Of a stretch of 64,000 bases of DNA, positions 1 through 64,000 are shown piece by piece. The translations under genes and the position numbers were made by a program. The first letter of the stretch is position 1. Each line of letters opens with the position of its first letter. A model generated the notes under the pieces. The model made no database searches, was not told where the DNA came from, and saw only the letters and a list, made by a program, of their open reading frames with translations. Source of the DNA: Opitutus sp. GAS368 (GTDB lineage: Bacteria; Verrucomicrobiota; Verrucomicrobiia; Opitutales; Opitutaceae); NCBI GenBank assembly GCA_945906965.1, contig CAMDRP010000006.1, forward strand, positions 1 to 64,000, in the 5' to 3' direction.

Positions 1-385
1 CTTCGACGCAGGCGCGAACGCGTTCGCGTTGGCCCACGACGTCGAGGCCGCCTTCGGTGGTGATTTCCTCACGGCTCTCAGGGACAAGACACACGGAGTC
101 GGGTTTTAATTTCAGGGCAAAGTCGATCATCCACGGCGTGCACGCCATCTCTAGATTGAGGCGCGTGGAGATCGTCTCGCGGGTGCGCCAGACGTCGCGC
201 TCTTGGATGTGGCGGCGATCTTCGCGCAGGTGGATCGTGATCCCATCGGCGCCCGCGCGTTCGGCGAGGACGGCAAGGGTGACGGGATCCGGTTCCACGG
301 CACCGCCCACCGTAGCGGGCGCTTGCCGGTAACGGGCTTGGCGGACGGTAGCGCAATGATCGATGTTAACGCCGAGGAGCAGCAT
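1..385 (-). CDS. pdxJ: Pyridoxine 5-phosphate synthase PdxJ, 5-prime part (cut by window start)
   Basis: PdxJ condenses 1-deoxyxylulose 5-phosphate with 3-amino-2-oxopropyl phosphate to form pyridoxine 5-phosphate in the DXP-dependent vitamin B6 pathway; it is a cytoplasmic TIM barrel. The first 128 codons are visible. They open with [20 protein letters not shown], the family's signature beginning, followed by [28 protein letters not shown] read over two short stretches, which contains the catalytic-site HLREDRRHI block. The ATG chosen gives the canonical family start. The gene is divergent from the membrane-protein gene to its right, with 56 bases between the two start codons. The 3-prime end lies outside the window. 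Confidence 0.95.
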
Positions 386-441
386 GGGAGTGGAAGGTTT
401 GACCCGACTAAGCGGGTCGTGATTCTGGAACGCAAAACGAA

Positions 442-1164
442 ATGACTGCCCAATCATCAGCCACCGCCGCGCCCAAACGCGAAAATCTCCTTATCAATAT
501 CGTCTGCAACATCGCGTTGCCGTCATTTATCCTGAGTTCAGGGAGCAAGGCGGTGTGGCTAGGCCCCAAGTTGGCGTTGATCGTGGCCCTGTTGTTTCCT
601 TTGGGCTATTCGATCCACGATTATCTCCAGCGGAGGAAATTTAACTTTTTATCGGCGATCGGGTTTTTGAGTATTTTAATCACCGGCGGTTTTGCGTTGC
701 TGCAGTTGGATGTGCTGTGGTTCGCCGTGAAGGAAGCGGCGGTGCCGGCAGTGATCGGCTTGGTCGTGTTGACCTCAATGGGCACGCGGACGCCGCTGGT
801 GAAACAGATGCTCTACAATCCGCAGGTGATCGACGTCGAGCGAGTCGACGCGGCGCTCGCGGAACGCAACACCCGGGCGGAGTTCGAGCAATTGCTCCGC
901 GGCTCGAGTTTCCTGTTGGCGGGCTCGTTTTTTCTCAGCGCCGTGCTCAATTACGGCCTAGCGCGTTATCTTCTAAAAAGCCCGGCCGGTTCCGAGGCAT
1001 TCAACGCGGAATTGGCCCGCATGAACGTGTTGAGCTGGCCGGTGATCGCGCTGCCCTCAGCGGCGATGTCAATGTATGCGCTCTGGCGCCTGTTGGGCGG
1101 ACTAAAGCGCATCACCGGCTTGGAGCTCGAGCAAGTGATGCACGCCAAGCCGGAGGCTAAATAA
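442..1164 (+). CDS. Six-helix inner-membrane protein, VC0807-like
   Basis: The product has 240 residues and about six hydrophobic segments, roughly residues 17-35, 42-64, 69-90, 92-112, 154-176 and 198-220, so it is an integral membrane protein. The N-terminal arrangement ([18 protein letters not shown], then a short Gly-Pro loop and a second helix) resembles the VC0807/DUF3159-type family, whose function is unknown. No catalytic motif is visible. A polar stretch of about 40 residues between helices four and five (from about residue 115) is probably a cytoplasmic loop. It faces gltA tail to tail with only 10 bases between stop codons and no terminator hairpin. The family assignment rests on memory of the pattern. 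Confidence 0.75.
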
Positions 1165-1174
1165 GCGACGGAAC

Positions 1175-2473
1175 TCAACCGCGCTGCGCCATCGGGACGA
1201 AGTCACGTTTGACCGGGCCGACATAAATCTGGCGCGGGCGGTAGATGCGGCCTTTGGGATTGGCTGCAACTTCACGCCAGTTGGCGATCCAGCCAGGAGC
1301 GCGACCGATGGCGAAGATCACCGTGAACATGTTCACGGGAATGCCGAGGGCGCGCATGATGATGCCGCTGTAAAAATCGACGTTGGGGTAAAGTTTACGC
1401 GAGACGAAATAGTCGTCCTTGAGCGCGGCTTGCTCGAGGTTTTTGGCGATCGCGAGGAGCGGGTCGTTGATCCCGAGCTTAGCGAGCACTTCGTCGCAGG
1501 CTTTGCCGATGATCTTGGCGCGGGGATCGAAGTTTTTGTAAACGGCGTGGCCGAAGCCCATCAAACGGTTGGTTTTGCTGCCGGATTTGGCGGCGGCGAT
1601 GAAACGCGTGCCGTCGTCGCCCTCGTCGTGGATGGATTGGAGCATCTGCATCACCGCGGCGTTGGCGCCACCGTGCAACGGGCCTGAAAGCGCGCAAATG
1701 CCAGCGGAGAGCGACGTGAAGAGATTGGCGGCGCTGGAGCCGACCATGCGCGTGGTCGAGGTGGAGCAATTTTGCTCGTGATCGGCGTGGAGCAGGAGGA
1801 GCAGATTCAGGGCCTTGGCGACCTCAGGGACGCAGACGTAATCTTGATAAGGCTCAGAGAACATCATGTGCAGGAAGTTCTCGCAGAAGGGTAGCTCCTG
1901 CTTCGGGAAAATATAAGGCAGGCCTTTTTGGTAGCGATAGATCATCGCTCCGATGGTGCGTATTTTCGAAATCGCCATCGAGGCGGTGAGGTCGAAGTTC
2001 GCGAGGTCTTTTTCGAAATTGTTCGTGGCCAGATGCGGGTAATGCGCCGCAAGTGAAGCGACGATCGAGGACAACATCGCCATCGGCGGGGCATCCTTTG
2101 GGAAACCTTCGAAGATTTTCTGCATCTGCGTCTCGACGGCGGCATTTTGCCGGAGGCGCAGGCCAAATTCTTTACGTTGCACGGTAGTGGGGAGCTCGCC
2201 GTAGATCACCAGATAAGCCGTCTCGACGTAATCGCTGTGCGCGGCGAGTTGCTCGATGGGGTAGCCGCGATGGCGCAGCACGCCGTTGTCGCCATCGAGG
2301 TAGGTGATCTGGCTCTCACAAGAACCGGTGTTGCCGTAGCCTTGGTCGTAGGCGATGTATCCGGAGGAGGCGCGAAGCGTACGGGTGTCGACGGCTTTCT
2401 CCCCTTCGGAGCCAACCATGATCGGCAAGGGGTATTCTTTATCGTTGATCTTCAGTGAGGCAGAGTTGGCCAT
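1175..2473 (-). CDS. gltA: Citrate synthase, GltA type
   Basis: This enzyme condenses acetyl-CoA with oxaloacetate, the entry step of the TCA cycle. The 432-residue product matches the hexameric bacterial form in length. Visible signatures are [20 protein letters not shown] with the first catalytic His, [17 protein letters not shown] with the second His, and [10 protein letters not shown] with the catalytic Asp. The C-terminus ends [19 protein letters not shown], close to the Proteobacterial GltA ending. The frame stays open 35 codons further upstream, but that stretch is not citrate-synthase-like and the start at [16 protein letters not shown] gives the usual length. It is the last gene of a minus-strand run that includes the his genes, though a common transcript is not proven. 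Confidence 0.97.
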
Positions 2474-2594
2474 GATGAGCCGAGCGGAGCCAAAAACTTC
2501 GCTACTGGCAAAACAAAGATAGGGAAGATTGAAAATCTTCCGTCGAGAATTAGCCGGCGCACCGCACCGCGTAAGCAAATGTGAAGTCTAGGGA

Positions 2595-3233
2595 TCAACC
2601 CCGGGCCGCCAATGTAGCGAAGTTGCGGTAAATCTGCAGCCCCTTGGCTTGGCTCTTCTCCGGGTGAAATTGCGTGGCAAAGACCCGCCCACGCCCTACC
2701 GAAGCACAGAAAACCCCGCCGTAATCACCCTCACCCAGCCCCAGCGCCGGATCTGCGGGCACGCAGTGAAAACTGTGCACAAAATAAAACGCCTCTCCGT
2801 CCTGCGCCAACCCCGCCGCCAAAGGCGAACCCGGCTGAGTAAAACGCACGGTATTCCAACCCATGTGTGGAATCTTAAATTCCGGCGGGCGCTCAAAACG
2901 CACGACCTTACCCGGCAAAATTCCCAAGCCTTTCACGTCGCCCTCCTCCGAATGATCAAAGAGCGCCTGCATCCCGAGACACACGCCGAGAAACGGCCGG
3001 TCCGCCCCGATCCATGCGCGCAAGGTAGCATCCAACTGCGAAGCCCGCAGCGAGGCCACACAATCCCGCAGAGCCCCCACCCCAGGCAACACCAAGCCGA
3101 CCGCGCGGCTCGTCTCGACCTCCTCCGGCGTGTGCACGACAAGCGGGGCGGCGCCCACGGCTTCGAGGGCCTTGGTGACGCTACGCAGGTTGCAAATTCC
3201 GTTGTCGATGACGGCGATGACGGGAGCGGACAT
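2595..3233 (-). CDS. hisH: Imidazole glycerol phosphate synthase glutaminase subunit HisH
   Basis: HisH hydrolyses glutamine and channels ammonia to HisF for the fifth step of histidine synthesis. The 212-residue product is a class I glutamine amidotransferase. The nucleophile Cys85 lies in FLGVCLGMQALF and the His-Glu pair in FATQFHPEKSQAKG. Its partner hisF is not in the window, so the histidine genes are at least partly dispersed. A 284-base untranslated stretch separates it from hisB upstream. That stretch holds an AT-rich inverted repeat (about 3271-3300, loop ccgggta) but no convincing promoter, so hisH may have its own transcript. Confidence 0.96.
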   Translation of the reverse strand: MSAPVIAVIDNGICNLRSVTKALEAVGAAPLVVHTPEEVETSRAVGLVLPGVGALRDCVASLRASQLDATLRAWIGADRPFLGVCLGMQALFDHSEEGDVKGLGILPGKVVRFERPPEFKIPHMGWNTVRFTQPGSPLAAGLAQDGEAFYFVHSFHCVPADPALGLGEGDYGGVFCASVGRGRVFATQFHPEKSQAKGLQIYRNFATLAARG

Positions 3234-3517
3234 AGCTCATAACCATAACGCTTGTGCGCAGCGGCGCCATGCTGAAAAAAATCCGGGTAATTTTTTCAAC
3301 CAGCGTCGGAGTAGAATGACTCATTCCTGCACGCTTCTATTAATCCAAAACCTCAGCCCGAACTGGCTTTAAAAACGCACCGATTCAAACTTCAGCTTGA
3401 ACTGCGCAGCCCCAGGCTCGGTTTCACCGTGCCAGCCCTAACCGCGCGATCTGACACACCGTCAAACCTCCTCTAAAAGCTGGGTCCACCCATCAGTGGC
3501 AGAGAAAATTTATAAAC

Positions 3518-4120
3518 TCAGATTTTCCCCTTGGTGCTGGGCAGTTGGTCCGCGGCGCGGGGTTCGATCTGGGTCGCCAGATCGAGTGCGCGCGCGAGCC
3601 CTTTGAAAATCGCCTCCGCGACGTGATGTGGTTCTTCGCCGTAGATCAAAGTCACGTGGAGATTCGCGCCAAGGGCGTTGCTGAAGGCGCGGCAAAATTC
3701 TTTCACGAGCACGATATTAAAATCGCGCACGAACATCGTCGGCGCGTTCGCTTCGTAAACCAGGTGAGGACGGCCGCCGACATCGACGACGACGCGGGCA
3801 AGCGATTCATCCATGGGCAGGAGGAAAAAACCATAGCGACGGATCCCGAGCTTGTCGCCGAGCGCCTCTTTAAACGCCTGACCTAAAACGAGGCCGACAT
3901 CTTCGACCGTGTGGTGATAATCGACGTCCACGTCGCCCTTGGCTTTGACGTTGAGATCGAAGAGTCCGTGCTTCGCGAACAGCGTGAGCATATGGTCGAA
4001 GAACGGCACGCCCGTATCAATCGTGGAAACCCCGGTGCCGTCCACGCCGAGCGTGAGCACGATATCGGTCTCGGCGGTTTTACGAGCGACGGTGGCGAGG
4101 CGATTTAAGTTTTTAGCCAT
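3518..4120 (-). CDS. hisB: Imidazoleglycerol-phosphate dehydratase HisB
   Basis: The enzyme dehydrates imidazoleglycerol phosphate to imidazoleacetol phosphate and is manganese dependent. The 200-residue product is the monofunctional form without the phosphatase domain fused in enterobacteria. Metal-binding and active-site blocks are clear: [50 protein letters not shown] and [19 protein letters not shown]. It starts inside the end of hisC, sharing 16 bases, which points to translational coupling with the aminotransferase that acts next on its product. Confidence 0.97.
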
Positions 4121-5208
4121 GAGTCCAAGGTTTCAGAGAGGACGAGCATTTCGTCATCGGTGCCCACACTGATTCGGAGGAAAGACGCGGTCAAGGCGTG
4201 GCTGGGGAAGTGCCGCACTAGGATCTTGTGCGCACAGAGGAAATCATAGGCCGCCTTGGCGACGGCCGGGCCAGATTCACCGCGGGTATTTTTGGGCTCC
4301 GTGAAGATGAAATTCGACGAAGACTTGTAAGTGAACCAGCCGCGCCGCTCCTGGCTGTCGGCGATAAAGCGGTCGCGAGTCGTCTTAATGCGCGAGATGA
4401 TCTCCGTGTAATATTCAGGGTGCTCAAGGGCGGCGAGCGCGGCGGCTTGGGAGAGGCGATTGACGTTGTAACTGTCGCGCACGCGGTCGAGCAGGTCGAT
4501 GATCTCAGCATGCGCGAGTGCGTAGCCGACGCGGATGCCCGCGAGCGCGTAGGCTTTGGACAAGGTGCGCACCACGACCAATCGCGGGTGCGAGGCAAGC
4601 AAAGGCACGGCGTCTTCGCTCGCAAACGGCGCGTACGCTTCGTCGACAACGAGCAAGCCGGGAAACACCTCGAGCACACGGGCGATTTCAGCGTTGGAGA
4701 AGGCCACACCCGTGGGGGCGTTGGGCGAGGTCAGAAAAAACGCGCGAGCCTTGGAAGCGGCGATACGCTCGAGCGGTAGACGCATCGTGCGGTCAAACTC
4801 GATGACGAGGCTACCGGCATCTTGGATTCCGACGAGGACGGGATAAAGCGAATAACTGGGAAACGTAAATCCGGCAGCGGCCTCGCGGGTGCAGAACGTG
4901 CGCACGAGCAGATTGAGGATGTCGTCGGAACCGTTGCCGACGATGACGTTTTCCGCGGTGAGGCTATGGCCGTGATGCGCGGCGATGGCGGCGCGGAGCG
5001 GCGCGCTCTTGGGGTTTGGGTAAAGGCGGAGCGAAGTACCGTCGTCCCCGATCTCACGCCGCAGCGCTTCGGCGACGCGCGGACTCGGCGGATACGGGCA
5101 TTCGTTGGTGTTGAGTTTCACCCAGCCGGGCTCAATCGGTTGAAGGCCGGGCGTGTAAGCATGGAGCGAAGCCACATGCGGGAGGGCGAGAGACGAAAGA
5201 GCGGGCAT
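4105..5208 (-). CDS. hisC: Histidinol-phosphate aminotransferase HisC
   Basis: A pyridoxal-phosphate enzyme of fold type I that transaminates imidazoleacetol phosphate to histidinol phosphate. The 367-residue protein carries [12 protein letters not shown] near the N-terminus, the substrate-loop SPNAPTG, the PLP-phenol Asp in [10 protein letters not shown], and Lys218 in [15 protein letters not shown], the Schiff-base lysine. It lies 32 bases downstream of hisD and overlaps hisB by 16 bases, so hisD-hisC-hisB reads as one operon. Confidence 0.97.
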
Positions 5209-5240
5209 GGAATGATTCAGGAAAACTGAGCCGGATTGAA

Positions 5241-6536
5241 TTACTCGGTACGAATCCGCACGGAACGACCGTGGGCGTCGAGCCGCTCCATCGCCGCAAA
5301 GGCGGCGACGACCGGAGCGCCGCGTTTCACGCTGGCGCGGTCGTAGCGGATGAGGCTGGTGCGGCGTTGAAAATCGGCGACACGCAGGCCGCTGAAAAAA
5401 CGTCCCGCGCGGCCCGTCGGCAGCACATGACTGGGACCGGCCGTGAAATCGCCGAGCGCGGTCGGCGTGAAATTGCCCAACATAATCGCACCAGCCGTGG
5501 TGATGGCTTTAGTGAGCGTCTTAGCGGACGATTCTTTGACGAGGAGTTCGAGGTGTTCGGGCGCGACGTAGTTGGCGATCTCGGCGGCTTGCGCGAGCGT
5601 GTCGACTTGGACGGCGAGCCAACCCTCTGCGAGGACGCGGGCGGTTTTCTCGGAGCGCGTCAGCGTCGGCAGCTGCGCCTGTACTTCGGCGGCAATGGCG
5701 GCGATGATTTTGGCGGAGGTGCCGACAAGGTAGATTTTTTCGCGACCGGAGCCATGTTCGGCTTGGGCGAGAAGATCGGCGGCGGCGAAATCCGCGCGCG
5801 CAGTGTCATCGGCGATGATCATCACTTCGCTCGGGCCGGGGAGTGAATCCACGCCGACGTGACCGAAGACTTGGCGTTTGGCCTCGCAGACGTACGCGTT
5901 ACCGGGCCCGTAAATTTTATCAACGGCGGGAATGCTTGAAGTGCCGTAAGCCATGGCCGCGATGGCCTGAACACCACCAATGCGATAGACTTCGTCGACA
6001 CCGATCAGGTGCAACGCGGCGAGCAGGCCGTCGGCGACTTTGCCATAAGAATTGGAGGGTGTGAACACAGCGATCTGCGGGCAGCCGGCGATCTTGGCGA
6101 GGGTGGCGGTCATGAGGACCGTGGAAACGAGCGGGACTTGGCCGCCGGGTACGTAGAGGCCGACGCGCCGGATGGGGTCGAATTTTTCGCCTACGAGTGC
6201 GCCTTGGGGATTTTTTGCCGTCCAATTTTTGGCGAGGCCATGGCGGTTAAAGGCAACAATACTAGCGTGGGCGGCGACGAGCGCACGACGCTCGGCGGGC
6301 GGAAGTCGCTTGGCGGCAGCCGCGATATCGGCGGGCTTGAGGCGGAATTCTTTGGCGCGAAGTTTGGCACCGTCGAATTTGGCGGCGTAGTGGCTCACCG
6401 CTTCGTCACCGCGTTGGCGGACATCGGCCAGGATGGCGGTGACCGCATCACTGATCTCACGGGGCACGTTCGAACCGCGACAGAACGCGGCGAGATCGTC
6501 GGTGAAATTTTTATCGGAGATGGCTAGAGTGCGCAT
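5241..6536 (-). CDS. hisD: Histidinol dehydrogenase HisD
   Basis: A zinc- and NAD-dependent dehydrogenase that oxidises L-histidinol to L-histidine in two steps, ending the pathway. The 431-residue length is normal. Visible motifs are YVPGGQVPLVSTVLMTATL, IYGPGNAYVCEAKRQVFG, DSLPGPSEVMIIAD, the zinc-ligand segment LLAQAEHGSGREK (Gln and His ligands) and YVAPEHLELLVK. It is the first gene of the hisDCB group. The 62-base gap to the upstream LolA-like gene contains no clear terminator. Confidence 0.97.
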   Translation of the reverse strand: MRTLAISDKNFTDDLAAFCRGSNVPREISDAVTAILADVRQRGDEAVSHYAAKFDGAKLRAKEFRLKPADIAAAAKRLPPAERRALVAAHASIVAFNRHGLAKNWTAKNPQGALVGEKFDPIRRVGLYVPGGQVPLVSTVLMTATLAKIAGCPQIAVFTPSNSYGKVADGLLAALHLIGVDEVYRIGGVQAIAAMAYGTSSIPAVDKIYGPGNAYVCEAKRQVFGHVGVDSLPGPSEVMIIADDTARADFAAADLLAQAEHGSGREKIYLVGTSAKIIAAIAAEVQAQLPTLTRSEKTARVLAEGWLAVQVDTLAQAAEIANYVAPEHLELLVKESSAKTLTKAITTAGAIMLGNFTPTALGDFTAGPSHVLPTGRAGRFFSGLRVADFQRRTSLIRYDRASVKRGAPVVAAFAAMERLDAHGRSVRIRTE

Positions 6537-6598
6537 AGTTCAAAAAAAGTTTTTGAGAAATAAAGGACGTGAATAAAAATTTCCACTCCCCTGCCCGC

Positions 6599-7357
6599 TC
6601 AGCGATGCGACAGCGCCGGAACGGCGAAGAAGGTAGCGGGAAAGGTTTCATTCACGGTGATTTTATCGAAGGTGATCGTGACGGTCTGAGATTTACCTTG
6701 GGCGTTCGGCGTGAGGGTGATGATTTTTTCGGGAAAACGGACCGCATTGACGGTGATCTCACCTTGTTCGCGGATCGAGCCGCCAGCTTCGGTTTCGGTC
6801 AGCTGCAGGCGGCCCGTGGCGACGTCAAAGTAACGGGTGAAAATAATAGTGGGCGCGTGGATGAAGACGATTTTTTGACAGGCAACTCCATCGAGGGTGA
6901 CCGGACCTAGATCTTCGATCCGCCCACCCTGTAGCTCGAGGCCGCGGAAAAAAGCTAGATTCTCGTACGTGTTAGCGCGCAGACGTTTCACCTGTTCAAT
7001 GGAGAGAAGCGATTGGCGCCATTGGCTCGCGTCGTTTGGGGCTTGTTGGCGTTGCCAGGCCTCGTAGTCGTCGAGCGCAGTCTGCTCGAGGGCTTTTTCG
7101 TAGGTGATCGTGATACGTTGCTGGGCGGGCTTTTGGAAAACAATTTCCACGGAGGCCCGCGTTTGTTTCGACGCATCAACGGGGTCGACCGTAACGAGCG
7201 TGCCGACGAAACGGAGGGAACGCACAGCGCTCAGGGCGGCTTCGTCGCCGATGAAGGCCCGCGCGCGCGCGATGATCTCGGGCTCCGCGTGCGCCTTGGC
7301 CACGAGAAACCAGGAAGCGACACAGAGCACGAAACGGCAAAGGTGATTCGTGGTCAT
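6599..7357 (-). CDS. Exported LolA-like (outer-membrane lipoprotein sorting-like) protein
   Basis: The 252-residue product has a signal peptide of about 24 residues (hydrophobic core LCRFVLCVASWFLVA, cleavage likely after AKAHA), so it is periplasmic or anchored outside. The mature part is rich in alternating beta-strand pattern: TVDPVDASKQTRASVEIV, QQRITITYEKALEQT and a C-terminal VTITFDKITVNETFPATFF. This layout, with a final F-x-x-P segment, is typical of LolA/LolB-like and DUF4412-like half-barrel proteins that bind lipid or lipoprotein. The exact family was not established and no enzyme motif is seen. It sits between guaA and hisD on the same strand, a position that gives no functional clue. 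Confidence 0.7.
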   Translation of the reverse strand: MTTNHLCRFVLCVASWFLVAKAHAEPEIIARARAFIGDEAALSAVRSLRFVGTLVTVDPVDASKQTRASVEIVFQKPAQQRITITYEKALEQTALDDYEAWQRQQAPNDASQWRQSLLSIEQVKRLRANTYENLAFFRGLELQGGRIEDLGPVTLDGVACQKIVFIHAPTIIFTRYFDVATGRLQLTETEAGGSIREQGEITVNAVRFPEKIITLTPNAQGKSQTVTITFDKITVNETFPATFFAVPALSHR

Positions 7358-7412
7358 GGGCGCGTGAGGGTTGAGATCTTAGCGGCTAGTGGTCGCAGCG
7401 GTTAAGACCCCA

Positions 7413-8954
7413 TCACTCCCACTCGATGGTCGCAGGCGGCTTGGAACTGATGTCCAACACGACGCGACTTACGCCGCGGACTTCGTTGGTGATACGACTG
7501 GAAATTTTCTGCAACAAATCGTGCGGCAATTTCGCCCAATCGGCCGTCATGGCATCGATGCTTTCAACGATACGGAGCGCAATCACGTAGTCGTACGTGC
7601 GTTCATCGCCGAAGACCCCGACGGTTTTGACGGGCAGAAACACCGCGAACGATTGCCACACCTTCCAGTAATAACCCGACGCCATCATTTCGTCTTGGAG
7701 CACGGCGTCGGCGTTGCGGAGGATTTCGAGATTTTCAGCAGTAATGCTGCCCATCACGCGCACGCCCAGGCCAGGACCAGGGAACGGCTGGCGCCACACG
7801 ACTTCTTTCGGCAAACCGAGTGCGGCGCCGACGTGACGGACTTCGTCTTTAAACAGTTCACGCAGGGGCTCGATGAGTTTGAGCTTCATGCGCGCAGGCA
7901 AGCCCCCGACGTTGTGGTGCGTCTTGATGAGCGAGGCGGGATTGCCGGCGATAGAAACGCTCTCGATCACGTCGGGATACAACGTGCCTTGGCCGAGAAA
8001 TTCCGCGCGGCCCTTGATGGACTTCAGCGTCTGCTCGAACACTTCGACGAAGGTGCGGCCGATGATTTTACGTTTCTGCTCAGGGTCCGTAATGCCTTTG
8101 AGGCGGCGTAAAAAGAGCGACGCCGCGTCGACGACACGCAGATCAATTTTGAAGTTCCGCTGGTAGAGCGCCTCGACGTAGTCGCGCTCACCTTTGCGGA
8201 GCAGGCCGTTGTCGACGAAGACGCAGGTGAGTTGCTTACCGATGGCCTTGTGTAGCAGCGCCGCGGCGACGGAGGAATCCACGCCGCCCGAGAGACCGAG
8301 CAGCACGCGGCCCTTGCCGACTTTGGCGCGGATATCAGCGACGGAATGCGCGATAAAATCCTTGGTTGTCCAATCCTGCGCAGCGCCGCAGATGCTAACA
8401 AGAAAGTTGCGGATCATGTCCACCCCGCGCTCGGTGTGGAAAACTTCAGGATGAAATTGGATGCCGTAAAAACCGCGTTTCTTATCCTCGATGCCGGAGA
8501 AAGCCGAGTTGTCCGAAACTGCGGTGGCGACGAAACCGGGCGGCAACACCGTGAGTTTATCGCCGTGGGAGTTCCAGATTTTGAGCGTGCGCGGGAGGCC
8601 GGCGAAAAGTTTGCCGGGCTTGCGGATAGAGAGTTGGCCGAGGCCGTATTCGCGGGCTTTGCTGTGGGCGACTTTGCCGCCGAGAAAGTGCCCCATCAGT
8701 TGCACCCCGTAGCAGATGCCGAGAATCGGAATCCCGAGTTTGAAAATCTCTACATCGGGATGCGGCGCGGTTTTCGCATATACGCTTTGGGGGCCGCCGG
8801 ACAAGATGATGCCGACCACGCCATCGGCCTTGAGCTGCGCCGCGGGCGTGGAGTAGTGGTAGATTTTCGAGTAAACTTGGCACTCACGAATGCGGCGGGC
8901 GATGACTTGCGTGAGCTGCGAACCGAAGTCGAGAACAGCGATGGTCTGAGGCAT
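7413..8954 (-). CDS. guaA: GMP synthase (glutamine-hydrolysing) GuaA
   Basis: GuaA aminates XMP to GMP using glutamine and ATP. The 513-residue product has an N-terminal class I amidotransferase domain with nucleophile Cys in [15 protein letters not shown] and His-Glu in [17 protein letters not shown]-loop ATP pyrophosphatase domain follows with [17 protein letters not shown]. The C-terminal dimerisation domain holds [14 protein letters not shown] and ends [16 protein letters not shown], the normal terminus. The chosen start, [13 protein letters not shown], is the family start; 22 upstream in-frame codons do not look homologous. It lies 74 bases downstream of a small zinc-ribbon gene. Confidence 0.97.
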
Positions 8955-9028
8955 GGAATAAGGCGAAAGTCGCGTGGGTTGAAAGTTAGGAGAAAACACG
9001 AACGCCGGGGGCGTCGTCAAATGCGGCC

Positions 9029-9256
9029 TCAGAATTTCAAGCGCGTGTTTTCATGCGCGCAACGCGGGCAAGGGCATAACTCAGACCCCAGGCTCGCGGT
9101 GTAAAGTTGATCACAGCGGATGCAGTGAAACGTCGTCTTCCGGCGCTCGCGTTCGAATCGGCGGTAATCGCGCCGATCATAGTAAAACCACAGGCCGAGA
9201 AAAATTGCCGCCACCAGCAGACAGTAAAAAACGGCGGCGCCGGTGAAATCAAACAT
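9029..9256 (-). CDS. Small membrane-anchored zinc-ribbon protein
   Basis: The 75-residue product has one N-terminal transmembrane helix (residues 7-24, [18 protein letters not shown]), a short basic linker and a C-terminal zinc ribbon with CIRC, then 14 residues later CPCPRC. Four cysteines spaced this way normally bind one zinc ion. The ribbon should face the cytoplasm if the positive-inside rule holds for the [13 protein letters not shown] linker. The function is unknown. Its upstream side faces the terminator of the ribosomal alpha operon, so it begins a new transcription unit that probably continues into guaA. Confidence 0.75.
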
Positions 9257-9371
9257 GCCCTTGAACTTGGACGCGGCGCGGCGGGCGGCGCAAGGATTTC
9301 AATGAAACTCTCATCTGGCGCGAATGCCCTATTCGAGCGCAGAACCGACTGCATTCTCGCGTCACCTTTGA

Positions 9372-9410
9372 GAAAAATAAAAAACGCGCCGACAGTGACG
9401 TCGGCGCGTT
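9372..9410 (-). terminator. Rho-independent terminator of the rplQ end of the ribosomal cluster
   Basis: A perfect 11-base-pair GC-rich stem (aacgcgccgac pairing with gtcggcgcgtt) closes a six-base loop. On the minus strand it is followed by a T-rich tract TTTTTTATTTTTCTC. It lies 47 bases past the rplQ stop codon. Confidence 0.92.
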
Positions 9411-9456
9411 GAAGTGAAGCTGAGACTGATTTTAGCCAGCCTCGGGGTGGGCCAGC

Positions 9457-9963
9457 TTAGGCTTTGGCGTCGCCTTCAGCCGCGGGAGCAGATTCAGCGA
9501 CTTCAGCGGCAGCGGCGGCCTTGGGGGCTTTGGCTTTCTTGGCTTTGGCGGGCTTTTTGGCCTGCTTGTAGCCTGGGTCATCGGCCTTTACGAACTCGAT
9601 GAGCGCCATTTCAGCGGCGTCGCCGGTGGAACGTGGTCCGAGTTTGTAAATACGGGTGTAACCGCCGGCACGATTGGCGAAGTCCTTGTATTTCTCATTG
9701 AAGAGAAGGGTGATCGCATTCTCGTCGCGCACGTCGGCCAAGGCCAGACGGCGCAGGTGAATGGCATCCTTCTTGTCAGTCTTCAACGCGGCTTTTTTGG
9801 CCTTGGTGATGACTTTCTCGATGAACGGACGCAGGGCTTTAGCCTTCGTGAAGGTGGTTTGGATCCGGCCGTGGGTGATGAGTGAGACGGCCATGTTGGC
9901 CATCATCGCCTTACGGTGCGGAGCGGTTACGCCAAGGGAGGCGTGGTGTTTATTGTGACGCAT
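9457..9963 (-). CDS. rplQ: Ribosomal protein bL17 with low-complexity C-terminal tail
   Basis: bL17 sits near the peptide exit tunnel of the 50S subunit. The N-terminal 120 residues are typical: MRHNKHHASLGVTAPHRKAM, then VSLITHGRIQTTFTKAKALR and the YTRIYKLGPRSTGDAAEMA segment. The protein is 168 residues long because about 40 Ala/Lys/Pro-rich residues follow ([18 protein letters not shown] and onward), which are not part of the conserved fold. It is the last gene before the terminator and follows rpoA by 84 bases, the usual alpha-operon ending. Confidence 0.98.
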   Translation of the reverse strand: MRHNKHHASLGVTAPHRKAMMANMAVSLITHGRIQTTFTKAKALRPFIEKVITKAKKAALKTDKKDAIHLRRLALADVRDENAITLLFNEKYKDFANRAGGYTRIYKLGPRSTGDAAEMALIEFVKADDPGYKQAKKPAKAKKAKAPKAAAAAEVAESAPAAEGDAKA

Positions 9964-10047
9964 GGTCGGTGTGTTTTAGATCGGCGCACGATCGGCAATC
10001 TGGTCGCAGCGTAGGGCGACACAGACGGCGCGGGCGCCAAAAAGGAA

Positions 10048-11049
10048 TTAGGCTTCTTTCTTGGTCTCGAGGAGGCGCTCGTCGAACTTCATGCCAAGCG
10101 AGAGGCCGAGGGCTTCGAGCTTGTCCTTGATTTCGTTGAGCGACTTCTTGCCGAAGTTGCGGTATTTGAGCATCTCCTGCTCAGACTTCATCGCGAGTTC
10201 GCCGACGGTGGTGATATTCGCGTTGTTCAAGCAGTTGGCGGCGCGGACGGAGAGTTCGATCTCGTTGACCGACATGTTGAGGAGTTTGCGGAGCTTGTTC
10301 TGCTCTTCGCTGACCTCGGACTGTTGGTTTTCGAATTCGTAGGTCTCTTCGCTGACGCGATCGAAGACGTCGAGGTGATGCTTCAGGATCGAGGCGGACT
10401 GTTTGAGGGCGTCATCGGGGGTGATGCGGCCATCGGTCCAGATCTCGAGAATGAGTTTGTCGTAATCGGTGATTTGACCCACGCGGGTGGCTTCGACCGA
10501 GTATTTGACGAGGCGGACAGGCGAGAAGAGCGAGTCGATCGGAATGACGCCGATGGCTTGTTCTTCTTTTTTGTTTTGCTCGCCAGGATAGTAGCCGCGG
10601 CCGGTCTTGATCTCGACCTCGGCTTCGAAATTGCGTTTCGTGTCGAGGGTGCAGATGACTTGGTCGGGGTTTACGATGGTGATGTTGGCATCGGCCTGAA
10701 TGTCGGCGGCCGTGACGGGGCCGACCTTGTTGGCTTTGACGGTGAGGTGGATGGTCTCGCGTTTGTGCGACACGATGAGAACCTTTTTAAGGTTCAGCAC
10801 GATGTCGGTGACGTCTTCGACGACACCATCGATGGATTGGAACTCATGATTCACGCCATCAATTTTGATGGAGGAGATGGCCGCACCTTCGATGGAGCTG
10901 AGGAGAACACGACGGAGGGAGTTGCCGACCGTGTGACCGTAGCCGGCCTCGAAAGGCTCGGCGATAAACTTCGCGTAGGTAGGCGTGGAGCCTTCCTCGA
11001 TTTTGGTGAGCTTGCTAGGGAGTTCGAACTTTCCGAGGCGTTTGGGCAT
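10048..11049 (-). CDS. rpoA: RNA polymerase alpha subunit RpoA
   Basis: RpoA dimerises to nucleate core polymerase assembly, and its C-terminal domain contacts UP elements and activators. The 333-residue product has the N-terminal assembly domain (AEPFEAGYGHTVGNSLRRVL, with the invariant GNSLRR) and the alpha-CTD (SVRAANCLNNANITTVGELA, then LKYRNFGKKSLNEIKDKLE). An Arg in the CTD DNA-binding helix region (VRAANCL) matches the position of E. coli Arg265. Gene order rpsM-rpsK-rpsD-rpoA-rplQ is the standard alpha operon. Confidence 0.98.
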   Translation of the reverse strand: MPKRLGKFELPSKLTKIEEGSTPTYAKFIAEPFEAGYGHTVGNSLRRVLLSSIEGAAISSIKIDGVNHEFQSIDGVVEDVTDIVLNLKKVLIVSHKRETIHLTVKANKVGPVTAADIQADANITIVNPDQVICTLDTKRNFEAEVEIKTGRGYYPGEQNKKEEQAIGVIPIDSLFSPVRLVKYSVEATRVGQITDYDKLILEIWTDGRITPDDALKQSASILKHHLDVFDRVSEETYEFENQQSEVSEEQNKLRKLLNMSVNEIELSVRAANCLNNANITTVGELAMKSEQEMLKYRNFGKKSLNEIKDKLEALGLSLGMKFDERLLETKKEA

Positions 11050-11102
11050 GGTGATGAACTCTGACGAGTTAAGAAGAAGTTAAGGAGGGAGGCAAAAAAA
11101 AC

Positions 11103-11714
11103 TCAGAAGCGCGAGTAGAACTCGACGATGAGCTGTTCGTTGATGTTTTGATCCATTTCGTCGCGCTTGGGCAGACGAACGACCGCGGCCTTGAAGGCTT
11201 CGGCGTTGAGAGTGAGCCAACCGGGGACGTTACGAATGCGGTTTTCCTCGAGGTTGCGGGTGGCAAACTGGCGGGAAGCCGGAGCGTTCTTGACCTCGAT
11301 TTCGTCGCCGGGTTTCACGCTGTAGCTGGAGATGTCCAGCTTGCGACCGTTGACGCGGATGTGGCCGTGATTGACGAATTGGCGGGCAGCAGCGCGGCTC
11401 TTGGCGAGACCGAGTAGATACACGACGCTGTCAAGGCGGGTCTCGAGGAGCTGCATGAAACGCTCGCCGGTGACGCCGCGCTCGCGTTTAGCGATCTCGA
11501 AGGTGCGACGGAATTGGCGCTCAAGGAGGCCATAGACGTAGCGGAGCTTCTGTTTCTCGCCGAGGCCGACCGAGTATTCGGAGACCTTGCGGCGGGACTT
11601 AGGGCCATGCTGGCCGGGAGGATAGTTGCGACGCTCGAGCGCCTTGGCGGAGCCAAGCAGATGCACGCCAAAACGGCGGCTGATGCGGGTGGTAGGACCT
11701 GTGTAACGAGCCAT
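11103..11714 (-). CDS. rpsD: Ribosomal protein uS4
   Basis: uS4 binds the 5-prime domain of 16S rRNA and starts 30S assembly; in E. coli it also autoregulates the alpha operon. The 203-residue product contains an S4 RNA-binding domain (RLDSVVYLLGLAKSRAAARQ, followed by VNHGHIRVNGRKLDI). The N-terminus lacks the four-cysteine zinc motif found in some bacteria, so this is the zinc-free form. It is separated from rpoA by 53 bases and from rpsK by 41. Confidence 0.98.
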   Translation of the reverse strand: MARYTGPTTRISRRFGVHLLGSAKALERRNYPPGQHGPKSRRKVSEYSVGLGEKQKLRYVYGLLERQFRRTFEIAKRERGVTGERFMQLLETRLDSVVYLLGLAKSRAAARQFVNHGHIRVNGRKLDISSYSVKPGDEIEVKNAPASRQFATRNLEENRIRNVPGWLTLNAEAFKAAVVRLPKRDEMDQNINEQLIVEFYSRF

Positions 11715-11755
11715 GGTCGGAAATATTGAGTGTTAAATAAGAGGAAACGAGGTGC

Positions 11756-12397
11756 TCAGACGCGACGGCGTTTGCGTGGACGGCAACCGTTGTGCGGGAT
11801 GGGCGTGACGTCGATAATCGAGGTGATCTCGAGACCGATCGCTTGGAGGGCGCGGACCGCGCTATCGCGACCGAGACCGGGACCAGAGATACGGATGACC
11901 ACATCCTTGAGGCCGTGGGACATCGCGTTGCGCGCGGCGTCTTGGGCGACGATCTGAGCGGCGTAGGCCGTGGACTTACGCGAACCGCGGAAGTTGCACT
12001 TGCCGGCGCTGGACCAGGCGATGACGGCGCCCTTGTGGTCGGTGATGGAGACGATCGTGTTGTTGAAGGAGGCGAGAACGTTGGCGACACCGGAGGTGAC
12101 GTTTTTAGAACCCTTGGCCTTACGAACTTTGATCGTGCCGATTTCCTCTTTAAGGAGTTCTTCAGCCGTGGGCTGACGAGCGACACCACCGATGAGTTCG
12201 ACCGGGGCAGCCTTGGCTTCCGGCGCGTGAGCGACGGGGGCAGCCGCGGGGGCTTCGGCAGCGGGCGCGGTAGCGTCAGCGGGGGCAGCAGCCTTAGGGG
12301 CCTTTGCTTTCGGAGCCTTGGCGGGCTTAGATTCGCCAGCGGCTGCAGCAGCCTTGACGGGTTTTTCCTTCTTGGGAGCGGACTTTTCTTCGGCCAT
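11756..12397 (-). CDS. rpsK: Ribosomal protein uS11 with long N-terminal extension
   Basis: uS11 forms part of the 30S platform near the mRNA exit. The conserved protein occupies about the last 128 residues: [60 protein letters not shown] and the basic end [10 protein letters not shown]. The gene encodes 213 residues; the first 85 or so are Ala/Pro/Lys/Glu-rich ([20 protein letters not shown] and onward) with no counterpart in the ordinary family. No good internal start with the normal length exists after the tail, and the extension is in frame and stop-free, so I keep the long start. Confidence 0.96.
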
Positions 12398-12409
12398 GTG
12401 AGTGTAAGA

Positions 12410-12790
12410 TTAAACTTCCTTAGCTTTGGTGACACCAACGGTCTTGCGCGGGCCCTTGCGGGTGCGGGCGTTGGTGCTGGTGCGCTGACCGCGCACGGGG
12501 AGGCTGCGACGATGGCGAACGCCACGGTAGCAATTGATCGCTTGGAGGCGCTTGAGATTGGCGGTGTGGTCGCGACGAAGATCGCCTTCAACGATCCACT
12601 TGTGATCGGTGATCACGTGGAGGATTTTATTGAGCTGTTCTTCGCTCAGATCTTGGGCGCGGAGGTCGGGATCGATGCCGACTTCTTTGACGATAATGTC
12701 AGCGCGTTGGGGACCGATACCGTAAATGTAACGGAGGGAGAACGCGATTTTCTTCTTCGCGGGGATTTCGACGCCGAGGAGACGTGGCAT
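12410..12790 (-). CDS. rpsM: Ribosomal protein uS13
   Basis: uS13 lies in the 30S head and forms inter-subunit bridges with 23S rRNA and uL5. The 126-residue product shows RLLGVEIPAKKKIAFSLRYI, the helix-hairpin YGIGPQRADIIVKEVGID and the basic tail RGQRTSTNARTRKGPRK. It follows map directly; the genes usually found between them, infA and rpmJ, are absent, since only 54 bases separate map from rpsM. Confidence 0.98.
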   Translation of the reverse strand: MPRLLGVEIPAKKKIAFSLRYIYGIGPQRADIIVKEVGIDPDLRAQDLSEEQLNKILHVITDHKWIVEGDLRRDHTANLKRLQAINCYRGVRHRRSLPVRGQRTSTNARTRKGPRKTVGVTKAKEV

Positions 12791-12844
12791 AGTATAATGG
12801 GTTGGTGTTAGAGAATTGAGAGTGAGGAAACAGAAATAGAAAAA

Positions 12845-13615
12845 TTATTGTGGGCGCGGGATCGTGAGGATCTCGGGGCCGCTATCTGAAGTGAGCACCG
12901 TGTGTTCGAAATGCGCGGAGGGCTGACCGTCGGAGGTGACGTGAGTCCAACCATCGGCTAGGGTCTTAGTCTTAAAACCGCCCAGGTTAACCATGGGCTC
13001 GATCGCGAGCGTCATGCCGGGCTTGATTTTTTCGCCGGAACCGCGCCGACCGAAGTTGGCGATCTCTGGCGGTTCATGCATCGCGGTGCCGACGCCGTGG
13101 CCAACCATATCGCGGACGACGCTGAAGCCGTGACTTTCGCAGTGGGTCTGAATCGCATGCGAGATGTCGCCGATGCGATTGCCGACTTGCGCTTGCCGGA
13201 TGCCGAGGTCGAGGGCTTCGCGCGAGACGCGGAGAAGTTTTTCGAGGGCGGGCGAAATCGGGCCAACCGGCAGCGTGGCGGCGTTGTCGCCGACGTAGCC
13301 GTCATACCACACGACGATGTCGAGTGAGACGATATCACCTTCGCGTAAAACGCGCCGGAGCGACGGAATGCCGTGTACGACTTCTTCGTTGACCGAGATG
13401 CAGGTGTGCGCCGGATAGCGGCGGGAACCGTGCTGATAACCGAAACAGGCGCTGCGCGCGCCCAAGCGAGCGATCCAATCGCGGCCTGCTTCCTCCAAAT
13501 CCTGCGTTGTGACACCGGGGCGAACGAGGGGCTTGATTTGATCAAGCACCGTCGCGGCGATGGCACAGGCCTCGCGCATTTTAGCGATACCGATTTTGTC
13601 TTTGATCGGGATCAT
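12845..13615 (-). CDS. map: Methionine aminopeptidase, type I
   Basis: Map removes the initiator methionine from nascent proteins. The 256-residue length fits type Ia. The five metal ligands of the M24 fold can be placed: Asp in SLDIVVWYDGYVGDNAAT (two Asp), His in MVGHGVGTAMHEPPEI, Glu in TLAIEPMVN and Glu in AHFEHTVL; the substrate His is in YPAHTCISVNEEVVHG. Its start overlaps the stop of the adk-derived gene by four bases (ATGA), so the two are translationally coupled. The location downstream of secY is standard. Confidence 0.97.
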   Translation of the reverse strand: MIPIKDKIGIAKMREACAIAATVLDQIKPLVRPGVTTQDLEEAGRDWIARLGARSACFGYQHGSRRYPAHTCISVNEEVVHGIPSLRRVLREGDIVSLDIVVWYDGYVGDNAATLPVGPISPALEKLLRVSREALDLGIRQAQVGNRIGDISHAIQTHCESHGFSVVRDMVGHGVGTAMHEPPEIANFGRRGSGEKIKPGMTLAIEPMVNLGGFKTKTLADGWTHVTSDGQPSAHFEHTVLTSDSGPEILTIPRPQ

Positions 13616-14043
13616 GCAGCGAGTGCGGCCTCATCTTTTTGGAGGAGGCCTAAGGTGCGATAGTGTTCGATGAGCGATGCCGAGGCATCAGGGGCGGCAT
13701 AAACGGCGACGAGGTTTTCGTCGCGAGCGTCCATCCATTCGTCGAACACCAAAGCTTGGAGCAGCGTAGCCGGGAAGTCCGTAAGGACAAATCCCGCATC
13801 AGGTTTGCGCGCAAAGAACCACTTTCGCAACGAGGCGAGAGTAGCGGCTTCAGTCGCCGCGGCGGAGCCGGGGCGGCGCGAAATCTCCCGGCGCGACAGG
13901 CCGGCGGGAGAGACGTGCTCAATGTGCAAAGAACGGTCCAAGTTCATCAGGTTTTCGGAGTGAAAAGCAGCTGAACCGAGGAGAATGATTTTGGCTTTAG
14001 CGGGAGGTCCGCCAAGCGCGTAGAGGTCGTTGATGGAGGCCAT
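13612..14043 (-). CDS. Degenerate adenylate-kinase-like protein lacking the P-loop
   Basis: The 143-residue product occupies the place between secY and map that adk holds in many bacteria. It keeps the outline of an Adk: a first strand KIILLGSAAFHSENL in the position of the P-loop strand, GFVLTDFPATLLQAL where Adk has the AMP-binding GFxLDGFPRTxxQA, a following strand LVAVYAAP, and a last segment SLIEHYRTLGLL resembling the C-terminal helix. The glycines and lysine of the P-loop are gone, the AMP-binding Arg is Ala, and the LID region is deleted. A phosphotransfer function is therefore unlikely. The reading frame is intact and coupled to map, so it is expressed. The start at MASINDLYALG lies just beyond the secY stop. 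Confidence 0.75.
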   Translation of the reverse strand: MASINDLYALGGPPAKAKIILLGSAAFHSENLMNLDRSLHIEHVSPAGLSRREISRRPGSAAATEAATLASLRKWFFARKPDAGFVLTDFPATLLQALVFDEWMDARDENLVAVYAAPDASASLIEHYRTLGLLQKDEAALAA

Positions 14044-14062
14044 CGAGACCCGAGTAAAGAAC

Positions 14063-15565
14063 TTATTTGACGAAGTGGCGGTAGGCGGCGATGACGACGC
14101 CCAACACCAACAAACCGAGCATGGGCAGCGCGAGCTTGATGATAGCATCGGAGCTGAGCGCGTCGCCCGTCATCCCTTGCGGGTTGGCGCTGCGAGCGCG
14201 GATACGGCCTTTCTTGAGGAAACCGTCGTAATGACGCTGCAAGAGGAAGGTCTCGATCTGGCGCATGGTGTCGAGAATGACGCCCACGGTGATCAACATG
14301 CCCGTGCCGCCAAAGAAGATGGCGATACGTTGAGGAACGTTGAGTTCGAAAAGGAGCACATCAGGCATGACGGCAATAACGGTCAGGAAGATCGCACCCG
14401 CCAGGGTGAGACGGGTCATGATGAAATCGAGGAATTGGGCGGTGGGTTCGCCCGGACGCACACCGGGGATATAACCGCCATACTTCTTGAGGTCGTCAGC
14501 GATCTGGATCGGTTTAAACATCACGGATACCCAGAAATAGCTGAAAAACATGATCAGCACGGTATCGATCAGGTAGTAACTCCAATGACCGCGCAGGAGG
14601 TTTTGCGAAATCTCGATCAAGAACTTGATGTTAAAGGCCGCGCCGAGTTGAGAGAAGATCTGCTGTGGGAAGAGCAAGATGGCGCTGGCGAAGATGACGG
14701 GCATGACGCCCGAGTAGTTGACCTTGAGCGGGAGGAAGGAGCTTTGGCCGCCCATGACTTTATTGCCCACCACGCGCTTGGCGTATTGGACCGGGATCTT
14801 GCGCTGGCCTTGCACGACCATGATAATACCCATCGTCACGGCGACGAAGAGGACTCCCATAACGACGGCTTGCGGCAGACCGAGGCTTTGACCCGTGCCG
14901 ACCGGACGGAAGAACAAATCGTAGGTGGCGACCGCCGCATTGGGAATATCGGCCAAGATACCGACGGTGATGAGCAAAGAGACGCCATTACCGATGCCGC
15001 GCTGGGTGATCTGCTCGCCGAGCCACATCAAGAGCATGGTGCCGGCGGTCATGAAGATCACCGAGGTGATCAAAAATCCAAGTTTATCGACCACGACAAT
15101 GGCTCCGTAGACATTCTCATCGTATCCGGGGAAAAGACGGGCCGGTTGTTCGAGCGCCCAAATAAGGAGCGTACCCTGCACTAAGCAGATGATCACCGTC
15201 GCATAACGCATGTACTGCGTGAGCTTCTGGCGACCGACATCACCTTCTTGTTGGAGACGGCTCAAAGCGGGAACGACCGCCGTCATGAGCTGGAAAATGA
15301 TCGAGGCGCTGATGTAGGGCATAATGCCCAAAGCAAAAATTGCACCTTTCACGAGCGCGCCGCCCGTGAACATGTTGTAGAGACCAACGAGGGCCCCACC
15401 CGTGCCGCCGGCTTGTTCGGCAAAGAACTTCTGCAGCGGTGCCGGATCGATGCCGGGCAACGGGATGTGCGCACCGACGCGCGCAACGAACAGCAGCGAG
15501 AGCGTGTAGAAAATACGCGAGCGGAGCTCGGGGATTTTCAGCGAATTCGTGAAGGCGGAAAACAT
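14063..15565 (-). CDS. secY: Protein translocase subunit SecY
   Basis: SecY forms the protein-conducting channel of the inner membrane with SecE and SecG. The 500-residue product has the expected helices and signatures: IPLPGIDP near the plug, ALGIMPYISASIIFQL, GEQITQRGIGNGVSLLI, the KYGGYIPGVRPGEPT loop and the cytoplasmic C5 loop Arg region. Most SecY proteins end soon after the tenth helix; here about 50 residues follow, including an additional hydrophobic stretch LALPMLGLLVLGVVIAAY. It follows rplO by 80 bases in the usual order. Confidence 0.97.
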   Translation of the reverse strand: MFSAFTNSLKIPELRSRIFYTLSLLFVARVGAHIPLPGIDPAPLQKFFAEQAGGTGGALVGLYNMFTGGALVKGAIFALGIMPYISASIIFQLMTAVVPALSRLQQEGDVGRQKLTQYMRYATVIICLVQGTLLIWALEQPARLFPGYDENVYGAIVVVDKLGFLITSVIFMTAGTMLLMWLGEQITQRGIGNGVSLLITVGILADIPNAAVATYDLFFRPVGTGQSLGLPQAVVMGVLFVAVTMGIIMVVQGQRKIPVQYAKRVVGNKVMGGQSSFLPLKVNYSGVMPVIFASAILLFPQQIFSQLGAAFNIKFLIEISQNLLRGHWSYYLIDTVLIMFFSYFWVSVMFKPIQIADDLKKYGGYIPGVRPGEPTAQFLDFIMTRLTLAGAIFLTVIAVMPDVLLFELNVPQRIAIFFGGTGMLITVGVILDTMRQIETFLLQRHYDGFLKKGRIRARSANPQGMTGDALSSDAIIKLALPMLGLLVLGVVIAAYRHFVK

Positions 15566-15645
15566 TGCGATGAGGCGAAGGACTGGAGGACGCGGACTTG
15601 GGGGAAAGACAAGAAAAGCGCGCCCGGAGGCGCGCTCAGTCTGAA

Positions 15646-16092
15646 TTAGGCGACAATGGCTTGGCCACCGGCTTTTTCGATCTTGGCTTTGGCGGATTCG
15701 GAGAATTTCGACGCGGTCACTTTGAGGGCACGGGTGATTTCACCGTCGCCGAGGACTTTGAGGAATTTCTCGTCGTGACGCACAAGACCGGCGTTGGCCA
15801 GCACCGTGACGTTGACTTCGGTGATAGTGGCATCGAGACGGGCGAGATCGCCGACGTTGACGATGATCGGTTCCACGCGGAAAGCCGCTTGGTTAAAACC
15901 GCGGTGCGGGAGTTTGCGGTAAAGGGGCATCTGGCCGCCTTCGAAACCGGGACGGATGCTGCCGCCGGAACGGGCCGTCTGGCCCTTGCCGCCGCGACCG
16001 GAGGTCTTGCCGTGGCCGCCGCCTTCGCCGCAACCGACGCGCTTCTTGCGGTGAATGGCACCGACAACGTTCTTGAGTTCGTGGAGTTTCAT
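15646..16092 (-). CDS. rplO: Ribosomal protein uL15
   Basis: uL15 is a late-assembly 50S protein with a long glycine-rich N-terminal extension. The 148-residue product begins MKLHELKNVVGAIHRKKRVG and continues GCGEGGGHGKTSGRGGKGQ and GFEGGQMPLYRKLPHRGFN, the family pattern. AGGA lies upstream of the ATG as a ribosome-binding site. rpmD, normally between rpsE and rplO, is missing: the 70-base gap to rpsE is too short for it. Confidence 0.98.
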   Translation of the reverse strand: MKLHELKNVVGAIHRKKRVGCGEGGGHGKTSGRGGKGQTARSGGSIRPGFEGGQMPLYRKLPHRGFNQAAFRVEPIIVNVGDLARLDATITEVNVTVLANAGLVRHDEKFLKVLGDGEITRALKVTASKFSESAKAKIEKAGGQAIVA

Positions 16093-16162
16093 AGGAGTTC
16101 CTGTTTAGGGGGCGCCCGGTCCGCCCGATGGCGAGACCGGACTCGGATGTGTAACAATTAAA

Positions 16163-16798
16163 TTAAGCCGACTTACGGATGGTCGTGATGTCTTCGGACG
16201 TACGGAGTTGTTGGAGGGCCGCCAGGGTGGCGTTCACGACGGCGATGTGGTTATTAGAACCCATCGACTTGGTCAGGACGTTTTTGACGCCCGCCGCTTC
16301 GAGGACCGCGCGCACACCGCCGCCGGCGATAAGACCGGTACCGGGCGAAGCGGGTTTGAGGAGAACTTTGCCGCCATCGTATTCACCGAAGACGTCATGG
16401 GAGATCGTGTCGCCCTTGAGCTTCACGCTGACCATGTGCTTGTGGGCGTTGGCGGTGCCTTTCTTGATGGCGTCGGGGACTTCGTTGGCCTTGCCGTAGC
16501 CGATGCCAATCTTGCCCTTGCCGTCGCCGACGACCGCGAGCGCAGCGAAGCTGAACCGGCGACCACCTTTGACGACCTTGGCGCAGCGATTAATGAAGAC
16601 GACTTTTTCGATCATCGCGGTGCCGTCGGCCGACAGGGTCGGCTTATTACGGTCATCACGACGGGGGCCGCGGGGGCCGCCGCCACCGGGGCCATCACGG
16701 CGGGGGCCGCGCTGGCCGCGCTCGCCCGCACGGGCTGGAGCAACCGCGGGAGCGGCAGAATCAGAAGGGGGAACGGGAGAAACGGGTTCAGTGCTCAT
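16163..16798 (-). CDS. rpsE: Ribosomal protein uS5 with Gly/Arg/Pro-rich N-terminal extension
   Basis: uS5 lies at the mRNA entry side of the 30S subunit and affects decoding accuracy. The core has [40 protein letters not shown] and [20 protein letters not shown], the standard signatures. With the start at [14 protein letters not shown] the protein has 211 residues, about 45 more than usual; the extra N-terminal part is Pro/Ala-rich, then Gly/Arg-rich ([19 protein letters not shown]). A longer open frame runs into rplR and is not believable. Its start is 10 bases after the rplR stop. Confidence 0.96.
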
Positions 16799-16808
16799 AG
16801 GCGCGGGA

Positions 16809-17171
16809 TTAGAATACAAGGCCACCCTCGCGGGCGGTGTCGGCGAAGGCTTTGACCTTGCCATGATAGAGCGCACCACTGCGGTCGAACACCACAGAGG
16901 TGATACCGGCGGCTTTCGCTTTAATCGCGAAGGCTGTGGCGAGGGCTTTAGCTCCGGCGATATTGGCGCCGAGCTTTTGCTTGCGCAGCTCGGGATCGAG
17001 GGTCGCAAGGAAAACCACGGTTGTGCCGAGATCGTCGTTGATCGCTTGGGCGTAGATATTTTGGCCGCTGAATTTCACGCTGAGGCGTGGACGGAGGGCC
17101 GTGCCGACGACCTTTTTGCGGATGCGCCAGCGACGTTTCTGGAGGAGCTGGGCTTTGTAGATAGTGTTCAT
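16809..17171 (-). CDS. rplR: Ribosomal protein uL18
   Basis: uL18 binds 5S rRNA together with uL5 and joins it to the large subunit. The 120-residue product has the [20 protein letters not shown] pattern and ends [25 protein letters not shown], the usual uL18 terminus, split here. It stands between rplF and rpsE as expected for the spc operon. Confidence 0.98.
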
Positions 17172-17206
17172 GGGTATGGTCCCTGAAATGAGTTTTAGAA
17201 GGAGGA

Positions 17207-17743
17207 TTAGGCGACCGTCTTGCCTTCTTTGCGGCGGACGCGTTCGCCAACGATACGGACACCTTTGCCTTTGTAGGGCTCGGGCGGGTAATAGCTACGG
17301 ATCTCAGCGGTCACGGCGCCGACCAGCTGCTTATCGCAGCCTTCGACTTTGACCTTGGTGCCATCGACGACGGTAATTTTGATACCTTCGGGGATGTTCA
17401 TGAGGATCGGGTGCGAGTAACCGAGCGCTAGGTCGAGTTGCTTGCCCTTAAGATTGGCTTTGAAACCGACGCCTTGGATTTCAAGATCCTTGCTGTAGCC
17501 TTCGGTGACGCCTTTGACCATGCCGGCGACAATCGAGCGTACCGTGCCATACATGGCATTGGCGAAGCGCGAGTCTTCCGTAGGGGCGAAGGTGACTTTT
17601 TGGTCAGCGACGGTGATTTTGACGACGGGAGCGAAAATCTTGGAGACTTTGCCCTTGGGGCCCTCGACGAGGACGGTCGTGTTGGTGATCCCGACTTTAA
17701 CTTTGTCGGGAATGAGAACGGGTTGTTTGCCGATGCGGCTCAT
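17207..17743 (-). CDS. rplF: Ribosomal protein uL6
   Basis: uL6 lies near the sarcin-ricin loop and the factor-binding site. The 178-residue product has the two repeated alpha/beta domains of the family, beginning MSRIGKQPVLIPDKVKVGI, with LGYSHPILMNIPEGIKITV in the second domain and the signature PEPYKGKGVRIVGERVRRKE near the end. It follows rpsH by 12 bases. Confidence 0.98.
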   Translation of the reverse strand: MSRIGKQPVLIPDKVKVGITNTTVLVEGPKGKVSKIFAPVVKITVADQKVTFAPTEDSRFANAMYGTVRSIVAGMVKGVTEGYSKDLEIQGVGFKANLKGKQLDLALGYSHPILMNIPEGIKITVVDGTKVKVEGCDKQLVGAVTAEIRSYYPPEPYKGKGVRIVGERVRRKEGKTVA

Positions 17744-17755
17744 GGTGCGGGCGGG

Positions 17756-18148
17756 TTACCAAACGTTGCAGATCAATTCGCCGCCGGCTTTATTGCGGCG
17801 ACAGTCGGCGTCCTTCATGAGGCCCTTCGACGTGGAAATAATGGCGATACCGAGGCCGTTGAGGACGCGGGGGATTTCGCTATAAGAGGAATAAATGCGG
17901 CGGCCGGGGGTCGAGGTGCGGTTGATCGCGGTGATGGCGGGAGCGCCGTCCACATACTTCATCTTTACGACGAGCGTTTTGTGGCCTTGGGCGTCGACGC
18001 CGTCTTTGAAGTCGGAGATATAACCTTCGGCTTTAAGAATGCCGGCGATGGCGGCCTTGAGTTTGGAATGCGGGGAAACGCACTCGTCGAGACGGGCCTG
18101 GCTGGCGTTGCGCAGGCGCGTGGTGAAATCACTGATCGGGTCGGTCAT
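17756..18148 (-). CDS. rpsH: Ribosomal protein uS8
   Basis: uS8 binds the central domain of 16S rRNA and, in E. coli, represses the spc operon by binding an mRNA hairpin in the rplX-rplE region. The 130-residue product starts MTDPISDFTTRLRNASQARL and contains TSTPGRRIYSSYSEIPRVLN followed by GLGIAIISTSKGLM, the C-terminal RNA-binding block. A structured spacer at the corresponding mRNA position is annotated separately. Confidence 0.98.
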   Translation of the reverse strand: MTDPISDFTTRLRNASQARLDECVSPHSKLKAAIAGILKAEGYISDFKDGVDAQGHKTLVVKMKYVDGAPAITAINRTSTPGRRIYSSYSEIPRVLNGLGIAIISTSKGLMKDADCRRNKAGGELICNVW

Positions 18149-18225
18149 GGTGGATGTTGGTTTAGGGCCGACGGGTCATATCCGACGCGCTTGCAGCGCG
18201 CAAACTCCCGCCGACAATTAAAATA

Positions 18226-18531
18226 TTACCAGGAAGATTTCGTGACGCCGGGGATTTTGCCGGCGAGAGCGAGTTCGCGGAATTGGATACGGGACACGCC
18301 GAACTTGCGGATGAAGGCGCGAGGACGACCGCTCATCGAGCAGCGGTTCTTGATGCGCACGGCCGAGGCGTTGCGCGGCATCTTCTGGAGCTTCTTGGAA
18401 GCGGCGAAGAATTCTTCGTCGGTGGTGGCAGGATTGTTGAGGGTGGCCTTGAGCTCGGCGCGTTTAACGGCGTGCTTGGCGACGAGGGAGATGCGCTTCT
18501 TGTTGCGCTCGATGGCAGATGTCTTGGGCAT
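18226..18531 (-). CDS. rpsN: Ribosomal protein uS14, long zinc-free form
   Basis: uS14 is a 30S head protein. The 101-residue product is the long type without the CxxC pairs; it ends [20 protein letters not shown] then [20 protein letters not shown], the classic terminus. The start [16 protein letters not shown] gives the family length; the longer open frame upstream overlaps rplE and is discarded. It follows rplE by 11 bases. Confidence 0.98.
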
Positions 18532-18542
18532 GGCAGTAAGGA

Positions 18543-19106
18543 TTAAGCGGCGGTCTTGGACTCGGTGCGGCGGAAGGGCATACCGAGGAGTTTCAACAAC
18601 TCGCGGCCTTCGTCGTCGTTCGTGGCGGTGGTGACGATGGTGATATCGAGACCCATGGTCTTCTTCACATTTTCGACGGTGATTTCCGGGAAAATGGTGA
18701 AGTCGTTGACGCCGAGATTGTAGTTGCCTTGGCCGTCCAGCTTCGGGGGGACGCCGCGAAAATCGCGGATGGTGGGCAGGGAAACGGCGAGCAAGCGATA
18801 GAGGAATTCCCACATCGAGTTACCACGCAGGGTCACGCGGCAGCCAACGACTTGGTTTTCGCGGAGTTTGAAATTCGAAATGGCCTTGCGGGATTTCGTA
18901 AGGACGGGCTTTTGGCCGGCGATGGCACCGAGATCGCGTTGGATATCGGCGATTTGGTTCTTGTCGGCTTCGGCATCGATACCGGTGTTCAGGCTGACCT
19001 TGAGGATCTTAGGCACCTGATGTTTATTGGTGTAGCCGCGGCTTTTCATTAGCGCGGGGAACACCTGCTCGGTATAGGTTTTTTTGAGAGTGGGAACGTA
19101 GCTCAT
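18543..19106 (-). CDS. rplE: Ribosomal protein uL5
   Basis: uL5 binds 5S rRNA and contacts the P-site tRNA. The 187-residue product shows [20 protein letters not shown], the [20 protein letters not shown] block and [19 protein letters not shown]. The ATG before [10 protein letters not shown] is preferred over one four codons upstream because it gives the family start. The 105-base gap to rplX is unusually long for this operon and can fold into a stable stem. Confidence 0.98.
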
Positions 19107-19130
19107 GGTATGGGTCACCGGATTTCCGAC

Positions 19131-19191
19131 CCGGCGGCGTAAAGGTGAGTGTTTGGTGGAAAAACGGTCAGTAGGTCAGGTACGCCGCCGG
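19131..19191 (-). promoter_or_regulatory. Structured rplX-rplE spacer, candidate uS8 repressor site
   Basis: A perfect ten-base-pair stem (ccggcggcgt pairing with acgccgccgg) encloses a 41-base loop and ends 24 bases before the rplE start codon. In E. coli, protein S8 represses the spc operon by binding mRNA structure in exactly this intergenic region. Position and structure are seen here; binding by uS8 is inference, and the conserved S8-binding internal loop was not recognised. Confidence 0.45.
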
Positions 19192-19211
19192 ATTGGCAAG
19201 CGCGCAATGGA

Positions 19212-19487
19212 TCAGGCGGCCGCTGGCGCGGGTTTCTTGCGTTTGCTGGCATCAAACACAGCCTTGAGCATCAAGTTCGAGATGTGGACCGTGCCTTCAC
19301 GCTCGACGATGGCGCCCTGGGGGTGCTCGGTGGATTTCTTGAGGTGGCGCTTCATCATGGCGACGCCTTCGATACGGGCACGTTGGCTGGTGGCAACGAC
19401 TTCGAGGACTTTGCCTTCCTTGCCCTTGTGGGAGCCGGCGATGACGACGACGTGGTCGTTACGTTTAATGTGGAATTTCAGGGCCAT
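19212..19487 (-). CDS. rplX: Ribosomal protein uL24
   Basis: uL24 starts 50S assembly by binding the 5-prime end of 23S rRNA. The 91-residue product has the KOW motif HVVVIAGSHKGKEGKVLEV, then GVAMMKRHLKKSTEHPQGAI and the IHISNLML-type segment VHISNLMLKAVF. It is a little shorter than the usual 100-105 residues, with a short Lys/Ala tail. It follows rplN by only two bases. Confidence 0.97.
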   Translation of the reverse strand: MALKFHIKRNDHVVVIAGSHKGKEGKVLEVVATSQRARIEGVAMMKRHLKKSTEHPQGAIVEREGTVHISNLMLKAVFDASKRKKPAPAAA

Positions 19488-19489
19488 GG

Positions 19490-19855
19490 TCAGAGAACCT
19501 CCGGAGCGAGGGAAATGATCTTCATGAAGTTTTTCGCACGCAGTTCGCGGGCGACGGGGCCGAAGATACGGGTGCCCTTGGGATTATTGGTGGCATCGAT
19601 GATAACGATGGCATTGCTGTCGAAACGAAGGTAGCTGCCATCCGCGCGGCGGACGGGAGCTTTGGTGCGGACGACGACGGCTTTAACGACTTCACCTTTT
19701 TTGACGGTAGCTTCGGTCGCGCTGGACTTGATGTGGACGGTGATCACATCACCGACGCCGGCGGTGGTGGTGATCTGGCCTTTTTTGCTGATCATCGCAG
19801 CCTTGCGCGCGCCGGTATTATCGGCGACTTCGAGAATGGAACGCAGTTGGATCAT
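19490..19855 (-). CDS. rplN: Ribosomal protein uL14
   Basis: uL14 sits at the subunit interface and contacts 16S rRNA. The 121-residue product begins [20 protein letters not shown] and contains [20 protein letters not shown] and [20 protein letters not shown], all family signatures. A clear ribosome-binding sequence AGGAG precedes the ATG. Confidence 0.98.
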
Positions 19856-19889
19856 TGGATCTCCTGTAGTTTAAAGGGTGGATTTAGAA

Positions 19890-20252
19890 TCAAGCCTTAG
19901 GGGCCGCCGGGGCGGTCGCTGTGGTCTTGGTGGGAACTTGGGCGGCGACGTCGTTTTCGCTGATGGCGACGGCGTCGGTGGTGACGGCGCTCTGAACCAC
20001 GCTGACGATGCGCCAGCGCTTCAAGCGGCTGAGGGGGCGCGTTTCCATGATCTCGACCTTGTCGCCGACCTTGGTCTCATTCTTCTCGTCGTGCACATGC
20101 ACAACCGTCTTGCGGTTGATGACCTTGTGGTAGAGCGGGTGCGGGGTCTTGTAGGGAATCGTGACCTTGATCGACTTGTCGCCAGAGCGACTGGTGACGA
20201 ATCCGATGATGGTCTTGCGCGTGTTGCGCGAACCGGGAGTGGCGGATGACAT
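19890..20252 (-). CDS. rpsQ: Ribosomal protein uS17 with C-terminal tail
   Basis: uS17 is an OB-fold primary 16S rRNA-binding protein. The core reads GFVTSRSGDKSIKVTIPYKT, YHKVINRKTVVHVHDEKNET and the KVGDKVEIMETRPLSRLKRW signature. The product has 120 residues, about 35 more than usual, because of a Thr/Ala/Pro-rich end (VPTKTTATAPAAPKA). It lies between rpmC and rplN as expected. Confidence 0.98.
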   Translation of the reverse strand: MSSATPGSRNTRKTIIGFVTSRSGDKSIKVTIPYKTPHPLYHKVINRKTVVHVHDEKNETKVGDKVEIMETRPLSRLKRWRIVSVVQSAVTTDAVAISENDVAAQVPTKTTATAPAAPKA

Positions 20253-20281
20253 GGCGGGAATAGGTTAGTGCCTAGGGCGCG

Positions 20282-20488
20282 TTAAGCGGCAACCGGGGCG
20301 GATTTCTTCTTAGCGTTGAGAACGGTTTCAAGACGCGCGATATCTTTACGATACGAGCGAAGCAGATGGGGCTTCTCGACCTGACCGGTCTGCTTGCGCA
20401 GACGCAGTTGGAGGAGTTGCTCGCGGGTCTCGCGGAGCTTGGTGGTGATCTCGGCAGGCGAGAGGGCGCTGATTTCTTTGGCGGTCAT
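20282..20488 (-). CDS. rpmC: Ribosomal protein uL29
   Basis: uL29 is a two-helix protein at the tunnel exit, near the docking site of signal recognition particle and trigger factor. The 68-residue product has [20 protein letters not shown] and [18 protein letters not shown], the family core. It ends in a short Lys/Ala tail. Confidence 0.97.
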
Positions 20489-20518
20489 GGCGACGAATGT
20501 GGTTTAAAGGTTATAACC

Positions 20519-20941
20519 TCAAACGGCGGCACCATCGCGAACGATGAAGCGGCAGTGGAAGGGCAGTTTGGCGTCAGCGAGGCGGAAAGCCTCTTTAGCG
20601 ACGGTGACGGAGACACCGGCGAGTTCGAAAAGGACGGCGCCGGGCTTGATCACGGCAACGTAGTACTCGACTGGACCTTTACCCTGACCCATACGCACTT
20701 CTTGCGGCTTTTTGGTGACGGGCTTATGCGGGAATACGCGGATCCAGAGTTTACCTTTGCGCTTGAGGTGGCGCGAGATGGTGACGCGAGCGGCTTCGAT
20801 CTGCTGGCCGGTCATGGGACCACGGGTCAGAGATTGGAGGCCGAATTCTCCGAAGGCGAGAGTGTTGCCGCGCTTGGCATTGCCAGCGCGGGAGCCTTTC
20901 ATCACTTTGCGGAATTTGGTGCGGGCGGGTGCTAGAGCCAT
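20519..20941 (-). CDS. rplP: Ribosomal protein uL16
   Basis: uL16 is needed for A-site tRNA positioning in the peptidyl transferase region. The 140-residue product contains [20 protein letters not shown] followed by [20 protein letters not shown], and the [18 protein letters not shown] block. Its ATG is preceded by AGGAGAAAAC, a clear ribosome-binding site. It follows rpsC by 40 bases. Confidence 0.98.
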
Positions 20942-20981
20942 GGGAGTTTTCTCCTAAATTGTTTGGTGACGGAAGAGGTGC

Positions 20982-21614
20982 TTAGGTAGCGGGCTCTTCT
21001 TTTTTGCAGATCCAGCATTTGACGCCGATCTTGCCGTAGAGGGTGAGGGCTTCAGAGAAGCCGTAGTCGATATTTTCGCGGAGGGTGTGCAATGGCACGC
21101 GGCCTTTGCGCTGCCACTCGCGGCGAGCGATGTCCGTGCCACCGAGGCGGCCGGAGCATTGGATACGGATACCTTCGGCGCCGAGGGCCATGGCCATTTC
21201 GACGGCCTTTTTCATGGCGCGGCGGAAGGCAATACGGCGCTCGAGCTGGAGGGCAACGTTCTCGGCCACCAGCTGGGCTTCGATCTCCGGCTTCTTCACC
21301 TCTTGGATGTCGAGCAGGATTTCTTTACCGGTTAACTTGGCGAGGTCGGCCTTGATGTTTTCGACTTCGGCGCCTTTGCGGCCGATGACGATACCAGGAC
21401 GCGCGGTGTAAATCTTGACGCGGACGCGGTTCGAGGCGCGCTCGATGAAGATGCGCGGCACGGAGGCCTGCTTCAGCTTCGCCATGAGCGAGTCACGGAT
21501 GAGCTGGTCTTCGAGGAGCAGCTTCGGGAATTCCTTCTTGGTGGCAAACCAGCGGGACTGCCAGTTGCGGCGAACGGCGAGACGGAAGCCGATAGGATTT
21601 GTCTTTTGGCCCAT
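20982..21614 (-). CDS. rpsC: Ribosomal protein uS3
   Basis: uS3 forms part of the mRNA entry helicase site. The 210-residue product starts [20 protein letters not shown], has the KH-domain [15 protein letters not shown] region and the C-terminal signature [20 protein letters not shown], with [19 protein letters not shown]. It lies 9 bases after the rplV stop. Confidence 0.98.
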
Positions 21615-21623
21615 GGTGGTGAG

Positions 21624-21965
21624 TTAGTTGGTGTTGCCGTCGGAGAGGACGATACGAATGTGGGACATCTTCTTACGGCGGGGCATCGCGGTACCGCGAG
21701 CGCCGGCCTTGAAGCGCTTGAGGACGGGACCGTTCTCAATGATGGCGCTTTTCACGGTGAGGGAATCAGCCGAGAGGTTGTTGTTGTTTTCCGCGTTCGC
21801 GATGGCGCTCTTGAGCGTCTTGACGATCAGAGCCGCGGACTTGCGCGGGATGAGCGTCAAATATTCGACGGCTTCAACGGCCTTGCGGCCTTGAATGGTG
21901 CGGGCTACTTCGCGCACCTTTTTAGGTGACATGCGCGCGTAGCGTGTGAGGGCTTGGACTTCCAT
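21624..21965 (-). CDS. rplV: Ribosomal protein uL22
   Basis: uL22 lines the exit tunnel with a long beta hairpin. The 113-residue product starts MEVQALTRYARMSPKKVREV and ends with the hairpin pattern RFKAGARGTAMPRRKKMSHI followed by RIVLSD, the family signature. Upstream it is separated from rpsS by an unusual inserted gene and an 85-base spacer. Confidence 0.98.
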   Translation of the reverse strand: MEVQALTRYARMSPKKVREVARTIQGRKAVEAVEYLTLIPRKSAALIVKTLKSAIANAENNNNLSADSLTVKSAIIENGPVLKRFKAGARGTAMPRRKKMSHIRIVLSDGNTN

Positions 21966-22050
21966 GGTGGGTTGAGGAGGATTCCGACTTTTGGATCGGC
22001 GATAGTAGTGGGGCGTGAGCCCTACCCTACCCTTTGGGTTGGTTTACGAA

Positions 22051-22383
22051 TTAAGATTTAAGAACTTTGACGGCGACGTGGTCGCCGGCGCGGATGGTTT
22101 GATGAGGCTGGAGGCCGACAATGAGTGCGGCGGCAGCTTGGGGACGAAGATCAACCAGAACGAGCTCACCGACCGCGATAGTGCCGCGGGTCACGCGACA
22201 GATCATCCCGGAGCGCAAGCCCGCGTTGTAACCCGAGTCCAAGAGGATCAAGTCCGCCGAGCGTGCGGCCAGCGTCGAGACGACCACCACCGCGCTCGGC
22301 GTCTGCGCGGCGGCAGCCCGTGTTGCGGACAACACGAGCGCAGCGAGCGCAAAACCAGCGATGAAGTGGGAGCGAAGACGCAT
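22051..22383 (-). CDS. Small exported protein inserted between rpsS and rplV
   Basis: The 110-residue product has a clear signal peptide (MRLRSHFIAGFALAALVLSA, cleavage near TRAAAA), so it is exported. The mature 84 residues are mostly beta-strand pattern: SAVVVVSTLAARSADLILLD, then YNAGLRSGMICRVTRGTIAV and a final VKVLKS. The strand-rich GxxxGMxCxVxR arrangement recalls FlgT-C or SH3-like beta domains, but I do not recognise the family. It starts 14 bases after the rpsS stop, so it is certain to be transcribed with the ribosomal genes. Neighbouring codon use is similar, so it is not an obvious recent arrival. Confidence 0.75.
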   Translation of the reverse strand: MRLRSHFIAGFALAALVLSATRAAAAQTPSAVVVVSTLAARSADLILLDSGYNAGLRSGMICRVTRGTIAVGELVLVDLRPQAAAALIVGLQPHQTIRAGDHVAVKVLKS

Positions 22384-22397
22384 GGACGGCGGAGGCC

Positions 22398-22673
22398 TTA
22401 GATTTCCTTGCGGGTCATACCACCGTGGCCCTTGAACACGCGGGTGAGCGCGAATTCGCCGAGCTTGTGGCCGACCATATTTTCGGTGACGTAAACGGCG
22501 GTGAAAACCTTACCGTTGTGAACGCTGAACGTGTGGCCGATGAAATCGGGCGTAATCGTCGAGCGGCGGGACCAGGTCTGGATGGGCTTCTTAGCGCCGG
22601 ATTTAACGGCCTTCTCGATTTTTTCGAGCAGGTGGTAATCGACAAAGAAACCTTTTTTGATGGAGCGTGCCAT
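22398..22673 (-). CDS. rpsS: Ribosomal protein uS19
   Basis: uS19 pairs with uS13 in the 30S head and contacts A-site tRNA. The 91-residue product shows [40 protein letters not shown] and [19 protein letters not shown], the complete family pattern. It follows rplB by 22 bases. Confidence 0.98.
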
Positions 22674-22695
22674 GGTGCGAAGGAGGTAGGGTTAC

Positions 22696-23562
22696 TTACT
22701 TCCGACCACGCGGCTTGCGGCCGTTGTGGTGGACAATGATCATGCTGTTGGACTGCTTGGAGCGGCGGCGCGTTGGGAAACCCTTCGCGAGCTGGCCCCA
22801 CGGGGAGACGAGCTGTTGACGGCCACCACCACCCTTGGACTTACCCTGACCACCACCGTTAGGGTGGTCGACCGGGTTCATCGCCATACCGCGGACGTGC
22901 GGACGGCGGCCGAGCCAACGGCTACGACCGGCCTTGCCGAGAGATTGCTTATTATGGTCGCCATTGCCAACCTCGCCGATGGTGGCGCGGCACTTAGCGT
23001 TGACCACACGAAGTTCGCCGGAAGGCATCTTGAGTTGGGCGACGCCATTTTCAACGGCGACGAGCTCAAGGGCGGTGCCGGCAGAGCGAGCGATCTTAGC
23101 GCCACGGGTGGGCACGAGCTCGACGCAGTGCAGCAGCGTGGAAGGTGGGATCAGCTCGAGCGGGAAGTTGTTACCGACGTTGAAATCGTTGGTCGTGGCT
23201 TTGTTCGAAGCGAAGATCGTGTCGCCGACTTTGAGGCCGTTGGGCGCCAAAATGTAACGCTTCTCGCCATTGGTGTAGGCGATCAGGGCAATGTTCGAGG
23301 TGCGATTAGGATCATACTCGAGAGCCTGCACGCGGGCGGGCATGTCGAGGATGTCACGCTTGAAATCGATGACGCGGTACAGCTGTTTGTGACCGCCGCC
23401 GCGATGGCGAGAGGTGACGCGACCGTAAACGTTACGGCCGCCAGTCTTGTTCATCGGCTCGGTGAGGCCGCGCAGAGGACGCTCTTTGGAGAGACCTTCG
23501 CGCTTGTTCAGCGAGGTGAAGCGGCCGGAGGGCGTGAGAGGGCGAAATGAATGAATAGCCAT
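22696..23562 (-). CDS. rplB: Ribosomal protein uL2
   Basis: uL2 is a primary 23S rRNA-binding protein required for subunit association and peptidyl transfer. The 288-residue product contains TSRHRGGGHKQLYRVIDFKR, GRSRWLGRRPHVRGMAMNP and VDHPNGGGQGKSKGGGG, where the conserved His of the DHPxGGG loop is present. It begins 29 bases after rplW. Confidence 0.98.
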   Translation of the reverse strand: MAIHSFRPLTPSGRFTSLNKREGLSKERPLRGLTEPMNKTGGRNVYGRVTSRHRGGGHKQLYRVIDFKRDILDMPARVQALEYDPNRTSNIALIAYTNGEKRYILAPNGLKVGDTIFASNKATTNDFNVGNNFPLELIPPSTLLHCVELVPTRGAKIARSAGTALELVAVENGVAQLKMPSGELRVVNAKCRATIGEVGNGDHNKQSLGKAGRSRWLGRRPHVRGMAMNPVDHPNGGGQGKSKGGGGRQQLVSPWGQLAKGFPTRRRSKQSNSMIIVHHNGRKPRGRK

Positions 23563-23591
23563 GGTGGTGGTTCCGTTGGGGAGTTCGTGGT

Positions 23592-23873
23592 TTAGACGAG
23601 CTCGATCTTATCGCCGGCTTTGAGGGTCACGATCGCCTTCTTGAAGTCGGAGGTGACGCTGGGCTGGCCTTGGCGGCTCTTTTTGTTTTTACCGCGGTAG
23701 TTTTGCACGTTCACGCGACGCACGGTGACCTTGAAGGTCTCTTCAACGGCGAGGGCGATGGCGTGTTTATTGGCGTTCGGGAAAACCTCGAACGTGTATT
23801 GACCGAGCTCGGCGGATTGCTTGTTGGCTTTTTCCGAGAGCAAAACGGTTTTGAGGACGTTGTGGGCGTTCAT
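23592..23873 (-). CDS. rplW: Ribosomal protein uL23
   Basis: uL23 lies at the tunnel exit and docks trigger factor and SRP. The 93-residue product has VLLSEKANKQSAELGQYTFE, VFPNANKHAIALAVEETFKV and VRRVNVQNYRGKNKK. Its start overlaps the rplD stop by one base (TGATG), suggesting coupled translation. Confidence 0.97.
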   Translation of the reverse strand: MNAHNVLKTVLLSEKANKQSAELGQYTFEVFPNANKHAIALAVEETFKVTVRRVNVQNYRGKNKKSRQGQPSVTSDFKKAIVTLKAGDKIELV

Positions 23874-24508
23874 CAGTTTTTACCTCCGTTGATGCGAGCG
23901 ATGATGGTCTCGAGCGCCTTGGTGCTAACGATAATTTTTTTGTATTTCGCGAGATCGACCGGGTTGAGCTTGGCTGCTTCCTGGAGATAAACGCGCTCAA
24001 TGTTGCGAGCAGCGCGAGCCGTGCCGAGGGTGAACGGGGCGTCGACGAGGAGCACCTTGCCGGCGGGCGCGATGCGACCGAGGATCTGGTTAACGCCCTT
24101 GGTCTTGCCGGTTTCGGCGATGAATTTCTCGATCACGGCGATTTCGCCAGCCACCGCGCGGTCAAAAAGGGCGCGGCTAAAAGCGAGCGCTTTAACCTTG
24201 GCGTTGATCTTCTTGGAGTAATCGCGGGGCTTGGGGCCGAACACGACGCCACCACCGACCCACAAGGGCGAGCGGATGGAGCCGGCACGAGCACGACCGG
24301 TGCCCTTTTGGCGCCAGGGCTTTTTGCCGCCGCCACGCACTTCGCCACGAGTCTTCGTGGAGTGGGTGCCTTGGCGGTTATTGGCGTTGATCGCGACGAT
24401 GACTTCCTTCAGGGCTTGAATACCCTTGTCGCCTTCGAAAGTGGGCAGACCGGCGAAATCTTCTTCGCGACTGGTCGTGCCATCAGAACTGAAAACAGTG
24501 AGTTTCAT
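23873..24508 (-). CDS. rplD: Ribosomal protein uL4
   Basis: uL4 lines the exit tunnel; in E. coli it also represses the S10 operon at transcription and translation. The 211-residue product has [20 protein letters not shown] followed by [20 protein letters not shown], the extended tunnel loop, and the C-terminal [19 protein letters not shown]. It follows rplC by 15 bases. Confidence 0.98.
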
Positions 24509-24523
24509 GTTGGTGGCTCCGGG

Positions 24524-25174
24524 TTACTTAGCGGCTTTGGGTTGACCCTTGATGGCGGAGCGAACGATCACGTCGTCGCCATTGGCACCAGGGATGGCCC
24601 CTTTCACAAGGATGAGGTTCTGCTCGGCGATGATTTTCACCACGCGCAGATTTTGCACGGTGCGAGCATCCGTGCCCATGTGACCGGGCATGGCCTGGTT
24701 CTTCCAGACGCGACCAGGAGTCTGGCGCATACCGATAGAACCAATGCGGCGATGGAACATCGAACCGTGCGAGGCGGGACCGCCCGCCACACGGAAACGT
24801 TTCACGACGCCTTGGAAGCCTTTACCCTTGGTGACGCCACTGACGTCCACGAGCTGACCTTCAGTGAAGGTCGCTACGGTGACGATGTCGCCAACTTTGA
24901 GCGTGGGGGCAGCCGAAGAGCGAACTTCGCTGAGCAACCGCGGCGCGGTATCAAGTCCGGCCTTTTTGGCGTGACCTTGTTCACCGGCGGCGGTGTTTTT
25001 GGGCTTCTTGGAAGAGAAGCCGATTTGAACAGCGTTATAACCGTCTTTTTCAACGGTTTTAACTTGGACCACTGGGCAGGGTCCGGCTTCAACGACGGTG
25101 ACGGGGACTAAGACGTTTTGAGCGTCGTAGACCTGCGTCATTCCGAGTTTTTTGCCTAGGAGCGAGGAGATCAT
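24524..25174 (-). CDS. rplC: Ribosomal protein uL3
   Basis: uL3 reaches the peptidyl transferase centre and is an early assembly protein. The 216-residue product contains LLGKKLGMTQVYDAQNVLVP, VSGVTKGKGFQGVVKRFRV, ASHGSMFHRRIGSIGMRQTP and MPGHMGTDARTVQNLRVV. The position of the glutamine that PrmB methylates in E. coli (Gln150) is a His here. It is preceded by a 119-base spacer rich in inverted repeats. Confidence 0.98.
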   Translation of the reverse strand: MISSLLGKKLGMTQVYDAQNVLVPVTVVEAGPCPVVQVKTVEKDGYNAVQIGFSSKKPKNTAAGEQGHAKKAGLDTAPRLLSEVRSSAAPTLKVGDIVTVATFTEGQLVDVSGVTKGKGFQGVVKRFRVAGGPASHGSMFHRRIGSIGMRQTPGRVWKNQAMPGHMGTDARTVQNLRVVKIIAEQNLILVKGAIPGANGDDVIVRSAIKGQPKAAK

Positions 25175-25193
25175 GGGCTAAGCGGTAGGTGGA

Positions 25194-25259
25194 AAGGTTT
25201 TCCGTTTAAACGGACCTACTTAAGCGAGGGACCTAGAGGTGCCACTAAAGGCACATAGG
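25194..25259 (-). promoter_or_regulatory. Two hairpins in the rpsJ-rplC spacer, possible regulatory RNA
   Basis: Reading along the mRNA, the first hairpin pairs CCTA and GTGCC with GGCAC and TAGG around a TTTAGT loop. The second pairs AGGT-CCGT with ACGG-ACCT around TTAA, with a three-A bulge. Neither is followed by a T-run, so they are not terminators. The spacer is 119 bases, against 10-40 for most neighbours. Control of the S10-type operon by uL4 in E. coli uses a leader upstream of rpsJ; a displaced control or processing site here is inference only. Confidence 0.4.
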
Positions 25260-25293
25260 CAACTGCTGACTGTAGAGTGAGTGAGTCTGGGTG

Positions 25294-25602
25294 TTAGACG
25301 TTAATGGTGATGTCGACGCCGGAAGGCAGATTGAGCTTCTTGAGCTCGTCGACCGTTTGGGCCGTGGGCTCAATAATATCAATCAGGCGCTTATGCGTGC
25401 GGGTCTCGAACTGCTCCATCGACTTCTTGTCCACGTGGGGCGAGCGATTGACGGAGAGTTTTTCGATGCGCGTGGGCAGCGGAATGGGGCCGGAGACACG
25501 GGCGCCGGAGCGTTTGGCGGTCTCGACGATGTCCTGAGCTGATTGATCGATCACTCGATAATCGAAGCCCTGGAGTTTGATGCGAATGCGTTGGCCTTTC
25601 AT
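25294..25602 (-). CDS. rpsJ: Ribosomal protein uS10
   Basis: uS10 is a 30S head protein that also joins NusB in transcription antitermination. The 102-residue product begins [20 protein letters not shown] and contains [20 protein letters not shown] and the long-loop [20 protein letters not shown]. It follows fusA by 21 bases, linking the str and S10 gene groups. Confidence 0.98.
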
Positions 25603-25623
25603 GGCGTAAAAGAACGGATAAGT

Positions 25624-27819
25624 TTAGCTGCGGGCCGGGCCCTTGGCGTTGGTTTCGACAATCTTGGCAAGGAGAGAATTTGGCACCTGTTCAAAGTGCG
25701 AAGGCGTGATGCCTGCACTGGCGCGACCCTTGGAGAGGGAGCGAATATCGGTGACGTAACCGAAGAGCAACTCGAGCGGGACGTGCGCAGCGATGATGCA
25801 GGCGCCGGCTTTGTTTTCCATACCTTGGATCTGGCCGCGACGACGGTTGATGTCGCCCATGAGATCGCCTTGGTATTCTTCAGGAGTGGTGACTTCGACG
25901 CCCATGATGGGCTCGAGTAAGATGGGATTCGCTTTCTTCATCGCGTCCTTAAACGCGAAGATGCCAGCCATCTTGAAGGCCAATTCCGACGAGTCGACCT
26001 CGTGGAAGGAACCATCAATGATACGGATGATAACATCGACGACGGGGAAGCCAGCGACAACACCGTTGTTGCTGCCTTCGCGGATACCGTCGGTCGCGGG
26101 CTTGATAAATTCCTTCGGAATCGAACCACCGACGGTCTCATTGAGAATCTCGACGCCCTTACCTTTAACGTTCGGCTCGAGCTTGATGACGACGTGGCCG
26201 TACTGACCCTTACCGCCGGATTGACGAATGAATTTACCTTCGCCGTCAGCCGATTTCGCGATGGTTTCACGATACGCGATCTGGGGCTTACCCGTGGTAG
26301 CCTCGACCTTGAATTCGCGCTTCATGCGGTCGATGATGATTTCGAGATGGAGTTCGCCCATGCCGGCGAGAATGGTCTGACCGGTATCTTGGTCGGTCTT
26401 AACGCGCAGGGTCGGATCTTCTGCAACCAAGCGTTGCAGAGCGACGCCGAGCTTCTCTTGGTCGGCCTTGGAATTGGGCTCGATAGACATCGAGATAACC
26501 GGCTCCGGGAAAGAAGGTGGCTCCAGGCGAATATCGAAATCCTCGTCGCACAAAGTATCGCCCGTGATGACATCTTTGACACCGACGACGGCACAGATGT
26601 CGCCAGCATAAGCGACGTCAATTTCTTCACGTTCGATGGCGCGCATCAAAACGAGACGGGAAACGCGCTCGGTGCGACGGGTGCGAGGATTGTAAAGCGC
26701 CATGCCGCGCGGCAATTGGCCCGTGTAAACGCGGAAAAATACAAGACGACCAACAAAGGGATCGTTCCACAACTTGAAGGCGAGGCCGGCGAGCTTAGCC
26801 TTATCATTCACGACCGCCTCAACTTGATTACCATCGCTATCCTGACCCTGCATCGGCGGAACGTCGATGGGGCTCGGGAGGTAATTGACAACGCAATCAA
26901 GGAGGCGCTGGACGCCCTTTTTCTTGAACGCTGAACCGGGGAACACGCCGGTGAATTGCAGAGAAATGGTCGCTTTGCGCACGGCGAGCATGAGCTCGTC
27001 CACACTGATGGCCTCACCGTTGAGGTATTTTTCAGCCAGAACGTCATCGAAATCAGAGACCGCCTCAATCAACTTATCGCGGTACTCCTTCGCCTGAGCC
27101 TTCATCGCATCAGGGATTTCCATCGTGGTGGGCTTCATCCCGAGCGGATCGCTGAGATTTTCCTCGAAAGAATAAGCTACATTCTGCACCAAATCCACGA
27201 GGCCCGTGAAATTTTCTTCGGCCCCGATGGGCAAATAAAGAGCGTGGGCGTTAGCCTTCAGCTTGTTGCGGATATCATCGATGCAACGGAAGAAATTCGC
27301 GCCGACGCGGTCCATCTTGTTGATGAACGCGATGCGAGGCACGCGGTACTTGTTGGCCTGACGCCAAACGGTTTCAGACTGCGGCTGCACGCCGGACACC
27401 GCGTCGAAAACGGCGACGGCGCCATCGAGTACCCGCAGGGAGCGCTCCACCTCGGCCGTGAAATCCACGTGTCCAGGAGTGTCGATGATGTTGATGCGCT
27501 GCTTGATGCCCTTCCAGGGGCCCCAAGACGCATTCCAAGCACAGGAAATTGCGGCGGCGGTGATCGTGATGCCACGCTCACGCTCTTGTTCCATCCAGTC
27601 GGTGACGGTGGTGCCTTCATGCACTTCACCCATCTTGTGCACCGCGCCCGAGTAAAACAGAATACGCTCGGTCGTGGTGGTCTTGCCCGCATCGATGTGC
27701 GCGGCAATACCGATGTTGCGCGTCCACTCAAGAGGGAACGGGCGGTCTTTGGAGTTTACCGGAGAGACTTTCGCCTTATCGGTAACGATCGTGATGACGG
27801 GAGGAACGGCGGCAGACAT
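25624..27819 (-). CDS. fusA: Elongation factor G
   Basis: EF-G is the GTPase that translocates tRNA and mRNA and, with RRF, recycles ribosomes. The 731-residue product has G1 AAHIDAGKTTTTERILFYSG, the G2-region EGTTVTDWMEQERERGITIT, G3 NIIDTPGHVDFTAEVERS and G4 FINKMDRVGANF. The C-terminal domains IV-V include FIRQSGGKGQYGHVVIKLEP. It is about 30 residues longer than usual, most of it in an N-terminal extension before the G domain. It lies between rpsG and rpsJ as in the str operon; tuf is elsewhere. Confidence 0.98.
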   Translation of the reverse strand: MSAAVPPVITIVTDKAKVSPVNSKDRPFPLEWTRNIGIAAHIDAGKTTTTERILFYSGAVHKMGEVHEGTTVTDWMEQERERGITITAAAISCAWNASWGPWKGIKQRINIIDTPGHVDFTAEVERSLRVLDGAVAVFDAVSGVQPQSETVWRQANKYRVPRIAFINKMDRVGANFFRCIDDIRNKLKANAHALYLPIGAEENFTGLVDLVQNVAYSFEENLSDPLGMKPTTMEIPDAMKAQAKEYRDKLIEAVSDFDDVLAEKYLNGEAISVDELMLAVRKATISLQFTGVFPGSAFKKKGVQRLLDCVVNYLPSPIDVPPMQGQDSDGNQVEAVVNDKAKLAGLAFKLWNDPFVGRLVFFRVYTGQLPRGMALYNPRTRRTERVSRLVLMRAIEREEIDVAYAGDICAVVGVKDVITGDTLCDEDFDIRLEPPSFPEPVISMSIEPNSKADQEKLGVALQRLVAEDPTLRVKTDQDTGQTILAGMGELHLEIIIDRMKREFKVEATTGKPQIAYRETIAKSADGEGKFIRQSGGKGQYGHVVIKLEPNVKGKGVEILNETVGGSIPKEFIKPATDGIREGSNNGVVAGFPVVDVIIRIIDGSFHEVDSSELAFKMAGIFAFKDAMKKANPILLEPIMGVEVTTPEEYQGDLMGDINRRRGQIQGMENKAGACIIAAHVPLELLFGYVTDIRSLSKGRASAGITPSHFEQVPNSLLAKIVETNAKGPARS

Positions 27820-27840
27820 GGACGAGGTCCTAAATTATAA

Positions 27841-28314
27841 TTACCAGCGGAGGTGAGCGAAGGCACGGTTGGCTTGCGCCATTTTGTGCGTGTCTTCCTT
27901 CTTCTTAACAACCGAACCGGTGTTGTTGTAAGCGTCGATGATTTCGGCGGCGAGGGCGTCCTTCATGGGGAGACCTTTGCGGGCACCGGCAGCATCAACG
28001 ATCCAACGCAGCGCGAGACTTTCCTGGCGCTCAAAAGAGATTTCGATCGGAACCTGGTAGGTGGCACCACCGACGCGGCGGCTCTTCACTTCGAGGCGAG
28101 GACGGGCGTTTTCAAGCGCACCGAGCATGAGATCAACCGGATCACCCTTTTCGAGTTTCTCGGAGACTTTTTCAAACGCACCGTAGACGATGCGTTGGGC
28201 AAGGTTCTTCTTGCCGCTCTTCATGATGACATTAACGAGGTGAGCGACCAGCGGGCTATTATAGCGCGCATCGGGCTCAACGTGACGTTTTTCTGCTCTG
28301 TGACGACGTGACAT
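27841..28314 (-). CDS. rpsG: Ribosomal protein uS7
   Basis: uS7 starts assembly of the 30S head and lies near the E-site. The 157-residue product contains [60 protein letters not shown] and the ending [19 protein letters not shown] lies upstream of the ATG as a good ribosome-binding site. Confidence 0.98.
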
Positions 28315-28338
28315 GGTGCAAATTCTCCTCGGGTAAAA

Positions 28339-28722
28339 TTATTTCTTAACAGCCTTGGGACGCTTCACGCCGTATTTGGAACGGCTGCGACGACGTTTCT
28401 CAACGCCCGTAGCGTCGAGGGTGCCGCGCACGATGTGATAACGCACACCGGGCAAATCCTTCACACGACCACCACGCACGAGCACAATCGAGTGCTCCTG
28501 GAGGTTGTGGCCTTCATCAGGGATGTAGGAGATGACTTCGTTGCCGTTGGTGAGACGCACTTTCGCGACCTTACGGATGGCGGAATTGGGCTTCTTGGGG
28601 GTGCGGGTCATGACCTGCACGCAGACTCCGCGGCGAAACGGGTTACCGTCCAAAGCTGGAGACTTTGATTTGATTCGCACTGCGCGGCGGCCTTTGCGCA
28701 CGAGTTGATTGATGGTCGGCAT
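28339..28722 (-). CDS. rpsL: Ribosomal protein uS12
   Basis: uS12 monitors decoding in the A site. The start [14 protein letters not shown] gives the canonical 127 residues; an extra 22 upstream in-frame codons are discarded. The streptomycin-relevant lysines are present in [19 protein letters not shown] and [17 protein letters not shown], so the sequence looks drug-sensitive. It is the first gene of the str-S10-spc-alpha run. Confidence 0.98.
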
Positions 28723-28803
28723 ACGAATGAGAGAGTGTGGAAATTTGGGAAAAGAGGGTGAAGCTACCAGCAACGAAATGCGCGGCAAGAACTTTCTGGA
28801 TAA

Positions 28804-28832
28804 ATCTTAAAAAACTCCCAAATCGCGCCCAA
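28804..28832 (-). promoter_or_regulatory. Candidate promoter of the rpsL operon
   Basis: On the minus strand a -35-like TTGGGC and a -10-like TAAGAT are separated by exactly 17 bases, with A/T-rich sequence just upstream that could act as an UP element. Transcription would start about 75 bases before the rpsL ATG. The -35 match is weak, so this is a best candidate rather than a certain promoter. Confidence 0.45.
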
Positions 28833-29120
28833 CTGCTTGTTTAAAAAATTCTTTTTCTAGAGGAGAAATGCTCGTAAAATCGCTTCCGCAGCCGCGGGTT
28901 TTTTTACCCCGAAATCCAACGAAATGGATCCGTCTAGTTTTTTTCGCATCATTTGCAGCCCAAGAACGTGCGTCTGGCGCCTCGCCCCGACTACGAGGGT
29001 ATCGCACGGGATTGATTTCTGATTCCGCGCTTTTTGATCCAGAAAACGGCCCAGGAAATCCCCTGCCCGCGGGCGCGTTTACCGGGCTAGGCTTTTGGAC
29101 TCGGCTTGGAATGGGGGCAT
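28833..29120. other. Noncoding interval between the rpoC terminator and the rpsL promoter
   Basis: This stretch holds no gene I can support. It carries several short T- and A-runs and is probably the upstream promoter region of the rpsL operon. An 84-codon open frame on the plus strand has no protein-like character and no ribosome-binding site, and is not called. Confidence 0.6.
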
Positions 29121-29150
29121 AAAAAAGCCGCGGGAAAATTCCCGCGGCTT
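29121..29150 (-). terminator. Rho-independent terminator after rpoC
   Basis: A twelve-base-pair inverted repeat (aagccgcgggaa with ttcccgcggctt) is followed on the minus strand by TTTTTT. It lies 23 bases past the rpoC stop codon and separates the rpoBC unit from the rpsL operon. Confidence 0.93.
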
Positions 29151-29173
29151 TGAAAGCTAAACGAACCCGAGCG

Positions 29174-33316
<4,143 letters not shown>

Positions 33317-33366
33317 GGCTTTAGCTCCTGAATTTTTGTGAGAGTAAACGGAATGCGGGCGGCGGT

Positions 33367-37146
<3,780 letters not shown>

Positions 37147-37227
37147 GGGAATATCCGGTCAGAGGTGAATGACGAAAAAAAGACAAGTGCCCGGCGCTCA
37201 ATGCGCCGCGCGGGAACCTAACGAAAG

Positions 37228-37274
37228 AACAAAGAAAAAGCCAAAGGACAGACCGCGCGAGGCACGGCCTGTCC
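37228..37274 (-). promoter_or_regulatory. Terminator-like hairpin (candidate attenuator) between rplL and rpoB
   Basis: On the minus strand GGACAG-G-CCG pairs with CGG-T-CTGTCC around a nine-base loop, followed by the T-rich stretch TTTGGCTTTTTCTTTG. E. coli has a partial terminator in the same intergenic region that lowers rpoBC expression relative to the ribosomal proteins. The one mismatch and interrupted T-tract fit partial rather than full termination. Confidence 0.5.
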
Positions 37275-37315
37275 GATGGTTTTGCGAATGAATGCAGGCA
37301 GAATCGACCAAGCGA

Positions 37316-37696
<381 letters not shown>

Positions 37697-37831
37697 AGTA
37701 GTAGTTTCCTGAGGCGACTAGCGGTTTCGAAAAGTGAAACGCGTTTAAGAGACGTATCCCCTAGCCTACCCCAATGGAGGTTATTTCTCGGCGGCCCGAT
37801 CCGTGAAGAGCGAGCCACCGATGAAAAAGGT

Positions 37832-38320
37832 TTAGGCGGCGGGTTGCTCCTTTTTGACTTTGGCGTCGAGCACGCGGACGAAGGACGCCGCATTGCTGGT
37901 GAGCATGCCCAAGAACTGGGAACGCAGGGCCTCGAACGAGGGTAGATCGGCCATCTTGGCGAGGTCGGCAGGACTGACAAGTTTCTTGTCGAGCACGCCA
38001 ATCTTCACTTCGAGTTTTTGCTTATCCTCGAAGAATTTCTTGAGGACTTTGGCGACACCGGCGGGATTTTTACCGCCGACCACCACCGCGGTCGGGCCGC
38101 TCAAAGCGGACTCGATCTCGGGCAGGCCGAGCGCCTTGGCGGCGACCCGGAGGGAACTGTTCTTGACGACGTGGAACTCGGCTTTTTCAGCGGCGAGTTT
38201 AGCGCGCAAGTCGGCCACGTCCGCCACAGTCACTTTCGTGAAGTTGGCGAGGATGACGTAGTCGGATTTCTTGAGGTGCGTCTCGACCTCGGCGATCAGA
38301 TAATTTTTTTCGGCTCTCAT
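37832..38320 (-). CDS. rplJ: Ribosomal protein uL10
   Basis: uL10 anchors the bL12 stalk and in E. coli represses its own operon as the L10-L12 complex. With the start at MRAEKNYLIAEVETHLKKSD the product has 162 residues; 49 upstream in-frame codons overlap the rplA region and are discarded. The block LRAKLAAEKAEFHVVKNSSL is typical. Only 14 bases separate it from rplA, so there is no room for the long L10 leader known from E. coli. Confidence 0.97.
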   Translation of the reverse strand: MRAEKNYLIAEVETHLKKSDYVILANFTKVTVADVADLRAKLAAEKAEFHVVKNSSLRVAAKALGLPEIESALSGPTAVVVGGKNPAGVAKVLKKFFEDKQKLEVKIGVLDKKLVSPADLAKMADLPSFEALRSQFLGMLTSNAASFVRVLDAKVKKEQPAA

Positions 38321-38334
38321 GGGTCGGGCTCCGG

Positions 38335-39033
38335 TTAATATTTGCTGAACTCGGACGAGGCGACGTGAACGCCGGGGCTCATGCTCGAGGAGATGGTGAC
38401 GGACTTGATGAACACGCCGCCCTTGAAGGTGGCGGGCTTGGCTTTGCCGACCGCGTCGAGCACGCACAGGGCGTTCTCGAGGATCTGGGCATTGGTGAAG
38501 GAGCGCTTACCGACGCCAACGCCGATGATCGCAGCTTTGTCCATCTTGAATTCAACGCGACCCGCTTTGACGGCTTTGATGCCAGCAGCGATATCGTCGG
38601 TGACGGTGCCCGACTTCGGGTTCGGCATGAGGCCTTTCGGGCCGAGCACGCGAGCGAGGGTACGGACTTGCTTCATCGCTTCAACGGTGGAGATGGCGAC
38701 GTCGAAATCGAGCCAACCTTCGTTGATCTTGGTCATGATGTCGGCGAGACCGGCGGTATCAGCGCCAGCAGCGAGCGCCGCGGCGGGATTATCGGTGAAC
38801 ACCAGGACGCGAACTTTCTTGCCCGAACCGTTGGGCAACGGCGTGGTGCCGCGAACGTTTTGGTCGCCGGAGGCTCCATCAACGCCGAGACGGAAGGACA
38901 ACTCGACGGTCTCGTCGAACTTGGCCTTGGGGAATTTGGTGAGGATTTCCACCGCTTCAGCGAGTGGATAATCCTTGGTGAGATCAGCGACCTTAAGGGC
39001 GCTGCGGTAGCGTTTGCTCTGTTTTTTTGGCAT
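38335..39033 (-). CDS. rplA: Ribosomal protein uL1
   Basis: uL1 forms the mobile stalk that guides E-site tRNA out. The 232-residue product contains FPKAKFDETVELSFRLGVDG, VLGPKGLMPNPKSGTVTDD and GRVEFKMDKAAIIGVGVGKR, the family pattern. It follows rplK by 71 bases. In E. coli uL1 represses the rplKA mRNA; a matching site was not identified here. Confidence 0.98.
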   Translation of the reverse strand: MPKKQSKRYRSALKVADLTKDYPLAEAVEILTKFPKAKFDETVELSFRLGVDGASGDQNVRGTTPLPNGSGKKVRVLVFTDNPAAALAAGADTAGLADIMTKINEGWLDFDVAISTVEAMKQVRTLARVLGPKGLMPNPKSGTVTDDIAAGIKAVKAGRVEFKMDKAAIIGVGVGKRSFTNAQILENALCVLDAVGKAKPATFKGGVFIKSVTISSSMSPGVHVASSEFSKY

Positions 39034-39104
39034 TGTGACTCCTTGCGGTGCGAACGTCTTGGAAAGACTCCCGCGGCGAGTGTGGTTTTTTGTGCTGGGA
39101 AATA

Positions 39105-39530
39105 TTAACCGACGACTTCGATACCCATGTTGCGGGCGGTGCCAGCGATGATCTTGATACCGGCTTCGTCGTCCTTGGCGTTAAGGTCTTTGGCCTTGAG
39201 TTTATAGATCTCGAGGAGCTGTTTTTTGGTAACCTTGCCGACTTTGTCTTGGTTGGGCTTGGCCGAACCGCTAGCGATGTTGGCGGCTTTTTTGAGCAGC
39301 ACGGACGCAGGCGGGGACTTGAGGATGAAGGTGAAGCTCTTATCGTTGTAAACCGTGATCACGACCGGCAAAATCATGCCGTTCTGATCCTTGGTGCGGG
39401 CGTTGAAGTCCTTACAAAACGCCATGATATTGACGCCTTGGGCACCGAGTGCGGGGCCGACCGGGGGCGCAGGATTGGCGGCGCCGGCTGGGAGTTGAAG
39501 ACGAATGTAGCCTTGGATTTTCTTGGCCAT
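39105..39530 (-). CDS. rplK: Ribosomal protein uL11
   Basis: uL11 sits at the GTPase centre and is needed for the stringent response via RelA. The 141-residue product has the proline-rich N-terminal block [20 protein letters not shown], then [19 protein letters not shown], and ends [17 protein letters not shown]. It follows nusG by 66 bases. Confidence 0.98.
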
Positions 39531-39596
39531 GGTAAAAAAAGATTAGAGGGTTTAGACGGATTAAGTTCGAGGAGACGGCGGTGGTGGCGCCAAGCG

Positions 39597-40178
39597 TCAT
39601 TCGCTGTTGCGCTGCACTTGCCAGTATTCGAGCTCGACCGGGGTGAAGCGGCCGAAAATGGAAACGGAAACCTTGAGCTTGCCGCGATCGGGGTCGATCT
39701 CGTCGATCCGACCGGTGAGGCTGGCGAAAGCGCCATCAGTAATTTTGACTTCTTCGCCCACGGTGTACTGAACCTTAGGCACTTCCTTGCCGTTGGCCGC
39801 TTCAATGCGCGAACGAATTTCGACAATCTCGGAAGGTTGCAGGGCGGCAGGACGCTCGCCACCGACGAAGCCGATGACGCCGGCTACTTCTTTAACGAAA
39901 TACCAAGGCTTGTTGATGACTTTCTTGTCTTCGCCGTAGAGCACCATCTGGATAAAAACGTAACCCGGATAGAGTTTACGCACCTTGGTGCTCTTCTTGC
40001 CGTTCTTCACTTCGGAAACGACTTCCGTGGGCAGCAAGACTTCGAAAATAGCATCTTCGAGCTCCTCGGCCTTCTTGAATTTCTCAATGTAGGCCTTCAC
40101 CTTATTCTCCTGGCCAGAGAGGGTGTGGAGCGCAAACCACTGCGCATTAGCGGGAACGTTAGATGTGTCGGACGGCAT
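39597..40178 (-). CDS. nusG: Transcription termination/antitermination factor NusG
   Basis: NusG binds the RNA polymerase clamp and couples transcription with Rho or the ribosome. The 193-residue product has the NGN domain (QWFALHTLSGQENKVKAYIE, YPGYVFIQMVLYGEDKKVIN) and a C-terminal KOW domain (VGEEVKITDGAFASLTGRID). It overlaps no neighbour and follows secE by 11 bases, in the conserved secE-nusG pair. Confidence 0.97.
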   Translation of the reverse strand: MPSDTSNVPANAQWFALHTLSGQENKVKAYIEKFKKAEELEDAIFEVLLPTEVVSEVKNGKKSTKVRKLYPGYVFIQMVLYGEDKKVINKPWYFVKEVAGVIGFVGGERPAALQPSEIVEIRSRIEAANGKEVPKVQYTVGEEVKITDGAFASLTGRIDEIDPDRGKLKVSVSIFGRFTPVELEYWQVQRNSE

Positions 40179-40189
40179 GGGCGGCTGGA

Positions 40190-40393
40190 TTAGTTTACCC
40201 AGGACGTGAAGAGGTCCACGACGTTGATAAGAGCGAAATCACTGATGCTCGTGAAAACACCGAGCAGCACACTGGCCATCACCACCACGAGGGTGGAGTC
40301 GCGCAGTTCGGTGCGGGTGGGCCAGGAAGCTTTTTGGAGCTCGCCGACCATTTCGCCGAAGAAAATACGAGTGCTGCGGAACGGATTTTTCAT
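40190..40393 (-). CDS. secE: Preprotein translocase subunit SecE
   Basis: SecE clamps the two halves of SecY. The 67-residue product is the short single-helix form: an amphipathic segment GEMVGELQKASWPTRTELRD with the conserved WPTR, then the membrane helix STLVVVMASVLLGVFTSIS. The start MKNPFRSTRIFF lies 11 bases past the 3-prime end of tRNA-Trp; longer frames read through the tRNA and are rejected. No Shine-Dalgarno sequence fits in the short leader AATTTAAGTTC. Confidence 0.95.
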   Translation of the reverse strand: MKNPFRSTRIFFGEMVGELQKASWPTRTELRDSTLVVVMASVLLGVFTSISDFALINVVDLFTSWVN

Positions 40394-40404
40394 GAACTTA
40401 AATT

Positions 40405-40480
40405 TGGCAGGCGCGGAGGGAATCGAACCCCCAACCAACGGTTTTGGAGACCGCTACTCTACCAATTGAGCTACACGCCT
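40405..40480 (-). tRNA. trpT: tRNA-Trp (anticodon CCA)
   Basis: The 76-base cloverleaf has a seven-pair acceptor stem (AGGCGTG with CGCGCCT, one G-T pair), a D-arm with the GTAGCTCAATTGGTAGAG pattern, anticodon loop CTCCAAA on a five-pair stem, and T-loop TTCGATT. The 3-prime CCA is encoded. It lies between tuf and secE, as in many bacteria, and is probably cut from their transcript. Confidence 0.97.
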
Positions 40481-40564
40481 GTGGAATGGGCTTTCTTAGA
40501 CGACGCAGCCGAGGCCCCGTTACGAGGCCTCGGCGGAGTCGAGTTTAAGGTTATTTAATCGAAC

Positions 40565-41755
<1,191 letters not shown>

Positions 41756-41836
41756 GGGAGACGTGTGTTTGGGTTTGGATGAAATGTGACTTCTGGTTTT
41801 GCGTCGTAGAAGCGGGACCGACGTTGTTTTTTAGCA

Positions 41837-41912
41837 TGGAGCCCAGAACCGGAGTCGAACCGGCGACCTCGTCCTTACCAAGAACGTGCTCTACCAACTG
41901 AGCTATCTGGGC
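41837..41912 (-). tRNA. thrT: tRNA-Thr (anticodon GGT)
   Basis: The 76-base gene has acceptor stem GCCCAGA with TCTGGGC, D-arm GCTCAGTTGGTAGAGC, anticodon loop TTGGTAA on a five-pair stem and T-arm CCGG-TTCGACT-CCGG. The CCA end is encoded. It is 81 bases upstream of tuf and probably heads the tuf-secE-nusG transcript. Confidence 0.97.
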
Positions 41913-41951
41913 AGACAAAGAGACCGTGCCAAAAAACGAAAATGAGGGTTG

Positions 41952-41980
41952 AAAGTGCTTCCCACGATTTGGGCCGTCAA
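41952..41980 (-). promoter_or_regulatory. Candidate promoter of the tRNA-Thr/tuf operon
   Basis: A good -35 element TTGACG is followed, after 17 bases, by a poor -10 match CACTTT; the T/A-rich TTTTTTATATAAAAA lies upstream and could serve as an UP element. The start point would be about 30 bases before the mature tRNA. The weak -10 keeps confidence low. Confidence 0.35.
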
Positions 41981-42009
41981 CAGCAAACTTGGCCTTTTTA
42001 TATAAAAAA

Positions 42010-42738
42010 CTACGGTCCGACCCAAATTCGATACACGCCGGGCGCCAGTTTGGCCCCAATTCGTACCTGCTGCGTCAAGTAATTCGCGAAATACGTGTCC
42101 ACCTCCTCCAATTTGGAGCGGACCGTCGGGACCAGAGGCGCACTCAAACCCGCCGCGTTCACCACGGCGAGGAATTCGATCGGCTCCCAGGTTCCCGCGC
42201 CCGGGGGCTTCGCCTCGGCGAGCGCTGCAGCCAACACCACGCGGCCGCCCGCCGCCGGTGCGACTTCGTAAAACGCACTTCGCCGCGATGTCGCCGGTAA
42301 GTCGACGGGGCTGCGACCGATCCCGAGTAACGCCGCGCCTGGGGCGTTCAGCGCCAACGCTCCCGCAAAATCCACCGCAGGGTCTTTCTTTGGGGCCAGG
42401 GAACGAAATTCCATCTCATCGTACGTGAAGCGAGCCGGATAATCAGCAAATGCCCCACCGACCTTCGGCAACGCGACCTCTTTTTGCGCGGTGTTCCACG
42501 CCGTCGGCAAAAACAACGGCGTCGGATCAACCAGCGCCGCTTCCTCCGGTGCTACCCGCCTAAACCCCACCTGCGGCACCACCGCGACCAGCACGCGGCT
42601 CTTAAGCACAGCCGATCCAGGCTCCACGGCCGGATCCGCCGGCGGGCGAAACAATAGCAAAAAACCGACGACCCCAGCGATCGCCCCCAAAGCCGCCCAA
42701 ATCCAGCGGCGGCGCTCACTGTGCGCAGACGTCCTCAC
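42010..42738 (-). CDS. Membrane-anchored periplasmic protein of the ExbBD operon, possible TonB-like partner
   Basis: The 242-residue product has a short basic cytoplasmic start, one transmembrane helix (about residues 12-30, WIWAALGAIAGVVGFLLLF) and a periplasmic remainder. That topology, and its place as last gene after ExbB and ExbD, fit a TonB- or TolA-like energy transducer. It lacks the long Pro-Glu/Pro-Lys spacer of classical TonB, and no TonB C-terminal signature is certain; the end reads LAPGVYRIWVGP. The GTG start overlaps the exbD stop by four bases. The next gene downstream is tRNA-Thr, 97 bases away. Confidence 0.7.
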   Translation of the reverse strand: MRTSAHSERRRWIWAALGAIAGVVGFLLLFRPPADPAVEPGSAVLKSRVLVAVVPQVGFRRVAPEEAALVDPTPLFLPTAWNTAQKEVALPKVGGAFADYPARFTYDEMEFRSLAPKKDPAVDFAGALALNAPGAALLGIGRSPVDLPATSRRSAFYEVAPAAGGRVVLAAALAEAKPPGAGTWEPIEFLAVVNAAGLSAPLVPTVRSKLEEVDTYFANYLTQQVRIGAKLAPGVYRIWVGP

Positions 42739-43184
42739 TTGCGACTCCCCTCGCCTCCGTCCGTCGGCTCCAACGCACCCCAGACCACCCCAAAACCCGC
42801 CCGCCGCGCGACCGTGACGATTTCCGCCAACTCATCATTGCGCACGCCCGAGCTAGCCAAAATCAACAAGGACGGCGTCGGCGTCGTCGCCTTCTGCCGC
42901 TCCAGCCACAATCCGAGTTGCTTCAACGACACCAACCCATCATCGGCAAAAATCTGCCCCGAGCGAAGCACGGTAATGCGGTGCGTCGTCGGCTGCGCGC
43001 CCGCGGTCGCACCCGCCATTTCCGGCACCTGGAAATCTACCCCAAGCCCAGGCGCCAACACAAAGCGGGAGCCAAACAACGAGAAAAACACTACGAGCAA
43101 TCCCGCGTTCACATAAAACAAAAAATCAAAGCACCGTGGCGGCACGCGCAAATGCGCCGCCAGATCAAGCGGTCGCGTGATCAT
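42735..43184 (-). CDS. ExbD/TolR-type biopolymer transport protein
   Basis: ExbD forms a dimer inside the ExbB pentamer and uses proton flow to drive TonB-like proteins. The 149-residue product has one transmembrane helix (about residues 20-42) followed by the family motif FVLAPGLGVDFQVPE and a periplasmic domain with RITVLRSGQIFADDGLVSLK and LWLERQ. Counting back from the PG motif, the residue where ExbD carries its essential Asp is Asn26; an Asp lies six positions earlier at residue 20. It is translationally coupled to both neighbours by four-base overlaps. Confidence 0.85.
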   Translation of the reverse strand: MITRPLDLAAHLRVPPRCFDFLFYVNAGLLVVFFSLFGSRFVLAPGLGVDFQVPEMAGATAGAQPTTHRITVLRSGQIFADDGLVSLKQLGLWLERQKATTPTPSLLILASSGVRNDELAEIVTVARRAGFGVVWGALEPTDGGEGSRK

Positions 43185-43834
43185 GTCTCCACGACCTCCG
43201 AACCACCCGGTTTCTTCCCGCGATAATCATTTTGCAAGTAACGCATGATCTCGTTGCCCGCCCATTCTACATCACGCACGATCGAGCGCACCCGCCCGCT
43301 CAGAAAATGATGCGCCACATGCGCCGGCAGCGCCAACATCAACCCGCCCGCCGTGCACAACAACGCCTGCCACATACCTGTGGCCAACGCACTCGCACTC
43401 ATGTAATCTTTCTCAAACGCCAAGAACGTCGTCGCCATCCCCAGCACGGTGCCCAGTAAGCCGACCATCGGAGCGACTTGCGCGATGGTCGCGATGCTTC
43501 CGAGCCGTCGCTCGAGCGCGGGCAATTCCACGATCGCCGCCTCCTGCACGTGAAAGCGCATCGTCGCGACATCCGCCTCGGCGTGGAGCAACGCCGCCTT
43601 CACCACCGCTGCGACCGGCCCCGGCGTCTCCTCGCACACGGTCAACGCCTCCACCAAGCGCCGTTTGGCCAAAATATTTTTTATCCCCTCGAGAAACGTC
43701 GTCGCCCGGATCTGTCCGCGGTGCAGAAACAACACTCGCTCCAACGCGAGCAACACCGTCAATAAACCCAGCGCCAACAGCACCCACATCATCGGGCCAC
43801 CCTTGGCGAAAATCGTAAAATTAAAAACAGACAT
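43181..43834 (-). CDS. ExbB/TolQ/MotA-type proton channel protein
   Basis: The 217-residue product has three membrane helices: MMWVLLALGLLTVLLALERV, APMVGLLGTVLGMATTFLAF and ALLCTAGGLMLALPAHVAHH. The second carries the family GLLGTVxGM signature. A cytoplasmic domain of about 90 residues separates helices one and two. It would assemble as a pentamer around ExbD. The stop overlaps the exbD start by four bases, and the TPR gene lies 75 bases upstream. Confidence 0.92.
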   Translation of the reverse strand: MSVFNFTIFAKGGPMMWVLLALGLLTVLLALERVLFLHRGQIRATTFLEGIKNILAKRRLVEALTVCEETPGPVAAVVKAALLHAEADVATMRFHVQEAAIVELPALERRLGSIATIAQVAPMVGLLGTVLGMATTFLAFEKDYMSASALATGMWQALLCTAGGLMLALPAHVAHHFLSGRVRSIVRDVEWAGNEIMRYLQNDYRGKKPGGSEVVET

Positions 43835-43909
43835 CGTGTTAAAAAAGAGTGTTACACGGCCCCGCCCCGACTCCGCAAATGCGAAACCGTAGGCCTGCCA
43901 AAAAGCGCA

Positions 43910-46573
43910 TCACGGCACCGCGACTCCATATTTTGCCAGACGCGCCTTCGCCTGCGCCTCACCCGGCAATCCCACCTTGAGTAAAAGCAGCCACGCCTCC
44001 TTCGCCTCCTCGAGTTTTCCCTGCTGCTCGCGCAAACCGCCAAACTCGATCAACGTCCGCGCCATCCAGTACCGCCCCTTCGCCCGCTCGCTCAGCTGCG
44101 CCGCCTGCTTCGCATCCAGCAAAAACGGCGACACCACATCCCGCCACCAACCCACTGCTGCTTTCTCTAACTCCCCGCGCTGCCGCAAAACGACCCCCAG
44201 ATTAAAACCCGCCTCAATCCGCACATCCAGAGGCGCATCCACGCGGTCGCGCACATGCTCCAGCAACACCAACGCGCTTTCCAAATGCGAGGGATCACTC
44301 GCCGCCTGCGCGTTGTGACACTCCGCCAAGGCTAACTGCGCCAACACCACATCTGGACTCGTCGCAAACGCGTTCACCAACGACTCATAAGTCTGTTGGG
44401 CCTGCGGAAACTGACTGAGCTTACGCAACAAATGCCCCTGCTTCAACCGCGCCGCAAAAACCAGCTGACTCTGCGGGTATTTTCGCACCAGACTATCCAA
44501 TAAATTTTGCGCCTCCGGCAACCGCGCATCACCGCTCGCCTCCGCCTGCAACGCTGCGAAATACAACGCATAAGGCGCGTTAATATTACCCGGAAATTTA
44601 TCCGCCAAATCCGTATAGAGCTGCTGCGCCTGCACCGCGTTGAATTGCTTCGCGTAGTGATCCGCCTCTTCCAGATACGAGGCCACGGCCGCATCCGAGT
44701 CCTTAAAATCCTCGCGCAGCTTTTTCAACTGTGCCACGCCCGCCTCTTCCTTGCCCTGCTTAAACAAAGCCTGCGCCTGCAACAACGCCGCCGCACTCGC
44801 CAACTCCGTGCGCAACGCCACCGGTTCACTGGCTAACGACTTCGCCAACGCCTCCGGCGTCAACGCCCGCAGATATTCCAACGCCTTCGCCGGCTCAGCC
44901 GGCTCCACGTCGAGCGCCAATCGCGCGCGCAGCCACTCCAGCCGCGCCCGCAACTTCGCGGGCAACCCGGCCTCCACCGTTGCGCCGAGCAAGCGCTCTA
45001 CGCGCGCATAAGCCGCAGCCACGCCACTCGACCCGCGCGCCTGCAACGCTCGCGCCAAATTCCACTCCGCCTGCCAACGATCTTCGATAGAAAACCCCGG
45101 CTCCGCCGCCAACCCGTCGAGCACGGTCTGCGCCGCCTCCGGCGTGCCGGCTTCGATCTCCGCTTGCACGCGTTGAAAACGCAGCGCGCTCAGTATCTCC
45201 GCCTTCAACCCCGCCGGTGGATCACGCAACACCCCCGCATACGCATCCGCCGCCGGCCGGAAATCCTGCGCGCGGAACCACGCCTCAGCCACCAACACGC
45301 CCAACTCCGCCCGCCGCGCGCCCGCCGGCAACGCCGCTGCGGCCTTCTTCGCGCTGTCCGCCGCCAAGCGATAACGCCGCTGCTCCCACGCTGCTCCCGT
45401 GAGCACTTCCCAAGCCTCAGCGCGCAGAGGCGATCCGGGGAATTTTTCCAGCAACGCCCGCGCATCGTCCTCCGCGGCCGCGTAGCTTTTATCGCCCAGT
45501 AACAGATTCGCCCGATACAAATAAAATTCTTCCTGCAACGCATGCGTCGGCGTCTCCGTGATCCAGCGCCCGAGCTCCGCGCGCAACTGGCCGCGTCCCG
45601 GATTTTTTTCCGAGGCCTGCGCGAGCAAACGCAACGCCAAGCGCTGGCGCACCCCATCGCGGCCGCCCGCCACGAGCTCCAGCAATGCCGTGCGTCCTAC
45701 CCCGTCGGATGCGCCCGCGATCAAACCGAGCCACAATCTAAAATCATCCGCATACTGACGCTCATCGCGCGGCAATACGAGCAACTGCTGCTGGATCACC
45801 GCCACCGCCTCGGACTTACGCCCAAGCGCATTTAAATTTGCGGCAAAAGTCCGCGCCGCCCCATAGCCGGTCGCCTGCCCCGCGAAACGCGTCATCGCTT
45901 GGCGTTGCCCGGCCAGATCAGCCTCGTTGCCGGTGCCGCTGCGCCGCAGTAAAATTCGCTCCGCCTCGAGCCGAAACCGCGTCCGCGCCAGTTCCGTCAC
46001 CGCCGAGGCCTGCGCCTGCTCAAAAAATTTATTTGTCGCCTTAACATCGCCCGATTCGCCCGCGAGCAAACCTTGCAAATAAAACCACCATGCGCGGTCG
46101 CTGGGCGCCAATTCCGTTTCTTTCACGGCGGCGAGCGCCGCCTTGGCCGCATCAATTTTGCGTGCCGTTACCGCCGCGACTCCCGCCCGCAACTGCCACG
46201 CGCTACCACGCAAGCCGATCCAACCGTTTAACGCGCTCTCCGCCTCGGCGAGGCGTCCATCATCGAGCAACGCCGCCACTAATCCAAGCGTGAGCATGGC
46301 CCGATCTGCATTGGGAGCCGCTAAGGCCTCGCGGTAGAGTTCCACCGCCGTCGCTGGAAATCCGAGTTCCTGCGCGCGCTGCGCCGCGGCGAGCGTCAGC
46401 GCCGCCACTCCAGGAGATACTGCCGTCACCGCGCTCGCTGCCGCCAGCGGCACAGGCCGGTTCAAAGCCTCAAGCCCTTGGGCTCGCGCCGACTCCCCTG
46501 CCGCCACCACTGCGGCGACCATTGCGGCGACCAAACACGTTGAAAAATAAATCGAGGTTCGACGAAGACGCAT
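43910..46573 (-). CDS. Large exported TPR-repeat protein
   Basis: The 887-residue product has a signal peptide (YFSTCLVAAMVAAVVAAGES, cleavage near ARAQG) and then Ala/Leu-rich helical pairs throughout, with tetratricopeptide features such as EAQNLLDSLVRKYPQSQLVF, QAQQTYESLVNAFATSPDVV and ERAKGRYWMARTLIEFGGL. Similar periplasmic TPR proteins (YbgF/CpoB-like) accompany Tol/Exb systems. It is first in an operon with exbB-exbD and the anchored partner, so it probably scaffolds envelope components powered by that motor. No enzyme domain is visible. Confidence 0.85.
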   Translation of the reverse strand: MRLRRTSIYFSTCLVAAMVAAVVAAGESARAQGLEALNRPVPLAAASAVTAVSPGVAALTLAAAQRAQELGFPATAVELYREALAAPNADRAMLTLGLVAALLDDGRLAEAESALNGWIGLRGSAWQLRAGVAAVTARKIDAAKAALAAVKETELAPSDRAWWFYLQGLLAGESGDVKATNKFFEQAQASAVTELARTRFRLEAERILLRRSGTGNEADLAGQRQAMTRFAGQATGYGAARTFAANLNALGRKSEAVAVIQQQLLVLPRDERQYADDFRLWLGLIAGASDGVGRTALLELVAGGRDGVRQRLALRLLAQASEKNPGRGQLRAELGRWITETPTHALQEEFYLYRANLLLGDKSYAAAEDDARALLEKFPGSPLRAEAWEVLTGAAWEQRRYRLAADSAKKAAAALPAGARRAELGVLVAEAWFRAQDFRPAADAYAGVLRDPPAGLKAEILSALRFQRVQAEIEAGTPEAAQTVLDGLAAEPGFSIEDRWQAEWNLARALQARGSSGVAAAYARVERLLGATVEAGLPAKLRARLEWLRARLALDVEPAEPAKALEYLRALTPEALAKSLASEPVALRTELASAAALLQAQALFKQGKEEAGVAQLKKLREDFKDSDAAVASYLEEADHYAKQFNAVQAQQLYTDLADKFPGNINAPYALYFAALQAEASGDARLPEAQNLLDSLVRKYPQSQLVFAARLKQGHLLRKLSQFPQAQQTYESLVNAFATSPDVVLAQLALAECHNAQAASDPSHLESALVLLEHVRDRVDAPLDVRIEAGFNLGVVLRQRGELEKAAVGWWRDVVSPFLLDAKQAAQLSERAKGRYWMARTLIEFGGLREQQGKLEEAKEAWLLLLKVGLPGEAQAKARLAKYGVAVP

Positions 46574-46678
46574 GAGTTACCGCGTCAACTTGCTTCTAGT
46601 ACTGGAAACAATCAACCGCGTTGTAACGTATTCCGCCTCGCACCGTGGCGAGCGACTGCACATCGTTGGCGCGTTTCC

Positions 46679-47296
46679 TTGAATTCCAACTCCCTCATGC
46701 TAATCCTCATCGTCCTCGGCGTCATCGCCGCTGTCCTCGTCATCGCCGCCCTCTGGATTGCCGGCATTTATAACGCGCTCGTCGGGCTCCGCAATCGCTT
46801 CAAAAACGCCTTTGCCCAAATCGAAGTCCAGTTGAAGCGCCGCTACGATCTTATCCCAAATCTGGTCGAAACCGCCAAGGGCTACATGAAGCACGAGAGC
46901 AGCACGCTCGAGGCCGTGATCAAAGCGCGCAACATCGCCGCCGCGGCCGCTTCCGCGGTCGCCACCAATCCCGCCGACGCCAACGCCATGAAGGGCCTCC
47001 TCTCCGCCGAAGCCGGCCTCGGCGGCGCCCTCTCCCGCCTCATGGTCGTCTCCGAACAATACCCCGACCTGAAGGCCAACCAAAACATGATGCAGCTCAC
47101 TGAAGAGCTCACCTCGACCGAGAACAAAGTCGGCTTCGCCCGCCAAGCCTACAACGACGCGGTCATGGCCTATAACACCGCCCGCGAGATTTTCCCCAAT
47201 GTGGTTTTCGCCGGCATGTTCGGCTTTCTCCCGGCCGAGCTCTTTAAGATCGAAGATCCCACCGAGCGCAACGCCCCGAAGGTTTCGTTCAATTAA
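46679..47296 (+). CDS. lemA: LemA family membrane protein
   Basis: LemA proteins have one N-terminal membrane helix and a long four-helix cytoplasmic or periplasmic domain; their role is unsettled, but they are often beside M48 proteases. The 205-residue product has the helix LIVLGVIAAVLVIAALWIAG, then VGLRNRFKNAFAQIEVQLKR and RYDLIPNLVETAKGYMKHES, the family signature, plus NVVFAGMFGFLPAELFKIED. The start is TTG; an ATG six codons later would give a normal LemA too. The divergent TPR gene is 105 bases away. Confidence 0.93.
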   Translation: MNSNSLMLILIVLGVIAAVLVIAALWIAGIYNALVGLRNRFKNAFAQIEVQLKRRYDLIPNLVETAKGYMKHESSTLEAVIKARNIAAAAASAVATNPADANAMKGLLSAEAGLGGALSRLMVVSEQYPDLKANQNMMQLTEELTSTENKVGFARQAYNDAVMAYNTAREIFPNVVFAGMFGFLPAELFKIEDPTERNAPKVSFN

Positions 47297-47343
47297 GGCC
47301 GATACCGGCATCAAGTGTTGCCGATCCGTCTCGTATTTTTACC

Positions 47344-47523
47344 GTGAAAAATTCCGCGCCAGATTACGCGATCGGCTGGGGCACGCTTGCGTTGATCAAT
47401 GCCGGGCTCGCCCAATCCAAACACCGCCGCACTTGGGTTTGGTTTTTTCTGAGCCTTTTGTTGGGCCCCATCGCAACCTTACTGATCGTGCTGCTCGACC
47501 CGCTGCCCGCTCCGCAAAACTAA
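47344..47523 (+). CDS. Small membrane protein between lemA and the M48 protease
   Basis: A GTG-started frame of 59 codons fills the gap almost exactly: 47 bases after lemA and 6 before the protease start. The product has an amphipathic first half (APDYAIGWGTLALINAGLAQ) and one hydrophobic helix, TWVWFFLSLLLGPIATLLIV, ending in Asp-Pro-Leu-Pro. This FFLSLLLGPIATL pattern is common in very small bacterial membrane proteins of unknown function. No ribosome-binding site is obvious, so translation may depend on the lemA ribosomes. Confidence 0.65.
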   Translation: MKNSAPDYAIGWGTLALINAGLAQSKHRRTWVWFFLSLLLGPIATLLIVLLDPLPAPQN

Positions 47524-47529
47524 GTCGCA

Positions 47530-49470
47530 ATGGACTTCTTCGAGGCCCAAGCCCGCGCCAAAAAGCGCACATCGCGGCTCGTCGTGCTCTTCTCGCTCGC
47601 CGTCCTCGGAACGATTGCGGCAGGCTACTTTGGCGCGATTTTTCTGACGGGGCAACTCACCCAAAAATCTGCCCGCACCCGCGACCGCTACGGCTACGTT
47701 CAACCCGCGCGCGCACCCGCCCTCTGGCAGCCCCAGCTCCTCGCCGTCGTTTCCCTCGGCACCCTTGCTGTCATCAGCCTCGCCTCGCTTTATAAATGGA
47801 GTGAATTTTCCGCCGGTGGCTCCGCGGTCGCCGAGAGCGTCGGCGGTCGGCGCGTCGATCCGCACACCAGCGATCTAGCGGAGCGCCGCCTGATCAATGT
47901 CGTCGAGGAAATGGCCCTCGCCGCGGGCATGCCCATGCCCGCGGTCTTCGTGCTCGACGACGAGCCGGCCATCAACGCTTTCGCCGCTGGCCTCACCACT
48001 GCTGATGCCGTCGTCGCCGTCACGCGCGGCACGCTCGAAAAGCTCACGCGCGACGAACTCCAAGGCGTGATCGGCCACGAGTTCAGCCACATCCTCAACG
48101 GCGACATGCGCCTCAACCTGCGCCTGACCTCGCTCATCTTCGGCATCCTCGTCATCGGCCTCGCCGGGCGCGGCATCCTCTGGTCGTTGCGCGGCGCGCG
48201 CGTGAGCTCCTCCCGCGACAACAAAAACTCTGGAGGCATCTTGGTCGCCATCGGCGCCGTCGGCCTCGGGCTCTTAATCATCGGCTACGTCGGCTATTTC
48301 TTCGGGCGGCTCATCCAAGCCGCCGTCTCCCGCCAACGCGAATTTCTCGCCGACGCCTCCGCCGTCCAATACACGCGCAATCCCACCGGCCTCGGCGGCG
48401 CCCTGAAAAAAATCGGAGGTCTCGCCTTGGGTTCCTCTTTGCAAACCTCCAAGAGCGCCGCGATCGGCCACTTCTTTTTCGCGCAAAGTTTTCGTTCTAA
48501 CTTCGTCGGTCTTTGGGCCACGCACCCGCCGCTGGATGAGCGCATCCGCGCCATCGAACCCACCTTCGACGGCACCTTCATCGAGCCCCCGCAAGTCGTG
48601 AACATCGCTCGCGAATCGTTGGTTTCTGCCAGCCTCGCACCCGCGCCCACCCGATCCGCCATTAAGCCTGAAGATGTCCTCGCTTCCGTCGGCACCCTCA
48701 CGCCCGCGCTGCTCGCGGAAGCACACCAGCTGCACGTCTCACTTCCGCCTCGTCTCATCGCCGCCGCCCACGCGCCCGCCGAAGCGCCGATCCTACTTTA
48801 TGGCCTGTTGCTGGATAGCGCCGACGACCACGTCCAGCGCCGCCAACTCGCCCTCATCGCCCGCCGCGCCGGCGGCGAGGCGTTGCACGTACTCGAATCT
48901 CTCGACTCCTCGCTCCGCGATCTCGGTCCCGCGCACAAACTCCCGCTCCTCCAACTCACCCTGCCCGCACTAAAAACGCTCCGCCCCTCGGCGCTCGCCC
49001 CGTTTTTTGAAACCCTCGACGCACTCGTGCACGCCGATGGACGCGTCTCACCGTTTGAGTTCGCCCTCCAAAAACTGCTCGTGCGCCACCTCACCGTCAG
49101 CCGCGCTCCGGCACGTGCTTCGATGGTTCAGTTTCATTCATTTAAAGCCGTCGCCGATGAAATCGGCACGGTGCTCTCGACCTTGGCCCACGCCAGTGAT
49201 CGCGATTCGAACGAAGCCTATGCCGCCGGCGCGGCGCAACTCCCGCTGCTCGCCAGCCACCTCGGGCCGCTCGCGCTCACCACCGATCTCGTCGCCCTAG
49301 ACGCCGCCCTAGATAAACTCGTCACCGCCAGCGGACCGATCAAGCAACGCCTACTTCAAGCCGCGGCGCACGTCGTCATCTCCGATGGCGACGTCCACAT
49401 CGAAGAATACGAGCTCCTCCGTGCTATCGCCGCCACGCTTGATGTCCCGCTGCCACCTTGGCCAGCTTAA
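47530..49470 (+). CDS. M48 family (HtpX-like) membrane metalloprotease with long C-terminal domain
   Basis: HtpX-type enzymes degrade damaged membrane proteins. The 646-residue product has two N-terminal helices (about residues 17-40 and 68-88), the zinc motif HEFSH at residues 183-187, two further helices, and REFLADASAVQYTRNPTGLG containing the third ligand Glu. The protease part ends near residue 350. A further 300 residues, Ala/Leu-rich and mostly helical, follow; typical HtpX (about 290 residues) lacks them. The segment near EFALQKLLVRHL and VISDGDVHIEEYELLRAIAA resembles a TerB-like helical bundle. It follows the small gene by six bases. Confidence 0.92.
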   Translation: MDFFEAQARAKKRTSRLVVLFSLAVLGTIAAGYFGAIFLTGQLTQKSARTRDRYGYVQPARAPALWQPQLLAVVSLGTLAVISLASLYKWSEFSAGGSAVAESVGGRRVDPHTSDLAERRLINVVEEMALAAGMPMPAVFVLDDEPAINAFAAGLTTADAVVAVTRGTLEKLTRDELQGVIGHEFSHILNGDMRLNLRLTSLIFGILVIGLAGRGILWSLRGARVSSSRDNKNSGGILVAIGAVGLGLLIIGYVGYFFGRLIQAAVSRQREFLADASAVQYTRNPTGLGGALKKIGGLALGSSLQTSKSAAIGHFFFAQSFRSNFVGLWATHPPLDERIRAIEPTFDGTFIEPPQVVNIARESLVSASLAPAPTRSAIKPEDVLASVGTLTPALLAEAHQLHVSLPPRLIAAAHAPAEAPILLYGLLLDSADDHVQRRQLALIARRAGGEALHVLESLDSSLRDLGPAHKLPLLQLTLPALKTLRPSALAPFFETLDALVHADGRVSPFEFALQKLLVRHLTVSRAPARASMVQFHSFKAVADEIGTVLSTLAHASDRDSNEAYAAGAAQLPLLASHLGPLALTTDLVALDAALDKLVTASGPIKQRLLQAAAHVVISDGDVHIEEYELLRAIAATLDVPLPPWPA

Positions 49471-49479
49471 GGCCAAAAA

Positions 49480-49504
49480 AAGCCGCCCCGAAAAAGGGCG
49501 GCTT
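49480..49504 (-). terminator. Terminator between the convergent M48 and choice-of-anchor genes
   Basis: A nine-base-pair GC-rich stem (aagccgccc with gggcggctt) has a seven-base loop. On the minus strand it is followed by TTTTTTTGGCC, so it suits the choice-of-anchor gene; on the plus strand the T-tract is poor, but the stem may serve both. Confidence 0.85.
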
Positions 49505-49537
49505 GGTTAGAGAGTTGAAGTTAAACGCTAACGCAGC

Positions 49538-51961
49538 TCAGGGCAGCTCGTAAACTTCGAGCAAGACGTCGCCCGACACACTACCCGTCGCGCTGACATG
49601 CACCGTGTAGCCAGCGCCTGCGGTGAGCGTGAGTTTCACCGCCGCTGATTTCGCATCCGTATCGAGGCCAAACGCACCTGCTGCGGTGAAATCCGCCGCC
49701 GTCACGGCCTGCGCCCAATCATCGTTATCGGCCACTTTGAGCGAGCCGCGATAGACTTCCAATTTCGGGTCGGCCAAGGCGCCGGTCACACCGAAGCCCG
49801 CGAGGCGAGCGCCGACCGCGCGTACGAGCACAGTCTTCGTGCCACTGCCGCCGATCACAAAGCCGCCGATCAACATGTCGCCGGAACCGCCCGCTCGGCC
49901 GAGCGCGGAAAGGTTGCTGAAGCGGGCCGAGGTACCGATACCGTAAAGTTCGATCAAGGTGTTGCCCGCCGTGCGTGCGGCCATTTGCAGGGAGTGGGTA
50001 CCGTTGATGGCTCGGGAAAGCACGGCATCTTTGCTTGCCACCGTCAGCGGGAAGGCGCCAGCGGCGTTGAACAGCGTGGTGGCCGCTTGGCCGGAGACCC
50101 AATCGTCGTTGGCGTCGAGTTGGGTCGCGCCGTTGAAAAGCGCGAGCCGCGGATCTTCGATCGCGTTGGTCACTCCGAAACCGGTAAGTCCGGGGCCAAT
50201 GGCGCGAGCGAGGATCGTGTCCGTCCCGCTATTTTGAAAACCAACGATCACGGTCTGGCCCGCGGCGGCCGTGGTGCGAATCGAGCCGTTGGTGATGCGG
50301 GTGGCAGTGGGGGTAACTTCGAGGACGGCGATGGAGCCGTCGATGCCGAGGTCAGGGAAACCTTCGTAACCGACGAGCAAGGTGGGGCGCCCGGTAGGAC
50401 TTTCCGCGGCGGAAACGAAGACCAGCGTCTCAGGCGAGACATGTTGCGTGCCCTTCGTGACGTTGGTGCCGTCGATGAGGTTAAAATAGCCGACGATGCG
50501 GACCTGGTTGAGGTTGGTCACATCAAACTGGTAAATACCATTCTGGCGTTCCGCGCCGACGAAGATATACTGCTTTCCGTCGATCTCGCCATACGCGAGG
50601 GCCTCGGGCTCGGGGCCTTTGTCATCGGAGCGGGTGTCGATCGCGGTGGTGTTGCCGCTGTTCATATTGAACGTGAGCGGGAAGTTATTACGCACGAATT
50701 CTTCAATCATCGAGCCACTATCAAACGCACGGTTACCGGCCTCATCCCAAATCGTGAAGCTGCGGGTACCGATCATCGTGGGGACTTCGATGCCGGCGTC
50801 GGCATCGGTGTTGCCATCGACGCGCGAGATATTGAGTCGGCCGATACCGCTCGAATTACTGAGACTGCCGCCAAAAACGAGGTCGCCTGCGCCATCCGCG
50901 ACGATGTCGACGATGCCAGCGGCGCCGGCACGGGCGATATCGCCATCATCGGTGCGCGCATCACCTTCGTTAGCCGTGACGACGTAGCGTTTGCCGCCTT
51001 GCACAAAGGTCTGAATCGTATCCGGCATGGGTAGGCCTGGGACCACGTCGTTGATGTTAATCGCCGCGAGACCGCCGCCGGTCGGGTCTTGGTCGGAACC
51101 ATCGATACGCTGCGTAATCGTGCCGAGGTAGTTGATCGCGGTGAACTTGTTGGCGTTGGTGCCGGTGAGATCGAGGATCGCAATGGCGTTGTTTTCCTGG
51201 AGAGTCACATAGACCTTGTCATTGGTCGTAGCGGAAAACTCGGGCTCGATGTAGAGGTATCGGTCGGCCGCGGCGACGTCGGCGACATTGATGCGGACGC
51301 TGTTGAGGTTAACCCCGCTGGCGAGACCGGTTTTATAATCGACGGTCGTGACGGAAGGAGCGGCGCTCAAGAGACTCGCCGCTGAGGTCACGTCCGCGAG
51401 GTTGATGACACTGACCGAGCCGGGCGCTTGGGCGGCGTTGGCCGTGTATTCGCCTTCGTTGGCGATGATGACTTTAGTCCCGTCTGGCGTGAACTTCACG
51501 GCATCAGGATGGTAGCCCACGTCGACGGTCCGTAGCACCGTGCCAGTGGCCAATTCGAAAAACGCCACCTTGCCGAGTACGCGGGTGTTATCGCTCGGGA
51601 TAATCGAAGCGACGCCGAAACCGCGACCACTGGGATCAGCCGCCACGCTGCTGACCGATAGCGTCGCGGTGGCCCCAAAAATGTTATCGAAATTGGCGGC
51701 CACGCCAAAACTCAGCGCACCCGAAGAAGAGAGCGCGTAGATGTCGATCTTGTGGCTGACGGTGCCCGTGCGCGCCAAGGAATTGGTCGCGAGCACGTAA
51801 TCGGAGCCGGCAGGAGCATTGTAATGCGCGACGACTTCGCCGCCACCTGGGATAGAAACACCGGAGATCAGTTTGAGTTCAGCCCGAGCTGAGGACACCG
51901 CGAGCGCCATTAATAAAACGAGAGCCAGACGTGGAATTGAGGGGGAGATCATGGAAGACAT
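49538..51961 (-). CDS. Secreted choice-of-anchor I (beta-propeller) protein with twin C-terminal domain
   Basis: The 807-residue product has a signal peptide (LALVLLMALAVSSARA). Residues 30-560 form a beta-propeller of the choice-of-anchor I type, related to esterase/phytase-like propellers: DVGYHPDAVKFTPDGTKVII, ANEGEYT, VVTANEGDARTDDGDIA and DDKGPEPEALAYGEIDGKQY. The last 238 residues are two copies of a domain common in Verrucomicrobiota cell-surface proteins. The family often sits at the cell surface and may bind metals or phosphate esters; substrate and activity are not known. Confidence 0.85.
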   Translation of the reverse strand: MSSMISPSIPRLALVLLMALAVSSARAELKLISGVSIPGGGEVVAHYNAPAGSDYVLATNSLARTGTVSHKIDIYALSSSGALSFGVAANFDNIFGATATLSVSSVAADPSGRGFGVASIIPSDNTRVLGKVAFFELATGTVLRTVDVGYHPDAVKFTPDGTKVIIANEGEYTANAAQAPGSVSVINLADVTSAASLLSAAPSVTTVDYKTGLASGVNLNSVRINVADVAAADRYLYIEPEFSATTNDKVYVTLQENNAIAILDLTGTNANKFTAINYLGTITQRIDGSDQDPTGGGLAAININDVVPGLPMPDTIQTFVQGGKRYVVTANEGDARTDDGDIARAGAAGIVDIVADGAGDLVFGGSLSNSSGIGRLNISRVDGNTDADAGIEVPTMIGTRSFTIWDEAGNRAFDSGSMIEEFVRNNFPLTFNMNSGNTTAIDTRSDDKGPEPEALAYGEIDGKQYIFVGAERQNGIYQFDVTNLNQVRIVGYFNLIDGTNVTKGTQHVSPETLVFVSAAESPTGRPTLLVGYEGFPDLGIDGSIAVLEVTPTATRITNGSIRTTAAAGQTVIVGFQNSGTDTILARAIGPGLTGFGVTNAIEDPRLALFNGATQLDANDDWVSGQAATTLFNAAGAFPLTVASKDAVLSRAINGTHSLQMAARTAGNTLIELYGIGTSARFSNLSALGRAGGSGDMLIGGFVIGGSGTKTVLVRAVGARLAGFGVTGALADPKLEVYRGSLKVADNDDWAQAVTAADFTAAGAFGLDTDAKSAAVKLTLTAGAGYTVHVSATGSVSGDVLLEVYELP
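49541..50254 (-). repeat. Two tandem copies of a Verrucomicrobiota C-terminal surface domain
   Basis: Within the choice-of-anchor protein, residues 570-695 and 696-806 repeat the same pattern: VGF or GGF, then ILARAIGPGLTGFGVTNAIE in copy one and VLVRAVGARLAGFGVTGALA in copy two, DPRLALF or DPKLEVY, a DANDDW or DNDDW motif, and a final LIELYGI or LLEVYEL. The copies diverge at DNA level, so this is an old domain duplication, probably for surface display. Confidence 0.85.
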
Positions 51962-52057
51962 TCACGTGACATCTAGGTCACAGCGCACGCCATGTAGTGT
52001 AACATTACTGCGGCGGCGTCACCTGTTTGGCACAAATCAGATCCCTCTTCGGGTCTA

Positions 52058-52098
52058 TTGACATCCTCCCAGCCCTAAAGGACCGGGTTTTCACGCCG
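52058..52098 (-). mobile_element. Possible solitary end of an IS200/IS605-type element
   Basis: The plus strand reads TTGACATCCTCCC, then an imperfect hairpin around TAAA (AGCCC TAAA GGACC) and GGGTTTTCACG. This closely resembles the right-end consensus I remember for IS1341-like tnpB elements, where the hairpin is followed by GGATGTCAA. No transposase is nearby and no left end was found, so it would be a leftover or a mini-element. The surrounding 271-base interval, between the choice-of-anchor and ankyrin genes, shows nothing else. Confidence 0.4.
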
Positions 52099-52232
52099 TC
52101 CGCTAAGATAAACCGGATTTAAACAACATTGAATCTGCTAGATAGACTACCACTAGGCCCTCGTTACCCTCGGATAAGTACACAAGCGCAACCCCACCAT
52201 GCCTCATACTCGACCCACCGCGGCCAATTTTT

Positions 52233-53681
52233 TCAGAACTGCTTGTAGCCGATTTCTGCGACGGGCGGCGTCGGCTCGGGCGGCGTCAATCCATGAGCGC
52301 GCATCACTTCATGTAAGGCCGCGATCGTCTCAAACGACGGTTTAAAATTTCCGTAGCGATGACCTTCCGCCACGAGCACCGGCGTCCAACCGCGGTGGTT
52401 TTTTTGATTCCAGATTAAGATTTTCGCGCCTTTCGCGTCTAAAAATTTCACGACTTTCGGAAAATTAGCGAAGCCCGCGCCGTGCATCGCCGTGTCGCCA
52501 TTTTTTGAAACCGCATCGATGTCCGCGCCGAGCTTGAGCAGATAATCGCAGGCCGCCACCGCTTCGTCGTCGGTGCCGGCTTCTTCTTCGGCGGAACGCG
52601 TGCCCAGTCCCGCCGCTGCCATCAACGGCGTGCAGCCGTCCACATTCGTGATCTTCGGATCGGCGCCGAGCTCGACGAGGAGTTTCATGAAGGCGAGGTC
52701 CGCCGTGTCCGCCGCCAACATAAAGGGCGTGCACCCTTTGCGGTTGATGCGGCCACCGCCGGAGGGGCCGCCAGTCAGACGCAGGTTTACATCGGCGCCA
52801 TGCGCGACGAGCTTGCGGATGAGTTGCTCGCTGGTGACGTTACCGTGGTCCTCAGGAATGGGATCGCCTTCATCCTCGCCAATGTCGGGTTTGCGAATCC
52901 ACGCGAGAATATGCAACGGAGCGTAGCCGGAGCGCAGGTCGTTGGGATCGGCGCCGAGATCGAGGAGCACGGAGGCGACTTCAAAGTGGCCATTTTCGAC
53001 GGCCAGCGTGAGCGCACTGTTGCCGCGTTTGGGCAGCTTGTTGCCGGTCTTGGTCGGGGCGGTGACCGCGTTGATGTCCAAGCCGGTTTTCAATAACACC
53101 CGCACGGTCTCGACGTGGCCCGCGCGAATCGCAAAGAGCAACGCGTTGAGGCCCGTGGGCACCGTCGCCGTCACATCGGCCTTGGCGGCGATGAGCGCCG
53201 TGACCACAGCGGTGTGTCCCTCGGCGGCGGCCCACATCAGGGCGGTTTGCCCGCCGGGGAGTTTGGCGTCAACGACGGCGCCATGCGCGAGGATTGAAGT
53301 CACGACCGCGACCCGACCCGTGCGCGCGGCCGTCATGAGGGGGGTTTCACCGCCAAGCAGAGCGCGGTTGGCATCGGCGCCAGCGGCGAGGAGCGCGTCC
53401 ACCGTCGCAGCGTCTCCATTGGTACACGCGAGGGCGAGCGGGGTGACGCCGTAACGATTGGGCGTGTGGGCGGCCGCCGGTTCCGCCGCGAGCAGGCGCC
53501 GCACGAGCGCCAGATCCGAGGCTTGGACGGCGCTCAACATCGCCTCCGAGGCGTGCGCGGTACACGCTCCGCTCCAGACGAATCCAGCCAACACCGCGAG
53601 CAGGCTGCGCAAAGATCCAAGGCGAGAGCCGGCTGAGGGTTGCGCGAGACGTTTTTGTTTCATGGCGCGAGCCAGCGTCAC
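52233..53681 (-). CDS. Exported ankyrin-repeat protein
   Basis: The 482-residue product has a signal peptide (SLLAVLAGFVWSGACTAHA) and then about ten ankyrin repeats, for example GVTPLALACTNGDAATVDAL, GETPLMTAARTGRVAVVTSI, GQTALMWAAAEGHTAVVTAL and GCTPLMAAAGLG. Ankyrin repeats mediate protein-protein contact; here they would act outside the cytoplasm. The GTG start overlaps the DUF1552 stop by four bases; an ATG six codons later is an alternative. It is the last of three coupled genes (DUF1592-DUF1552-ankyrin) and probably binds the products of the first two. Confidence 0.88.
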   Translation of the reverse strand: MTLARAMKQKRLAQPSAGSRLGSLRSLLAVLAGFVWSGACTAHASEAMLSAVQASDLALVRRLLAAEPAAAHTPNRYGVTPLALACTNGDAATVDALLAAGADANRALLGGETPLMTAARTGRVAVVTSILAHGAVVDAKLPGGQTALMWAAAEGHTAVVTALIAAKADVTATVPTGLNALLFAIRAGHVETVRVLLKTGLDINAVTAPTKTGNKLPKRGNSALTLAVENGHFEVASVLLDLGADPNDLRSGYAPLHILAWIRKPDIGEDEGDPIPEDHGNVTSEQLIRKLVAHGADVNLRLTGGPSGGGRINRKGCTPFMLAADTADLAFMKLLVELGADPKITNVDGCTPLMAAAGLGTRSAEEEAGTDDEAVAACDYLLKLGADIDAVSKNGDTAMHGAGFANFPKVVKFLDAKGAKILIWNQKNHRGWTPVLVAEGHRYGNFKPSFETIAALHEVMRAHGLTPPEPTPPVAEIGYKQF

Positions 53682-55036
53682 ACGCTAAGCGGGTTGAAAA
53701 GATCGGTGATCTTGCCGGAGCTATCGCCGAAGCGGTCGATCTTCACGCCGACTTTGTCGAGGAGTGTGAGGTGCAGATTGGCAAGCGGCACGGGCTTGTC
53801 GTAGCGGATATGTCGATCGCCCTTCATGCCGCCCGCCGCGCCACCGGCGACGAGGATCGGCAGGTTGGTGTGATCGTGTACGTTGGGGTTTCCAATACCG
53901 CTGCCGTAGAGCAGCAACGAGTGATCCAAGAGCGTGCCGTTGCCCTCCGGCGTGGCCTTCAGGCGCTCTAGAAAATAAGCAAAGAGCGAGACGTGGAACG
54001 CGTTGATCTTGGCCATGCGTGCAATTTTATCAGGGTCGTTGCCGTGGTGGGAAAGCGGATGATGCGGGTCAGCGACGCCGGTCTCGACGGCGTAGGTACG
54101 ATTGCTCGTTTCCCGGGCCAACTGGAAGGTCGTGACTCGCGTGATATCGCCCTGCATGGCGAGAACTTGCAGATCAAACATGAGTTTGGCGTGCTCGGTG
54201 TAAGAAGCGGGGACGCCAAGCGGACGCTCAAGATCGGGCGGGAGCGAACTATGAGTGACATCGGTTTCAGCCTTCTGGATGCGACGTTCGACTTCGCGAA
54301 CGGTGTCGAGATATTCGGCGATCTTGGCGCGGTCAGCCGGACCCAACTGACGTTTTAGACTAGAAATGTCCTCGGTGATCCAATCGAGCAAACTGGCGCG
54401 CTGACGCAGCGAGGCGCGGCGCTCGACCAGACTGCCGCCTTCGCCAAACAAGCGCTCAAAGACGATGCGTGGGTGCGCCTCAGAGGGGAGCGGCGTGGTC
54501 GGCGAGGACCAGGAGAGATTATTTTGGTAAACACAGGCGTAGCCGTTGTCGCATTGGCCGGTGGTCTGAAGCATGTCCATCGAGAGTTCGAGGGAGGCAA
54601 GCTGAGTCTCGCGACCGAGTTGTCGCGCCGCGAGTTGGTCGGCGGTGGTGCCAAGATAGTAGTCGGAGCTTTCCGTGTGTTTAGCTTTGGCGGCGCTCAG
54701 GAACGAGGAGTTGGAGGTGGCGTGCGAACCCGGATAGGCGTTGCGCAGTTCAAGATTGGTGAAAGCCGTGACGTGTTCGCGGTGAGGCGCGAGCGATGCG
54801 AGAATAGGCGAAAGCTCGCTGAGTTTTCCATCAGTGCCGCGCGGCGTCCAGCGGGACTGGTCACAGCCCATCGGCATAAAAACATAACCAAGACGACGGA
54901 CCGGCAGAGCCGCCGTCTTCGTCATGGCGGTGGCCGCAGGAATCATCGCGTCGAGCAACGGGAGCGACAATGCGGCGCCCATTCCACGGAGAAAGGTACG
55001 GCGAGGCAGGGCTTTTTTGGATACGAATGAGCTCAT
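53678..55036 (-). CDS. DUF1552 family protein with Tat signal
   Basis: The 452-residue product begins with a twin-arginine signal (LPRRTFLRGMGAALSLPLLD), so it is exported folded, perhaps with a cofactor. The body matches the DUF1552 family known from Planctomycetes and Verrucomicrobia: YVFMPMGCDQSRWTPRGTDG, TNLELRNAYPGSHATSNSSF, then DPHHPLSHHGNDPDKIARMA and DHSLLLYGSGIGNPNVHDH. The fold recalls sulfatase or DUF1501-type enzymes, but activity is unknown. Its start overlaps the DUF1592 stop by four bases and its stop overlaps the ankyrin start. Confidence 0.92.
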   Translation of the reverse strand: MSSFVSKKALPRRTFLRGMGAALSLPLLDAMIPAATAMTKTAALPVRRLGYVFMPMGCDQSRWTPRGTDGKLSELSPILASLAPHREHVTAFTNLELRNAYPGSHATSNSSFLSAAKAKHTESSDYYLGTTADQLAARQLGRETQLASLELSMDMLQTTGQCDNGYACVYQNNLSWSSPTTPLPSEAHPRIVFERLFGEGGSLVERRASLRQRASLLDWITEDISSLKRQLGPADRAKIAEYLDTVREVERRIQKAETDVTHSSLPPDLERPLGVPASYTEHAKLMFDLQVLAMQGDITRVTTFQLARETSNRTYAVETGVADPHHPLSHHGNDPDKIARMAKINAFHVSLFAYFLERLKATPEGNGTLLDHSLLLYGSGIGNPNVHDHTNLPILVAGGAAGGMKGDRHIRYDKPVPLANLHLTLLDKVGVKIDRFGDSSGKITDLFNPLSV

Positions 55037-57423
55037 GGATTGGGGGTACGGCGCAGCTGAAATGGCGGACTGTTAACGAGACCAAGAACGAGAGCGGAAA
55101 AACGAAAATCCTCCGCTTCCGCGCGACGCACGATCGCGCGGACGGCGGGAGCATCAGACAAATCGACGCCGCGGCCGAGGGCGAAGGTCAGCAGTTTTTC
55201 CGTCAGCGTCGCCGCGAATAAATCCGGCCGCGCGAGGAGCGCCTGCTCCAGACCACCGACACCTTCAAACTTCGAGCCATCCGGGAAGCCACCCGACGCA
55301 TCAACCGGAAGTCGCTCCTCCGTCGTGCGCCAACGACCGACCGCATCGAAATTCTCGAGCGAGAAACCAACCGGGTCCATCAAGTTGTGGCAACTCGCGC
55401 AGACCGGCTTCTCACGGTGCGCAGCCAAGCGGGCCCGGATGGGCAGCCCCGCGGAGACGTGACCATCGTCGAGCGCCGGCACGTTGGGTGGAGGCGGCGG
55501 TGCCGGCGCGCCGACGAGATTAGCGAGGATCCAGTTGCCGCGGATCACGGGCGAGGTGCGGGTCGCGTACGAGGTTACGGTGAGAATACTCCCTTGGCGA
55601 AGTAGGCCGCCGCGCTGCCGTGCGGCCATACCGGCGAATGAAACGCGGCGAAAATGACTGCCGTAAAGATGCGGCACGCCGTAGTGTTTTGCGAGGCGCT
55701 CATCGAGGAACGAGTAGTCGGCCGAGATCAATTCCGTCACCGGACGATCTGCGGTCATGATGTTTTCAAAAAAGAGTTCCGTCTCGCGGCGCATCGAGTG
55801 GCGGAGGTTGTCGTCAAAATCGATGAAGCGACGCACATCTGGCGCAACAGATTCCAGGCCGCGGAGGTGCAGCCATTGCGCGGCGAAATTGGTAGCGAGA
55901 TTGCGCGCGCGCGGATCGGCGAGCATGCGGCGGACTTGCTGCTCGAGTCCCGCAGGGCGGCGCAAATCACCGCGCCCCGCCGCCTCGAGGAGCGCGTCAT
56001 CCGGTAAACTGCTCCAGAGAAAAAACGAAAGTCGCGAGGCGAGCTCCAGATCGCTGATGCGATAAACCGTACCCGGCGCCAAGCCGGCGGGATCGGTTTC
56101 CACGCGGATCAAAAATTGCGGTGCGACGAGAATCGCGGCCAACGCGCTTTCGATCCCCGCTTCGAAGCCTGCGCCTTCGGCACTGCCTTCGCGAAAAAAC
56201 TGGAGCGGACGACGCAGATCGTCGTCGTTGATCGGGCGACGGTATGCGCGGCGCAGGAGCGACGCCAAAATCGCCCGCGCGCGGACTTCGTCGTTGGCCC
56301 GCGCCGCAACCGACGCGATCTCACCGAAGATCAAGCGCCGACTGGGCGTTTCGCCCGGACCGGTGGCGTTGAAAGGGCCTGTGATCGAAGTCTGGTAAAG
56401 TGCCGGGGCGGTGCGCGGGTGGCGGTGCATGTTGAAGCGCGCGACAAAGGGCTGGCGCTCAGTCTCGATCAGCACCGAAGGGTTTTTTATGAACGTCACG
56501 CCGACCTGATGCGGGCCGGCCTTAACAGGAACCCGGAACTTCAGGTGCATATCCACGCCCTCGGCATTTTTGTCGGCGCCGGGCGGCTTCACGGTGGCGA
56601 TGGCCACGCGTGCACCGTCGATCAACACTTCGACATCATGGGGAGCCTTGAGGCCCTCGACCTGTTCGTTGCGATCCCGCGCGAGGCGTAATTGAATCTC
56701 ATACTCCCCATCCTGGGGAAACGTGTACGGGATCAATGCTCCGCCGCGCGTACCAAGCGGGAGTCCTTCGATATGGCCTTCCTGAGTGAGATCCGGCGGG
56801 ACGCGAAACGTATCGCCGCCGGGCGTCTTGCGTGGCGCGCCGATCGCTAACCGAGCGATTTTTTGCGCTGCCGACACATAACGATCAAGCAGCGTGGTCG
56901 ACAGGTTGCCGACCGTGACGTTGTCAAAGCCCCGCGCTGGTTCGTCATTCGGCAGCAAGGTCGTCGCATCGATCTCGAGCGCGAGCAGGTCGCGGATGGC
57001 GTTTTGGTATTCGGTGCGATTAAGCCGGCGAAATGTATCCGTGCGACCGGGATCCGGTGCCGCGGTCGCCGCCCGATCGAGCTCAGCTTTCAAGAGGGTC
57101 ACAACCTGCCGGTATTCGGCGGCCGAGGGTCGCTCCTCCCCGATCGGCGGCATTTGTTGGTGATCTATTTTACGCAAGATCTTTTCCCAGAGCTCAGGAT
57201 TTGTAGCCGGACTTTTGGCCGCGATCCCCTCGAGCGAAAGTCCGCCCTTCGTGATGCTGTCATCGTGACAATCCATGCAGTATCGACCGACCAAGTCCTC
57301 CGCGAGATGCGCCGGCGCTAAGGCCGCTTCAACCGCCTGCGGGCCCAGCAGCGCCCATGTCGCGACGGCAGTCGCTAGGGCACGCAGACAAGATTCGATC
57401 AACTGATCAAAAAAACGAGGCAT
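55033..57423 (-). CDS. DUF1592 family protein with two haem c motifs (Planctomycete cytochrome-type)
   Basis: The 796-residue exported product has an N-terminal cytochrome-type motif CMDCH at residues 49-53 and a second CASCH near the C-terminus, so it probably binds two c-type haems. Between them come DUF1587 (RRLNRTEYQNAIRDLLALEI), a carbohydrate-binding-like beta region, DUF1595 (LRRAYRRPINDDDLRRPLQF), DUF1592 (LASRLSFFLWSSLPDDALLE), DUF1588 (LTVTSYATRTSPVIRGNWIL) and DUF1585 (LLTFALGRGVDLSDAPAVRA). The ATG is preferred over a TTG eight codons upstream. It leads an operon with DUF1552 and an ankyrin protein and is thought to take part in polysaccharide breakdown, though this is unproven. 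Confidence 0.93.
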   Translation of the reverse strand: MPRFFDQLIESCLRALATAVATWALLGPQAVEAALAPAHLAEDLVGRYCMDCHDDSITKGGLSLEGIAAKSPATNPELWEKILRKIDHQQMPPIGEERPSAAEYRQVVTLLKAELDRAATAAPDPGRTDTFRRLNRTEYQNAIRDLLALEIDATTLLPNDEPARGFDNVTVGNLSTTLLDRYVSAAQKIARLAIGAPRKTPGGDTFRVPPDLTQEGHIEGLPLGTRGGALIPYTFPQDGEYEIQLRLARDRNEQVEGLKAPHDVEVLIDGARVAIATVKPPGADKNAEGVDMHLKFRVPVKAGPHQVGVTFIKNPSVLIETERQPFVARFNMHRHPRTAPALYQTSITGPFNATGPGETPSRRLIFGEIASVAARANDEVRARAILASLLRRAYRRPINDDDLRRPLQFFREGSAEGAGFEAGIESALAAILVAPQFLIRVETDPAGLAPGTVYRISDLELASRLSFFLWSSLPDDALLEAAGRGDLRRPAGLEQQVRRMLADPRARNLATNFAAQWLHLRGLESVAPDVRRFIDFDDNLRHSMRRETELFFENIMTADRPVTELISADYSFLDERLAKHYGVPHLYGSHFRRVSFAGMAARQRGGLLRQGSILTVTSYATRTSPVIRGNWILANLVGAPAPPPPPNVPALDDGHVSAGLPIRARLAAHREKPVCASCHNLMDPVGFSLENFDAVGRWRTTEERLPVDASGGFPDGSKFEGVGGLEQALLARPDLFAATLTEKLLTFALGRGVDLSDAPAVRAIVRRAEAEDFRFSALVLGLVNSPPFQLRRTPNP

Positions 57424-57510
57424 GGGGTACGAGGTAACGCACCCCAACGGAGGCTTGAGCCACTAACAGAGGCGAGGCAAAAAACTGACGGGTGAAAGAA
57501 GCTCTGAGCG

Positions 57511-58806
57511 TTAAACTAAATTCGTCGGCTGCTTCCCCGCCAACACGTCGACGCCCTTCGTCGCGTCAAATGAGCCGTCCCACTTCGCCACGATCAAGGT
57601 CGCCACAGCGTTACCGATGAAATTGGTGATCGCGCGCGCTTCCGACATAAACCGGTCCACACCGAGAATCAGCGCCATGCCTGCTACGGGAATCTTATCC
57701 GTCGCGGCCAGCGTTGCCGCCAGCGTGATAAATCCGCTCCCCGTCACGCCCGCCGCGCCCTTCGAAGTGATCATGAGCACGAGCAACAATTTTCCCTGCT
57801 CCCACAACGTCAGCGGCGTGTCCGTTGCCTGCGCCACGAAGAGCGCCGCCATCGTCAAATAAATCGAGGTTCCGTCCAAGTTAAACGAATAGCCCGAGGG
57901 CACGACGATGCCGACCACCGGCCGCGCGCAGCCCGCCTTCTCCATTTTGTGCATCAACCCCGGTAGCGCGGTCTCCGACGACGAGGTCCCCACCACGATC
58001 AACAATTCTTCGCGGATGTACTTAATGATTTTCCACACGCTGAAGCCGTTGAAGCGCGCGATCAGCCCGAGCACCACAAAGATAAATAGTGCACACGTCA
58101 CGTAGACGCACGCCATCAGCGCTCCGAGCGACACCAGCGAGCGCAGGCCGTATTTGCCGATGGTAAACGCCATCGCGCCAAATGCCGCCACCGGGGCCAG
58201 CTTCGTCACCATGCTCACGATGCCGAAAATCACGCGCGATACTTCGTTGATCAAATTGAGCACCGGCCGGCCGTGCTCGCCGATCTGCCCGAGCGCGATG
58301 CCAAACAAAACCGCCAGCAACAACACCTGCAGAATTTCTCCTTCCGCAAACGCCCCGACAAACGTGTTCGGGATGATGTGTAGCAAAAACTCCGCCGTCG
58401 TCTGCCCTTGCGCCGCCTTTGTGTAACCCGCCACCGCTTTCGCATCGAGGGAAGCCGCGTTCGCATGCACGCCCGCGCCCGGCACGAACACATTGGCCAC
58501 CACAAGACCGATGATCAGCGCCAGCGTGGAAACGATTTCAAAATACAACAGCGCCTTCCCGCCCACGCGGCCGACTTTCTTCAAGTCGCCCATGCCGGCG
58601 AGGCCCACGACCACGGTCGCAAAAATGATCGGCGCGATCAGCATCTTCACCAGCTTGATGAAGCCATCGCCGAGCGGCTTCAGCGACGCACCGAAATCCG
58701 GCCACAGGTAACCGACCAACACCCCGACCACGATCGCGGCCAGCACTTGTAGATACAGCGTATTACGTTTGCCGGAATTCTCGGGGACCGCGGGGTCGGT
58801 ATGCAT
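57511..58806 (-). CDS. dctA: DctA-type C4-dicarboxylate:cation symporter
   Basis: A DAACS-family carrier that takes up succinate, fumarate, malate or acidic amino acids with protons or sodium. The 431-residue product has eight helices and two re-entrant loops with [20 protein letters not shown] and [20 protein letters not shown], and the transport-core [19 protein letters not shown]. The SSSETALP serine-rich loop and the overall sequence favour DctA over GltP. It lies alone, with no DctB/DctD regulators in the window. Confidence 0.93.
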
Positions 58807-58843
58807 GACTCAGCGAAGCCTCACCGTCACCACAGGCGCAATT

Positions 58844-59761
58844 TTATTCCCGCACCTTCGCCAGGCCAGCGGCGACTACGGCGGCGACATTACGTAGGAT
58901 CGCACGCTCACTCGCATGATCGGTCGTGAAGACCACCAGCACGTACTTCCGGCCGTCCGGCAGCTCCACATACGCCGACTCATGCCGCGTCTGGCTCGTC
59001 CAACCAGCCTTCGACCACAACTTCGCCCCCGCCGGCAACTCCGTCCCGGTGAACTTCGCTTGATCATCCAGATCGTCCATCTTTGCCGCCGGATCACGCG
59101 CCAAGAGCGCCCGCATTTCCGCGCTCCGCTTCGAAGTGACGCAGCGCCCGGTAACGATCTCGACCCACAACCGCGCCGTCGCCTCGGTCGTGAGCATGTT
59201 GCGCTTCGGCTCATACGTGCGGATCGCCTGCGACTCCCGCCCATACGGCCCGTCGCCCCAAGGTTTCTTGCTCGCATTGACGCCCACATAACCGAGCCCC
59301 GCAAAATATCGCGTCACCACCGCGCGTTTTTCGAACCACGTTTTAATTTCCCACTCAGGCAACTCCGGCCCACTCGTCGTTCCCGTCATCAAATCGATCA
59401 GGTAGTGCGTCGCATCGTTCGATGAATCCACGATCATATCGCGCATGGCCCGCCGCAGCTCGGGCGTATCCGTGAGTTTCCCGTCCTCGAGCCAGCGGTG
59501 CACTGCCGCGAGGTAAAACAACTTGATCACACTCGCCGGATAGATCGGCACCTTACCGCGATGACTCGCCTGCTGCGGCTGCTGCGCCGCCGTAAGATCG
59601 ACCAGCGTGATCGCGAGTTGGTCGGCCTTGAGTCCCTGCGCCTGGAACCGCTCCAGCGTGGACTGCACCGCTCGATCCACGAGCGGCTGCAACTCCCCCG
59701 CCCGCGCGTCCACCGCCAACCCGACACCCCATAAAACCCAAAGTCCGATTATGTGTTTCAT
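58844..59761 (-). CDS. Exported serine beta-lactamase-like protein
   Basis: The 305-residue product has a signal peptide (MKHIIGLWVLWGVGLAVDA). It keeps the class A core: Ser77-x-x-Lys80 in PASVIKLF, SSNDATHYLI in the place of the SDN loop, and SKAGWTS where KTG is usual. Thr is replaced by Ala in that last motif, and a long linker replaces the classic Glu166 loop, so a carboxypeptidase or esterase role is as likely as true beta-lactamase. A GTG 28 codons upstream is open but gives no signal peptide. It is divergent from sufE. Confidence 0.85.
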   Translation of the reverse strand: MKHIIGLWVLWGVGLAVDARAGELQPLVDRAVQSTLERFQAQGLKADQLAITLVDLTAAQQPQQASHRGKVPIYPASVIKLFYLAAVHRWLEDGKLTDTPELRRAMRDMIVDSSNDATHYLIDLMTGTTSGPELPEWEIKTWFEKRAVVTRYFAGLGYVGVNASKKPWGDGPYGRESQAIRTYEPKRNMLTTEATARLWVEIVTGRCVTSKRSAEMRALLARDPAAKMDDLDDQAKFTGTELPAGAKLWSKAGWTSQTRHESAYVELPDGRKYVLVVFTTDHASERAILRNVAAVVAAGLAKVRE

Positions 59762-59817
59762 CTCCAGACCCAAACACTCACCCCAAGGCGCATCAAGTTG
59801 CGATCGTACCAACAAGA

Positions 59818-60270
59818 TTGCCCCCGGTCGCCGCCCGCGCTGCACTCTCTGGCGTGATCCTCGCCGCCAAACTCTCTGCGCTCGCCGACGATTTTACGCC
59901 CATCGACGACCTCCAGGAGCGTCTCACCCTCCTCGTCGATCGCGCCCGGCGCGCCCCGCCCCTGCCCGCCGCCGACCGCATCGAGGGACACCGCGTGCTC
60001 GGTTGCATCTCCGCCGTCTGGCTGACCGCCGAGCTCAGACCCGATGGTTCACTCACTTTCCACGCCGATGCCGACTCGCCCCTCGTGCGCGGTCTCGTCG
60101 TCGGCGTCGCCGATTTTTTCAGCGGCGCGACTCCCGCCGAGATTGCCGCGAGCGACACCGACCCGCTCGCCACCCTCGAGCTCCTCGCCAACCTATCCCC
60201 CACGCGTCGCAACGGTCTCACCGCCGTCCGCCAACGCATCCGCACCCTCGCCCAGTCGCACCTCGCCTGA
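59818..60270 (+). CDS. sufE: SufE-like Fe-S cluster assembly sulfur acceptor
   Basis: SufE takes sulfane sulfur from the desulfurase SufS and boosts its activity. The 150-residue product has the conserved VLGCISAVWL block with the acceptor Cys63, in place of the E. coli RGCQSQVW motif, and the downstream DSPLVRGLVVGVADFFSGAT and GLTAVRQRIRTLA typical of the family. Only TTG (chosen) or later GTG starts are available. The stop is 24 bases before tatD, and no suf genes are nearby. Confidence 0.88.
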   Translation: MPPVAARAALSGVILAAKLSALADDFTPIDDLQERLTLLVDRARRAPPLPAADRIEGHRVLGCISAVWLTAELRPDGSLTFHADADSPLVRGLVVGVADFFSGATPAEIAASDTDPLATLELLANLSPTRRNGLTAVRQRIRTLAQSHLA

Positions 60271-60294
60271 GTGCCGCGCCGCCGTAGCTTCGTC

Positions 60295-61149
60295 ATGACC
60301 TACTGCGACGCGCACAACCACCTCGCCGCCCCGGCGCTCGCCCCGCACGTACCGGCGATTCTCCCCGCGCTCACCGCCGCCGGCGTCACCCACTTTGTCG
60401 TCAACGGCACCGAGGAAGCCGACTGGCCCAGCGTCGCCGCGCTAGCCGCCAGCGTCCCAGCGCGGCGCCCGGCGCTCCACCTCACGCCCAGCTACGGCTT
60501 GCATCCTTGGGACACCGGCAACCGTTCCCCCGCGTGGCTCGAAACGCTGCGTCATTACCTAGCCGCCGATCCCCGCGCGGCCGTCGGTGAGATCGGCCTC
60601 GATCGCTGGATGCTCGACCGCGCCCGGCCTGATGATCCGCGCCTCGCCGGCCTGCGCCGCGCCCCCTTGGAGGAACAACGCGACATCTTCCAAACGCAGC
60701 TCGCGCTTGCCGTCGCGCTCGACCGTCCCGCCACGATTCACTGCATCGACGCCTTCGGCCTGTTGCTCGAAATATTGCAATCCGGTCCGCTTCCGCCGCT
60801 TGGTTTTCTACTGCACGCTTACAGTGGCTCGGTCGAACTCGTCGCGCCCTTCGCCGCGCTCGGCGCGTATTTCTCTTTCAATGGCGCATACCTCGCCCCG
60901 CGCCACGCCCGCCTCCGTGCGTTGTATCAGACGGTCCCGCTCGAGCGCCTGCTCATCGAGACCGATGCGCCCGCAATGCTGGCTCCACCCGCGCACGCGC
61001 CCTTTGCGCTGAGCGCCACGCCTGCATTAAACCACCCCGCGAATCTCGCCGCCACCTACGCCGCCCTTGCGACGCTCCGCGAGCTCCCCCTGGCGACCCT
61101 CACCGCCCAAGTCGCCGCCAACTACCGCCGCCTCTTCCTCCGCGCTTGA
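60295..61149 (+). CDS. TatD family metal-dependent hydrolase
   Basis: TatD proteins are two-metal DNases or DNA-repair exonucleases with a TIM barrel. The 284-residue product has CDAHNHL at the N-terminus (metal ligands), SYGLHPWDTG, AVGEIGLDRW with the Glu ligand, TIHCIDAFG, LLHAYSGSVELV and LLIETDAPAM with the last Asp. The ATG before TYCDAHNH is the family start; a GTG eight codons upstream directly follows the sufE stop. It faces tcdA with 15 bases between stop codons. Confidence 0.92.
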   Translation: MTYCDAHNHLAAPALAPHVPAILPALTAAGVTHFVVNGTEEADWPSVAALAASVPARRPALHLTPSYGLHPWDTGNRSPAWLETLRHYLAADPRAAVGEIGLDRWMLDRARPDDPRLAGLRRAPLEEQRDIFQTQLALAVALDRPATIHCIDAFGLLLEILQSGPLPPLGFLLHAYSGSVELVAPFAALGAYFSFNGAYLAPRHARLRALYQTVPLERLLIETDAPAMLAPPAHAPFALSATPALNHPANLAATYAALATLRELPLATLTAQVAANYRRLFLRA

Positions 61150-61164
61150 GCGCGGGGCGCTTGC

Positions 61165-61953
61165 TCAGAGCTGCGCGCTCTCGGCGGCGAGTTCACGGAC
61201 CATTTCCTGAGCGGCGACGAGGCCGAAGGCGCCCGTCACCCAAACCGCCGTGCCAAAGCCTGTCGCACAGTCCAACTTCAGATTCGTTCCCGGTTCGACC
61301 TCGGCGCGGCACGTGCCATCGGCCCACGGAAACACGGGTTTTTCCTCGGTCCATACGCAGCGCACCCCGTAGAGATTCCCTTTACCGCCCGCGAAACCGT
61401 AATCGCGGCGCAGCTTCTTGCGCACCTGGCGCAGCAACTCGTCGCAGCCCGATTGGCCGAGATCGCCGGCGCGCAATTGCGTCGCATCGCGTCGCCCACC
61501 CGCGCCCCCCACGGTCACGCATTTGAGGCGCCGCTTCACCGCTTCCGCGATGATCAGCGCCTTGTGCGACATGAGATCCACCGCATCCACGACGCCGTCC
61601 AATTGCCCCGCGAGCAAACGCTCCGCCGAGGCCGGCGTGAAAAATTCCGCCACCGTCGTGACGCGACACGCGGGGTTTATTAAACGCACGCGTTCGGCGA
61701 GCACGTCGATTTTGGGCCGGCCGATCTGCCCATTGAGCGCGGGTAACTGGCGGTTCACATTGGTGACACACACATCGTCGAGATCGATCAACGTGAGCGC
61801 ACCGACGCCGCTGCGCGCGAGGCCCTCGACCGTCCATGAGCCCACGCCGCCGACGCCGATCACCGCCACGTGCGCCGCGCGTAATTTATCCAGCGCCGCC
61901 GAGCCGAACAACCGGCCGACACCACCAAAACGTTCCACGTAATCGTCGTGCAT
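61165..61953 (-). CDS. tcdA: tRNA threonylcarbamoyladenosine dehydratase TcdA (ThiF/E1-like)
   Basis: TcdA uses ATP to cyclise N6-threonylcarbamoyladenosine at tRNA position 37 into ct6A. The 262-residue product has the nucleotide-binding VAVIGVGGVGSWTVEGLARS, the DLDDVCVTNVNRQLPALN strand, VDAVDLMSHKALIIAEAVKR and a C-terminal GFGTAVWVTGAFGLVAAQEM helix. It starts MHDDYVERFGGVGRLFG, matching TcdA rather than ThiF or MoeB, and no CxxC zinc pairs are seen. Confidence 0.92.
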   Translation of the reverse strand: MHDDYVERFGGVGRLFGSAALDKLRAAHVAVIGVGGVGSWTVEGLARSGVGALTLIDLDDVCVTNVNRQLPALNGQIGRPKIDVLAERVRLINPACRVTTVAEFFTPASAERLLAGQLDGVVDAVDLMSHKALIIAEAVKRRLKCVTVGGAGGRRDATQLRAGDLGQSGCDELLRQVRKKLRRDYGFAGGKGNLYGVRCVWTEEKPVFPWADGTCRAEVEPGTNLKLDCATGFGTAVWVTGAFGLVAAQEMVRELAAESAQL

Positions 61954-61984
61954 GGCTGCGCAATCGAGCTCCGCTAAGTCGAGC

Positions 61985-63043
61985 TCAGGGCCGGGCCGGG
62001 CTGGCGCCTAGACCCTTGGCTTCTTCCTGCCGGAGGATCAACTGCGTGCGTAAAAACGTATCAGGCGGAGCCGCACGCCACGCCGTCACCCAGATCGAGG
62101 CGAGCATTTCGCCGCCGGTGAGCAAGCGCGCCTTGATGAAGTCGCGGCCCTCGGTGCTCGGGGTCACGCCGGGTTTCACGCGAAATTTGTCAGCCTTGTC
62201 CATCGCGTAGAGCGGCTCGACGCGTTGTTGCGAAGCGATGAGATAATCCATCACCGCGACGAACAACGGCTCGCGTCCATCCGCGCGGGGCGCGAGGGCG
62301 ATGGGCTGAGCCGGTTTCACCTGCGGGGAGATTTCGGCGAGCTTGATGCCGGCCTTGGCGATAAAGCCGCCGTCGATCCAGCTATGAATGCCGCTCGCGG
62401 TGGCGTAGCCGTTGGGGTTAGGACCGACCCAGCCGTTGTGATGCACCGTCGTGTGCAAAGGCTGCGCGCAGTCGCCGACGTAGTGCCCCATAACGCCCAT
62501 GGTGTAGATGGCGTTGGCCTTGGCATTGGCGATTTCTTCGGGCGTGCCGAGTTCTTCAAAGACTTTTAGGTACGCAAACGCCGAGCGCAGCCGCGCGAAA
62601 TGCTCCGCGATCATCCACGGCGCGAAGCCGGGCCACTCGCGCGTGTGATCGGCGTTTTTGGCCGGATCGATCTTGGGCAATTTATCCGCGTGCGCCGCGC
62701 GGGCGGCGGCGAACTGCACGATGAAATCGTAGCGAAACGAGGAGACCTTAGCCGGGTCGATCCCGACTTCGGAGAGTTGTTCAAGGTCGCAGAAATGATC
62801 GGACCAGCTGCCGCCGGATTGTTTCATGATGAGGTCAGGCACGTTACGCCAACGGTCGCCTTCGCCGGAGAGAAACAACACGCGCTCGATGTTCGCGGGC
62901 TCGCGGACGAAGGCCGGGAACTCAGCCGGCAAGGCCTGCAACGCGAGCTGGTTGACCATGCGGTGACCGTTGTAATCCCAAGCCGCGAGCGGCGCGGCGG
63001 CAGCGAAAACGGCTAAGAGGGCAGCGAGGTGGCGGGAGTTCAT
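61985..63043 (-). CDS. Exported S1/P1-type nuclease
   Basis: S1/P1 enzymes are three-zinc single-strand nucleases and 3-prime nucleotidases. The 352-residue product has a signal peptide with cleavage expected after PLAA, so that Trp22 becomes the mature N-terminus, which is itself a zinc ligand in this family. Further ligands can be placed in WDYNGHRM, GDRWRN, SWSDHFCD, GVMGHYVGDCAQPLH and IHSWIDGG (the His-x3-Asp pair). The ATG is preferred to a TTG two codons upstream. The enzyme probably salvages nucleotides or degrades DNA in the periplasm. Confidence 0.9.
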   Translation of the reverse strand: MNSRHLAALLAVFAAAAPLAAWDYNGHRMVNQLALQALPAEFPAFVREPANIERVLFLSGEGDRWRNVPDLIMKQSGGSWSDHFCDLEQLSEVGIDPAKVSSFRYDFIVQFAAARAAHADKLPKIDPAKNADHTREWPGFAPWMIAEHFARLRSAFAYLKVFEELGTPEEIANAKANAIYTMGVMGHYVGDCAQPLHTTVHHNGWVGPNPNGYATASGIHSWIDGGFIAKAGIKLAEISPQVKPAQPIALAPRADGREPLFVAVMDYLIASQQRVEPLYAMDKADKFRVKPGVTPSTEGRDFIKARLLTGGEMLASIWVTAWRAAPPDTFLRTQLILRQEEAKGLGASPARP

Positions 63044-63079
63044 GGGCAATGAGGAGATGAGAGAGCGTGAGATTTGAAT

Positions 63080-64000
63080 TTAACGGGATGAAGAATTCGC
63101 GCCGCTACGCAGACTTTGCAACTGCGAGGCGTAGGCGCCCAGGCCTTGGGCAATCGCCTCAGCTAGTTGCTGGCGGTAAGTGGCGTTGCCGATGCGGCGG
63201 GCCTCGGTCGTGTTGGAAAGGAAGCCCCCTTCGATGAGCACGGCGGGACAGGAAACGAGCCGAAGCACGGCGAGCCGGTCGTGCTTGAAACCGCGGTCAT
63301 CGAGCTTCAAGTCACGCAGCAAGCGCCGCTGGATCGAATACGCGAGGAGGCTATTCCAGACATCATTGCCGTTGCCGGGATTGAGCACCTCGTCGTCGAG
63401 GCGACGCCGCGCGCGCGTGACGGGCGGCTGGTGTTGTGGCGTGAAGCGATAGACTTCGGCCCCGCTGACTTTCTCCACCTGCTCGGCGACGGAGTTGAAG
63501 TGGATGCTCACAAACACGTCGGCACCGACCTCATCGGCGATCTGCGCGCGGCGTTGCAAGTCGTCCTGTTTGCCGGGTTTCAACTGGCGATCATCGCTGC
63601 GCGTGAGCACAACCTTCCAGCCGCGCGCCTCGAGAATTTTTTTCAACCGCAGCGACGTATCGAGCGTGAAGGTTTTCTCAAACAAACCGAGCGCGCCATT
63701 GACCTTGCCGGTGTCGGGCCCGCCGTGGCCAGGATCGATCACGATGGTTTTCGGGACGGATTTGGGGGCACCGAGCAAGGCGGGACGCACGAGCGGCACG
63801 AGGCAACGCTCGAGGTCGATCTTGCTCACGTATAAATTACCGCTGCGCGACACGGGCGCCTGCCCAAGAAAAATGCGATCGCCGTTGAGTCCGGCTTCGA
63901 GACGGTCAGAGGCCAGTTCGAGACGCGTGTCTTTATCGGTGAGCACCGCCTCGCGCGATGAGAGCGTCCAACTTACTTTCAGTCCGAGGCGTTTCGCTGC
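63080..64000 (-). CDS. N-acetylmuramoyl-L-alanine amidase (Amidase_3), 5-prime end outside the window
   Basis: The enzyme cleaves the peptide stem from MurNAc in peptidoglycan. The Amidase_3 domain has its zinc ligands in VIDPGHGGPDTG, LFEKTFTLD and SIHFNSVAEQ, and the catalytic Glu in LIEGGFLSNTTEARRIGN. An N-terminal beta domain (SGNLYVSKIDLERCLVPLV) precedes it and continues off the window: the frame stays open to the last base (AAKRLGLKVSWTLSSREAVL). No LysM or SPOR domain is visible in the part seen. Confidence 0.93.
   Translation of the reverse strand, partial: AAKRLGLKVSWTLSSREAVLTDKDTRLELASDRLEAGLNGDRIFLGQAPVSRSGNLYVSKIDLERCLVPLVRPALLGAPKSVPKTIVIDPGHGGPDTGKVNGALGLFEKTFTLDTSLRLKKILEARGWKVVLTRSDDRQLKPGKQDDLQRRAQIADEVGADVFVSIHFNSVAEQVEKVSGAEVYRFTPQHQPPVTRARRRLDDEVLNPGNGNDVWNSLLAYSIQRRLLRDLKLDDRGFKHDRLAVLRLVSCPAVLIEGGFLSNTTEARRIGNATYRQQLAEAIAQGLGAYASQLQSLRSGANSSSR

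Follow-up and report, generated by a model that had tools for sequence, protein, structure and literature searches.

Alpha operons are usually regulated by S4. Known kinds of element include structured elements of ribosomal-protein operons, boxA sequences outside rRNA operons and RNAs situated inside coding regions. An S4 operator has been shown in Escherichia coli (PMC10931766), and S4 leaders have been proposed upstream of rpsM operons in Clostridia and Fusobacteriales (PMC7247131). Baniulyte et al. (2017, PMC5725501) describe sites of the boxA type upstream of suhB and rpsJ, along with autoregulation by way of the Nus complex. Candidates in CRISPR operons (PMC9067536) are an example of structured RNA that overlaps coding sequence in bacteria.

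Here we describe a locus of Opitutus sp. GAS368 (assembly GCA_945906965.1, contig CAMDRP010000006.1, positions 1 to 64,000 of the forward strand; this stretch of 64,000 nucleotides is referred to as the window). As with S4 leaders of alpha operons (the E. coli pseudoknot and those in PMC7247131), a putative structured RNA is located upstream of rpsM-rpsK-rpsD-rpoA-rplQ, but here it has no Rfam match, precedes map and lies inside a gene relic. Like the non-rRNA NusB/NusE sites at suhB and rpsJ (PMC5725501), the locus places a boxA-like sequence in a translation-related operon, and CGTTCTTT occurs upstream of rpsJ in Opitutaceae too. Unlike those sites, the candidate boxA is found within an ORF, at the foot of a predicted 181-nt four-way junction and about 320 nt upstream of map. 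In addition, the Opitutaceae boxA reads GYTCTTTGAAA, whereas the known sites read GYTCTTTAANA. In common with coding-region RNAs (PMC9067536), an RNA fold appears to be under selection inside an ORF, but the host gene here is a dead enzyme gene and one relative keeps the RNA after loss of the frame. It is this setting inside a dead enzyme gene, together with an RNA outliving the frame in one relative, that is unusual. Literature search retrieved no paper on the element and nothing published on regulation of the secY-map cluster in Opitutaceae. The locus adds a new structured RNA candidate to one of the best-studied bacterial gene clusters.

Table 1. Genes and predicted RNA elements of the locus, with positions in the window
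Feature	Position	Strand	Remark
map	12845..13615	-	downstream of pseudo-adk ORF; ATGA overlap
pseudo-adk ORF	13612..14043	-	143 codons; Adk relic lacking P-loop and LID; overlaps map by ATGA
secY	14063..15565	-	upstream neighbour of pseudo-adk ORF
Block A	14053..14059	-	CTTTACT right after secY stop; core in 80/80 kept loci
P0	14024..14051	-	hairpin around ORF start codon; weakest stem
H1	13989..14018	-	hairpin GGC...GCC
H2	13935..13982	-	hairpin GGUUC...GAACC, inner UUUUC...GAAAA
Core structured RNA	13754..13934	-	181-nt four-way junction, model R1
Block B	13925..13934	-	boxA-like site; GTTCTTTGCA in window, GTTCTTTGAA in most relatives
P1, 5' strand	13913..13920	-	GAGCACGU; closing helix, invariant
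P1, 3' strand	13759..13767	-	ACGCUGCUC; invariant save one bulged position
P2	13884..13911	-	hairpin UCUCC...GGAGA; compensatory changes
P3	13808..13880	-	GCGC:GCGC stem enclosing hairpins P3a and P3b
J3/4	13797..13806	-	junction, AAACCUGAUG; nearly invariant
P4	13771..13796	-	hairpin CGGG:CCCG, inner GUCC:GGAC; V86-D89 / L-E / A-G covariation
CCGTTCTTTTACGCC	25603-25620	-	just before rpsJ

Descent of the frame between secY and map

According to the initial annotation, an intact 143-codon gene stands between secY and map, its frame kept open and coupled to map by ATGA. We confirm this for the window, where the ORF starts about 20 bases past the secY stop and its own stop, TGA, shares ATGA with the map start. 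On the 3' side of map follow rpsM-rpsK-rpsD-rpoA-rplQ, encoding S13, S11, S4, RpoA and L17. Matches in the order secY-ORF-map were obtained in 26 of 57 related genomes, with the frame unbroken in all of them except the congener G005. Because of this conservation, the ORF is judged not to be a chance one.

When relatives were searched, the ORF turned up throughout the family Opitutaceae, each time flanked by secY and map. In a scan of named genomes, 155 stretches were found to encode it, nearly all belonging to records titled Opitutaceae, Opitutae or Verrucomicrobia MAGs. The frame is complete in 79 of the 80 loci that were kept (the remaining one runs off its contig), and every holder has it at the same place, behind secY. 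In most other Opitutales families, map stands close behind secY and nothing lies in between. Two genomes (G027 and G047) gave no secY or map match despite completeness ratings of 100% and 95%; their operon may be unassembled or masked.

Sequence and structure comparisons indicate that the ORF is almost certainly derived from the adk of the operon. Searched by itself, the window copy gives no Pfam match, but orthologues that retain the stretch RTPLGQ.A......G score 32.5 to 49.6 bits with PF00406 (ADK), above its cut-off of 26.8 bits; L017, L020, L021 and L026 are over this cut-off. In reverse search, a profile of the pseudo-adk family retrieves true Adks with E-values down to 6.5e-15. Outgroup Verrucomicrobiota carry a full Adk in the slot: one of them (L196) has secY-adk-map with a 222-codon Adk frame, and most others display adk-map linkage. 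An AlphaFold model of pseudo-Adk built from 77 sequences (pLDDT 70) has 29 PDB matches at E <= 0.001, the best at 4e-5, and 50 of 50 among the Foldseek matches listed are NMP kinases, with moderate TM of 0.42-0.64. The resemblance to Adk noticed in the initial annotation is thus borne out, including the NMP-kinase-like core for which a structural check had been proposed.

Pseudo-Adk shares with adenylate kinase (Adk, PF00406, TIGR01351) the gene slot secY-adk-map, the NMP-kinase core and the NMP-binding segment, its block FPATLLQA corresponding to DGFPRT..QA. It is shorter, however, with 143 aa against about 215. The P-loop GxPGxGKGT is absent and LGSxxxxSE is found in its place; PF00406 alignments of most orthologues start at profile position 16-19. 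Absent as well is the LID stretch with its arginines, as the protein ends soon after HYRTLGLL. Both losses had been recognised earlier. The AMP-binding Arg, also reported as gone, is in part still there: the Arg36 equivalent is kept (SPAGLSR, compared with STGDMLR in Adk) in the window and in 70% of orthologues. The Arg88 equivalent is Ala (FPAT, compared with DGFPRT); only L026 and L027, both branching early, have FPR. Given established knowledge of Adk, the lack of P-loop and LID and the Ala at the Arg88 position rule out a kinase role of pseudo-Adk, and the enzyme job must therefore lie elsewhere.

The only other Adk-family match in the same genome is a 409-aa protein (G000:C4:60574-61803; L001:1321-2550) with the P-loop GGAPGAGKGT and DGFPRT. 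A true adk had been expected elsewhere; what the genome does have as its second member of the Adk family is this divergent protein and not a canonical adk. Matches similar to it, far below the NCBIfam adk cut-offs, occur throughout the order Opitutales, and some relatives also hold canonical or tandem Adks. In L053, L054, L055, L056, L057 and L059, a single open frame of 413-576 codons joins two Adk domains head to tail.

Constraint on nucleotides and on protein

That the gene is non-catalytic and kept under selection, as proposed initially, is supported by our analysis, which also reveals constraint at the nucleotide level that had been missed. Among fourfold sites whose first two codon bases agree, 66.4% of comparisons in the ORF show an identical third base, compared with 48.3% in map and 47.2% in secY (77 species); base composition would predict the opposite order. 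Third-base identity in the ORF exceeds that in secY in 99.1% of species pairs, and in 10 of 10 comparisons with the window the ORF shows less synonymous divergence than either neighbour. The signal is concentrated in blocks (CGT TCT TTG .. GAG CAC GTC TCT, GAG ATT TCG, AAA CCT GAT GCG and CCG GCT ACG CTG CTC CAA), with codon blocks invariant in about 77 species. Judged from these sequence comparisons, constraint at the locus is largely on the nucleic acid. No overlapping gene was detected, every alternative frame having stops in at least 12 of 79 species.

Outside the invariant blocks, the ORF behaves like a protein gene by its substitution pattern. Codons 98-134 have pN/pS of 0.42 and a pS (0.556) near that of map (0.597) and secY (0.590), and HYRTLGLL is conserved while its synonymous codons vary freely. 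A residual role of the pseudo-Adk protein, for example one involving HYRTLGLL, is possible. Since invariant synonymous blocks occur together with protein-like constraint outside them, both layers, RNA and protein, seem to be selected in most species.

The protein-like behaviour of HYRTLGLL and of codons 98-134, the complete frames and the finding that this is the only frame free of stops in every species could also mean that the locus encodes nothing but a non-catalytic Adk pseudoenzyme which binds a partner. Nucleotide conservation would then be a by-product of codon preference or of protein conservation. We consider this quite improbable, as the synonymous choices TCT TTG, GAG CAC GTC, CCG GCT ACG and CTC are invariant in 77 species while secY and map vary, the conserved CTTTAC lies outside the frame and G005 retains the blocks without the frame.

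The candidate structured RNA

Pairing probabilities averaged over 28 sequences yield a fold with a closed domain P1-P4, in which P1 is formed by GAGCACGU and ACG-UGCUC. In this fold 90.7% of alignment cells are paired, compared with 34-53% when slid, and compensatory double changes amount to 27 cells, compared with 9.0 +/- 2.5 in shuffled alignments (0/500); for both figures the structure was derived from the same sequences as were counted. P1 and the outer part of P4 are invariant and hence display no covariation. Pairing within P4 explains amino-acid covariation between positions 86 and 89 (V86-D89, L86-E89, A86-G89).

An alignment-free test was also performed, in which the 5' half of a hairpin from one species was joined to the 3' half from another. 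Native hairpins P0, H1, H2, P2, P3a and P4 beat all 300 derangements in stability (0/300). Of these, H1, H2, P2, P3a and P4 reach z of -6.5 to -10.4, and control windows fall below z -6 in 2 of 160 cases in map and 1 of 193 in secY. Unguided approaches gave less: blind pairwise covariation produced no clean signal, being dominated by shared ancestry of the secY end, and a blind scan for helix covariation did not rise above the codon-block shuffle null. The window RNA is not much more stable than its codon-shuffled versions (z -1.2 to -1.4), and hairpins of the 5' domain gain little over column shuffles. Antisense hairpins are about equally stable, so the choice of the RNA strand rests on operon direction and G-U pairs. 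On balance, the pseudo-adk ORF very probably contains a selected RNA structure. Rfam scans of the window, L028 and L117 returned nothing relevant, and phage records contained no match. The idea that the element is an otherwise missing rnpB was ruled out, RNase P RNA being present elsewhere in 12 of 12 genomes tested.

Stop codons in relatives had been named initially as evidence against a retained gene. They were found in one congener, G005 (L028:1290-1715), where the frame is broken and two short pieces are left between intact secY and map; the RNA blocks survive there. Its DNA retains AAATAAGTTCTTTACTCGGG, CGTTCTTTGCACATTGAGCACGTCTCTCC, AGGAGATTTCGCG and CCCGGCTACGTTGCTCCAAG, and its P2 is a near-perfect stem with changed letters. 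In the G005 core, 88% of conserved columns are kept, compared with 37% of variable ones, and several of those lost fall in the protein-conserved TGG stretch. The sequence scores 128.7 bits with the covariance model. Retention of RNA blocks without the frame argues for RNA function, not against function. A decaying pseudogene without any function would account for the lost catalytic motifs and for the lost frame of G005, but it is contradicted by frames intact across many genera and by the invariant blocks and compensatory changes, and its probability is close to nil.

Early branches L026 and L027 display traces of the core only (20 bits), which suggests that the core RNA probably arose inside an already degenerate gene. 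The locus offers a clear natural case in which an enzyme gene has lost catalysis while a probable RNA element preserves its coding sequence and, in one relative, has outlasted it. It is also a warning that a conserved 'protein' found in searches can partly echo RNA constraint.

Possible action in cis and the boxA-like site

Homology to adk and RNA structure are well supported; the function we infer. Block A, whose core is CTTTAC or, in one subclade, CTGGAC, is located 16 nt ahead of most start codons and outside the frame, and NTTCTTTACTCNGG occurs only once in the genome. CTTTAC is also kept in relatives without ORF and map. In three relatives (G020, G024 and G030) ORF and map are gone from the operon and the core RNA is absent, and block A alone is kept between secY and rpsM, directly before rpsM, followed by a CTTTTT run about 35 nt on; elsewhere map mostly stands between. 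In three family members (L217, L218 and L219), a leader of some 180 nt separates secY from rpsM, map having moved elsewhere. Two other readings of block A were dropped: CTTTAC is no general feature of gene starts in the window, and for a promoter -35 element with 17-base spacing, conservation of the hexamer downstream breaks down in the GTG-start clade.

Persistence of block A before rpsM in relatives lacking the rest suggests a role in cis. Taken together, the locus is probably a dead adk that harbours a structured mRNA element at the spc-alpha junction, and we lean slightly towards regulation of map and the alpha operon in cis by this RNA. The four-way junction, which is compact and closed, has P1 and junction segments that do not vary and is present in one copy per genome, might instead be a small RNA, either independent or processed, that acts in trans and for which the mRNA is merely the source. 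This is unlikely, considering the fixed position after secY in all holders as well as the persistence of block A just mentioned.

The account we favour, at somewhat better than even odds, is as follows. The operonic adk would have lost its enzyme function in the ancestor of Opitutaceae, and a structured RNA would have come to occupy its coding sequence, at the point where the spc operon, which ends in secY, meets the map-alpha operon. The targets of this RNA in cis would be map and the genes of the alpha operon (S13, S11, S4, RpoA, L17). The boxA-like GTTCTTTGAA may recruit the NusB-S10 (Nus) complex, and ribosome supply may feed back on the operon via translation of pseudo-Adk/map or via Rho-dependent termination.

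The clue to NusB-S10 comes from rRNA operons. In G014, the one genome in which rrn was read, the leader of the rRNA operon contains GCTCTTTGAAATTT and its 16S-23S spacer GTTCTTTGAAAGTT, both of which we take to be positions where boxA lies. Block B of most species matches the spacer boxA of G014 in 10 of 10 positions, and that of the window is one base off the G014 rrn boxA (9/10); of 5000 shuffled elements, only 1 matches rrn boxA as closely. Moreover, CGTTCTTT is found just upstream of rpsJ, encoding S10/NusE, in 13 of 15 Opitutaceae genomes. Recruitment of NusB-S10 in cis is favoured because of these two observations and the precedent of PMC5725501, and this boxA mechanism is put forward tentatively, at less than even chances. 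The complete scenario, in which a dead adk still encoding pseudo-Adk was overwritten by a boxA-bearing RNA through which map and the alpha operon respond to availability of NusB-S10, is rather unlikely as a whole. If true, it would constitute, together with CGTTCTTT before rpsJ and the rrn boxA, a feedback circuit linking transcription of rRNA to the synthesis of ribosomal proteins.

The main functional rival to a Nus-factor site is an operator for a ribosomal protein such as S4, to which we assign a low but real probability. The element does precede an alpha operon, and both the proposed S4 leaders (PMC7247131) and the S4 operator of E. coli (PMC10931766) are precedents; on the other hand, map intervenes between element and rpsM in most species, and the sequence offers just one specific clue, the match to boxA. 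Finally, GTTCTTT at 37224-37230 (minus strand), a possible boxA-like site, is located about 80 nt upstream of a long ORF (33367-37146) that is probably rpoB.
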